From a virus, in the IMG/VR virus record IMGVR_UViG_3300031707_000063, positions 1 to 38,821 of that record: DNA of 38,821 nt. The stretch is one strand, 5' to 3'. Under the pieces are notes generated by a model that did no database searches, was not told the DNA's origin, and saw only the letters and a list, made by a program, of their open reading frames with translations. The translations under genes were made by a program, and so were the position numbers. Below are positions 1 to 38,821 of this stretch, piece after piece; position 1 is the stretch's first letter; every line of letters starts with the position of its first letter.

Positions 1-2
1 CT

Positions 3-119
3 TTGGATTCCGTGACCATGCCACGGTTGCCTTGGTGGAAGGCTCTTTGGTTCAAGTTTATTGGTATTCGACCGGATGCTATTCAGTTACCACCTTCTAA
101 CGATGTGGGTGGCGCTTAG
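3..119 (+). CDS. C-terminal end of an unknown protein (5' truncated)
   Basis: An open frame enters from the left edge and ends at TAG 117-119. The last 38 codons are readable, including the stretch PRLPWWKALWFKFIGIRP, which is basic and aromatic. The stop shares its G with the GTG start of the next gene (TAGTG), the coupling style used throughout the window. This supports it as a real gene end rather than chance. An ATG at 18-20 could also start a 33-residue peptide. Function is unknown. Confidence 0.45.
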   Translation: MDSVTMPRLPWWKALWFKFIGIRPDAIQLPPSNDVGGA

Positions 120-652
120 TGTTCGTGTTCTCACCATTGGCACGCTTGTTTGTAACCGAACGGCACCGTCAGCGGGCTGGTGCCGTGGGGTTTTCCGTCC
201 CAGCCTTGAGCGAGGCTTTCGTAGGTGATATAAATTCCGACCCATTGTTGGTTACAAATATGCGTGGCAGTTTTGTGCGGACCAGAGTTTCTCGTGAGGG
301 GTACGCTAGGTATGGTTTTTGTGAGTGTTCATTAGATCTGGAGGGGGATCTTATGCTTGCTCTCTACCAGGGGTTGCGTACGGCTTCCGAAAATGAAGGT
401 TGGGGTAACAGAGTCTCCTCAATTGAAGAGGCCGTGGAGTTACAGCAAAAGATAGGTTTGGTGCCCAAGACGCTAGTTGTGTCCGATGGCGTCGAGGTTA
501 AGTTTGACGGGCTTGTGGTGAGGTCACCTTTGCCCAAGGGTGCTGCGTTACTAGCCACTGATCAGCAGCATACGGGTTACTACACTCGTGTTGGGGACCA
601 TGTTGGGATTTTGGCCCATAATGTAAATCGGACATTTGTGGTGGTTGGGTGA
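119..652 (+). CDS. Hypothetical protein, 177 aa
   Basis: I do not recognise this family. It starts at GTG 119, overlapping the preceding stop by one base, and ends in a 4-base GTGA overlap with the primase gene, so it is probably co-translated with it. The product is soluble-looking, with no signal peptide or membrane segment. The first third is basic and rich in Arg. The C-terminal third is predicted beta-rich and ends in alternating hydrophobic residues (GDHVGILAHN, then RTFVVVG). It could be a replication accessory protein because it sits directly ahead of the primase, but nothing in the sequence shows an activity. Confidence 0.7.
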   Translation: MFVFSPLARLFVTERHRQRAGAVGFSVPALSEAFVGDINSDPLLVTNMRGSFVRTRVSREGYARYGFCECSLDLEGDLMLALYQGLRTASENEGWGNRVSSIEEAVELQQKIGLVPKTLVVSDGVEVKFDGLVVRSPLPKGAALLATDQQHTGYYTRVGDHVGILAHNVNRTFVVVG

Positions 653-1353
653 CATGGGCCGTAGCACTAGCTGAGTTCGCCGCGAATAACATGTCCGCCA
701 GGGCACGTGGAGCGTTACTAGACCGTGGTGTGTCGGATGAGCAGATCAAATTATTTCAGATCGGCTACTTAGATAGTGCCGTTCCGAAGGGGTTGCCCGA
801 ACATTTTCTGAGTTGGGCTAGCGGTAAGCTGGACGACGTATTCGTATTACCATTGACCAATACGTTAGGGGCCATACACGGCTTCCAGTTTAGGCATGTG
901 GACCGTAAGCAGTCTGGGTATCAGGATTACTTCTTGGATCGGAAAGAAGCTGCCTTGTTTGGGTTGGGGCAGGCGGTCGAGAAGATGTGGGAAACTCGAT
1001 CTGTCTACTTGGTGGAAGGGGCCTTTGATCTGTTTCCGGTTCAACGTGCTTTTCCAGCCGTGATCGCTACATTGACGGCTCGCCCAAGTGCTCAAACGGT
1101 ACGGGTGCTGAAAAGATTGGTACACTATGTCTGGATGGGGTATGACATGGACCCCACCGGAAGAAATGGTTGCAAGCAGTTTTTTGATGATCACGGACAC
1201 GACTTTCAGGTGTATATAGTCACGTATCCGAAGGTGAATGGTTCGTTTGTCAAAGACCCAGGGGAGCTATGGGAAGCCTGGGGGGATACGCAGATGACAC
1301 AGTTCATCCAATCCGTAACCACACTCGATCAATTTGAAGCCCAAGTTCGTTAA
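649..1353 (+). CDS. DnaG-type Toprim primase core, no zinc domain
   Basis: Probable DNA primase making RNA primers for phage replication. The 234-residue protein matches the DnaG catalytic core. An N-subdomain reads LPLTNTLGAIHGFQFRHVD around residues 65-85. The Toprim motif with the catalytic Glu lies in LVEGAFD (E123). The metal-binding pair is D166-M-D168 in YDMDPTGRNG, and the motif KDPGELW begins at K202. The usual N-terminal CHC2 zinc finger and the C-terminal helicase-binding domain are both absent, so it is much shorter than bacterial DnaG (about 600 aa). The start is GTG 649, overlapping the previous stop. It is grouped with the clamp loader and flap nuclease. A Toprim protein with another role is possible, but the DnaG-like N-subdomain favours primase. 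Confidence 0.82.
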   Translation: MTWAVALAEFAANNMSARARGALLDRGVSDEQIKLFQIGYLDSAVPKGLPEHFLSWASGKLDDVFVLPLTNTLGAIHGFQFRHVDRKQSGYQDYFLDRKEAALFGLGQAVEKMWETRSVYLVEGAFDLFPVQRAFPAVIATLTARPSAQTVRVLKRLVHYVWMGYDMDPTGRNGCKQFFDDHGHDFQVYIVTYPKVNGSFVKDPGELWEAWGDTQMTQFIQSVTTLDQFEAQVR

Positions 1354-1367
1354 TTAGGAGATCCCCG

Positions 1368-1847
1368 ATGCCGAAACTATACGCAAAAGCAGAAGCCGTA
1401 GAGCAAATTGCCATGTCCATCTTGCCAACGTACCACTCTGAGTTAGCCACAGCTCGGATTGAGTACATTTTCGTAGACAAAGCCGGATCCAAAAATGGGC
1501 GGCCGGTTTTGGGGAAAGCCAAGCGTGTGAGCGGTTCCTGGGAGTTCCTTGTAGAGAAGGATTTCCTGATTGAGGTAGCTCTGGACCAGTGGAATGAGTT
1601 GAGTGAACGGAAGCGGCTTGCCCTCGTAGATCATCTCCTTGAGAGTTGCACCGGGGAAGAGGACGAGAAGGACGCTTCAATGAAGTGGCTTGTACGTGAG
1701 CCGGAAATTCGTGAGTTCGCTAGCATCTTGCATCGTCATGGGGCTTGGACGGATGAACTCGTTGGCATGGTTGAGGTGGCTCAGCGTCTGAATTTGGAAG
1801 CCCGACTGCAAGAGGTTGAGGACTCCGTTACGCAAGAAAAGCATTGA
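1368..1847 (+). CDS. Phage metallopeptidase-like protein, HExxH disrupted
   Basis: 159 residues resembling the putative phage metallopeptidase family (PF18894 as I recall it). An IEYIFVDK strand (31-38) is followed by GRPVLGKAKR (44-53), a strand-turn segment FLVEKDFLIEVALDQW (60-75), then a helix ALVDHLLESC (85-94), an acidic GEEDE stretch, and the family-like EFASILHRHGAW. In the family the helix normally carries HExxH. Here the window reads H89-L-L-E92-S-C, so the canonical Glu is missing, although an H..E pair remains. It may be inactive, or may bind metal differently. AGGAG at 1356-1360 lies 7 bases before ATG 1368, a strong ribosome site. Its role beside the replication genes is unknown. 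Confidence 0.65.
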   Translation: MPKLYAKAEAVEQIAMSILPTYHSELATARIEYIFVDKAGSKNGRPVLGKAKRVSGSWEFLVEKDFLIEVALDQWNELSERKRLALVDHLLESCTGEEDEKDASMKWLVREPEIREFASILHRHGAWTDELVGMVEVAQRLNLEARLQEVEDSVTQEKH

Positions 1848-1850
1848 TGC

Positions 1851-3236
1851 ATGTGGGACACTCGTCACCGTCCCCTGCTCTTTGCCGACGTGCTTGGTCA
1901 AGAAGGTAACGTTCAGCTTCTCAAATCGAGGTTGCGGAACGGTACGTCTTTCGATACGAGCTACATTTTTTCCGGTGGGTTCGGCACTGGTAAGACAACT
2001 CTTGCTCGTATCCTTGCTAGAGCCATGCTCTGCATGAATCCGGATAAAACCGATCCGGAACCGTGCAATGCATGTCCAAACTGCGTAACCATATTGGAGG
2101 AGCGTCCAGGGGCCTTCACAGAGCGGGATTCCGCTAGCCAAGGCACAATCGATCACGTACGGCAGATCATGGAAGATTTGCCGTACGTAGTGCCAAATGC
2201 CCCGAAGCGTATTTACCTTTTCGATGAAGCACATCGAATGGGACCAGGAGCCCAGGACGTACTCCTGAAGCCTCTTGAGGAAAAGCAGATGGTCGGTATT
2301 TTCTGCACCACCGAGGCGGAAAAACTCCGACCGGCAATCCGGTCCAGAAGTGAAGAGTATTCGATCCGTAAAATCACTCGGGAAGACATCCTCAAGAGGA
2401 TGCACAAGATTTTAGCGGCTGAGTCCGTGGAGGCTCAGGATGATGCCGTCCTTACTATCATTGACTATTCCGGAGGTCACGTACGGGACGTGATCAATAA
2501 GTTGGAGATGGTCGCCCAGTTGGGCCCCATCACCATTGAAAATGTTCGCGAATACCTGCACTTGTCCGTTATCTCTCTCTACTACGAAATACTACTGCAC
2601 TTGAGTGACCCGAAGAAAGCCATTGACCTCTTGGACCGGGCCTGTGAGCAAGCCGCACCGGAGGATGTCTCTGCTGGTCTGGCCGAAGCAGCCATGAACT
2701 CTTATCGTGTGGCTAACGGCATGTTTGCCGATTTTGCTTACGTGGATAAGAGTTTGGCGGTTCAGGTTTATGCAAAATATCAGGCCAACGTGGTCAAATT
2801 CGCGTACTGGTTTTTGGGCTCACGCTTCACCACTAAACTGAGCCTCACTAGAGATATCGTGGTGTTCTCTCAAACTCCTGGAAACTTGCCTTTGGAAGGA
2901 CCAACTCCGCCATTAGTTTTCGTGGGGGGTCCGGCGGTTCAAGTTCCTCACACTACAGCTCAGACTCTACCGACACCGCCGGTTGTAACACCAAGCCCCA
3001 CACCGGGGCATATTGAATTTGCTGATCCAACAATCCCAACAGAGGTGGAGCTAGCGGTTGTGAATTCGGCGCTACCTAGAACTAGACGCCAAGTAGCCTC
3101 AGAGATGCCGTCACGATCGGACAAAGGAGCAAAAATGATGGTTCCAACTGAGTGGCGGCTGTGCTTTGACCAACTTATGCGAAAAAAGTTAGCAAATTCG
3201 TTGAGTTCCGTTGCTGAAATAGTTGGCGCAGTGTAA
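1851..3236 (+). CDS. dnaX: DNA polymerase III gamma/tau-like clamp loader ATPase
   Basis: Loads the sliding clamp on DNA for phage replication. The AAA+ core is clear: an RP...DVLGQ start (residues 7-17), Walker A GGFGTGKTT (42-50), a four-Cys zinc module (C61, C72, C75, C78) typical of DnaX, and Walker B LFDEAH with D125. The segment RPAIRSRSEEY takes the place of the usual SRC/arginine-finger region, but Cys is replaced by Ser. Residues from about 340 to 425 form a Pro/Thr-rich linker, followed by a short C-terminal helical tail. The 461 aa fit a gamma-length protein rather than full tau. Its 3' end overlaps or abuts the NusG-FEN gene. It likely works with the primase and flap nuclease encoded alongside. 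Confidence 0.92.
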   Translation: MWDTRHRPLLFADVLGQEGNVQLLKSRLRNGTSFDTSYIFSGGFGTGKTTLARILARAMLCMNPDKTDPEPCNACPNCVTILEERPGAFTERDSASQGTIDHVRQIMEDLPYVVPNAPKRIYLFDEAHRMGPGAQDVLLKPLEEKQMVGIFCTTEAEKLRPAIRSRSEEYSIRKITREDILKRMHKILAAESVEAQDDAVLTIIDYSGGHVRDVINKLEMVAQLGPITIENVREYLHLSVISLYYEILLHLSDPKKAIDLLDRACEQAAPEDVSAGLAEAAMNSYRVANGMFADFAYVDKSLAVQVYAKYQANVVKFAYWFLGSRFTTKLSLTRDIVVFSQTPGNLPLEGPTPPLVFVGGPAVQVPHTTAQTLPTPPVVTPSPTPGHIEFADPTIPTEVELAVVNSALPRTRRQVASEMPSRSDKGAKMMVPTEWRLCFDQLMRKKLANSLSSVAEIVGAV

Positions 3237-3249
3237 ACCCCCGAAGTTG

Positions 3250-5043
3250 ATGAGCGATCCGTCTATAGAGTGGGTGGTGCTTGAGCTAACGACTAAAGCC
3301 GAGGGGGAAGACCCGGATATAATTCGGGCATCCATTCGGCATCACATTCGTGATGCCGAAGTCTTTATCCCGGCGTCCGTCGTCCAGCAGGGTGGCAACA
3401 GGGTCTACCAGTACCTGGTGGACGGCTACGCTTTCATTCGGAACAAGCACCCCTCTAATCTGTATCGCCGACTAGACGATACGAAGTACGTACAGAACGT
3501 CCTCTATGTTCGTGTGAACAAGGACAAAAAACTCGCCACTATAACCGCCGACCAAGTTGAGAAGCTTCGTTCTCAGATCAAGGTGGAGGTTGACCAAGGG
3601 ATTGAGGTTGGGGACACCATAGTAATCACCTCCGGTCCGTACAAGAACATCTCCGCGATCGTCAAAGAGGATATTCAAGAGCAAGATTCGGTGCTGGTCC
3701 ACATCAAGCTCAGGTCTACAGATCGTTTGATCACGTTGCCTAGAGGGTTCCTTAGATTGGAGACTAAGTCCCCCACAATAGTCTATCGCGATCGTTTTCA
3801 GAGTATCTCGGACTGGACGCGATCGGCGCATTATTTGATGGCCTGGACACCGCGTGGGTTAGGTCGTCTTCCCGACGCCTCCCAAAAATTCTTTACCCTC
3901 ACTGCTTGGTTGAATAGGAGTGTCTCAACCTATGAGCTACTACGGTCGTACTATGCAACGCTCGATTTTGTTAATGTCCTTTCAAAAGCTACCGATTACG
4001 GGTTGCTGCATCGGGGGGCCACCCTGCGTGCTCGCATGTCGTCCATTCATGCCTTGGCAACCTCGTCTTTAGCCATGACAGCAAGACAGCTGGAGTTCCT
4101 TTATCTGACGGATGTCGTGGGTCGCGTGGCTGGTGCTTATTCGGAGTTGAAAGCGATGACTGAGAGACCTGAAGCCCCCGTAAACCTGATTGTAGATGGC
4201 ACTCAACTTTTTATTCGATGTTCTGAGGCTCCAGGTTTAGGTTCGTTGACGGACTCTACCGGTCGTCCAACGGGAGCGATTGTTGGGTTTTTGCGCAGCC
4301 TTGGGGGCTACAAGAAACGCTTTCCGAAGGCCGTAGTGTACGTCTGTTGGGACGGGAGTTCACAACGACGTAAGAATATGTACCCAGAATACAAAGCCAA
4401 TCGAAGCTCTCGTTCTAATCCATCGCAACCTGGTTCGTTGCCTTTTGGTTGGGGTTGGTTGCGGGAAGCTTTGCCGCTACTGGGCGTGTTCCAAGCCTTT
4501 AATCATGTGGAGGAGGCCGATGACGTGATGGCGTCCTTGGTCCGAGGGCCGCTATTAGGCCAACCGAATGTCATGATCACCACGGATAGAGACTTGCTTC
4601 AGCTAGTAACGGAGTTCACACATCAGTTGTGCCCGGCCGTGGGTGCAGGGAAAGAGAAGCTTTACGATTTGGATTTAGTGAAAGAGGAGTATGGAGTCAA
4701 ACCGCCCACATTAGTACACGTTAGGGCGCTTAGTGGTGATAGCTCCGACAATATTTCGGGCGTCCCTAATTTTGGGTTGAAAACCGCAAGCAAACTCATT
4801 AGTATGCACGGTTCGGTCGGCGCACTTTTGTCGTCCAACCTGGCGGGTCTAACTAAGAGTCAAGTCGCTAACTTGTTAGCGAGTGAGAAGCAAGTCCGTT
4901 TGAACGTGGAGTTATTGACGCTCTGCGATGTGCCCTACGAACAGATTGAATCGAACCCAGATCAGATTGAAGTAGAAGCTAGGCTAAAGGCTCTGGAAAT
5001 TAAGCCTGATCCAATTCTAGCAGCATTCTTCCCGCGTATCTGA
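3250..5043 (+). CDS. NusG-like NGN-KOW domain fused to 5'-3' flap exonuclease
   Basis: One continuous 597-residue frame with two unrelated modules. Residues 6-110 look like a NusG NGN domain: W8 near the start, then EVFIP, LVDGYAFIR and LYRRLDDTKYVQNVL. Residues 116-170 look like a KOW domain (VGDTIVITSGPYKNISAIV). Residues 171-302 are a helical segment I cannot place. Residues 303-597 form a T5/Taq-type FEN: D316 in LIVDGTQLF, D368 and the YPEYKANR helix, EEADD (421-425), TTDRDLLQLV with D446/D448, and GDSSDN (496-501) before the H3TH motif. NusG proteins bind RNA polymerase; FENs remove primers and flaps. I chose ATG 3250 because it places the NGN Trp correctly; TTG 3223 is the upstream alternative. 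The two activities in one chain are unusual. Confidence 0.88.
   Translation: MSDPSIEWVVLELTTKAEGEDPDIIRASIRHHIRDAEVFIPASVVQQGGNRVYQYLVDGYAFIRNKHPSNLYRRLDDTKYVQNVLYVRVNKDKKLATITADQVEKLRSQIKVEVDQGIEVGDTIVITSGPYKNISAIVKEDIQEQDSVLVHIKLRSTDRLITLPRGFLRLETKSPTIVYRDRFQSISDWTRSAHYLMAWTPRGLGRLPDASQKFFTLTAWLNRSVSTYELLRSYYATLDFVNVLSKATDYGLLHRGATLRARMSSIHALATSSLAMTARQLEFLYLTDVVGRVAGAYSELKAMTERPEAPVNLIVDGTQLFIRCSEAPGLGSLTDSTGRPTGAIVGFLRSLGGYKKRFPKAVVYVCWDGSSQRRKNMYPEYKANRSSRSNPSQPGSLPFGWGWLREALPLLGVFQAFNHVEEADDVMASLVRGPLLGQPNVMITTDRDLLQLVTEFTHQLCPAVGAGKEKLYDLDLVKEEYGVKPPTLVHVRALSGDSSDNISGVPNFGLKTASKLISMHGSVGALLSSNLAGLTKSQVANLLASEKQVRLNVELLTLCDVPYEQIESNPDQIEVEARLKALEIKPDPILAAFFPRI
4142..4158 (+). promoter_or_regulatory. 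Possible internal ribosome site and start for a standalone FEN
   Basis: CGGAG at 4142-4146 lies 9 bases before an in-frame ATG at 4156-4158, exactly where the flap-exonuclease module begins (M303). Initiation here would give a 295-residue protein, about the length of phage T5 FEN. Whether it is used cannot be told from sequence. Confidence 0.4.
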
Positions 5044-5078
5044 AGAGATGGCTCTGTCGAGCCTAAGAGGTGTTCAAT

Positions 5079-5717
5079 ATGTCGAGTGGCTATGTGATAC
5101 CGGTAGACCCGTCAGAACTGTCTAATCGTTTTGCAGCCGCCGACGAAGCGGAATTTGAATTCGAGGGTGCACCGGCCCACATGCCGGACATAGAGCTAGA
5201 GGCCTTGTTCTCTAGTGACGATTACAATAATCGAATTTTGCCGCTACTCGACAAGATCCCAGAACGCGAAGCGGACTTGATTGACCTCTATTACATGAGG
5301 AAGAAGCGTCAAGCCGATATCGCTGAAATTTTTGACGTGACCCAAGCTGCCATCTCTTACCGTTTAGATCGAGGGGTTCAGCGTCTCAAGTTCCTGTTGT
5401 CCATTCCTGAGGTTGAGGAAGACGACATGCGGCGTGATCTGGCCGAAATCTTTGATCAAATCGACATCGACATCTTGGTGGGGATGTGGGTAACGACGTG
5501 TCAATCTGAGGTCGCTAGTAAACTCAAGCTTACTCAGGGGCGTGTACGTCACCGTTTTTTTAAGGCCGTGGAAGTGCTCAAGACGGCCGCCGAAAACGAC
5601 GACAAATACAGCCCTTACAGCAAAATCTTTTCTTCCATATCTTCCAAGAATTTCAACATTTTACGAGCCGTGGCGCTCCCACAATGGCAGAATAGAGGGC
5701 TAGATCGTTGTATATAA
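5079..5717 (+). CDS. Sigma-70 region-4-like tandem helix-turn-helix protein
   Basis: 212-residue DNA-binding protein, probably a phage sigma-like or transcription factor. A helical stretch LLDKIPEREADLIDLYYMR (56-74) followed by the helix-turn-helix KRQADIAEIFDVTQAAISY (76-94) and a basic recognition end RGVQRLK matches sigma region 4. A second helix-turn-helix (about 141-168, SEVASKLKLTQGRVRHRFFKA) repeats the pattern. Conserved sigma regions 2 and 3 are not seen, so it is not a full primary sigma factor. AAGAGG at 5065-5070 lies 8 bases before ATG 5079, so I prefer this start over GTG 5070. It follows the NusG-FEN gene and precedes the virion block, fitting a role in switching to late transcription, but that is inference. 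Confidence 0.7.
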   Translation: MSSGYVIPVDPSELSNRFAAADEAEFEFEGAPAHMPDIELEALFSSDDYNNRILPLLDKIPEREADLIDLYYMRKKRQADIAEIFDVTQAAISYRLDRGVQRLKFLLSIPEVEEDDMRRDLAEIFDQIDIDILVGMWVTTCQSEVASKLKLTQGRVRHRFFKAVEVLKTAAENDDKYSPYSKIFSSISSKNFNILRAVALPQWQNRGLDRCI

Positions 5718-5811
5718 AGGGGTTTTTGGTTTGGTGCAAATAACTTGATTGAGATTCGATCCCCACCGGGAGCGCTGAGGTACGATATTCCTTTTGTGTG
5801 TCCCCCTGGTT
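5718..5811 (+). other. Short intergenic spacer, no clear element
   Basis: 94 bases between the sigma-like gene and the next gene. It has a T-rich stretch (GGGGTTTTTGG) and a TTCGATC segment that looks briefly like a tRNA T-loop but lacks a matching stem. I see no convincing promoter or terminator. Confidence 0.4.
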
Positions 5812-6243
5812 ATGTACAGCTATAAGCGAACACTCCGCACCGCAGCCGACGACGGATCGGATTGGGGTGTGCTGCCTCAAGACTATGAGAAGGTCGTGCA
5901 AGAATTCGCACGTAAAGTTGGGGCTGATTCTACGAGTGACATGGGGATGAACCAAGGCATCCATATGTACTTCCACGACTGGCGCGATGCCGATGCACGT
6001 CCTTCTCGTGTTGGGTTTAGTCTGATGACGCTGTACACGAAGTACGGCGCTGGTGGGAGCTTTGGGATCTACACGGCTTTCAATAACAAAGCGAAGAACC
6101 GCATACTGACCAAAGAGTTGTACTCGCCCGACGATGCGGGTCTTGAACAAGCGTTCAAGAAGTTTGCCCAACGCTTACGCTGGACGGTTTCTGCCCTAGA
6201 GAAGATGAAAACAGACGGCGTGTTAGTGCCAAACGAGTATTGA
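5812..6243 (+). CDS. Hypothetical protein, 143 aa
   Basis: Not recognised. A soluble, mixed alpha/beta protein with a Gly-rich middle (YTKYGAGGSFGIYTAF) and a C-terminal helix LEQAFKKFAQRLRWTVSALEK. No catalytic motif, signal peptide or membrane segment is visible. ATG 5812 (MYSYKRTLR) is preferred; the frame is open from TTG 5794, but neither has a good ribosome site. It stands alone between two small spacers at the boundary of the replication and virion blocks, so it could belong to either. Confidence 0.65.
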   Translation: MYSYKRTLRTAADDGSDWGVLPQDYEKVVQEFARKVGADSTSDMGMNQGIHMYFHDWRDADARPSRVGFSLMTLYTKYGAGGSFGIYTAFNNKAKNRILTKELYSPDDAGLEQAFKKFAQRLRWTVSALEKMKTDGVLVPNEY

Positions 6244-6250
6244 AGGGCTT

Positions 6251-6331
6251 ACTCTCCCGAGCGTTTGTGGCTAGCTCGGACTTGAGCCAACTTCGTGGAT
6301 TTCAGCGGGATGCTATAGCGACTCGGGGAGT
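6251..6331 (+). other. Structured spacer: bulged 10-bp inverted repeat
   Basis: In the 174-base gap before the virion genes, ACTCTCCCGAG (6251-6261) pairs with CTCGGGGAGT (6322-6331) over 10 base pairs with one bulged T. Inside lie a 5-bp hairpin, TGGCT (6268-6272) with AGCCA (6285-6289), and the perfect palindrome GCTATAGC (6312-6319). No T-tract follows, so it is not a standard terminator. It may be a regulatory RNA element or protein-binding site at the block boundary. Confidence 0.35.
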
Positions 6332-6406
6332 GACCAATTGCCATTAAAAGCGGCCAAAGTAAGAATGGGTGTCACTAAGTCGTAGGAATTCCGCATTTTC
6401 TTTTAT

Positions 6407-6432
6407 CAAAAGTGGTGATGAGGCCACTTTTG
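6407..6432 (+). promoter_or_regulatory. Perfect hairpin with the start codon in its loop
   Basis: CAAAAGTGG (6407-6415) and CCACTTTTG (6424-6432) are exact reverse complements, giving a 9-bp stem around the 8-base loop TGATGAGG. The ATG at 6418-6420 that starts the next gene lies in that loop. No good Shine-Dalgarno precedes it. Such a layout is typical of translational operators bound by a protein, or of self-repressing start regions; the function here is inferred. Confidence 0.6.
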
Positions 6433-7326
6433 CCAGTTCCATCCAGACTCCAATTTCAGGACTACCAATTCGAGGTCATTCTGACGAATGGTCGTTGGAA
6501 GTGGACTACCCGTGTTGATGTATCCAAGTCGTTGGCGACGACGTTAATTAGGGATGTAATTACGCCCTACGGCCTCTTGCGGGACACCATCCCGATTCCC
6601 GGTGAGGTTGTTCAGGCGATGGCGGACTCCATCACGGAAGTCCAGCAGTCGTACACCCCAAGCATCTTGCTCAGTCCTACGGCGCTGATATTTGTGCTGG
6701 ATGAAGGACGTGGGGTATCTGCGGCACAGTCGGTTCAGATTATGAACAATGGGATATTTGGGTCTTTGTTGGGGGTGTCAATCACGTCGTCCGTTCCGTT
6801 CGTGTTTTCGATCCCCGCGAATGTGAGTGGTCTTGCGGCCAATGAGTCAGGCAGTTTCGATGTGTCGGCGGATAGCCTGAATCTGCTGTCCTTGGGTAGC
6901 CCCTATTCAGCACTCCTGACCGTGCAGAGTCCTCAGGCTACAAACAGCCCCCAGGTGATCCCTGTCAATGTCGTGGTTCGACCTAAGGCTGTGATCGCTA
7001 CTTCGGTGGCGGGTCTAAACTTCAACGTTGCGGCACCGCTGAGCGGGTCGTTCCCTCCTATCCCGTCGCAGCAGTTCATGCTTACGAACACCGGGGATCC
7101 GGCTTCTGTTCTGGACTACCAGATCCGGAAGCTCACAGGGGTTCCGTGGGTCGTGAGTGTAGCTCCCGTCTACGGTTCACTGAACGGTGGGGGCGGTCAA
7201 CCCGTTACCGTAGTTGTGGTGCCTACGCCGGGTATGGGTCCTGGTACGTATACCGAGACACTTAGGATCACGGGCTACAGCTCGAACATGACTCTAGACG
7301 TTTTGGTCACTCTCAACATCTCGTGA
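6418..7326 (+). CDS. Virion protein with two BACON/Ig-like domains
   Basis: 302 residues. The N-terminal ~75 residues form an unknown globular part (RLQFQDYQFEVILTNGRWKW). Then come two beta-sandwich repeats (about 80-190 and 195-302) with features of BACON or choice-of-anchor Ig-like domains: LSPTALIFVLDEG, QIMNNG and SVPFVFSIP in the first; LNFNVAAPLSG, QFMLTNTGDPA, GVPWVVSVAP and GTYTETLRITG in the second. Such domains often decorate phage capsids or tails and may bind carbohydrate. ATG 6418 is chosen over the upstream in-frame GTGs (6412, 6415). The start sits in a hairpin loop (6407-6432), suggesting translational control. It overlaps or abuts the following homing endonuclease. Confidence 0.75.
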   Translation: MRPLLPVPSRLQFQDYQFEVILTNGRWKWTTRVDVSKSLATTLIRDVITPYGLLRDTIPIPGEVVQAMADSITEVQQSYTPSILLSPTALIFVLDEGRGVSAAQSVQIMNNGIFGSLLGVSITSSVPFVFSIPANVSGLAANESGSFDVSADSLNLLSLGSPYSALLTVQSPQATNSPQVIPVNVVVRPKAVIATSVAGLNFNVAAPLSGSFPPIPSQQFMLTNTGDPASVLDYQIRKLTGVPWVVSVAPVYGSLNGGGGQPVTVVVVPTPGMGPGTYTETLRITGYSSNMTLDVLVTLNIS

Positions 7327-7331
7327 TCACT

Positions 7332-7727
7332 ATGAGTGAAGGCGTATGCATAGCATGTAACAAGCTTGGCCCTTTAAAACGGGACAGACAGTCTGAACTA
7401 GCAGTACAGACAACTTCTTTTGATTTTACCTCTGCTCTAGGACGTAAAGCTTACCAGCGTAAGTACCGTCTTCAGCGTACTTATGGTCTCACTATTGAGC
7501 AATTTGATTGGGTGGTGATGCAGCAACATTCAAAATGCGCAGTTTGCAAAACTGCGTTGGGTTCAGGCAGGTCGTGTCACGTGGATCACGATCATGTGAC
7601 TGGTAAGGTCAGAGGGGTTCTGTGCATTAACTGCAATGTAGGTATAGCAACTGCCAGGGATAAAGTTGAAGTTCTTGCCTCGGCTATGACCTATCTGCAT
7701 AACAACCAGGTGATGGTGATGATATGA
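7332..7727 (+). CDS. Endonuclease VII-type HNH homing endonuclease
   Basis: 131-residue free-standing homing endonuclease of the recombination endonuclease VII (His-Me finger) family. YGLTIEQFDWVVMQQ is followed by zinc-binding CAVC, the catalytic VDHDH, GKVRGVLC and CINCN. An N-terminal CIAC pair is also present. Such enzymes cut empty alleles of neighbouring phage genes and spread by repair. Base composition is visibly AT-richer than the adjoining virion genes, consistent with later arrival. The frame is also open from GTG 7323, which overlaps the previous stop as GTGA; ATG 7332 is the alternative chosen. The 3' end overlaps the next gene by ATGA. Confidence 0.88.
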   Translation: MSEGVCIACNKLGPLKRDRQSELAVQTTSFDFTSALGRKAYQRKYRLQRTYGLTIEQFDWVVMQQHSKCAVCKTALGSGRSCHVDHDHVTGKVRGVLCINCNVGIATARDKVEVLASAMTYLHNNQVMVMI

Positions 7728-7993
7728 GGGACTTTGATCTTGGTACTATTAGTATGTCGGGTGCTTCCGGGTTAGACGCTCTGTTTCAACGTGAAGCTCA
7801 TATCCTCAACCCGCACCCCACGGGACGCACCAAGGTGGCGTCAATCCGGGATTTGAGCGGATTTGTGCGTTTGTCCTCGGAGACGTTGATTCATCGGAGT
7901 GACCGCGACCTGTGGGCACTCAAGAAGGAAGCTGACGGTAGCTACTTCATCGAGCGCTTGTTCGATGACAATGGTTCACCACTCAAAGGCTGA
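7724..7993 (+). CDS. Small hypothetical protein, 89 aa
   Basis: Not recognised. It starts at ATG 7724 in an ATGA overlap with the homing endonuclease stop and is followed after 5 bases by the next virion gene. It is a small soluble protein ending in a charged beta-hairpin-like stretch (DLWALKKEADGSYFIERLFDD). It belongs by position to the virion block, perhaps as a small structural or assembly protein. If the endonuclease is an insertion, this gene originally followed the BACON-like gene directly. Confidence 0.65.
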   Translation: MRDFDLGTISMSGASGLDALFQREAHILNPHPTGRTKVASIRDLSGFVRLSSETLIHRSDRDLWALKKEADGSYFIERLFDDNGSPLKG

Positions 7994-7998
7994 ACACG

Positions 7999-9759
7999 GT
8001 GGAAGCACGCAAGAAAGCACGAGCCGCAATGGCACGCCACGTTCAGGCGTCTGAGCGTTCTCAACTTGAGTCCCAAATGAAAATTGCGGGTCTTGCTGGG
8101 GACGTGCGTGTTGCAGGTGAGGTGCCCAAGCCGCCTAAAGTTGGAGCCATCGACAACGAGGTGGGCGGCCATCTCAAGCGTGCAATTCCATCGGACTACG
8201 ATTACGATCCAAAGGCAATCAAGCCCTTGGCCAAGATGCTGTGGGCGTTGAGTGTCAGTTTGGGGCACGTGATGACGGCGCACCGTCAATTCGTGAAGCT
8301 CAAATCGGCCACTATCTCTCCGGACGGTCTTGTCGGGGGGCGCGGTTACGTGATGTCCGTGAAGGATGTTAGGACCGCTTTGCACGATGCCGCTGAGGCA
8401 ATTTCAGCCGTTTCTGACACGATTCACGACGAACTTCATGCCCCTCACTGGCGTCCCAAACTGGGGGAGCTGGAGAAGAATGATGTTGAGGGCATCGAGC
8501 GCTTGGTCGGGGATGCTGAGCGCATCATGGAAGATCCTGAAGGGACGACTTCCGACGACGAGCCCGAGGATATCGAGAAGGCCGAGAAGTCGGGCCCGCA
8601 GACTGACCTAGAAGGGGACGATGCTTCTGGGTCGGAGATGCCCGACGGTGGGGACTACCCGGATTCTACCGCACAGCCCGCTCAGGACATGCAGACCAAG
8701 CAGGCGTCCTATCGACGTACCGTGGAACCCTTGAGTCTATCTGCCCGCGTGCTGAGTCGGTTTGCTTCGTCGTTGCCCGTTGAAACGCTTCCGGGGCCGC
8801 GTGTCAACCATTTGGATCGTGGGGACGTTGATCAGACGGGTCCGTTCGGGTCGTACAACTCCGAAGAACCACAGTCGATGCACGACAATTGGAGTCGCAA
8901 CGATGGTGGTCGGGGCGGCGAGTACGACTACGTATCGGACTGGGACAACGATTTGTCCGAGAAGTCCGCGACCTCGATGGTCCCAGATTCCAATACCGAG
9001 CCTACGCCCACCCAGGGTTACGACTTCGGGATTGGCTACGGCAACGGTAATGATGCCCACGGGCAAGGTGCGGGTGGCTACGGCACCGTTGATACCGACG
9101 GCAAGGGTGTGTACGGCCCTCATGCGGAATTGCCCGACGACCCAGGTGCGGGCGGGCATGACGACGAGAATGACACCACCCCGAGTATTGAAATCTCGGT
9201 GAGTCGCAGTTCAATGCCCAGGACGGCGGCTGCATACGAGATGAAAGACCTTCGGTCTATCATCGTAAGAGGTCGTGAGTACAAGGTTCGCTACGTCACG
9301 CGAGACCACGGGGATCCGATTGCCGTTATTGATGTTTCTGGCGAAGAATTTGATGGTGAGACAGGGCCCTTTGGTGGCGACTATGGGGACGAGTATCGAC
9401 TTCCGCGAGACTTCGTGGTCCCTCAGAATGGTAGGGCTCGTCTAGCTAGTGCCGATCCTTGGAAGGTCGATGCCGTGGCTGAGTTGCCCAATGACGGTGA
9501 GCCCCCGGTGGCCCGTTCGGATTACTACCAGGGTGACAAGGGCTCGAATCTTGTGAACTCGGTTAGGGGCGATTCAGAACTCCCCGGTGAGCCGACCAAC
9601 AACTACGAGTTCTCTAAAGATGTGCACCCCGGTCTGGGTTATCGCTATGAGCAGGGTGCTCAACCTTACATCAAGTGGGACTCAGAAACTCACAATATGC
9701 GCCCCGATTACGTTTACCAACGTGAAGTCCAAGGTCCTTACGTTAAGCAGGAAGGCTGA
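7999..9759 (+). CDS. Large probable virion protein, Gly/Asp-rich
   Basis: 586 residues from GTG 7999, 5 bases after the previous gene. Residues 1-170 are helical; then an acidic low-complexity zone (EDPEGTTSDDEPEDIEK), a helix LSARVLSRFASSLP (about 245), a long disordered Gly/Asp-rich region, and a small beta domain around 415-480 (VRGREYKVRYVTRDHGDPIAVID). The peptide ADPWKVDA recurs as SDPWKVEA in the 31268 product, and an RTAA site precedes the beta domain. These linkers look like head-protein processing regions. No enzymatic motif is seen. It may be a prohead or tail-associated structural protein, placed upstream of the terminase. Confidence 0.7.
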   Translation: MEARKKARAAMARHVQASERSQLESQMKIAGLAGDVRVAGEVPKPPKVGAIDNEVGGHLKRAIPSDYDYDPKAIKPLAKMLWALSVSLGHVMTAHRQFVKLKSATISPDGLVGGRGYVMSVKDVRTALHDAAEAISAVSDTIHDELHAPHWRPKLGELEKNDVEGIERLVGDAERIMEDPEGTTSDDEPEDIEKAEKSGPQTDLEGDDASGSEMPDGGDYPDSTAQPAQDMQTKQASYRRTVEPLSLSARVLSRFASSLPVETLPGPRVNHLDRGDVDQTGPFGSYNSEEPQSMHDNWSRNDGGRGGEYDYVSDWDNDLSEKSATSMVPDSNTEPTPTQGYDFGIGYGNGNDAHGQGAGGYGTVDTDGKGVYGPHAELPDDPGAGGHDDENDTTPSIEISVSRSSMPRTAAAYEMKDLRSIIVRGREYKVRYVTRDHGDPIAVIDVSGEEFDGETGPFGGDYGDEYRLPRDFVVPQNGRARLASADPWKVDAVAELPNDGEPPVARSDYYQGDKGSNLVNSVRGDSELPGEPTNNYEFSKDVHPGLGYRYEQGAQPYIKWDSETHNMRPDYVYQREVQGPYVKQEG

Positions 9760-9762
9760 GCC

Positions 9763-11760
9763 ATGTCCGAACTGGATCTTAGTTGGTTTTTGAAGGATGC
9801 ATCCGTGGCCGACCTTGATTGGCTTGACGTGGACGAGGAGCAGTACCGGGCGATGGATACGCTTCCGAAGCAGAACCTGGACATTCGTCCGGACCTGGAA
9901 GCGTTGTGGGCACGTGAGGGGGAATCCCCGACCACGTACCTGATTCCGAATCAGGTTCCGGTTCCGACTCCGGGTATCGAGGATCCCAAGACCATGGGCG
10001 ACATGTCCCAAGCACATGGGAGGTTACGTGCTCAGGCAGAAGAAATCGCCAAGGTGGCGAGACTGGCTTTGATGCAGTCCGACGATACGGGCCGCCTGCG
10101 TGGTGAGCTGGTCAAGCGCTTTGGTCTTGAGCCGCTACGGGAGCATCGGGCCGTGTTGGCAGCCGTCCTTCAAGAGCGTGGCCTCTTGGGCCGTCTCTAC
10201 GTCGCGGCACAAGACTTTCCGACTTGTGATCGGGGTGGTTCCCCGGTTCAGTTCGTTCGCAAGTACGCCTCTGAGGCCAAGTACGTGTTGGCCAAGAAGG
10301 CTTGTGAGGGTTGCTGCCACTCGAAGCCCACGGTGGCCGGTGGCTCGACCTGTGGGCAGTTCCAGAAAGAGATCAAGGTCCAGGTTCCGTACACGGAACA
10401 CCTGGCTGAGGCCGTCGAGACAGCTCAAGCGGCTCGTGGTCGGGAGATCCAGGCGGCAGTCTCGGACCCCAAAGAGCGGATCCGTCAGGCCTTCCTTGCG
10501 CCACGCTCTACGGCGGTTCGTGCCGTCTACGAAGGCCAGGGCGAGGGTAAGATCCCGAAGCTTGCCGCGTCGGCACCTGGGGTTGCTCGGGGTCAGTTGC
10601 TGGAGGCTTCGTCATTGGTCCGTAAGAAGGTGGCTTCCGAGCAAACGGATTTGGAAGCCCGTCCGGTGATGGCCTTTCTGCACCGTGAAATGGTCAAGGG
10701 TTTGTCCCATGGTGAGCTGGCTAAGACTCTCAAGCTGGCCTTTGACGAGAGCTTGCTGAAGCGTACGCATTCCCATTGGGGCAAGTTGCTCAATGAGTCT
10801 GGGCTCTACGGGGTGGTCTATACGAAGCAGGCGAGCTTCGATGACTGCCGCGTGGGGGCGGACTTCTTGGCCAAACACAATCCGAGTGTTCGGGCAATTG
10901 TTGCTGGGGATAAGTGCGGTTCGTGCATCTACAACAAGGCAGCTCGTTGCATGATGTACGGTAAGTCGCTCGTCACTAGCGCTTCTGAGGTCGTGACCTC
11001 AGCGACCGTTGCAGCAGTTCTGCTGGAGCACAGCACAGCGGGTCGTCTGCAACCGTGGGATGCTAAGACGGCTTCGACATGGGGCGACAACCCCGTCAAG
11101 GCGCTCAAGGCGATCCATGAGGTGACTCGATCTTCGTACCTTCCGCAAGTGGCACCCGTTCGGATGGGCTTCATGCAGGGCTTCCACGGGCAGACGGTGG
11201 GGCACACCACGAGTGGTTTGGATCGCCGTGGTATTGTGAAGCAGGCCTCGAAGTATCTGAACGAGGGGCTGTATGGGCAGGACTTGCTGGCTGCCCTCAA
11301 GAGTCGCTTTGCGACGGCTGATCTCGTGGCGTCCAAGGACGAGCTTCGTTCAGTGCTGGCGGAGCAGGGGCTTCAGGGCATCTACTACGTAGACCCGAGC
11401 GTCTACGATGACTACGGCAAAGGCTGCAAGGAAGCTTCCCGGTTGCACGGAACTCGCGTTGTTGGCTACCTCAAAGAGGGTTCCAAGTGCGGGAGCTGCG
11501 TGCATCAGATCCGTACGGGTTTCTGCTCGCAGATCAACAAGCAGTTGGTGGTAGAGCCGCCATACGTGGACAAGCTGGCGCAGCAGCGTGAGATCCTCGC
11601 TTCGGGTAGTTCTTTTGAGATTGAGCCCGACACGATCATGCACAACGCCAACACGTTGGCGGAGTTCGAGATGCAGCACGAAATGGCGGTGGAGGTCAAA
11701 GAGGCTTCTGCTCCTGGGTCCGTGGCCATCCAGTTCGGCACGGGGAAAGTTAGTCTTTGA
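9763..11760 (+). CDS. Virion protein with three Cys-rich tandem repeats
   Basis: 665 residues. Three copies of a unit of about 95 residues occur near 106-207, 314-404 and 499-597. Each starts with a helix pair ending in a strand (GRLYVA, GVVYTK, GIYYVD), then a lone Cys (C155, C362, C555), then C-x2-C and a last Cys (C181/C184/C197; C385/C388/C396; C576/C579/C588). The four-Cys pattern suggests a bound zinc ion in each. Linkers between repeats contain KLAAS, KTAS and KQAS sites similar to those in other virion proteins. Function is unknown; structural by position between the 7999 gene and the terminase genes. ATG 9763 is 3 bases after the previous stop. Confidence 0.75.
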   Translation: MSELDLSWFLKDASVADLDWLDVDEEQYRAMDTLPKQNLDIRPDLEALWAREGESPTTYLIPNQVPVPTPGIEDPKTMGDMSQAHGRLRAQAEEIAKVARLALMQSDDTGRLRGELVKRFGLEPLREHRAVLAAVLQERGLLGRLYVAAQDFPTCDRGGSPVQFVRKYASEAKYVLAKKACEGCCHSKPTVAGGSTCGQFQKEIKVQVPYTEHLAEAVETAQAARGREIQAAVSDPKERIRQAFLAPRSTAVRAVYEGQGEGKIPKLAASAPGVARGQLLEASSLVRKKVASEQTDLEARPVMAFLHREMVKGLSHGELAKTLKLAFDESLLKRTHSHWGKLLNESGLYGVVYTKQASFDDCRVGADFLAKHNPSVRAIVAGDKCGSCIYNKAARCMMYGKSLVTSASEVVTSATVAAVLLEHSTAGRLQPWDAKTASTWGDNPVKALKAIHEVTRSSYLPQVAPVRMGFMQGFHGQTVGHTTSGLDRRGIVKQASKYLNEGLYGQDLLAALKSRFATADLVASKDELRSVLAEQGLQGIYYVDPSVYDDYGKGCKEASRLHGTRVVGYLKEGSKCGSCVHQIRTGFCSQINKQLVVEPPYVDKLAQQREILASGSSFEIEPDTIMHNANTLAEFEMQHEMAVEVKEASAPGSVAIQFGTGKVSL

Positions 11761-12173
11761 CCTACGCACGAACAGTGATGGCGCTGCGTGTGGCGGCTCG
11801 TTTTCAACGGGCAGACCAACCGGCGGGTGCACGCAAAGAGGTGCGTGACCTGGTTAAGCCCGTCAACAAGCCGAAGGGTATCTCCAGAGAAACGCTCAAG
11901 GATTACGTGACTACTGAGGATGCTGAGGGGCAGGCACCTAACAAGCGTGACATTCGTCCCGAGGACGTGTTCCAGCCGAAGCCGAAGAACATGAATGTGC
12001 TCGATTACGCCCTCAAAGGGTGGCCTGGGTCGAGTGACGACTATGAAGATATGGGGAAGGCGATCAATCAGCAGATCCCTAAAGACAAGGGCTACGCCAC
12101 TGTGAGTGGGCTCAGTCAATACCTCGTAGAGACAGACGGTGGGGGCGGCACCAAGGCTGTCGGAAAGAAGTAA
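11757..12173 (+). CDS. Hypothetical virion-block protein, 138 aa
   Basis: Not recognised. It begins at TTG 11757 in a TTGA overlap with the previous stop; GGGGAAAG at 11742-11749 lies 7 bases upstream and supports this start, while ATG 11778 has no ribosome site. The N-terminus MALRVAARFQ resembles RVAARY in the 19770 product. The rest is polar with a basic, Pro-rich middle and a Gly-rich tail (DGGGGTKAVGKK). Probably a small structural or assembly protein just ahead of the terminase pair. Confidence 0.6.
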   Translation: MTYARTVMALRVAARFQRADQPAGARKEVRDLVKPVNKPKGISRETLKDYVTTEDAEGQAPNKRDIRPEDVFQPKPKNMNVLDYALKGWPGSSDDYEDMGKAINQQIPKDKGYATVSGLSQYLVETDGGGGTKAVGKK

Positions 12174-12175
12174 CT

Positions 12176-12799
12176 ATGGGGAACAAGGTACTCGATATGG
12201 AAGATGGTTTGGACGGCCCCCCAGAAGCCGTTACCCCTCTGCCCAAACCCACGCATCAGGTAAGTTTCTTACCCACGAGGACTGTGGCCCCAGCGGGGGG
12301 ACGTGCTGCGGGTGGCCGTACTCGTCCGGCGGGTAGCCGTTTTCAAAAGCCTACGGCAGAGGATTTGGAGCATTACGAGGCCACGGCAGAGGAACGCAAT
12401 CTTTTCATCGCCAACGATCCGGTGGTTCGTAGTGCGGCGGGCCGCGACCCTGTGGCCTTGTTGGGTACTTTGAAGGCTGAGGTTGCCCGTGAAGCGGCAG
12501 CTCTGGTCTACCAGCGCATCGAGAACGAGAAGATGGGCAAGGACATCTCTCAGGTTAGCGGGCGTCGTATCGATGCCCTCAAGAAGATCGCTGACATCGA
12601 AATGGAGATGCGGAAGATCGGTTTCGACCAGATCGATGTTCACAGCGAGAAGTTTCAGCGGATCTTTAAGCTGTGGATCGAGACCATCCGTACTGTGGCC
12701 GAGCACACCCTAAACCCCGAGCAACTCGACTTGTTCTTCAACCGGCTGACCACTGAAATGGATGGTTGGGAGGACAAGGCTGAGGACTTGATTCGGTGA
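12176..12799 (+). CDS. Hypothetical protein; candidate small terminase subunit by position
   Basis: 207 residues, directly upstream of the large terminase (3-base gap). The first ~70 residues are disordered, Gly/Pro/Arg-rich. The rest is strongly helical (LKAEVAREAAALVYQRIE, ISQVSGRRIDALKKIADIEM, LFFNRLTTEMDGWEDKAEDL), compatible with an oligomeric helical protein. The gene order small-then-large terminase is common in tailed phages, so a TerS role is possible, but I see no clear helix-turn-helix and recognise no family. It starts at ATG 12176, 2 bases after the previous stop. Confidence 0.65.
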   Translation: MGNKVLDMEDGLDGPPEAVTPLPKPTHQVSFLPTRTVAPAGGRAAGGRTRPAGSRFQKPTAEDLEHYEATAEERNLFIANDPVVRSAAGRDPVALLGTLKAEVAREAAALVYQRIENEKMGKDISQVSGRRIDALKKIADIEMEMRKIGFDQIDVHSEKFQRIFKLWIETIRTVAEHTLNPEQLDLFFNRLTTEMDGWEDKAEDLIR

Positions 12800-12802
12800 T
12801 GT

Positions 12803-14872
12803 GTGCCACCTAAGAAAAAACCATCTGGGGATGGCATTGCGAGTCTTATTCGGGACGCTGGTGCTCGGGCTAAGCTCGCTGTAGAGCATAAGCAACAAGC
12901 TCTAGACCATGCGGCAGCGGTAGAGCTGGACCCGAGTGCTGAGCTTATCGTGGATGAAATTCGTCCATTTAAGCCCAGGATCTTCAACATCCTAGAGTAC
13001 ATCGAGCAGTCCTGGGGACTGGGGATGAAGCTGTTCCCGGCACAGCGCTTCATCGTCAAGCTCTACTACCACCTTCCGCTTGAGGAAAAGGAGAAGACGA
13101 TCGAGGTCCGAGACATGCTCGGATCCAAGATCCTGCACTACTTCACCGAGAAGGAGTACCTCAAGTTCCTTTACGAAGACGGCCGCTGCAACATTGGAGA
13201 GCAGGATCACGAGAGACGTGAGCTTGTGTTGGCCATTGGCCGCAGGGCAGGAAAAACTACATTATCTGGAATCTTTGCCAGCTACGAGGTCTACCGTCTC
13301 CTGAACCTTGGCAACCCGCAGGAATACTACGGCCTCCCGAACGGCAACCGCATTCAGATCATCTCGGTCGCCACGGACAAGGACCAGGCGGGTATCTTGT
13401 TCAACGAGGTGACCACGCACTTGGCGAAGTGCGAGTATTTCAAGCCTTACGTTGCGAACAACACGCTCAGTCACATTCAGTTCCGAACCCCGTACGACAT
13501 TTCCAGGTTTGGCCCCTCAGCCCGGCACCAGAACGGCAAGTTCGTCTCGTTCAACGGCAAGGCTACGCTGCGCGTCACCTTCAAGTCCTGCATCGCAAAG
13601 GGCCTTCGTGGTTCCGGTAACGTGGTCGTCATAATGGACGAGATGGCCCACTACCAGGACAAGGGGCAGTCGAGCGCCAAGGACATTTACGACGCCGTTA
13701 CGCCGTCTACCGCCGCCTTCTCGCCCAAGACTTTGGACGCGAAGGGGCAGCTCATGCCGATCGTGAAGCCGGACGGAACGACCTATCCGGTCGAGTCTCG
13801 GATCATTACGATTTCGTCCCCGCTGAACAAGCACGGGCAGTTCTACGACCTGTACTACAAGGCGATGAGCCGGGCCCCGGGGTCGGACAACATTCTGGCG
13901 ATTCAAGCCCCAACATGGGAGGTGAACCCCACCCTACCCTCGTCCTATTACGTTCAGAAGTACCACTCGGACCCGGCGGTGTTCCTCACGGAGCACGGCG
14001 CTCAGTTCAGCGATCGTGTCCGAGGTTGGATTGAGCGTGAGTCGGATCTGGTTGAGTGCGTTGAACCTGATCTGCGGCCACAGGTCATGGGCATTCCCCG
14101 GTACCCGTACCAGATGGGGATCGATATCGGACTCGTGGGCGACGGTACCGCGATTGCGATCACCTGCGACATCAATGGCAAGGTGCTGTTGGCGTACCAC
14201 GAGTATTGGCAGGCAGGTGTGGATTGGCGTGAATCGAATCCGCATCTCGGCAGCAACTACTCGACCGACTATTGCAAGGGTTTGGCCACGGTAGATCGCC
14301 TGGATTTCGAGGAGATTGGCAATTGGATCCACAAGCTCTCCAAGCGCTTCTTTATTACAGACGGCCTCTTTGACCGCTGGAACGGCATCCCGTTAGAGCA
14401 GGCGTTGCTCAAGAAAGGGTTGACTCAATTCAAGAGTGAATACTTCCAACGTGACCTGGCTTCACGCATTTACCAGAACACCAAGATGCTGATGTTCGAT
14501 AAGAGCCTCCGGTTATACGACTTCCCGAGGGGCACAGGGGCTAAGCACTCGCTGCTCCTTGAGGAGCTTCTCCAGCTACAGGCTCAACAGATGTCCAAGA
14601 ACATTGTGGTGGTGCAGGCCCCTCAGACAGCAGGGCACCACGATGACTTGAGTGATGCCCTGGTTCGGGCCATTTGGCTTACCTCTGAGCGCATGCGCAA
14701 TGAGAAGTATGTGTACGGGAACTCGGCGGGTGTGCCCGATCATGCGGGTTCAGCGATGAGCGCTGGACGCTACCAGATGATGCGTGCTCGGAGTCACGGG
14801 GGTTTCTCGGATCGCACCGTGAGCAAGAACATTGGCCTCCGGCAGCGTTCTGCGCTGCGGGTCCCTAGGTAA
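12803..14872 (+). CDS. terL: Terminase large subunit (DNA packaging motor)
   Basis: 689 residues. Packages DNA into the prohead using an ATPase and cuts concatemers with a nuclease. Walker A is GRRAGKTT (146-153); Walker B is VVVIMDEM with D279 and E280. The C-terminal RNase H-fold nuclease shows MGIDIGLVGDG with D441, and the last metal-binding site HHDDLSDALV at 612-621. The N-terminal ~70 residues are an extra basic/helical extension. It starts at GTG 12803. Unlike the protease gene it carries no intein or intron. Codon choice is GC-rich and uniform with the neighbouring head genes. It acts with the portal at 17990. Confidence 0.95.
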   Translation: MPPKKKPSGDGIASLIRDAGARAKLAVEHKQQALDHAAAVELDPSAELIVDEIRPFKPRIFNILEYIEQSWGLGMKLFPAQRFIVKLYYHLPLEEKEKTIEVRDMLGSKILHYFTEKEYLKFLYEDGRCNIGEQDHERRELVLAIGRRAGKTTLSGIFASYEVYRLLNLGNPQEYYGLPNGNRIQIISVATDKDQAGILFNEVTTHLAKCEYFKPYVANNTLSHIQFRTPYDISRFGPSARHQNGKFVSFNGKATLRVTFKSCIAKGLRGSGNVVVIMDEMAHYQDKGQSSAKDIYDAVTPSTAAFSPKTLDAKGQLMPIVKPDGTTYPVESRIITISSPLNKHGQFYDLYYKAMSRAPGSDNILAIQAPTWEVNPTLPSSYYVQKYHSDPAVFLTEHGAQFSDRVRGWIERESDLVECVEPDLRPQVMGIPRYPYQMGIDIGLVGDGTAIAITCDINGKVLLAYHEYWQAGVDWRESNPHLGSNYSTDYCKGLATVDRLDFEEIGNWIHKLSKRFFITDGLFDRWNGIPLEQALLKKGLTQFKSEYFQRDLASRIYQNTKMLMFDKSLRLYDFPRGTGAKHSLLLEELLQLQAQQMSKNIVVVQAPQTAGHHDDLSDALVRAIWLTSERMRNEKYVYGNSAGVPDHAGSAMSAGRYQMMRARSHGGFSDRTVSKNIGLRQRSALRVPR

Positions 14873-14899
14873 TCCTCTTGAGATTTGGCTTTAGCGTAG

Positions 14900-15148
14900 A
14901 TGGACGAAAACCCACCACTGGTCTTTGCAAACAAGGTCATCCGCCAGATGATTCAGCACATGGTAGCTGAAGATATGGTGGTTGATCGTAAAGACTACTT
15001 GGCCATTCGTGTGGTATTTCGGAAGTGCGGTGGTTCTTGGGCGAAGTTTGTTGATGGCGAGCTTCCTCAGTTCGAGCTTCTCAAAAGCGTGATCACGTCC
15101 TGGGGTCAAATGTCCGGACGCCAGAAATCCTCGGACCAGTTGATCTGA
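14900..15148 (+). CDS. Small hypothetical protein, 82 aa
   Basis: Not recognised. It starts at ATG 14900, 27 bases after the terminase, with no strong ribosome site, and ends just before the first structural paralog. It is helical throughout (FANKVIRQMIQHMVAED, LLKSVITSWGQ) and has one Cys. Position between terminase and head proteins suggests a small virion or assembly factor. Confidence 0.6.
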   Translation: MDENPPLVFANKVIRQMIQHMVAEDMVVDRKDYLAIRVVFRKCGGSWAKFVDGELPQFELLKSVITSWGQMSGRQKSSDQLI

Positions 15149-15149
15149 C

Positions 15150-15674
15150 ATGGCAACGGAACTCTTTCGCTCACGTGACCTGATCGTCTTCTCGAAGGGC
15201 GCAACGTTTACCGTTGATGTCCCCGAGACGGCTGCGGTCAATGGGTGGCAGGGGGGTTTAGGCTTTCAGTGGACGCCGCCCGTGGGGGACCAGATGCTGG
15301 CCACGGTTTCGGACGGCCTCTACGGGGGTTTTGCGCTTTGGGGCTCGGACGAGTCTGCGGATCAGTTCGTCAGCTCTACTCGGAACCAACCGACGTATCG
15401 TTACGTGGTCTTGGGAGCGGGCGGGTGGCTCATCGCGACCTCTGGTTACGAGAAGTACACGTATGCGTCGCGAGTTGGTCCCGGACCTTTGGTGCCGTTA
15501 GTGTATACAGCTAGTGATCGGTTGGTGTTTAGCTTGAACGGTAAATGGACTCGCGAGGACGAATGGTCTTTGTCGGGGGACCCGAGGGCTCCTAACAACT
15601 ACTACATTGGGTTCGTGGCCCAGAGGCCCGTACCTGAGCGTAACGATTACTTGACTATCCAGGTTTCGATCTAA
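15150..15674 (+). CDS. Structural paralog 1 of 3, 174 aa
   Basis: First of three related proteins (15150, 16474 and 16993). Shared features: an N-terminal strand with RSRDLIVFSKG, a middle block DGLYGGFALWGSDESADQFVSSTRNQP, then YEKYTYASR, PLVPLVYTASDRLVFSLNGKWT, and a closing strand DYLTIQVSI. Mostly beta; no enzyme motif. The C-terminal half resembles the decoration-like protein at 28033. It probably forms a repeated virion component, for example a head decoration or fibre protein. Its stop TAA overlaps the ATG of the inserted HNH gene (TAATG). Confidence 0.75.
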   Translation: MATELFRSRDLIVFSKGATFTVDVPETAAVNGWQGGLGFQWTPPVGDQMLATVSDGLYGGFALWGSDESADQFVSSTRNQPTYRYVVLGAGGWLIATSGYEKYTYASRVGPGPLVPLVYTASDRLVFSLNGKWTREDEWSLSGDPRAPNNYYIGFVAQRPVPERNDYLTIQVSI

Positions 15675-16474
15675 TGGAAACTACACGCGATGCTAAGGAT
15701 GTGGTCAAGCTTTGTAAGCGCTGTAATGAGCGCAAAACTCTAGATCAGTTCACAAAAAGGTCTGATCGCCGCAGTGGTCTTGGGTCCAGGTGCTTGGCGT
15801 GTGAAAGAGTGCGGAATACTGCGCGTCGTTCACACCCGGATGCTAAGGCTAAAGCTAGGTACTACGAAAAAGAATACCGTTTGACCCATCTGCCCCAAGA
15901 GTTAGAACGAGAAAGGGCGCGTGGTAAGCGTAGACGGTCGGATCCCAAGCTTTATCGGGTACTGATCGACAGTTTGAAGCGGAACGTAGTTTGGTTGGCA
16001 GCCCTCAAAGATGGACCGTGCGTTGATTGTGGTGGTAACTTTGTCCGCTGCGCTATGGATTTCGATCATAATCTGGGCTCTAAGTTCAAGAATGTGCCCG
16101 CTATGCTGAGTTACAGCCAAGAACGGATCATGGCGGAAATCCAAAAATGCGACCTTGTTTGCGCTAACTGTCACAGGGTACGCACGGCAAGTAGACGGGC
16201 TATACCAGAGTCTAGGCCGGGTCGTGATCGCTTTGTTGAGCGTGTAAACGCCTTGAAGCATCGCCCCTGCTCAGATTGTTCAGGACGCTTTCCACCATGT
16301 GCTATGGATTACGATCACGTGCGGGGGGAGAAACTTCAAGGTATCTCGTACATGTTTGAGAGCGCGTGGTCAAAGGTCCTAATTGAGCTAGCTAAATGTG
16401 AACTTGTTTGCGCTAACTGCCATCGTACCCGCACCTGGCAGCGTAAGCAGGTCACCGCCAAGAGAGCTGCTTAA
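15674..16474 (+). CDS. Homing endonuclease with two tandem HNH-like domains
   Basis: 266 residues. A zinc ribbon (C14-x2-C17, C40-x2-C43) is followed by a basic linker and two copies of an HNH-type module: C116/C119, AMDFDH (H132), then C163-A-N-C166-H167; and C199/C202, AMDYDH (H215), then C246-A-N-C249-H250. Both copies keep the DH dyad and the CANCHR end, so both could be active or bind metal. Doubling is unusual; standard homing HNH enzymes have one. The gene interrupts the three-paralog series with TAATG overlaps on both sides. Its first 15 bases (ATGGAAACTACACGC) match 12 of 15 of the next gene (ATGGAAATCGCACGC). Composition is AT-richer than the flanking genes. Confidence 0.85.
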   Translation: METTRDAKDVVKLCKRCNERKTLDQFTKRSDRRSGLGSRCLACERVRNTARRSHPDAKAKARYYEKEYRLTHLPQELERERARGKRRRSDPKLYRVLIDSLKRNVVWLAALKDGPCVDCGGNFVRCAMDFDHNLGSKFKNVPAMLSYSQERIMAEIQKCDLVCANCHRVRTASRRAIPESRPGRDRFVERVNALKHRPCSDCSGRFPPCAMDYDHVRGEKLQGISYMFESAWSKVLIELAKCELVCANCHRTRTWQRKQVTAKRAA

Positions 16475-16989
16475 TGGAAATCGCACGCAACAGAGATGTG
16501 ATCGTGCTTGTGAAGGACCTGTCCTTCCCTGTCATGCTTGACGCTGCTATGACTCAGGGTGGTTGGGTTGGGGGGACTGCGGTAACTTGGGCCGCCACCC
16601 CCGACGACAATTTCCTTGCGACCTACTCAGATGGGACGTACGGCGGTTTCCTATTGTGGGGATCGAATGAGTCTGCCGACCAGTACGTGTCGTACACGGG
16701 CAATCAACCCAAGTACCAGTTCGGGGTGGTGTGTACGGGGACGTGGCTCATCTCTACGATCGCCTACGAGAAGTACACGTTGCAGTCTCGCTTGGTGCCC
16801 CCGCTGGTGCCCAACGTCTACACGGTAGGCACCCGGCTCAGGTTCTCGCTCAGGGGTCTTTGGACCCCTCAGGACGAATGGTCCATCTCGGGTGACCCGA
16901 GGGCTCCGAACAACTTCCTCGTGGGGGCTATCATCCAAGCTCCCGATGCCTCGAACAACCAGTACCTCATGGTCCAGACCGCGATTTGA
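16474..16989 (+). CDS. Structural paralog 2 of 3, 171 aa
   Basis: Paralog of the 15150 and 16993 products, with the same blocks: RNRDVIVLVKDL, DGTYGGFLLWGSNESADQYVS, YEKYTLQSR, VYTVGTRLRFSLRGLWTPQDEW and a closing YLMVQTAI. No catalytic residues are visible. It starts at ATG 16474, overlapping the HNH stop by one base. With the HNH gene removed it would follow paralog 1 directly. It probably builds the same virion sub-structure or a variant of it. Confidence 0.75.
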   Translation: MEIARNRDVIVLVKDLSFPVMLDAAMTQGGWVGGTAVTWAATPDDNFLATYSDGTYGGFLLWGSNESADQYVSYTGNQPKYQFGVVCTGTWLISTIAYEKYTLQSRLVPPLVPNVYTVGTRLRFSLRGLWTPQDEWSISGDPRAPNNFLVGAIIQAPDASNNQYLMVQTAI

Positions 16990-16992
16990 ACT

Positions 16993-17559
16993 ATGCCGTT
17001 CCCGCCCCCACTAGGTTCCTTTGAGATAGATTTCCGTGGCCTCGACATCGTTCGAGGGCGGGATTGCGTGCTGTTCTCAAAGGGCGACACGCACATGGTG
17101 ACGGTAGACGCCGCCATGGTCCAAGGCGGTTGGCCAGGGGGTATTGGGGTTCAATGGGTTGATTCGACTACGAATGATCCCACCGTAACGTATTCCCAGG
17201 GCCTTTATGGGGGTTTCTTGCTTTATGGATCAGACGAGTCGGCGGATCAGTTCGTCAGCTCGACTCGTTCGCAGCTCGTGCATCCGCAATCTGTGGTCAT
17301 GATGGCGGGCAACGCGGTGCTGTCCACCTCGTCTTACGAGAAGTACACATATGCTTCTCGGCTTGGTGGCCCTCTCGTTCCTTTGGTGTATGCACCCAAA
17401 GATCCACTGTTCTTTTCTCGAAGGGGCCTTTGGACCAAAGAGGATGAAGCGAGCCAAGGTGTGCCTTTACCGTTCGCCCCGGCCTTCTTTGTAGGCTTCA
17501 CGATGCAGGTCCCGTCCCCCGTCAACCAGTTTTACCTTGGGATTCAGGCCAGCTTGTGA
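16993..17559 (+). CDS. Structural paralog 3 of 3, 188 aa
   Basis: Third paralog. It has 17 extra N-terminal residues (MPFPPPLGSFEIDFRGL) ahead of the common core: RGRDCVLFSKGD, GLYGGFLLYGSDESADQFVSS, YEKYTYASRLGGPLVPLVYA, LFFSRRGLWTKEDEA and a closing FYLGIQASL. The three copies suggest gene amplification with divergence. It starts at ATG 16993, 3 bases after the previous gene. Its stop overlaps the next start (TGATG). Confidence 0.75.
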   Translation: MPFPPPLGSFEIDFRGLDIVRGRDCVLFSKGDTHMVTVDAAMVQGGWPGGIGVQWVDSTTNDPTVTYSQGLYGGFLLYGSDESADQFVSSTRSQLVHPQSVVMMAGNAVLSTSSYEKYTYASRLGGPLVPLVYAPKDPLFFSRRGLWTKEDEASQGVPLPFAPAFFVGFTMQVPSPVNQFYLGIQASL

Positions 17560-17990
17560 TGAACCGTGCCCCCACGCAGATGACCCCAGACGAGATCGTC
17601 GCGGAGATCGGGACGCTTCATCAAGACTTGCAGTCCAAATTGGCACGAGTCCAGGGTTTGGCTCAAGGGTTGTACCACCGCGTACGACGCGAGCCCCCGG
17701 ATGACAACACGACTGTCTACCTCACCTATGCAAACGCTTGGATGCGCTTTGCGGGGATGGCCAACCAGGGTGTTACCCGTACGGTATCGGCGTCCAAAGT
17801 GCTTCGGCGTTTGACTCCGGTTTCTGAGACCACGGCGGCGGCACCTGAGCGCAAAAAGGTGTCATCAAAACCCAAGGAAGACACAGCGCCAATAGATGCT
17901 TTGATTTCCATGTATGGGGCATCCTCGGGCCCTGCTGAGGCACCTGACCCAAGCGAACCGTCTACGGACAGTTCCCCAAGTGAAAACTGA
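17559..17990 (+). CDS. Hypothetical protein, 143 aa, before the portal
   Basis: Not recognised. An N-terminal helix (TPDEIVAEIGTLHQDLQSKLARVQGLAQGL) predicts a coiled coil, then a disordered Ser/Pro/Glu-rich tail (APDPSEPSTDSSPSEN). It lies between the structural paralogs and the portal, with one-base overlaps on both sides (TGATG), so it is probably a small head or assembly protein. GTG 17556 is an alternative start. Confidence 0.6.
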   Translation: MNRAPTQMTPDEIVAEIGTLHQDLQSKLARVQGLAQGLYHRVRREPPDDNTTVYLTYANAWMRFAGMANQGVTRTVSASKVLRRLTPVSETTAAAPERKKVSSKPKEDTAPIDALISMYGASSGPAEAPDPSEPSTDSSPSEN

Positions 17991-19762
17991 TGGCCAAGAC
18001 TTTTACGAACGCTAAAACACGGGCTGCCACGCTATCCATTCCGGATTCACGTGGTTCGCGGCCGTACGTTTCCAAGGGTCCGATCAGTTCGCTCACGGCC
18101 AAGGAGAAGGAAGCCCGTCGTATCCAGAAGACGGCTGACGGCAGCTTCAACACTTCGATGGCGACGCAGGGCGCGTTTTTCTCGCCACAATTATCGACTG
18201 ACTTCCTGGAGTTACCGCAGTCGCTTCGTGAGAAGCGCGAGATCTACCGGCACTTCTACAACACGGACCCTATTGTCGGTCAGTCAATCGACCTGCACAC
18301 GGAGCTACCACTCTCTAAAGTAAGGTTAGGGACCCCGAAGCCCGCGACCTTCCCTAAAGGCTTCAAGGATCAACACGACTACGCGAGCTACATTCTGTGG
18401 TTCTTCACGGAGATGTGCGATCGGATCAAGCTGTTCCAACGGCTTGTTACGATGGTCCACCACTACTGGCTGGATGGTGGCGTGTTCGTGTTCGCTGAGG
18501 ACTCTACGGTCGATGTTCCAGGGGAATTGGGCTACGATACCAAGAATCTTGGGGTCAAATCCGTTCTTATGGAGGACGGCGAAACCAAAGAAGAGCCCGA
18601 TGTAGCGTTGGTTGAACGTGAAGATCGGGAACAGGATGAACTGGCTTACTACCAAAAGCACTACGCTGGGTGGGATCGCCTCATCATTCTGCCGATCGAT
18701 CAGGTCAAGGTTACGACCTACTCGTTCACGGACAAGATGCGCATCGAGTTGATTCCGGCGGACCGGGATCGTGCCCTGATTGAACAGGCTAAGGCTGGTG
18801 ACGCCTTTTCCGAAGAAATGGTGAAGGAGATCCCTGAGGAAGTTCGGGATCACATCGAACAGGGCAAGCTGATCCCACTTGGTTTAGATCCCGATGAGGG
18901 TTCGTTCTGCTACTACATGGCGGGCCGTCGTGGGGCCGGTGAGGACCTGGGACAGTCCATTCTGGATCGCGTGCTTCGCACGTTGATGTACCGGGAGAAG
19001 CTCCGCCAAGCGCAGACGCAGATTGCATCTCGTGCCATGACGCCTAAGCGCATTGTCTGGGGTGACCGCATATCGGAAATCGACGTGATGGATCTGCGCG
19101 AACAGGTCGATCTGGCGTTGGTTGACCCCGACTACTCTATCGTCACCAACTACGAAATTCACTGGGAAGAAATGGGATCTCGGGACCGCTTGCTGGACTT
19201 GTCCAGCGAGTACGAAACCACGGACAAGCTGCTCTACGCGGGGCTTGGCGTGACTGAGAGCCTACTCTCGGGCGAGGCCCTGTACTCAGGGGATCGACTC
19301 AAGCTTGAGGTCATCAACACCCGGTACCTGTTTCTGCGAGAGATGGTGCAGGAGTACGTTGAGCTGAACCTGTTCAAGCCGGTGGCCCGTCGTAAGGGCT
19401 TTGTGGAGAAGAATGCGTGGGGCGGTGAGGTCGTGTTGTACCCCAGGCTGTCCTTCACGCGCCTGCCGCTGCGGGACTCGCAGGACACCTACGATGCCCT
19501 GTTCAACCTCTACAACAAGGGTTCGATCGATATTTCGATCATCCTGGAGATGTTCAACATCGACCCGGATGACACCCGGATCAAACTGGAGCGGGACCTG
19601 TTCACGGTCAACGACGCCCTGTTTAACGAGGTTTTGCGGGGTATCTACAACGCGGCGGCCCAGACGATCGTGGACAAAACCGATGTGGCTACCAGAATTA
19701 TATCGTCCCTCAAGCTCAAAGAGGTAGAGCCCCCGGCTGAGCCCGAGGAAGGCCGCTTCTAG
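17990..19762 (+). CDS. Portal protein
   Basis: 590 residues. Forms the ring through which DNA is packaged and to which the neck attaches. Portal-like features: LREKREIYRHFYNTDPIVGQSIDLHTELPL (about 77-106), the helical zone SILDRVLRTLMYREKLRQAQ and SRAMTPKRIVWGD (about 323-360), and a tail-side region LLSGEALYSGDRLKLEVINTRY. The C-terminus is helical and acidic. It starts at ATG 17990 sharing a base with the previous stop. Order with the terminase and the later protease, scaffold and capsid genes matches the T4 gp20-21-22-23 arrangement. No insertions are seen. Confidence 0.85.
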   Translation: MAKTFTNAKTRAATLSIPDSRGSRPYVSKGPISSLTAKEKEARRIQKTADGSFNTSMATQGAFFSPQLSTDFLELPQSLREKREIYRHFYNTDPIVGQSIDLHTELPLSKVRLGTPKPATFPKGFKDQHDYASYILWFFTEMCDRIKLFQRLVTMVHHYWLDGGVFVFAEDSTVDVPGELGYDTKNLGVKSVLMEDGETKEEPDVALVEREDREQDELAYYQKHYAGWDRLIILPIDQVKVTTYSFTDKMRIELIPADRDRALIEQAKAGDAFSEEMVKEIPEEVRDHIEQGKLIPLGLDPDEGSFCYYMAGRRGAGEDLGQSILDRVLRTLMYREKLRQAQTQIASRAMTPKRIVWGDRISEIDVMDLREQVDLALVDPDYSIVTNYEIHWEEMGSRDRLLDLSSEYETTDKLLYAGLGVTESLLSGEALYSGDRLKLEVINTRYLFLREMVQEYVELNLFKPVARRKGFVEKNAWGGEVVLYPRLSFTRLPLRDSQDTYDALFNLYNKGSIDISIILEMFNIDPDDTRIKLERDLFTVNDALFNEVLRGIYNAAAQTIVDKTDVATRIISSLKLKEVEPPAEPEEGRF

Positions 19763-19769
19763 TCTTTCG

Positions 19770-22754
19770 ATGAATTCGATCCTACGGATGGATCGCGTTG
19801 GCACCAAAGATCATGTGGAACGGGAAACGGACGAGGCGGAGCGCCTGGTCCGTCCCGCCCCGAAGGTCAAACCACCCCGTCACGACAAGCGTCGTGAGCG
19901 CATGGATGTGGACGATGACCCAGATCTGGATCTGACCGACAAGGACCTCTCGAAGAACTACAAGACTATCGGGGGTTCTGTGACCCACCGGGTACTTGAG
20001 CGGTGGGCCAAAGGTGAGAATCCGGAGGCCGAAAAGGTCAGGGTCCGTAAGAAGGAAACGGGTTGGGTCGGATGGGTCGGTCAGGACGCCTTGAAAAGTA
20101 GTCCTGGGGATTACGAGGTCGTTGAGGCTGAGGAAGACGAGGGCAAAGAGCCTGACTCCGCAGAGACAGCCGCTCCGGGGGCTCAAAAGGGCGAAACGCC
20201 GCCGCCAACAGCGGAAGCTGACGCAAAAGCGCAGACCTCTTTGCAAGATATGGCCAAGGCGGACGCCGAGTTCGCTGCCATTCTGAAAGACTTCACGAAC
20301 CCGAAGTCCGACATGTTTACGTGGGCCAAGAGTGCCCCAGATACTCCCGCAGCCAAGTTTCTGCGTGGTCGAACGCCTCCAAAGGGGGTCCAGACGCTAG
20401 GGGATCTGCAACGGGTGCTTCTGTTGAAGGCCCCGAAGACCACGGCCCCCAAGAAGGCCCCAGAAGCGGTCCCGGCTCCTCCCAAGACTGAGGGTGTACC
20501 ACCGGGACAAGTCAAAGCGGAACCCAAGGAACCTCCGGCGAAAGCCTCTCCGGCGGAACCTAAGGCGGATCCCAAGCCCCCGGCTGCGGCTGGTGGTAAA
20601 CCGAAACTTCAAGCACCGCCTCCGGCGGGGGCAGGGGCGGTCCCCCCGCCTATAACGGTCCCTCCGCCTGCGGTAGCTGTCCCCGATTCCTCTGAGGACT
20701 TCACTGCGCCTCCGACGGGGGTTCCGACGCGGCCCGTTTCTAAGGTTGAGCAAGACGCGGCACAGCAAACGATTGTGTCCTCGTTCCCCACGCAGGTTGC
20801 GGTGGACCTCTTGCTGCTGAGGCCGCCGTTGCATCCCGATGAGGTGTCAGCGCTGATCTCAGACTACCATTCGGCACAGGCTATCCCGATCAAGAACTTA
20901 GATGAGTTCCGGGACAAAGCTGCGAAGATCTACGCCACAGATCCTAGTACCGTGGCAGCACCTAAGACCACTAAGGGTGAAGATGGGGAACCTGTCCCCT
21001 TGGCATCTTTACCCCCTGACGAGCAAGCGACTGCAATTCGTAAGCATCAAGTTCAGGTGGTTGCGATGAGCCTCGCTGCTCGGGATGCTGTGGCTCAGAA
21101 TTTGAGTAAGAAGTCGGGGGTCCCTAAAGATTTGGCAGTTCGCTTATCCGGTTTCTTGCTGTCTGGGAGAGACGAATCTCCCGAAGATCGTCAGAAGCGG
21201 GCAGTCGCAGAAGCCGAGAGCCTTTTCTATGAAGGCCTCTCAAAAGACCCTGAACCAGTGTCGGCATCGTCTGTACGGAAGATCCTCAGTTCCACGAAGG
21301 ATCCGGCTGCACAACGGTTAGCGGTGGGGTACCTCCAAGCACAGGACCACCAGGAGGCACGTCAACGCTTTCTGGATCCTTCCTCTGAGGAACACATTTC
21401 AGAGCGTCAGTCCCCGGATGTCATTGCGTCGCGTTTGAGCAAGGCATCGGAGTTCCTTCGTGAGCGTGGGGCGCGTTATCCGGAGGGTCTGAGTGCCCAG
21501 GATAGCGCCCTGACGTTTAGGACTCGGGTGCTCAAGCATTTGTCGGCTTTGGCTCCAGCTAAAATTCCTCAAATTCAGGAACTTTTAGACACAGGGGACA
21601 ATGCTCAATACGACAAGGACCTGAAGCGGTACGAGAAGGCGACGGGGGCCTATCAGGCGAAACTGCTCCAGGCTGATAAGGACTCAGACAAGGCGTACTC
21701 GGAGTATTCCAAAGCGCTCTTGGTTGGCGGTGACCCAGACGCCGATCCCCCGCTGTCTAGTACCGAGAGGCTACTGGAAGCAGGTTTGATGGAGCCAATT
21801 GAGCCCCGTAAACCACCTAGGTACGACTTACAGCGCAAGACACCGGAGGAACGTGGTGAGGCGGCTTCCGGCCTTTGGGACGACCTCATGAGCCGGACAG
21901 CTAGTCAGAGGGTAGCGGCCCGGTACTCGGCCAGCATTTCTACTTATCCGGATGCATGTGCGATGGGCCAGAACCGGCAAGCTGTCTATTGGGGTGTCAA
22001 TCCTTACTCGAAAGGGCAGGGGCCAGCCCCTTATGTGGGTTGGGAGCAACCTCAGGCTCGTGACCTTGGTGACAAGGATTTCACGCAAATCCTTAAGGCG
22101 GCACGTGTGTGGTTGAAGACCCCGGTGCTTGCCTCTGACATCGATGGGGTCGTTAGGGACACGCAGCTTCGGGCAGCGTTGGATCTCGCGATTGACACTG
22201 AGGGGTACGCCTCAGTGCTGCATCCGACCCTGTACAACAACTTATTGGCTCGCCTTGCTGGTGCGCCTCAGGACGAGACACTGGTTACGGTTACAGCGTT
22301 TGCCAAAGATGAAATTGAACAGTCTACAACTGCGAGGATGACGACGATGCCCAAGGATACAGTTGAGTTGAAGCAAGCACAGGCGGATCACTTCTTGGCC
22401 CGCTTGGACCGTATGGCCTCCACCGTGCAAGAGAAGCACGAACAGTGGGGCATGCCTCTCGTGACAGCCAAGGAATTCGTGAACGGGCTCGATAAGCTCG
22501 CGGACGAGTTCGAGAAGGCCGCCTACGGTGAGCAGTCGCTGACGATTCGTCAAGCGTCGATCATCCTGGGTACGGAGAAGACCGCTGAGGTGATTCAGCG
22601 CGACTCCGACGAGAAGTACATGGACACGTTCGCGAATCCGCAGAAGCCGATTCAGACCGAAGCGGACGAGCCCTACATGGCTGCCTACAAGAGCGACGAC
22701 TCTTCGGGCGTCCAAAACGGTTCGGCCAGCAACGGTCGCAAGCTCGCTCCTTGA
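19770..22754 (+). CDS. Very large Pro/Ala-rich head protein
   Basis: 994 residues. Basic N-terminal part, then an Ala/Pro/Lys-rich disordered linker (about 205-325), a long helical central region (330-730) and a C-terminal domain beginning near SRTASQRVAARYSASISTYPDACAMG. Ends with a mixed helical tail and a polar end (NGSASNGRKLAP). No enzyme motif. Lying between portal and protease it may be an internal head or scaffold-like core protein, or a protein delivered with the DNA. RTAS and RVAARY resemble motifs in other virion proteins here. ATG 19770 is 7 bases after the portal stop with a weak ribosome site. The 3' end overlaps an inserted homing endonuclease. Confidence 0.75.
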   Translation: MNSILRMDRVGTKDHVERETDEAERLVRPAPKVKPPRHDKRRERMDVDDDPDLDLTDKDLSKNYKTIGGSVTHRVLERWAKGENPEAEKVRVRKKETGWVGWVGQDALKSSPGDYEVVEAEEDEGKEPDSAETAAPGAQKGETPPPTAEADAKAQTSLQDMAKADAEFAAILKDFTNPKSDMFTWAKSAPDTPAAKFLRGRTPPKGVQTLGDLQRVLLLKAPKTTAPKKAPEAVPAPPKTEGVPPGQVKAEPKEPPAKASPAEPKADPKPPAAAGGKPKLQAPPPAGAGAVPPPITVPPPAVAVPDSSEDFTAPPTGVPTRPVSKVEQDAAQQTIVSSFPTQVAVDLLLLRPPLHPDEVSALISDYHSAQAIPIKNLDEFRDKAAKIYATDPSTVAAPKTTKGEDGEPVPLASLPPDEQATAIRKHQVQVVAMSLAARDAVAQNLSKKSGVPKDLAVRLSGFLLSGRDESPEDRQKRAVAEAESLFYEGLSKDPEPVSASSVRKILSSTKDPAAQRLAVGYLQAQDHQEARQRFLDPSSEEHISERQSPDVIASRLSKASEFLRERGARYPEGLSAQDSALTFRTRVLKHLSALAPAKIPQIQELLDTGDNAQYDKDLKRYEKATGAYQAKLLQADKDSDKAYSEYSKALLVGGDPDADPPLSSTERLLEAGLMEPIEPRKPPRYDLQRKTPEERGEAASGLWDDLMSRTASQRVAARYSASISTYPDACAMGQNRQAVYWGVNPYSKGQGPAPYVGWEQPQARDLGDKDFTQILKAARVWLKTPVLASDIDGVVRDTQLRAALDLAIDTEGYASVLHPTLYNNLLARLAGAPQDETLVTVTAFAKDEIEQSTTARMTTMPKDTVELKQAQADHFLARLDRMASTVQEKHEQWGMPLVTAKEFVNGLDKLADEFEKAAYGEQSLTIRQASIILGTEKTAEVIQRDSDEKYMDTFANPQKPIQTEADEPYMAAYKSDDSSGVQNGSASNGRKLAP

Positions 22755-22762
22755 ACTGCGAC

Positions 22763-23224
22763 ATGCCTGCCACCGTTCTACAGATAGGTCCGTTGAGGAC
22801 TTGCTCTAAGTGCGTGGAAACGAAACTGGTTAGTTCGTTTTACCGCACCACTAAGGTCAAGAGTGGCCTATTGAGCATCTGTAAAACGTGCATGCTTGCA
22901 AAGCAGTCTGAGTGGGTAAAAGGCAGAGGAGAACTTGAGCCCACCAGACGGAAAAACAGATATTACAAGATAGACTTCAATGGCTTATGGGAGAAACAAG
23001 GGGGCCTATGTTCTGTCTGTCGTACACCCATGTTACCCAAGGGTAAGACGGCAAAATCTGTTGTGGTTGATCACGATCGTCGTTGCTGTCCTGGTCGAGG
23101 GTCTTGCGGCCAATGCGTGCGAGGTCTGATTCATAGTCGTTGTAACATCATCGTAGGGGTCCTTGAAAGCGAATCCGCTACTGTTGCTCTTGCCAAAGAT
23201 TATCTGGAGAAGCAAAAATGCTAG
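22763..23224 (+). CDS. Endonuclease VII-type HNH homing endonuclease
   Basis: 153 residues. An N-terminal zinc ribbon (CSKC then CKTC) is followed by the HNH module: CSVC, VVVDHDRRCCPG, SCGQCVRGLIH and SRCN. The CCPG..SCG-C-VRGL layout is a form I have seen in actinobacterial phage HNH proteins, a weak host hint. Frame open from TTG 22751, which overlaps the previous stop; ATG 22763 is the alternative chosen. It overlaps the next gene by 7 bases. Composition is AT-richer than the flanking head genes, as expected for a mobile insertion. Confidence 0.85.
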   Translation: MPATVLQIGPLRTCSKCVETKLVSSFYRTTKVKSGLLSICKTCMLAKQSEWVKGRGELEPTRRKNRYYKIDFNGLWEKQGGLCSVCRTPMLPKGKTAKSVVVDHDRRCCPGRGSCGQCVRGLIHSRCNIIVGVLESESATVALAKDYLEKQKC

Positions 23225-23934
23225 ATTTTTGGCGTATCGTGAAGGACTTCAAGCAGGGGGACATCGTTCAACGGGTATCTCCCACTTTTGCCTTATCTCC
23301 TTATGTTGGTAGAGTGACAGCCGTTCATCGGGGGATCGCTCAAATCGATATCCAATGGCCTCACGCAAACGAACGTGTGAGCCCCGACGAAATCGTGAGA
23401 GTGAATCCAAAGCTTACGATGTTCTTACCGCCTGAGTTTGATCAGAGCTACGATAGCTACGATATTCAGAAAGCTCGTAAGCTCTGGGCATCGTCTTCTC
23501 CGTGGGGTGGGTCTAACCTCCCTGCTGGCTTCTATAGTGAAGTCGCTAAGGCCTGGGGCAAGGGTGCAAGTGAGGTTGGTGCTTACGATGCGGTGTGGCA
23601 TCGGTTCGCGGCCCAAGGGGTTGCGGATGAGAGCTTGCGGAGTGAGGTGGCCAAGTTCTACCAGGTCGCTTCACGGTTGGCGGATCTCCGGATCCAGCAA
23701 CACGCGGTCAAGAGTGCTGCCTACTGGGTTGCCCAGAACCGGCAGTACCGCGTGACGCAGGCTGAGGTTCAGGGTCAGAAGCCGTGTTGCCCAAAGTGCG
23801 GCACCCAGATGCGCAAGACCACCTACAAGATGGCAGAGGGGTCTCGGGTGCGTCTGTTCGCTTGTCCCAAGGATCTGTTCCTGATCAAGACGGATGCGAT
23901 CCTTGGCCCGCAAGGCGAGCCGGTGGGTTGGTAG
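23218..23934 (+). CDS. SH3-like plus zinc-ribbon protein, head module
   Basis: 238 residues. The N-terminal ~65 residues look like a small SH3/KOW-like beta barrel (GDIVQRVSPTFALSPYVGRV). The middle is helical. The C-terminus has a zinc-ribbon-like half (CCPKCGTQM, then FACPKDLF). Directly precedes the prohead protease with no gap (stop 23932-23934, ATG 23935), so it may be a protease partner or core component. ATG 23218 overlaps the HNH stop; the rest of the reading frame is unbroken. Confidence 0.7.
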   Translation: MLDFWRIVKDFKQGDIVQRVSPTFALSPYVGRVTAVHRGIAQIDIQWPHANERVSPDEIVRVNPKLTMFLPPEFDQSYDSYDIQKARKLWASSSPWGGSNLPAGFYSEVAKAWGKGASEVGAYDAVWHRFAAQGVADESLRSEVAKFYQVASRLADLRIQQHAVKSAAYWVAQNRQYRVTQAEVQGQKPCCPKCGTQMRKTTYKMAEGSRVRLFACPKDLFLIKTDAILGPQGEPVGW

Positions 23935-26697
23935 ATGGCCTTCTTGAAGTACGCCAAAGCGACTGTTCAGAAGCCGGGGATTAAATTCGCGGAGTGGGAC
24001 GCTCTGCGTCGTACCGCATTGTCCCCCGCTCCGGACTTTCAGAAGCGTACTGCCAAGGTCATTCTCGAAGAGTACGACCCTGCCAAATACATGTTGAGCC
24101 ATGCGACCATCGTGGCGTCAGTCAACGTTGATAACGCTCAGGCCCCATTGGGGCGTCACTATGTGGACGGCTTCGAGGTGGATCGGCAGTACCCGGACTA
24201 CTACGTCACTGCCGATACGAGCCAGTACATCAATAACAACAACGATGCGTTTGAGCGTAAGTTGCTGTTAGCGTCGTTCAAGACGTTCATTGGGGCGCAC
24301 AGTTACGTAGAGCACGTGCAGATTCCTGAGCTTGCTAAGGGTCGCATCATCGATGCCGCAGCTCGGGATGTTGGTGACTCCGTGTACATCGACATTCTGA
24401 TTGCGAACGACATCAAGCATGCTGACTTGATTCGTGCGATCAAGAGCGGGCAGCTCGGTACGTTGAGCATGGGGTGTTTTACCCCCGGTGCTCAAGTGAC
24501 CATGTTCGATGGTACTCGTCTGCCAATAGAAGAGGTAGCAGTCGGGGATATCGTGATGTCCCACACAGGGAATCAGCGGGAAGTTACAGCTAAGCAGATT
24601 AAGGTGGGGCGCTTTGGGATGAAGCGTCTTGATGTGGTTGGGGTCCCCTCCCCTATCGAGGCCACAAACATCCACCCATTTTTTGTACTACGTGCGCCCG
24701 AGCTTTGTGCATGTGGGTGCGGAGAGCGTTTAACCTACAGCCCAACAGAAAATGTTCAGCGCCGTGTCTCTAAGCGTTTCAGAATTGGGCATCAGATGCG
24801 GGTTTTTAATCCGAATGGCCCCTATTCTCTTGCAGAAGCACGAGAACGTCGTACTCGTTTGAGTCAGATTCATACGAGGCAAGAGTTGGTTGAGGTACAG
24901 GCTGATCAACTTCAGGTTGGTGACTTACTGTGCTTTCCTAAATCTCAGGTTGCAGAAGTCGGTGGTGGCACTCCGGGTAAGGCCCGCTTGTTGGGGTATT
25001 TCTTAGCCGAAGGATCCTTCCTTAAGCGTAAAGGTGTTCCAACTGAGGTCCAGTTCAATTTTTCTATGGCCGAGAAGTCTACCTTCGTAGCTGAGGTGGC
25101 TAGCCTGATCCGTCAGGAGTTCCCTGAGGCGGGTAATCCTTGGATTCAAGAACGTGTGGATCGTGATACCTGTGTTGTCCACGCTACAGGCAAGGATATG
25201 GTTCAGTGGTTTCACGCACATGGTGGAGAATACTCGGATCGTAAATGCTTGTCCGCTGAGGTTATGGGGTGGTCTAAGGACCTGCAAATCCAACTTATCG
25301 GTACATGGCTGAATGGTGACGGTACTATTAGGTCTGATTTGGCGTCCGGCGCAAGTGGCACTACCACCTCTTATTCTTTGGCGTGCCAGTTGCATATGTT
25401 GTTCATGCGTTGTGGGTTGTTCGCACGCATGTACTGTAGTTTTGATGGGCACTCCTGTGCGGTCCAAGAGGCCGTCAATGGTGGTCGATCACTTCGTGGT
25501 CTAAGTAATGGACGGTTAGCAGCTTTCACCTTGAACACTAATCAAAGGGGTTCTAAGGCTCTTGAGTTTGCTACAACTAAAATGAGTGCCGGTGTTGGGG
25601 AAAACTCTCCGTGGCGTGAGTCTGAGACGCACGTCTTCTTCCCCGTCCGGTCGATCGAGAGCTTCCAGTATGAGGGGCCTGTCTACGATATGACGGTCGA
25701 AGAAGACCATTCCTATATCGTAGAGGGTGTAGCGGTTCACAACTGTTCCACTTCGAGCACGACCTGCACGAAGTGCGGCAATGTTGCTAAGGACGAGACA
25801 CAGCTCTGCGCCTGTATCCGCTTCTTCAAGGGCAGTGAATTCTTTGACGAGTTTGGGACCAAGCGTAAGGTTGCAGAACTGTGCGGTCATTACACCGACC
25901 CGAACTCAGTAAAGTTCATTGAGGCCAGTTGGGTTGCGAACCCCGCCTTCAAGGGCGCAGTGATTCGTAACATCCTTACGGCGAAAGAACTCAAGGGCGT
26001 CGAAGACAAGATGCATCTTGCGTTCACTATCCCGACTCCTGCTGCGGATCCTAACGCTATGCGTAAGGCCGCTCGTATGCTCTTTTCGCAGCAAGAGGCC
26101 CCAGCTCAAGCGCCAGCTCAAGAGCTACCGGCTGATCCTGCAACGGATGCCGCACCTCCGGGTGAGCAGGCCGATCCAATGCAAAAGACGGTGGACGACC
26201 TGGCAAAGGCCCTGCGTGACCAAGCTATTGAGAAGGTCCGTAAGGAGATGAACGAGGGCGAGGCGGGTAAGGTCAAAGAGGTCGTTGACGAGAACAAGCA
26301 GAACGAATCGCTGATTCGGTCGGCCATGAAATCCCCCGAATGGCGTCGTGTGGCGAAATTCGTAATTTCTTTTGTTGGGAAATCTCAGGCTAGGAAGGTG
26401 CTGATCGGCCTTATCCACCACAAGGGTGGCGGTTGGAAGCAGGTACGTAACGCAGGGTTCACAGGTACAGACATGTTGGCCCTATCTCGCGTTATTGATG
26501 TGATGACCCAAAAAACTTCCATGGCCGGTGAAACAAGAGTTTATAGGACTGTCCTTAGTGTGGGCGGGACAGCCCCATATGGAGATGCAGAGACCTACTT
26601 GGCGGCTTGTCGTCAGGTACTAGGCCGGGTGGTAACCGGCAGCGAGGCAGCCAAGCTTCTTGAAAAAGGTCGCTTGTATGCTTTGGGCCGGTCGTGA
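23935..26697 (+). CDS. Prohead maturation protease, interrupted by an intein
   Basis: 920 codons; 497 residues after removal of the 423-residue intein. The extein resembles large-phage prohead core proteases: ATIVASVNVDN, GFEVDRQYPDYYVT, FIGAHSYVEH (H122 probable catalytic His), ARDVGDSVYIDILIAN, and GTLSMGC with S178 the probable nucleophile. After the intein come CTKCGN and CACIRF (zinc-binding), VAELCGHYTDPNSVKFIEASW and NPAFKGAVIRNIL. The C-terminal ~230 residues are a Pro/Ala/Gln linker plus a helical domain ending LLEKGRLYALGRS. It cleaves head proteins during maturation. The intein must splice out before the active site forms. Starts directly at the previous stop. Confidence 0.9.
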   Translation: MAFLKYAKATVQKPGIKFAEWDALRRTALSPAPDFQKRTAKVILEEYDPAKYMLSHATIVASVNVDNAQAPLGRHYVDGFEVDRQYPDYYVTADTSQYINNNNDAFERKLLLASFKTFIGAHSYVEHVQIPELAKGRIIDAAARDVGDSVYIDILIANDIKHADLIRAIKSGQLGTLSMGCFTPGAQVTMFDGTRLPIEEVAVGDIVMSHTGNQREVTAKQIKVGRFGMKRLDVVGVPSPIEATNIHPFFVLRAPELCACGCGERLTYSPTENVQRRVSKRFRIGHQMRVFNPNGPYSLAEARERRTRLSQIHTRQELVEVQADQLQVGDLLCFPKSQVAEVGGGTPGKARLLGYFLAEGSFLKRKGVPTEVQFNFSMAEKSTFVAEVASLIRQEFPEAGNPWIQERVDRDTCVVHATGKDMVQWFHAHGGEYSDRKCLSAEVMGWSKDLQIQLIGTWLNGDGTIRSDLASGASGTTTSYSLACQLHMLFMRCGLFARMYCSFDGHSCAVQEAVNGGRSLRGLSNGRLAAFTLNTNQRGSKALEFATTKMSAGVGENSPWRESETHVFFPVRSIESFQYEGPVYDMTVEEDHSYIVEGVAVHNCSTSSTTCTKCGNVAKDETQLCACIRFFKGSEFFDEFGTKRKVAELCGHYTDPNSVKFIEASWVANPAFKGAVIRNILTAKELKGVEDKMHLAFTIPTPAADPNAMRKAARMLFSQQEAPAQAPAQELPADPATDAAPPGEQADPMQKTVDDLAKALRDQAIEKVRKEMNEGEAGKVKEVVDENKQNESLIRSAMKSPEWRRVAKFVISFVGKSQARKVLIGLIHHKGGGWKQVRNAGFTGTDMLALSRVIDVMTQKTSMAGETRVYRTVLSVGGTAPYGDAETYLAACRQVLGRVVTGSEAAKLLEKGRLYALGRS
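24475..25743 (+). mobile_element. LAGLIDADG intein in the prohead protease
   Basis: A complete intein of 423 residues, C181 to N603. Block A begins CFTPGAQVTMFDGTRLPIEE; block B contains ATNIHPFFVL; two LAGLIDADG motifs are LLGYFLAEGS and LIGTWLNGDG; block F is VYDMTVEEDHSYIV; block G is GVAVHN followed by C604. All splicing residues (Cys1, block B His, penultimate His, final Asn, Cys+1) are present, so splicing and homing both look intact. A CACGCGE module with a GHQMR end lies between block B and the first LAGLIDADG motif. DNA is AT-richer than the extein. Confidence 0.95.
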
Positions 26698-26740
26698 ATC
26701 TTTTTATAAAACCTCAGCCTACGAGTAAAGGATCCCTACC

Positions 26741-27940
26741 ATGCGCGAGCGTACTACCTGGAACCGTGAAGAAGTTGTGAAGAAGGCTGCCCTTATGAAG
26801 ACGGCGGATCCTTACACCATGAACCAAGAACACCCCCAACCGGCGGCTGACAAGTACGTGACGGGGGACCCCAGCACGTTCGCCGAAGACGTGCACAAGC
26901 CGAACACTTGGGAAACCGAGTACAGCGGTGATGAGGTCAAGCGCAATGAGATCGGGATGCCCGAGATGCGCTCTGACACCTTCAACCACTCGGAGAAGAC
27001 CGCGAAGGAAGTTCTGCTCAAGAAGGCAGACCTTTGCGTAGCGGTTGCCCGGATCATGTTGGCAGGTATCAAGACCGCCAGTGAGAAGGCGGTTGAGAAC
27101 CAGGCGTTCTCTCTCATGTTCATGCCTGACCAGGCGTTGATCGCGACCCATAAGCGTCTTGCTGGTGAACAGCAGGATGAGGGTGACGATGAGGACGCAG
27201 GCCAGGATAAGCAGGCGCAGCAGGATCAGGACAAGGATCAGGATCAGGATCAGGCGAAGCAGGCGCAGCAGGATCAAGATCAGGGTCAAGAGAAGCAAGC
27301 TGCCCTGAAGACCCTGGCATCCAAGGTAGCGGCCAGCCTTCAGGCTGGTGACTACAAGCGTGCTCAGGAGCAGATGCAGCAGTTGGTGCAGCAGCAAGGT
27401 CAGGGGCAGCAACAGCAGGTGAGCCAGCAGCAAATGCAGGCTCAGATCCAGCAGATGATTCAGGAAGCTATGGGTCAGATGCAGGCCCCTGCTCAGCAAG
27501 CTCAACAGCAGCAGGCCCCTGCTCAGCAGGCTCCTGCTCAGCAAGCCCAACAGCAGCAGGACCCTGCTCAGCAAGCTCAACAGCAGATGCAGAGTGATGA
27601 GCAGACGCTCGATCAGATGCTTGCTCAGGACGGCTGCGGCCCGATGGCTGAGTCGGACATCCAGATGGAGACATCTCCGATGGATATCGGCATGGACGAC
27701 CTTGGTCCCGAGGACGAGGCTCTTCGCACGTTGTTCGCACAGGACGACGAGCAAGAGGTTCAGCAGCAGCAGAAGCAAGCCAACGTTCGTACGGCTGCCA
27801 CCCGCACGGTGGGGACTCGTCCGACGGCTGGCGTAGCTAAGCTCGGTGGTGGTTCGCAGGGTGGTGGCGCTAGCGTCGCTGACTTGTCGAGCATGTGGCA
27901 GTCGGCCCCGGACGTCCGGGACGCTTTCGGCCTCAAGTGA
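26741..27940 (+). CDS. Gln-rich protein, scaffold candidate
   Basis: 399 residues. N-terminal 130 residues are mixed and include KTADPYT and KTASEK. The middle is an extreme Gln/Asp low-complexity region (DQDKDQDQDQ, then QQ and APAQQA repeats). The tail is acidic and ends SSMWQSAPDVRDAFGLK. Lying between the protease and capsid genes, in the T4 gp22 position, it may be the scaffold or core protein removed by the protease; sequence similarity to any scaffold is not established. AAAGGA at 26727-26732 lies 8 bases before ATG 26741, a good ribosome site. A hairpin follows the gene. Confidence 0.75.
   Translation: MRERTTWNREEVVKKAALMKTADPYTMNQEHPQPAADKYVTGDPSTFAEDVHKPNTWETEYSGDEVKRNEIGMPEMRSDTFNHSEKTAKEVLLKKADLCVAVARIMLAGIKTASEKAVENQAFSLMFMPDQALIATHKRLAGEQQDEGDDEDAGQDKQAQQDQDKDQDQDQAKQAQQDQDQGQEKQAALKTLASKVAASLQAGDYKRAQEQMQQLVQQQGQGQQQQVSQQQMQAQIQQMIQEAMGQMQAPAQQAQQQQAPAQQAPAQQAQQQQDPAQQAQQQMQSDEQTLDQMLAQDGCGPMAESDIQMETSPMDIGMDDLGPEDEALRTLFAQDDEQEVQQQQKQANVRTAATRTVGTRPTAGVAKLGGGSQGGGASVADLSSMWQSAPDVRDAFGLK
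27223..27290 (+). repeat. Hexanucleotide GGATCA repeat in the Gln-rich gene
   Basis: GGATCA and close variants repeat at 27223-27254, with further AGGATCAAGATCAG copies to 27290. They encode alternating Asp-Gln. Such repeats expand and shrink by slippage, so copy number may vary between related phages. Confidence 0.7.
27485..27587 (+). repeat. CCTGCTCAGCAAG minisatellite in the Gln-rich gene
   Basis: A unit near CCTGCTCAGCAAGCTCAACA occurs three times (about 27488, 27532 and 27562), with a shorter CCTGCTCAGCAGG copy between the first two. It encodes APAQQA/QQ runs. Probably generated by slippage. Confidence 0.7.
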
Positions 27941-27947
27941 ATTTCCT

Positions 27948-27973
27948 CATCCGGCCCCTACGGGGGCCGGATG
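27948..27973 (+). terminator. 11-bp UNCG-loop hairpin between scaffold and decoration genes
   Basis: CATCCGGCCCC (27948-27958), loop TACG (27959-27962) and GGGGCCGGATG (27963-27973) form a perfect 11-bp hairpin with a very stable C(UACG)G tetraloop. No T-tract follows, so it may be a weak terminator, an RNA stability or processing element rather than a strong terminator. It is placed to separate expression of the highly made capsid genes from the genes before them. Confidence 0.6.
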
Positions 27974-28032
27974 CTTAGATCGGATCGAATGTGAAGCACC
28001 CAGTCAACAACCCCCGTTAGGAGTAGTCAAGA

Positions 28033-28671
28033 ATGACTTCTTTTGCCATCGGCGGTCAAAGCTCGGGTGATTTCAGGGAGACCAGCGGCAGAGTGCAACT
28101 TTTCCACGTCGTGACCCGCAATTCTGTGGGCCTACTGACGCCGGATGCGTTCACGCAAGCCAACCCTCCTGTAGTCACCGGAGCCACGACCAAATCCACA
28201 ACGCTAGCGAGCATTACCAGGGTCGGTATCCTGGGAAGTTCGATCGCGTTCACCCGCCCTGATGTTGGAAACAACTACATCGGCGGCCCGGTCAAGCCCG
28301 GCGGCGCGTATGCCGTTGGTTACTTGCCCCTCGGCATCTTCATCAATGATGCCTTGGGTAACGCTTTCGAGAACACCCCGGGCGTCGCGTCCGGTCGTGG
28401 GCCGTACGTGTGCGGCAGCGGAAGCACGGTCGGAGCTACGCTCTACGAAACCAAGAAGCAGCTCGCGGCTGCTCCTGGGGACCCAATCACCTACGCTGTT
28501 GGTGACAAACTGTACGCTTCGGTGAACGGTTTGCTGACCAACGTCCTCGCGGACGCCTACGAGTACAACGTTGCAGGTCAGAACGACATCAAGTTCGTGA
28601 CGCTGCTCGGTGTGGTCAAGGTCGCTCCAGACGCTAACTCTTCGCTCCTCGTTTTGGACCTTCGGGTCTGA
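28033..28671 (+). CDS. Decoration-like protein next to the capsid gene
   Basis: 212 residues, beta-rich. The last third (YETKKQLAAAPGDPITYAVG, DKLYASVNGLLTN, ending LLVLDLRV) resembles the C-terminal half of the three paralogs at 15150-17559 (YEKYTYASR, VYTASDRLVFSLNGKWT). This suggests a common fold, by eye only. Directly upstream of the major capsid gene, the usual site of head decoration or stabilising proteins. TAGGAG at 28018-28023 lies 9 bases before ATG 28033, a strong ribosome site fitting high expression. Confidence 0.75.
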   Translation: MTSFAIGGQSSGDFRETSGRVQLFHVVTRNSVGLLTPDAFTQANPPVVTGATTKSTTLASITRVGILGSSIAFTRPDVGNNYIGGPVKPGGAYAVGYLPLGIFINDALGNAFENTPGVASGRGPYVCGSGSTVGATLYETKKQLAAAPGDPITYAVGDKLYASVNGLLTNVLADAYEYNVAGQNDIKFVTLLGVVKVAPDANSSLLVLDLRV

Positions 28672-28692
28672 GGAAAGAAAGGAGCCAAGAAA

Positions 28693-29571
28693 ATGGGCCA
28701 AGTATCAAACGAGACCAAACAAAAGGTTATCAGCGAGTACATCAAGACCGCTGCTGGCCGTGCGAAGCTCGCCGCTTCGATGATCCAACCCCTGCGTCTC
28801 CGCCGTGACTACTCGTCAGTTGGTCGTAAGACCTTCCTGGTCGAGCAGCTCCCGGATGGTGCGTTGCCGATCTACGACAAGGATCCGGATGTGACCGCGT
28901 TCGTGGTGGGTGAAGAGGGTGAAAACATCCTTGCCATCCAGAAGCCACGTCGCGTGATCTTCCCCTTGTTCGAGATCGCCTCGAACCCGGAGATCCCGCT
29001 CACCCAGATCAAGGAGCGTCGTTTCGATCTGATCGAGCGTGCCCAAGATCTGGCGAAGGCGCAGATCCAGGCAGCAGAGGACGAGCGTGTGTTCGCGATC
29101 CTTGACAGCATCGCTGTCTCGGGCTTCGACACGCTGCCCGGCCAGACCAACCCGGACGTTCCGGTGGTTGCCCCCATCAGCCCGGCGGTTCTCGCCGATG
29201 CGTTCGCAGAGGTGGAACGTCACGATCTTCGTGTCGCCCGCATCTACATGAACGCGGTGGACTACGCGGACATCCGCAAGTTCGGTCGTGACATCTTGGA
29301 CATTGAGAGTCAGGCCACCCTGCTCAAGACCGGCCTCCAGGCCGTTCTGTGGGGTGCTCAGATCATCACGTCCAGGCTCGTTCCGGCTGGCTTCGCGTAT
29401 GTTTGCTGCGAGCCAGAGCAGTTCGGTCGCATCCCGGTTAGGACGGAAATCACCGTCTTGTCTGCCGATGACCCGAAGGCTCGCACCATCGGATTCTCGT
29501 GTTTTGAGAATCTGGGTATCGGCGCGTTCAACCCTCGCGGGTTGGCTCGTGTCGTCATCACCCGCGTCTAA
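28693..29571 (+). CDS. Major capsid protein (HK97-fold)
   Basis: 292 residues. Matches a large-phage HK97-fold capsid protein by pattern: N-terminal EYIKTAAGRAKLAASM (about 15-30), RRDYSSVGRKTFLVEQLPDG, ALPIYDKDPDVTAFVVGEEG, then an E-loop/P-domain region with RRFDLIERAQDLAKAQIQAAED, and the closing FENLGIGAFNPRGLARVVITRV. AAAGGAG at 28678-28684 lies 8 bases before ATG 28693, among the strongest ribosome sites in the window. Followed by a strong hairpin terminator. The KTAA site at 18-21 could be a maturation-cleavage point. Confidence 0.88.
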   Translation: MGQVSNETKQKVISEYIKTAAGRAKLAASMIQPLRLRRDYSSVGRKTFLVEQLPDGALPIYDKDPDVTAFVVGEEGENILAIQKPRRVIFPLFEIASNPEIPLTQIKERRFDLIERAQDLAKAQIQAAEDERVFAILDSIAVSGFDTLPGQTNPDVPVVAPISPAVLADAFAEVERHDLRVARIYMNAVDYADIRKFGRDILDIESQATLLKTGLQAVLWGAQIITSRLVPAGFAYVCCEPEQFGRIPVRTEITVLSADDPKARTIGFSCFENLGIGAFNPRGLARVVITRV

Positions 29572-29594
29572 TCCTTAGTAATTCTGAGGGTTTG

Positions 29595-29630
29595 GGAAAG
29601 GGCTCTGTGGGAAACCACAGAGCCCTTTCT
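29595..29630 (+). terminator. Strong hairpin terminator after the capsid gene
   Basis: AAAGGGCTCTGTGG (29597-29610) and CCACAGAGCCCTTT (29615-29628) are perfect reverse complements around a GAAA loop; the stem extends by a G-C pair and a G-T pair to 29595-29630. Only a short T-containing run (CTGCGTTT) follows, so it may act with a processing role as well. It ends the head module. Confidence 0.8.
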
Positions 29631-29734
29631 GCGTTTGGGGCCGTCTGTCGTTTTACGAAACCTACTCACCTAACTAAACCACTTGTCAGGCTTCTGGTGT
29701 AGGGGTACGGTAGGTTGCCTATGACTAGACCGGG

Positions 29735-29992
29735 GTGAGAGTATTCAAGTGCCAGCGGTGCTCTGATTCTTGGGAAACACCGGAGTCTGGTAACTTTAAA
29801 TTCTGCCCCTCTTGTAAGGAGGCCTTAGAGATAGTGGGACGTACCAAGGTCTGTGCGTACCGGCACTGCGATCTTCAATTCGTAGATACCTCGACCAAAA
29901 ACAGCATGAAATTCTGTCGCCCTGAGCATCAACGTAGAGAAAAGCTTTTCAGATCGGGGTTAGCAAAAGACCTGTCGTACTTTCGGACCTGA
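29735..29992 (+). CDS. Small zinc-finger protein, 85 aa
   Basis: Two zinc-binding motifs. An N-terminal ribbon has CQRC (6-9) and CPSC; a second half has CAYRHC, then FCRPEHQRR. No catalytic residues; unlike the HNH genes it lacks a DH dyad. Possibly a DNA- or RNA-binding regulator, or a remnant of a homing gene. GTG 29735 overlaps the stop of a tiny ATG ORF (29721), and no clear ribosome site precedes it. It is separated from its neighbours by two non-coding stretches. Confidence 0.55.
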   Translation: MRVFKCQRCSDSWETPESGNFKFCPSCKEALEIVGRTKVCAYRHCDLQFVDTSTKNSMKFCRPEHQRREKLFRSGLAKDLSYFRT

Positions 29993-30053
29993 TCCATAGT
30001 CTACTTATGCTTTTTCAGAAGGGGGTAGCTTTGCCCTCTAGATGGAGATCATA

Positions 30054-31154
30054 ATGGACCAAATCAAATTCAAATCGGGGGAGTTCCAGGATTTCATCGC
30101 AACCCGCACCTTTGAGCTAGGTACTTCTGGCGTCAAAGTGGTGAAGGGGACTGAGGTATCGTTTGACGGGTCCACCGTGAGTTACGGGGGTTCCACTTAC
30201 ATGTTCCCTCAGTTTCGAGGTGCTTCCAACGCAGGGTGGGTTGTGCTCGCTGTGGAATACGAAGAGGGCAACCCGCTCTATGGTGCACCGGCTTCTGCCA
30301 ACATCAAGATGCGGCCTCCGACCGACTCTCAGGGGCAAGCCAAGACAGTCGTGGCCACCATTGAGGCGGATGAGCGTACGGTGATGAGTTCGGCAACCCA
30401 TGCCGCAGCCACACGGGACACCAACCGTGGTAAGTCGGTGAAGACGGGTAATACCCATGGCGTTGAATCTCAAGAGGGTGTTGCTGTGGGGCGCACCTTC
30501 AAGACTGCGGCTAAGTCTCGTAGTTCGTTGTCGGCGGAGTCGGCTGGTGAGGCTCTTCGTCAGGCCAACAACGTGCAGATCGAGGCTGGGCAGGGCATTA
30601 CGGAAGAACAGATGTTGTCCCGCATGACCCCCGAGGACCGTGATGTCTACCGGGCGAAGAAAGACTCGTTGAAGTCCCGCTACGTTGATACGGACGTCAG
30701 TAGTCAGGGTACCCAGGTTGCGACGATTAAGACTGCCTCGGTCAAAGAAGCTGAGGGTATGAAGCTGACCCAATCGGTTGGCGGTGGGGTTGAGATTGCG
30801 GACATGGGTGGTATGGGTGGTAAGGCAGAGGCTTCGACCCGGACCGAGGATGGGATCACGTTCAAGAACACGAACGGACCCAAAGACAAGCCGCAGGTCC
30901 ACCCGAGAACGGCAGCCGAGACCCCGGTGATGCACCTGGACGGCACGGCTGACATTCGGCGTAAGATCGCCCACACGATGTGCCCCGACTTCCCAGCGAC
31001 CTACGATTTTGCAGCGTCCCCCAAGAAGAAGCTGGCCCGTTTGCAGGCTGACTTTGAGGACCGTCCGGATGTCTTGCGGGCGGTTTTTGCTATCGAGTCG
31101 GACGACTTCAAGAAGCAACTCGTGGCAGAATTTCCGCAAGCCTTCCAAGGCTAG
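30054..31154 (+). CDS. Probable virion protein with (K/R)TA(A/S) linkers
   Basis: 366 residues. A beta-rich N-terminal part (SGEFQDFIATRTFELG, VSFDGSTVSYGGSTYMFP) is followed by a disordered section with three linker motifs (FKTAAK, IKTASV, PRTAAE) and a helical C-terminus (RRKIAHTMCPDFP, KKKLARLQADFEDRPDVLRAVFA). GGAG at 30044-30047 lies 6 bases before ATG 30054; the earlier ATG 30042 has no ribosome site at the right distance. No enzymatic motif. Structural by neighbourhood. Confidence 0.7.
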   Translation: MDQIKFKSGEFQDFIATRTFELGTSGVKVVKGTEVSFDGSTVSYGGSTYMFPQFRGASNAGWVVLAVEYEEGNPLYGAPASANIKMRPPTDSQGQAKTVVATIEADERTVMSSATHAAATRDTNRGKSVKTGNTHGVESQEGVAVGRTFKTAAKSRSSLSAESAGEALRQANNVQIEAGQGITEEQMLSRMTPEDRDVYRAKKDSLKSRYVDTDVSSQGTQVATIKTASVKEAEGMKLTQSVGGGVEIADMGGMGGKAEASTRTEDGITFKNTNGPKDKPQVHPRTAAETPVMHLDGTADIRRKIAHTMCPDFPATYDFAASPKKKLARLQADFEDRPDVLRAVFAIESDDFKKQLVAEFPQAFQG

Positions 31155-31193
31155 TCTAGCGGGTTGGGTTTCCTCTTGTGGGCCATGTTGTAT

Positions 31194-31251
31194 AACCGTC
31201 TATTGCTCGCTACACGGCGAGACTGAGATCGCTGTCGTGATCCAGACGGTT
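31194..31251 (+). ncRNA. Candidate three-way-junction RNA leader
   Basis: AACCGTCT (31194-31201) pairs perfectly with AGACGGTT (31244-31251). Inside lie two hairpins: CTCGC (31206-31210) with GCGAG (31217-31221), loop TACACG; and GATCGC (31227-31232) with GTGATC (31237-31242), loop TGTC, one G-T pair. Together they form a three-way junction whose last strand ends 5 bases before the AAGG ribosome site (31257-31260) of the next gene. It may be a translation-control leader or an independent structured RNA. It does not fit a tRNA. Confidence 0.55.
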
Positions 31252-31267
31252 GCCCCAAGGTAACCCA

Positions 31268-33703
31268 ATGTCTGACTCTTGCTTGCAACGCAAAACCTCT
31301 GGCCAGACGAAGGTCGCCGCTTCTTCCGGCATCTCGATTTTCCTACTTGAGGAACTTGGGGATGCCCGGTTGCGCTGTGCTCAACTCAAAAAGTACATCG
31401 ATGAGGCAGTCAAGCTCATCGAGAAGTCGGGTGAGCGGGACCACTTCTTTGAGGTAGCGGCGCATTTGATTCACGGGATCCCTGACACGCTGCTTCGTAT
31501 GGACAAGGCGTTGACCGCTGCGGCCATGGCGGCGGCCAAGATGGACTACGAGGATAACAAGGACGACATTCGTCCTGAAAAGATTGAAGAACTGGATCGG
31601 GCTATGGAGGACGTTCGGGTCCGTAGGGTTCAGCGTCGTTCAGAGGACAAACAAGGGAGTGCGGGCATGAAGATACCTGAGGCTGTAGCGCGTTTAGAGC
31701 ACCTGGCGGCTTCGATTGAAGCCACGGGCACCGTCAACGCTTCTGAGTTGTCGGACCTCATCGTGAGCCTTGAGGGGCAGAGCGTGAAGAAGGCTTCGGC
31801 GACTACGGAGATTGCGGATGTACTTCGCACCCTCTCGGCCAGCCTGCTGGATACGAGTGACCCTGAGAACAAGCCTAGCCGCGTGTTGCTGGCTGCAACG
31901 CTTCGGCGGGTTCTGGGGGACACGGTGGACCTCAAGACAGCGGCGTTTGGTCCTCTCAAGGTCCGTAACCGAGAGCATGGGTCCGGGGTTGCGGCGGATG
32001 ACTTTACGGCAGCGCTGAATCAAGCGGCCGAGAACCTGTACGTGTGTCGTGGGGTGAATGATGCGGCCCAGACTGCTGTGGACGATGCTTTGACCGGCAG
32101 GATTGCTCGTATCGGGCCTCTCACTGGTATGCCCAACCAGGTCATCGCGGTAGCGGAGAAGGTGAAAAAGAGCGCTTACGCCCTTCGCTTCGCTATGGGT
32201 GACGTTGCGAACGATTGGGAACACCTGGCCCGCTTGGTGAAGAAGGCGCTCCCTGAGGCTGAGCGCTACGACGTGAAGTACGCGGCAGAGCCCCTGGCTG
32301 ACGATACCAAGGAATCTAGGTTCGAGGAAGGCAAGCCTGCGGATCCCACCAAGCAGATGGATCCGGATGACGCCAAGAAGTGGAAGCAGAACACTGAGGA
32401 ACACAAGGACGACTTCAAGACCGCCGCTTCATCGTACGGCGGTGACCCTCGTTGGATCCACGCCAAGTACCCTGGTAAGTCCAGGGATGGCACGGCCTTC
32501 AAGAAGGGCGATCTTGTGCTCTATTGGCCTTCTGACAAGTCCTTCGACGTTGGGGACAAGGCTGAGACTGCCTGGAAGCGCTTTGAGTCTGAGGTTGAAG
32601 ACGAGGATGTCTACAACAACTCTCGGATGGCCAACACGTTGGCCGATCAGTTGATTGAGTCCAGGTTCGAGGAAGGCAAGCCCGCAGATCCCACGGAGAA
32701 CATGGATCCGGAGGACGCCAAGAAGTGGAAGACCGAGCACGACAAGAACAAGGACAACTTCAAGGCCGCTTCTCGCATTGTCCCGATTGAGGAAGCCAAG
32801 AAGGGTGACATGGTGGAGAGTGAGTTGGGCGTGCCGTGGCCGAAGGACTCTAAGAAAGAGAAGTTCACCGGCAAGGTCGTGCGCGTGAAGTCCGATGGGA
32901 CGGTGACGGTAGACTTTACGAAGGGCAGCTCGAATCCCGACGGGCACTCTAACGAGGACGTTGGGGACGTCGATATCCGTTTGCCGAAGAAGACGGCTTC
33001 TGAGGACGAGGAAAAGCTGTCACGCTTCGAGGAAGGCAAGCCTGCGGATCCGACCAAGCAGATGAGCCCCGAGGATGCCAAGAAGTGGAAGCAGCAGACC
33101 GAAGAACACAAGGACGAGTTCAAGACCGCCGCCGGGGATATTGAGTATGTAATTTGGGGGATCCCACCCGGTGAGCACCACGAGAACGTGCTTTACACAA
33201 AAGCCGAAAGTATGGCTGAGGCCAAAAAGGTCATCACGGTTCTTGAGACTAAGCATGGCTGTACAAAGTGTCGCGTTCAGGTGCTGGACTTAACCAAAGC
33301 ACCTGATTTCAGCAAAATCTTCAAGGCTGCTTCGGACCCCTGGAAGGTAGAGGCTGCTTCTGGTCCGAGTCCCAGCGGCTCCAACTGGAAGGAGATCAAG
33401 GGGTTTTCCAGTCACGCAGAGATGTTCCAAGGCCGCCCTGTCCAGACTTGGTCGTGGGATAGTCCTACGGTCGCCTTCGCGGTCCAAGAGTTTGCGGGGC
33501 CCGGGATCCCGCTTTACTCGTTAGAGATGGTGGCGACTATCGGGGGTACGGAGTACAAACTTCAAACCCGCCGTCCTCCGCAGTTCAAGAAGCCTCAGGA
33601 CGCCTTCAAGTTCGCGGCGGTTTGGTACAAGATGATCGACGCCTTCGAGAACGGTGGCGGGGTTGGCCTCGACCTCACTACCGATTGGAAGCCGAAGGCC
33701 TGA
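31268..33703 (+). CDS. Large modular virion protein with a repeated EGKPADP unit
   Basis: 811 residues. The N-terminal ~345 residues are helical. Then three copies of a 38-39-residue unit follow (RFEEGKPADPTKQM, DAKKWKQ, EHKDDFKTAA), each ahead of a different domain: an SH3-like zone (KKGDLVLYWPSDKSF), a second barrel-like zone (KKGDMVESELGVPW), and a mixed domain with CTKC. The tail includes SDPWKVEA, as in the 7999 product. AAGG at 31257-31260 lies 7 bases before ATG 31268, below a structured RNA. The repeats end at FK(T)AA sites that resemble linkers in other virion proteins. Function is unknown; structural by position. Confidence 0.75.
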   Translation: MSDSCLQRKTSGQTKVAASSGISIFLLEELGDARLRCAQLKKYIDEAVKLIEKSGERDHFFEVAAHLIHGIPDTLLRMDKALTAAAMAAAKMDYEDNKDDIRPEKIEELDRAMEDVRVRRVQRRSEDKQGSAGMKIPEAVARLEHLAASIEATGTVNASELSDLIVSLEGQSVKKASATTEIADVLRTLSASLLDTSDPENKPSRVLLAATLRRVLGDTVDLKTAAFGPLKVRNREHGSGVAADDFTAALNQAAENLYVCRGVNDAAQTAVDDALTGRIARIGPLTGMPNQVIAVAEKVKKSAYALRFAMGDVANDWEHLARLVKKALPEAERYDVKYAAEPLADDTKESRFEEGKPADPTKQMDPDDAKKWKQNTEEHKDDFKTAASSYGGDPRWIHAKYPGKSRDGTAFKKGDLVLYWPSDKSFDVGDKAETAWKRFESEVEDEDVYNNSRMANTLADQLIESRFEEGKPADPTENMDPEDAKKWKTEHDKNKDNFKAASRIVPIEEAKKGDMVESELGVPWPKDSKKEKFTGKVVRVKSDGTVTVDFTKGSSNPDGHSNEDVGDVDIRLPKKTASEDEEKLSRFEEGKPADPTKQMSPEDAKKWKQQTEEHKDEFKTAAGDIEYVIWGIPPGEHHENVLYTKAESMAEAKKVITVLETKHGCTKCRVQVLDLTKAPDFSKIFKAASDPWKVEAASGPSPSGSNWKEIKGFSSHAEMFQGRPVQTWSWDSPTVAFAVQEFAGPGIPLYSLEMVATIGGTEYKLQTRRPPQFKKPQDAFKFAAVWYKMIDAFENGGGVGLDLTTDWKPKA
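32312..32428 (+). repeat. EGKPADP repeat copy 1
   Basis: First 117-base copy, encoding ESRFEEGKPADPTKQMDP to FKTAA. About 230 bases separate it from copy 2. Confidence 0.9.
32657..32770 (+). repeat. EGKPADP repeat copy 2
   Basis: Second copy, 114 bases; lacks the Thr codon at the FK-AA end and has TENMDPED in place of TKQMDPDD. Confidence 0.9.
33017..33133 (+). repeat. EGKPADP repeat copy 3
   Basis: Third 117-base copy, starting LSRFEEG and ending FKTAA. It precedes an AT-richer domain (33134-33330). Confidence 0.9.
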
Positions 33704-33706
33704 AAC

Positions 33707-34567
33707 GTGCGTGGGCCATCGCTACAGCAGCCTCTAGTATCTAGGCCCGCTTACGGTGCAGGGCACGGCACAGTTGCGGAATCTGGGTTGCCAGGCGGGG
33801 GCCCTTCCAATAAGGGCTTGCCCTTAGACTCAGGGATCCCGGGGTCTGCCACCTTCAACAAGCCGTCAGGGGAGGAAGCTCGGGATTTCGACAAGGGTAA
33901 GGACGAATCCATCTACCGGACGGACAACGCCGATGACTTGCTGACCGATCGGGATCGTATAGACACCCGTGAGGACAACGCCAAAAAGGAAAACGGCGTC
34001 AGCTATATGCCGACTAGTGAGTGGGACAGCTCAACCAAGACAAAATACCCGTACCGTGATGGGATCCCCAACACGCACAGTGCTTCCGCTGAGTTCGTGG
34101 CGGGCCTCTGGGAGGCTGAGCACGCCCCCACGTTACGCATTGCGGGTGAGACACGGATCAAGACAGCCCTCCGCCTTGAGGCCATTGTGGAGGGCCTCAA
34201 CCCTAAGTTCAAAGAGCGTGCTGATCGGTGCTCTGTGACGCTCAAGCGGGCGGACATCAAGAACCTGCGGTGGATTCTCTCGGTGGACTGCGGCAACGGG
34301 CCCAAGGTCGTCAAGGTCAAGGGCTTCCGCGACAAGACCATCACGAAGCTCTCGAAGATGGACCTCGATCTGTCGTGTTCTTGCCCGGCGTGGCGTTGGC
34401 TCGGGCCTGAGCACCACTCGAAGACCGAGGACTACCTGGACGGTAAGCCCAGGGGTACCGCTTCGGTTCCTGTGATCCGTGACCCAACAGGTGTAAACCG
34501 CGTGTGCAAACACGTGGCGGCTGTCCTTTCCCACATCAAGAAGTGGGACGTGGGTAAGAAAAAATAG
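33707..34567 (+). CDS. SWIM zinc-finger protein in the virion block
   Basis: 286 residues. The first ~120 are disordered, Gly/Pro/Asp-rich. From about residue 145 a domain begins (TRIKTALRLEAIVEGLNPKF). A SWIM-type zinc motif follows: LDLSCSCPAW (C224, C226) and VCKHVAAVL (C267, H269). SWIM fingers bind nucleic acid or proteins in transposase and bacterial regulator families. Here a role in packaging or in the virion is possible but unproven. It starts at GTG 33707, 3 bases after the previous stop. Confidence 0.75.
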   Translation: MRGPSLQQPLVSRPAYGAGHGTVAESGLPGGGPSNKGLPLDSGIPGSATFNKPSGEEARDFDKGKDESIYRTDNADDLLTDRDRIDTREDNAKKENGVSYMPTSEWDSSTKTKYPYRDGIPNTHSASAEFVAGLWEAEHAPTLRIAGETRIKTALRLEAIVEGLNPKFKERADRCSVTLKRADIKNLRWILSVDCGNGPKVVKVKGFRDKTITKLSKMDLDLSCSCPAWRWLGPEHHSKTEDYLDGKPRGTASVPVIRDPTGVNRVCKHVAAVLSHIKKWDVGKKK

Positions 34568-34580
34568 ATTGGATCAAACA

Positions 34581-35036
34581 ATGCCCGTATACGGAACACA
34601 GTGCGTCAAGTGTCAGAAGACTGAAGAACGCCGCCTAACCTTTCAGCAGTACGATGCTGTGAAAGATGGGGAGGCTTTGATCTGCTCAGATGAGTGCCAG
34701 GGTCCGGTAGGACTAGTGTTTGACCCCAAGGACGTGAGCTTCGTCCTCAAGGATGGGGAGTCCGGGGGTTTCACCAGCAAAGCCATCAAAGAGAACTCGT
34801 ACCGGGCCAAGCGGCGCACCCTGATGGCTCAACGTGAGCGGGATCACGTTCGTCCGAACAAGCTCCAGCCCAATTTTCAAGGCAAACCCGCTGCATCTTG
34901 GGCAGACGCCAAGGATGCGGCTTACCAGTCTACCTATGACAAGGTGAAGGGTGAGCACGGGGCCAAGGATGCCGCAGTTGCGGCGTCTGAGAGTGCCAAA
35001 ACCTACGATCGCTACGTGAAGCAAGAGGTAACATGA
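34581..35036 (+). CDS. FmdB-like zinc-ribbon protein, 151 aa
   Basis: The N-terminus MPVYGTQCVKC, then ICSDECQG, looks like an FmdB-type zinc ribbon (MPxYxxxC). The rest is a basic helical stretch (NSYRAKRRTLMAQRERDHVRP) and an Ala-rich tail. ATG 34581 is chosen because FmdB proteins start at this MP..Y sequence; TTG 34569 is upstream. Regulatory or structural role unknown. The 3' end overlaps the next gene by ATGA. Confidence 0.65.
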   Translation: MPVYGTQCVKCQKTEERRLTFQQYDAVKDGEALICSDECQGPVGLVFDPKDVSFVLKDGESGGFTSKAIKENSYRAKRRTLMAQRERDHVRPNKLQPNFQGKPAASWADAKDAAYQSTYDKVKGEHGAKDAAVAASESAKTYDRYVKQEVT

Positions 35037-35668
35037 ACCGCCTATTTTCAGTTCGGCGTAGACGTCCCAACATCGTAGATATCGACACGCCGAAAGTGTA
35101 CGGCGTGGATGGGTACCGACTCAAATGGGACACAAACTTCGATGGGGCCTTCGCCACCACATTTTTGACGTCCACGAACGTCGGATTCTTGGATGATGCG
35201 GTAAACCGCAATGTCATCGAGACCCAGCCGGTAACGGACAAGGTGCGGATTGTCTTCAATCCGGCGACCTACTCGATCACCGACACATTGCCTTTCTGGC
35301 TCAAGTTCGTTCAGGTCATCGGGGGCGTAGAGCAGACCCCGGGTGCCCCGACGTTGGTCCTACCGGACGCCTCCCACCATGGTGTGGGTCTGGTGACGAT
35401 CCACGGGGACGCTCCGAGTGGTGCCACAGTGGCCAATTCTCTCCAAATCGATCTACCTATGCTCATGCAGGATTTCAGGGTTCATAACGAATCTACTGCA
35501 AGGGATTTGTATCTTGCCACAGAGGCAAATGGCCCTGAGGTGATGGTTCCGAAGTCGTCTGACATTCAATCTTTGAGCTTCTTGGCTACACAGGGGTCTA
35601 TCTATGTCCGCAGTCTAGGAGGTACCGCCACATTCTCGCTGTCGTTCACGTTGGCCTTCCCTCGCTAA
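35033..35668 (+). CDS. Beta-rich structural protein, 211 aa
   Basis: Not recognised. Alternating strand-like segments (GYRLKWDTNFDGAFATTFL, YSITDTLPFWLKFVQVIGGV) ending FSLSFTLAFPR. No enzyme motif or signal peptide. ATG 35033 overlaps the preceding stop by ATGA. Probably a neck, tail or head-completion component by position. Confidence 0.65.
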   Translation: MNRLFSVRRRRPNIVDIDTPKVYGVDGYRLKWDTNFDGAFATTFLTSTNVGFLDDAVNRNVIETQPVTDKVRIVFNPATYSITDTLPFWLKFVQVIGGVEQTPGAPTLVLPDASHHGVGLVTIHGDAPSGATVANSLQIDLPMLMQDFRVHNESTARDLYLATEANGPEVMVPKSSDIQSLSFLATQGSIYVRSLGGTATFSLSFTLAFPR

Positions 35669-35695
35669 GGGTAAGAACGAGTAAAGGTTGGTCGT

Positions 35696-36022
35696 GTGTA
35701 TCTCATCAATCAACTATCCTTGCAGGTTGCGCAGCAGCTATTCATAGCTGCGAACCGCTATCGCGTAGGACAGAACTTGGTGGGTCTCAAGAATGGAGTT
35801 AATCTAACGTACCGCACGCCAGGTTTGGAGAAGTTCTCGCACAACCTGCCCTTCCTGGACATCTCGGTCTACTTCAACGGCAGTCGTCTAGCGCTGCTTG
35901 ATGACTATATGGTCATGGAATCTGGGGGCTTTGGGACGGGGTTCGACACGATCGTTTTGGCGGTACCGCCCCCGTTGTCGAATGATCACCTTCTCGCTGA
36001 CTACATTTTGCAGGTGCCGTGA
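35696..36022 (+). CDS. Structural protein with a YFNG..DY domain, 108 aa
   Basis: The C-terminal ~65 residues (LDISVYFNGSRLALLDDYMV, ESGGFGTGFDTIVLAVPP) match the C-terminal part of the next protein (IEVWHNGRRLVQ, EESGGVSTGYDTINLL, ending VANYQRV), so the two are partial paralogs. Such NG..L..DY beta modules recur in phage structural proteins. GTG 35696 follows AAAGG at 35683-35687 by 8 bases. Confidence 0.7.
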   Translation: MYLINQLSLQVAQQLFIAANRYRVGQNLVGLKNGVNLTYRTPGLEKFSHNLPFLDISVYFNGSRLALLDDYMVMESGGFGTGFDTIVLAVPPPLSNDHLLADYILQVP

Positions 36023-36552
36023 TGGCAATAACCCTCAAGCGCTACAACAGTATCCGCCGAACGGATGATGTAGACGATCAGCAGGGTTCCCCGGCCATCC
36101 TGGGCGCACTTGTTGCGTCCACGACTCAAGAGGAACTGCAAGTTTTCTTTCTGAGTCGTTTGCGCCAGGTCATCTTCGGCGAGACCAGCGTTGAGCACTG
36201 GTATGACGATTTCCTGGGCGACGGGATCCTGAGCCTCAAGGACCTGTCCGTAGGGGCCGGGGTGCAGCTCGTTCGCGTTGGGGTTCCTTTAGTAGGCCCG
36301 CTTGATGGTACGAACCGTGTTTTTCGCACGACCCCCGACCATTTTGTTCACGACTTGAGCGGTAGTGGGAAAACGATTGAGGTCTGGCACAACGGTAGAC
36401 GACTGGTTCAGACCGCGACGCAGAATCCAGGTGTCGGTGATTACTGGGTAGAAGAATCCGGCGGCGTAAGTACAGGGTACGACACAATAAACCTTTTGAC
36501 ATTTTCCCCTGTTGGTAGATCAACCCTTGTGGCCAACTACCAACGGGTCTGA
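36022..36552 (+). CDS. Structural protein with the same beta module, 176 aa
   Basis: The N-terminal ~75 residues are helical (LGALVASTTQEELQVFFLSR). The C-terminal ~90 residues repeat the module of the previous protein: FRTTPDHFVHDL, IEVWHNGRRL and GVSTGYDTINLL. ATG 36022 overlaps the previous stop (TGATG); GTG 36019 is an alternative. Likely encodes an adjacent virion component. Confidence 0.7.
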   Translation: MAITLKRYNSIRRTDDVDDQQGSPAILGALVASTTQEELQVFFLSRLRQVIFGETSVEHWYDDFLGDGILSLKDLSVGAGVQLVRVGVPLVGPLDGTNRVFRTTPDHFVHDLSGSGKTIEVWHNGRRLVQTATQNPGVGDYWVEESGGVSTGYDTINLLTFSPVGRSTLVANYQRV

Positions 36553-36569
36553 ATTAGGGAGTTTCAATC

Positions 36570-38813
36570 ATGGCGCAGTTCTCTCGGTATAATGCATTGA
36601 GCCAACTTTTGGATGTGGCGGGCTCAGAGCGGCAGGCGGGCGATCGTCTGTTGACCGATGAGACGGGGGGCCTGGGCTCTCCCATCATCCTGAACTCAGG
36701 CGTTGTGGCCACGATCACGGCCTTCGCAAACCCGAACCTCACGGTGGGTGGTTTGACTGGTCAGTCGGCAGCCAGTATCGGCACGCTCATCTCGCTCCGG
36801 AATGCTGAGAAGGCGGGCAACAACGGCGTTTTCCGTGTCAACGCCAACTCCAGCGCCACGGTCAATATCCTGACTAATGCCAGCGGGTACTTCCCGGATG
36901 GCAACACCGGCAGCTTGATCTGGGAGCAGTACAACGCTGGCATAGCGGCTTCGATCGGTGCTGTGACGTTAGGTATCGTGACCATCACGGGCCTCCAGAA
37001 CATGACCGCGAACTCGGTTGGCGGGTTCATCACGATTTCTGGGGCAGCTTCCGGAGCGAACAACGGGACCTTCCTGATCACTGAATTCGTCTCGGCCACG
37101 AGCGTCAAGTACGCCAACTCTGCCGGTGTGGCTTCGGACGCGAACAACCCGGCTATCGCGTGGGTTGAGCGTCTGCCCTACACCCTGAACGATGACTTGG
37201 ATCTTGAGCGTTCGGACCGTACGTACATCAAGGGCGTCAACTACGACCAGCCGGTCCCGTCCTACACTCGCCCGACTCTCGTGGGCGTGAACATCCCGGT
37301 CAATCTTTCCAACATCGCGGGCAAGACCCTCGATGCCCATGCGAAGTCGATCAACAAGGGGCAGTTCGAGTGGCCCGTAGAGGTCACCCTCACGAACCTC
37401 TACGGAGCTGGCACGCTCAAGCACGCGGACTCCAGTGACACCACGGGTATACCTTGCTTCGATGCTGCCCCGTTCACGAGTGACTGGACGAGCTGCTTCG
37501 TTCAGGTTGTGGACGAGAACACGGGCGATGAGCTGGAGGTTCAGGCTGGTCCGCAGCAGGGGCAGCGCATCTTTGGTCAGACCTACGGGGGTGCTTCAAG
37601 TTCACCCAACAGCGTTGAGGTTCGTTGGTACTCGTGTGCCCTGAGCGAGAACATCGCCACCTCATCTACGGCGTACTCTTGGGAAAAGGGCGCTTCTGAG
37701 GCTAAGACCGGCACCACATCCGTGACGGTCGTTCCGGGTGTTTCCCCGGCTTCGGCTCTGACCGGCCTCACAGGCGGCGGTTTCGTTGCAGGTGACATCG
37801 GTACGTTCCTGACGATCACGGGTTCTGCCAACGCGGCGAACAACGGTACCTTCGTGATTCTCTCGGTGCAGTCTGGCACTGCGGTAACGGTCAGCAATGC
37901 GGCTGCGGTTGCCGAAGGTCCGACCGCTGCGGTCACGTGGCTCCAGAAGTGGATGGGGTCCGTCACGGTCGTTGCTGGTGCTAACGGCGCGATGGCCATC
38001 ACAGGCCTTACAGCAGGCGGCTTCGTTGGTGGTGACGTGGAGTCTTGGTTGGTTATCAGTGGCCTTGCCAACGGTGCCAACAACGGGTCCTTCGTTATCG
38101 CTTCGGTTCAATCGGCAACTGCGGTTACGGTGCAGAACCATGCGGCGGTCTCTGAAGGCCCCACTGCTTCGGTCGAGTGGGCGCAGTACGCCAAGACGCA
38201 GCCTACGGTTGTCAACCTGGTCTACGGCTTCAATCAGCGTCTTGACCAGCTTGATCAGAACGCCTGGCGCTTTCCTATGGTTGGCGGTCTGGTGTCCGAT
38301 GCGGATCTTCGCCAGGACATCATTGACCTTCAGTCCACGGGCGGTTGGGCCGACGGTACGACCAATCTCTCGACGTACCTCACGAACACGGGCTCGTTCT
38401 ACATCTTCTCCACGCTGCCCGGTGGCGCTGGGGACACTGTAGTTGCAGCTCTCAATGCGTTGAACCAGCAGATCGGTATCCGTGACTACACGGGTCCGTA
38501 CCTCACGGATGGGCAGACCATTACGGCCTCGCTTCAAGCGTTGTCGGACGCTATCAACACGGCGTCCATTGTCCGCACGATTGAGCGTGTGGCCGCCGAC
38601 ATCAACGCCAATACAGCGCACACGCTACCGGGTGGTCTTACCTACGTGCTGGATGGTACCAACAATGGTAAGTTCCTGTTCTTGTTCTGGCGTGGCCTTC
38701 TTCGTGACCCGGGCACTGTGGCCAACGGTGACGACTACCAGGAGACCAGCACCACACAGTTCACTCCGTACTCTAAGATCAAGTCGGGTGACCACATCAC
38801 GTACATGACCTGA
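36570..38813 (+). CDS. Large beta-repeat structural protein
   Basis: 747 residues, from ATG 36570, with AGGGAG at 36556-36561 spaced 8 bases. Four beta repeats of about 75 residues can be seen (nucleotides 36699-36932, 36951-37172, 37713-37953 and 37956-38189), each with a form of ITGLTxGGFVxGD, LTISG, ANNGTF and EGPTAAVTW. Copies 3 and 4 are closest, suggesting recent duplication. The rest (VKYAN, then a central non-repeat block and a C-terminal helix/strand end SDAINTASIVRTIERVAADI) is not recognised. Likely a tail- or head-surface protein, perhaps fibre-like. The stop overlaps the start of the next gene. Confidence 0.8.
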   Translation: MAQFSRYNALSQLLDVAGSERQAGDRLLTDETGGLGSPIILNSGVVATITAFANPNLTVGGLTGQSAASIGTLISLRNAEKAGNNGVFRVNANSSATVNILTNASGYFPDGNTGSLIWEQYNAGIAASIGAVTLGIVTITGLQNMTANSVGGFITISGAASGANNGTFLITEFVSATSVKYANSAGVASDANNPAIAWVERLPYTLNDDLDLERSDRTYIKGVNYDQPVPSYTRPTLVGVNIPVNLSNIAGKTLDAHAKSINKGQFEWPVEVTLTNLYGAGTLKHADSSDTTGIPCFDAAPFTSDWTSCFVQVVDENTGDELEVQAGPQQGQRIFGQTYGGASSSPNSVEVRWYSCALSENIATSSTAYSWEKGASEAKTGTTSVTVVPGVSPASALTGLTGGGFVAGDIGTFLTITGSANAANNGTFVILSVQSGTAVTVSNAAAVAEGPTAAVTWLQKWMGSVTVVAGANGAMAITGLTAGGFVGGDVESWLVISGLANGANNGSFVIASVQSATAVTVQNHAAVSEGPTASVEWAQYAKTQPTVVNLVYGFNQRLDQLDQNAWRFPMVGGLVSDADLRQDIIDLQSTGGWADGTTNLSTYLTNTGSFYIFSTLPGGAGDTVVAALNALNQQIGIRDYTGPYLTDGQTITASLQALSDAINTASIVRTIERVAADINANTAHTLPGGLTYVLDGTNNGKFLFLFWRGLLRDPGTVANGDDYQETSTTQFTPYSKIKSGDHITYMT
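37713..38189 (+). repeat. Tandem beta-repeat pair (copies 3 and 4)
   Basis: Two adjacent units of about 230 bases encode SVTVV, GLTGGGFVAGD / GLTAGGFVGGD, ANNGTFVI / ANNGSFVI and EGPTAAVTW / EGPTASVEW. Copies 1 and 2 (36699-37172) are more diverged. Confidence 0.75.
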
Positions 38814-38821
38814 TGGCTTTT
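38813..38821 (+). CDS. Start of the next gene (truncated)
   Basis: ATG 38813 overlaps the previous stop (TGATG) and reads M-A-F before the window ends. The overlap style matches the other gene junctions; nothing more can be said. Confidence 0.4.

Follow-up and report, generated by a model that had tools for sequence, protein, structure and literature searches.

The window analyzed here is the whole of the virus record (38,821 bases). At positions 3250 to 5043 it contains a single open frame, which reads without interruption from an ATG at 3250 through the stop codon at 5043 and encodes 597 amino acids, as the first-pass annotation had reported. The predicted protein is a fusion comprising an NGN-KOW part (residues 1 to 172), a helical spacer (residues 173 to 308), and a FEN-type 5' nuclease (residues 309 to 597). 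Thirteen bases separate its ATG from the stop codon of the conserved upstream neighbor, a gene for a DnaX/RFC-type clamp loader (1851 to 3236). The conserved downstream neighbor encodes a sigma-region-4-like protein (5070 to 5717) with two region-4-type helix-turn-helix stretches, and a toprim primase-like protein encoded at 649 to 1353 belongs to the same conserved cluster. These genes and the domains of the fusion all lie on the plus strand.

The NGN domain was placed at residues 1 to 115 (3250 to 3594) by profile matches to NusG structures and by Foldseek matches of an AlphaFold2 model to NusG, RfaH, and Spt5, and the KOW domain was placed at residues 118 to 172 (3601 to 3765) by PF00467/PF23290 and profile matches to the PDB. 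Single-sequence searches with the N-terminal part gave weak scores, with Pfam matches to KOW (0.006), KOW5_SPT5 (0.0019), and NusG (0.14) that all fell short of the cut-offs and a PDB match to the NusG structure 2lq8 (4.2e-4); in PHROGs, a phage transcription antiterminator family matched the fusion protein (3.2e-4). A profile built from 35 N-domain sequences matched NusG structures from 5.8e-10 across both NGN and KOW and retrieved about 20 NusG/Spt5 entries, with NusG followed by Spt5 and the KOW protein L24. NusG, RfaH, and Spt5 also made up nearly the entire top of the Foldseek list when the N-domain AlphaFold model (pLDDT, 87.5) was compared with the PDB. Global TM-scores of this model were low (0.3 to 0.46), which we attribute to a probably flexible orientation of NGN relative to KOW; the isolated NusG KOW domain 2mi6 aligned with a TM-score of 0.77 by target length. 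By profile and fold, with NGN followed by KOW, the N terminus belongs to the NusG/RfaH/Spt5 family. The first-pass annotation had called residues 6 to 170 NusG-like and named the lack of any NGN/KOW match as grounds for rejection; the profile and Foldseek matches settle this in favor of the call.

The Y60-x-F62 motif (3427 to 3435) was invariant in 35 of 35 NGN sequences, including the standalone ones. Y60 and F62 align with Y54 and F56 of E. coli RfaH and putatively form the hydrophobic RNA polymerase-binding patch of the NGN domain. In RfaH, F56 is needed for RNA polymerase binding, and NusG has leucine at this site (PMC7593976). NusG contacts Rho through the KOW loop I164-F165-G166 (PMC7593976), whereas the fused members read L-R155-S156 at this position, R155-S156 (3712 to 3717) replacing the Rho-contacting F165-G166 of E. 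coli NusG. The R-S pair was invariant among fused members and not among the standalone outgroup proteins, and replacement of the Rho-contact loop is as expected of an RfaH-like factor that does not recruit Rho. The phage protein shares with NusG, RfaH, and Spt5 the order of NGN and KOW and the fold, and with RfaH the tyrosine and phenylalanine of the patch, but unlike them it has a helical spacer that links these domains to a nuclease. A review of NusG proteins mentions extra domains, DII of T. maritima being one example; the words fusion, fused, and nuclease are absent from its main text (PMC7819879).

The segment between the two modules (3766 to 4173), initially described as an unplaced helical segment, is indeed helical and can now be described as a fast-evolving spacer of about 100 to 205 amino acids among relatives. 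It is the fastest-changing part of the fusion (10 to 29% identity to the window). Among eleven relatives tested, internal repeats exceeded all shuffles in three (L020, L025, and L026) and were marginal in a fourth (L022). The spacer had only weak matches among solved structures; these were taken as chance, the proteins being unrelated and for the most part helical or coiled coil.

The C-terminal part (4174 to 5040) matched the Pfam FEN models above cut-off over residues 313 to 564 (PF02739, 2.7e-23; PF01367, 1.2e-14), and both Pfam and Foldseek recovered a PIN-like N domain with an H3TH C domain. Foldseek searches with the model of the full protein returned FEN structures from 2.6e-19 (M. smegmatis FEN). 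Nine acidic residues (D316, D368, E422, D424, D425, D446, D448, D497, and D500) were invariant in 30 sequences, and by comparison with Taq and T5 FEN we take them to be the two-metal sites. Together with the Pfam matches, they uphold the earlier assignment of residues 303 to 597 as a FEN with the main motifs. The metal-site acids and the overall fold are shared with T5 D15, M. smegmatis FEN, E. coli ExoIX, and the PolA 5' nuclease domain, from all of which the phage protein differs by its added NGN-KOW and spacer. In L009 and related members the H3TH motif GxGxKTA of the C domain is often replaced by RVPKKxL, with the metal-site acids intact. A C-terminal ILxxFF was considered as a clamp-binding motif and dropped, as in comparison with Taq FEN it fits the usual end of a FEN domain.

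An in-frame ATG (M303; 4156 to 4158) lies just ahead of the FEN core. A start codon (ATG, GTG, or TTG) occurred within 7 codons ahead of the core in 23 of 25 nonredundant fused members, compared to about 10 expected, and an ATG in 20 of the 25, compared to 2.8 expected, excesses whose significance is overstated because the members share ancestry. The junction codon may be a relic of the start of an unfused FEN gene or a working internal start, in which case a FEN-only product is possible. Shine-Dalgarno sequences were not consistently found at either the start of the frame or the internal ATG, which is uninformative for both starts.

Relatives were collected from viral contigs using the clamp-loader gene and then the fusion alignment as queries, which yielded more than 70 loci. 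Domain HMMs applied to stop-to-stop frames identified N- and C-terminal parts in a single frame in 32 distinct proteins including that of the window (frames of 568 to 688 amino acids), so that the same architecture, which the first-pass annotation had proposed to look for in related phages, is present in about 30 distinct proteins. Thirty fusion proteins were aligned, the other 29 being 35 to 63% identical to the window protein. A 4.4-kb contig (L002) matched the window region at 99.8% identity, with 10 single-nucleotide differences over 4,404 bases. An assembly join or frame artefact as the source of the fusion is vanishingly improbable and was dropped: no point in its support was found, the frame is kept in relatives on separate contigs, and the 10-difference variant is intact, which together exclude misassembly and leave the refutation proposed in the first-pass annotation without effect. 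The fusion is real and conserved. In close pairs, dN/dS was 0.03 to 0.20 for the N part, 0.06 to 0.12 for the C part, and 0.08 to 0.21 for the spacer; all three parts are under purifying selection. The AlphaFold model of the full-length fusion (pLDDT, 85; pTM, 0.52) does not fix the relative placement of the domains.

In fused relatives with enough flanking sequence, a conserved gene order led from the toprim primase through a phage metallopeptidase and the clamp loader to the fusion and the sigma-region-4-like gene, and the longest records with the fusion were huge-phage records of 412 to 529 kb. The sigma-like gene was kept in all relatives having that flank. The suggestion that the locus is a phage transcription unit has to be amended, as toprim primase, clamp loader, and FEN together make up a replication cluster and the adjoining sigma-like protein has no region 2 match; the latter is perhaps not a true sigma factor. 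None of 50,697 GenBank phage records covered at least 80% of the fusion, and in that collection the N domain alone matched only LR745208. Among the best 80 of 501 relatives on bacterial contigs there was no fusion, the matches beginning only from about residue 291. Searches of the open-licence literature turned up no description of a NusG-flap endonuclease fusion in phages or huge phages, in agreement with the earlier statement that none was known, and the main text of a huge-phage survey mentions neither NusG nor flap nucleases (PMC7162821).

Other arrangements of the two modules were found at the corresponding place. In three outgroup phages (L047, L049, and L052) the order is clamp loader, NGN-KOW gene, FEN gene, and sigma-like gene, and in the FEN tree these three group together (100/98), separate from the fused group. 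Their unfused FENs end in an ESYSLFD-type C terminus that resembles a clamp-binding peptide. L043 carries two overlapping genes with an ATGA junction; as it nests with the fused L022 in the FEN tree (100/98), it is most simply a fission of the fused gene. L042 is also split and lies near the base of the tree, its placement not being resolved. The refuting outcome that all relatives encode two genes thus applies to the three outgroup phages and the two split cases and not to the fused majority. A 30-kb viral contig (L050) encodes at 883 to 2328 a 482-amino-acid NGN-KOW::FEN protein without a spacer (N profile, 2.4e-11), possibly from a separate fusion event, and had no relatives of its type in the viral contigs besides itself. 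LR745208 (L088; 485 kb) has a standalone NGN-KOW gene (13273 to 13947, minus strand; 225 amino acids) between the clamp loader and sigma-like genes, and FEN was detected nowhere in that record.

Partner genes were examined in 14 large records, namely, 11 with the fusion, L043 with its re-split genes, and two with adjacent genes (L047 and L052). PF02739 detected exactly one FEN in each, which in the 11 fused records was the fusion itself. Matches to PF02357 were confined to the NGN of the fusion locus in 10 of the 14, the other four being carriers themselves, so that divergent NGN domains evade this model and a further copy could go unnoticed. Every record encoded PolA away from the fusion, with no 5' nuclease match in PolA. 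RpoB was found in none of the 14, and no sliding clamp was detected with the DnaN, PCNA, or gp45 Pfam models; these absences are provisional, as the records are linear and lack completeness estimates. Since no phage RpoB was found, host RNA polymerase is the likely partner of the NGN-KOW part, judged from gene content.

The explanation that we favor, to which we give about an even chance, is that the fusion is a bifunctional protein in which a processivity factor riding host RNA polymerase is tethered to the replicative 5' nuclease of the phage, and that it arose in a single lineage of huge phages, in which two neighbors within a replication/transcription cluster became fused. As in NusG, RfaH, and Spt5, the clamp helices of RNA polymerase, here that of the host, would be the docking site of the NGN domain, and the docked NGN-KOW would make transcription of the phage genome processive. 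The helical spacer would tether the phage's own flap endonuclease/5' exonuclease to this module, and the tethered FEN could then clear from the shared template the primer RNA and the RNA-DNA flaps that remain after replication or that transcription leaves as R-loops. About 30 distinct fused proteins, down to 35% identity and in one conserved locus, argue for this explanation, as do the NusG-type profile and fold, the invariant Y60/F62, the nine of nine FEN acids, purifying selection, and the gene content of the 14 large records (one FEN each, no NusG match outside this locus, PolA with no 5' nuclease match, and no RpoB), together with the adjacent unfused genes in the outgroup and the spacerless fusion in L050. 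Host RNA polymerase binding, nuclease activity, and the importance of the tether are what we infer. The earlier idea of a nuclease placed at transcribing RNA polymerase is likewise supported indirectly, by the conserved polymerase-contact residues, the lack of a detected phage RpoB, and the conserved neighborhood, the placement itself being presumed. The standalone NGN-KOW of LR745208, with no FEN detected, indicates that NGN-KOW does not need the nuclease; the re-split L043 and split L042 indicate that some phages can do without the covalent link; and the junction start codon would allow an untethered FEN. In its more specific form, which we consider possible at somewhat below an even chance, the protein would be a transcription-coupled flap endonuclease in which NGN-KOW, riding the polymerase over transcribed DNA, brings along the 5' nuclease that removes primers and R-loops and so physically couples transcription with replication in huge phages, possibly alongside a FEN-only product translated from an internal start.

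The main rival, which is tentative at perhaps a third of the total weight, is an incidental fusion of operon neighbors, with NGN-KOW acting in antitermination and FEN as an Okazaki nuclease, separately, the link serving only to fix equal amounts and free FEN perhaps arising from the internal start. Such a history would fit the adjacent unfused genes of the outgroup, the re-split L043 nested among fused members, the fast-evolving spacer of variable length, and the junction start codon (23 of 25 compared to about 10 expected, with significance inflated by shared ancestry). It fits less well with the persistence of the fusion, rarely split, in about 30 diverged proteins, with a second fusion type in L050 of possibly separate origin, and with purifying selection on the spacer as well.

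Replication-coupled late transcription of the T4 type is an unlikely reading, under which the fusion, clamp loader, and sigma-region-4-like protein would link RNA polymerase to replication intermediates and FEN would recognize or trim clamp-loading nicks and flaps. The gene order from clamp loader through fusion to sigma-like gene, kept in fused and outgroup loci alike, speaks for it, as does the activation of T4 late promoters by clamps loaded at nicks (PMC2988020). The likeness to T4 gp55/gp33/gp45 lies in the idea of a link between RNA polymerase and the replication machinery and in the adjoining clamp loader and sigma-like genes. However, the phage fusion carries an elongation-factor module, of a family that works in elongation and not initiation, no clamp was found with the three Pfam models, and its ILxxFF resembles a generic FEN end and not a clamp motif. 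Very improbable is a host takeover nuclease that rides host RNA polymerase and would nick or degrade the host DNA being transcribed: the union of a polymerase-binding module with a nuclease and the lack of a detected phage RpoB would suit it, but FENs are structure specific, and a location in the replication cluster as the only FEN found in large records indicates that the protein most likely serves phage replication.

As far as we have found, the fusion would be the first NGN-KOW factor known with a nuclease. Its retention through deep divergence in very large phages makes a transcription-replication link, a subject of long discussion, directly testable with one protein and suggests that many very large uncultured bacterial viruses physically tie transcription to replication by a fusion protein. 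It also suggests how huge phages might deal with R-loops, primer removal, and collisions on genomes of 400 to 500 kb.

Elsewhere in the window, in which no tRNA genes were found, a 920-amino-acid frame at 23935 to 26697 contains an intein (Hint/intein-splicing and LAGLIDADG matches at residues about 178 to 603) and adjoins a weak match to a head maturation protease. A small gene at 7323 to 7727, HNH-like by eye, is flanked by two conserved genes. A relative of it sits elsewhere in L042 and it is unmatched in the remaining relatives, so that it is probably a mobile insertion.
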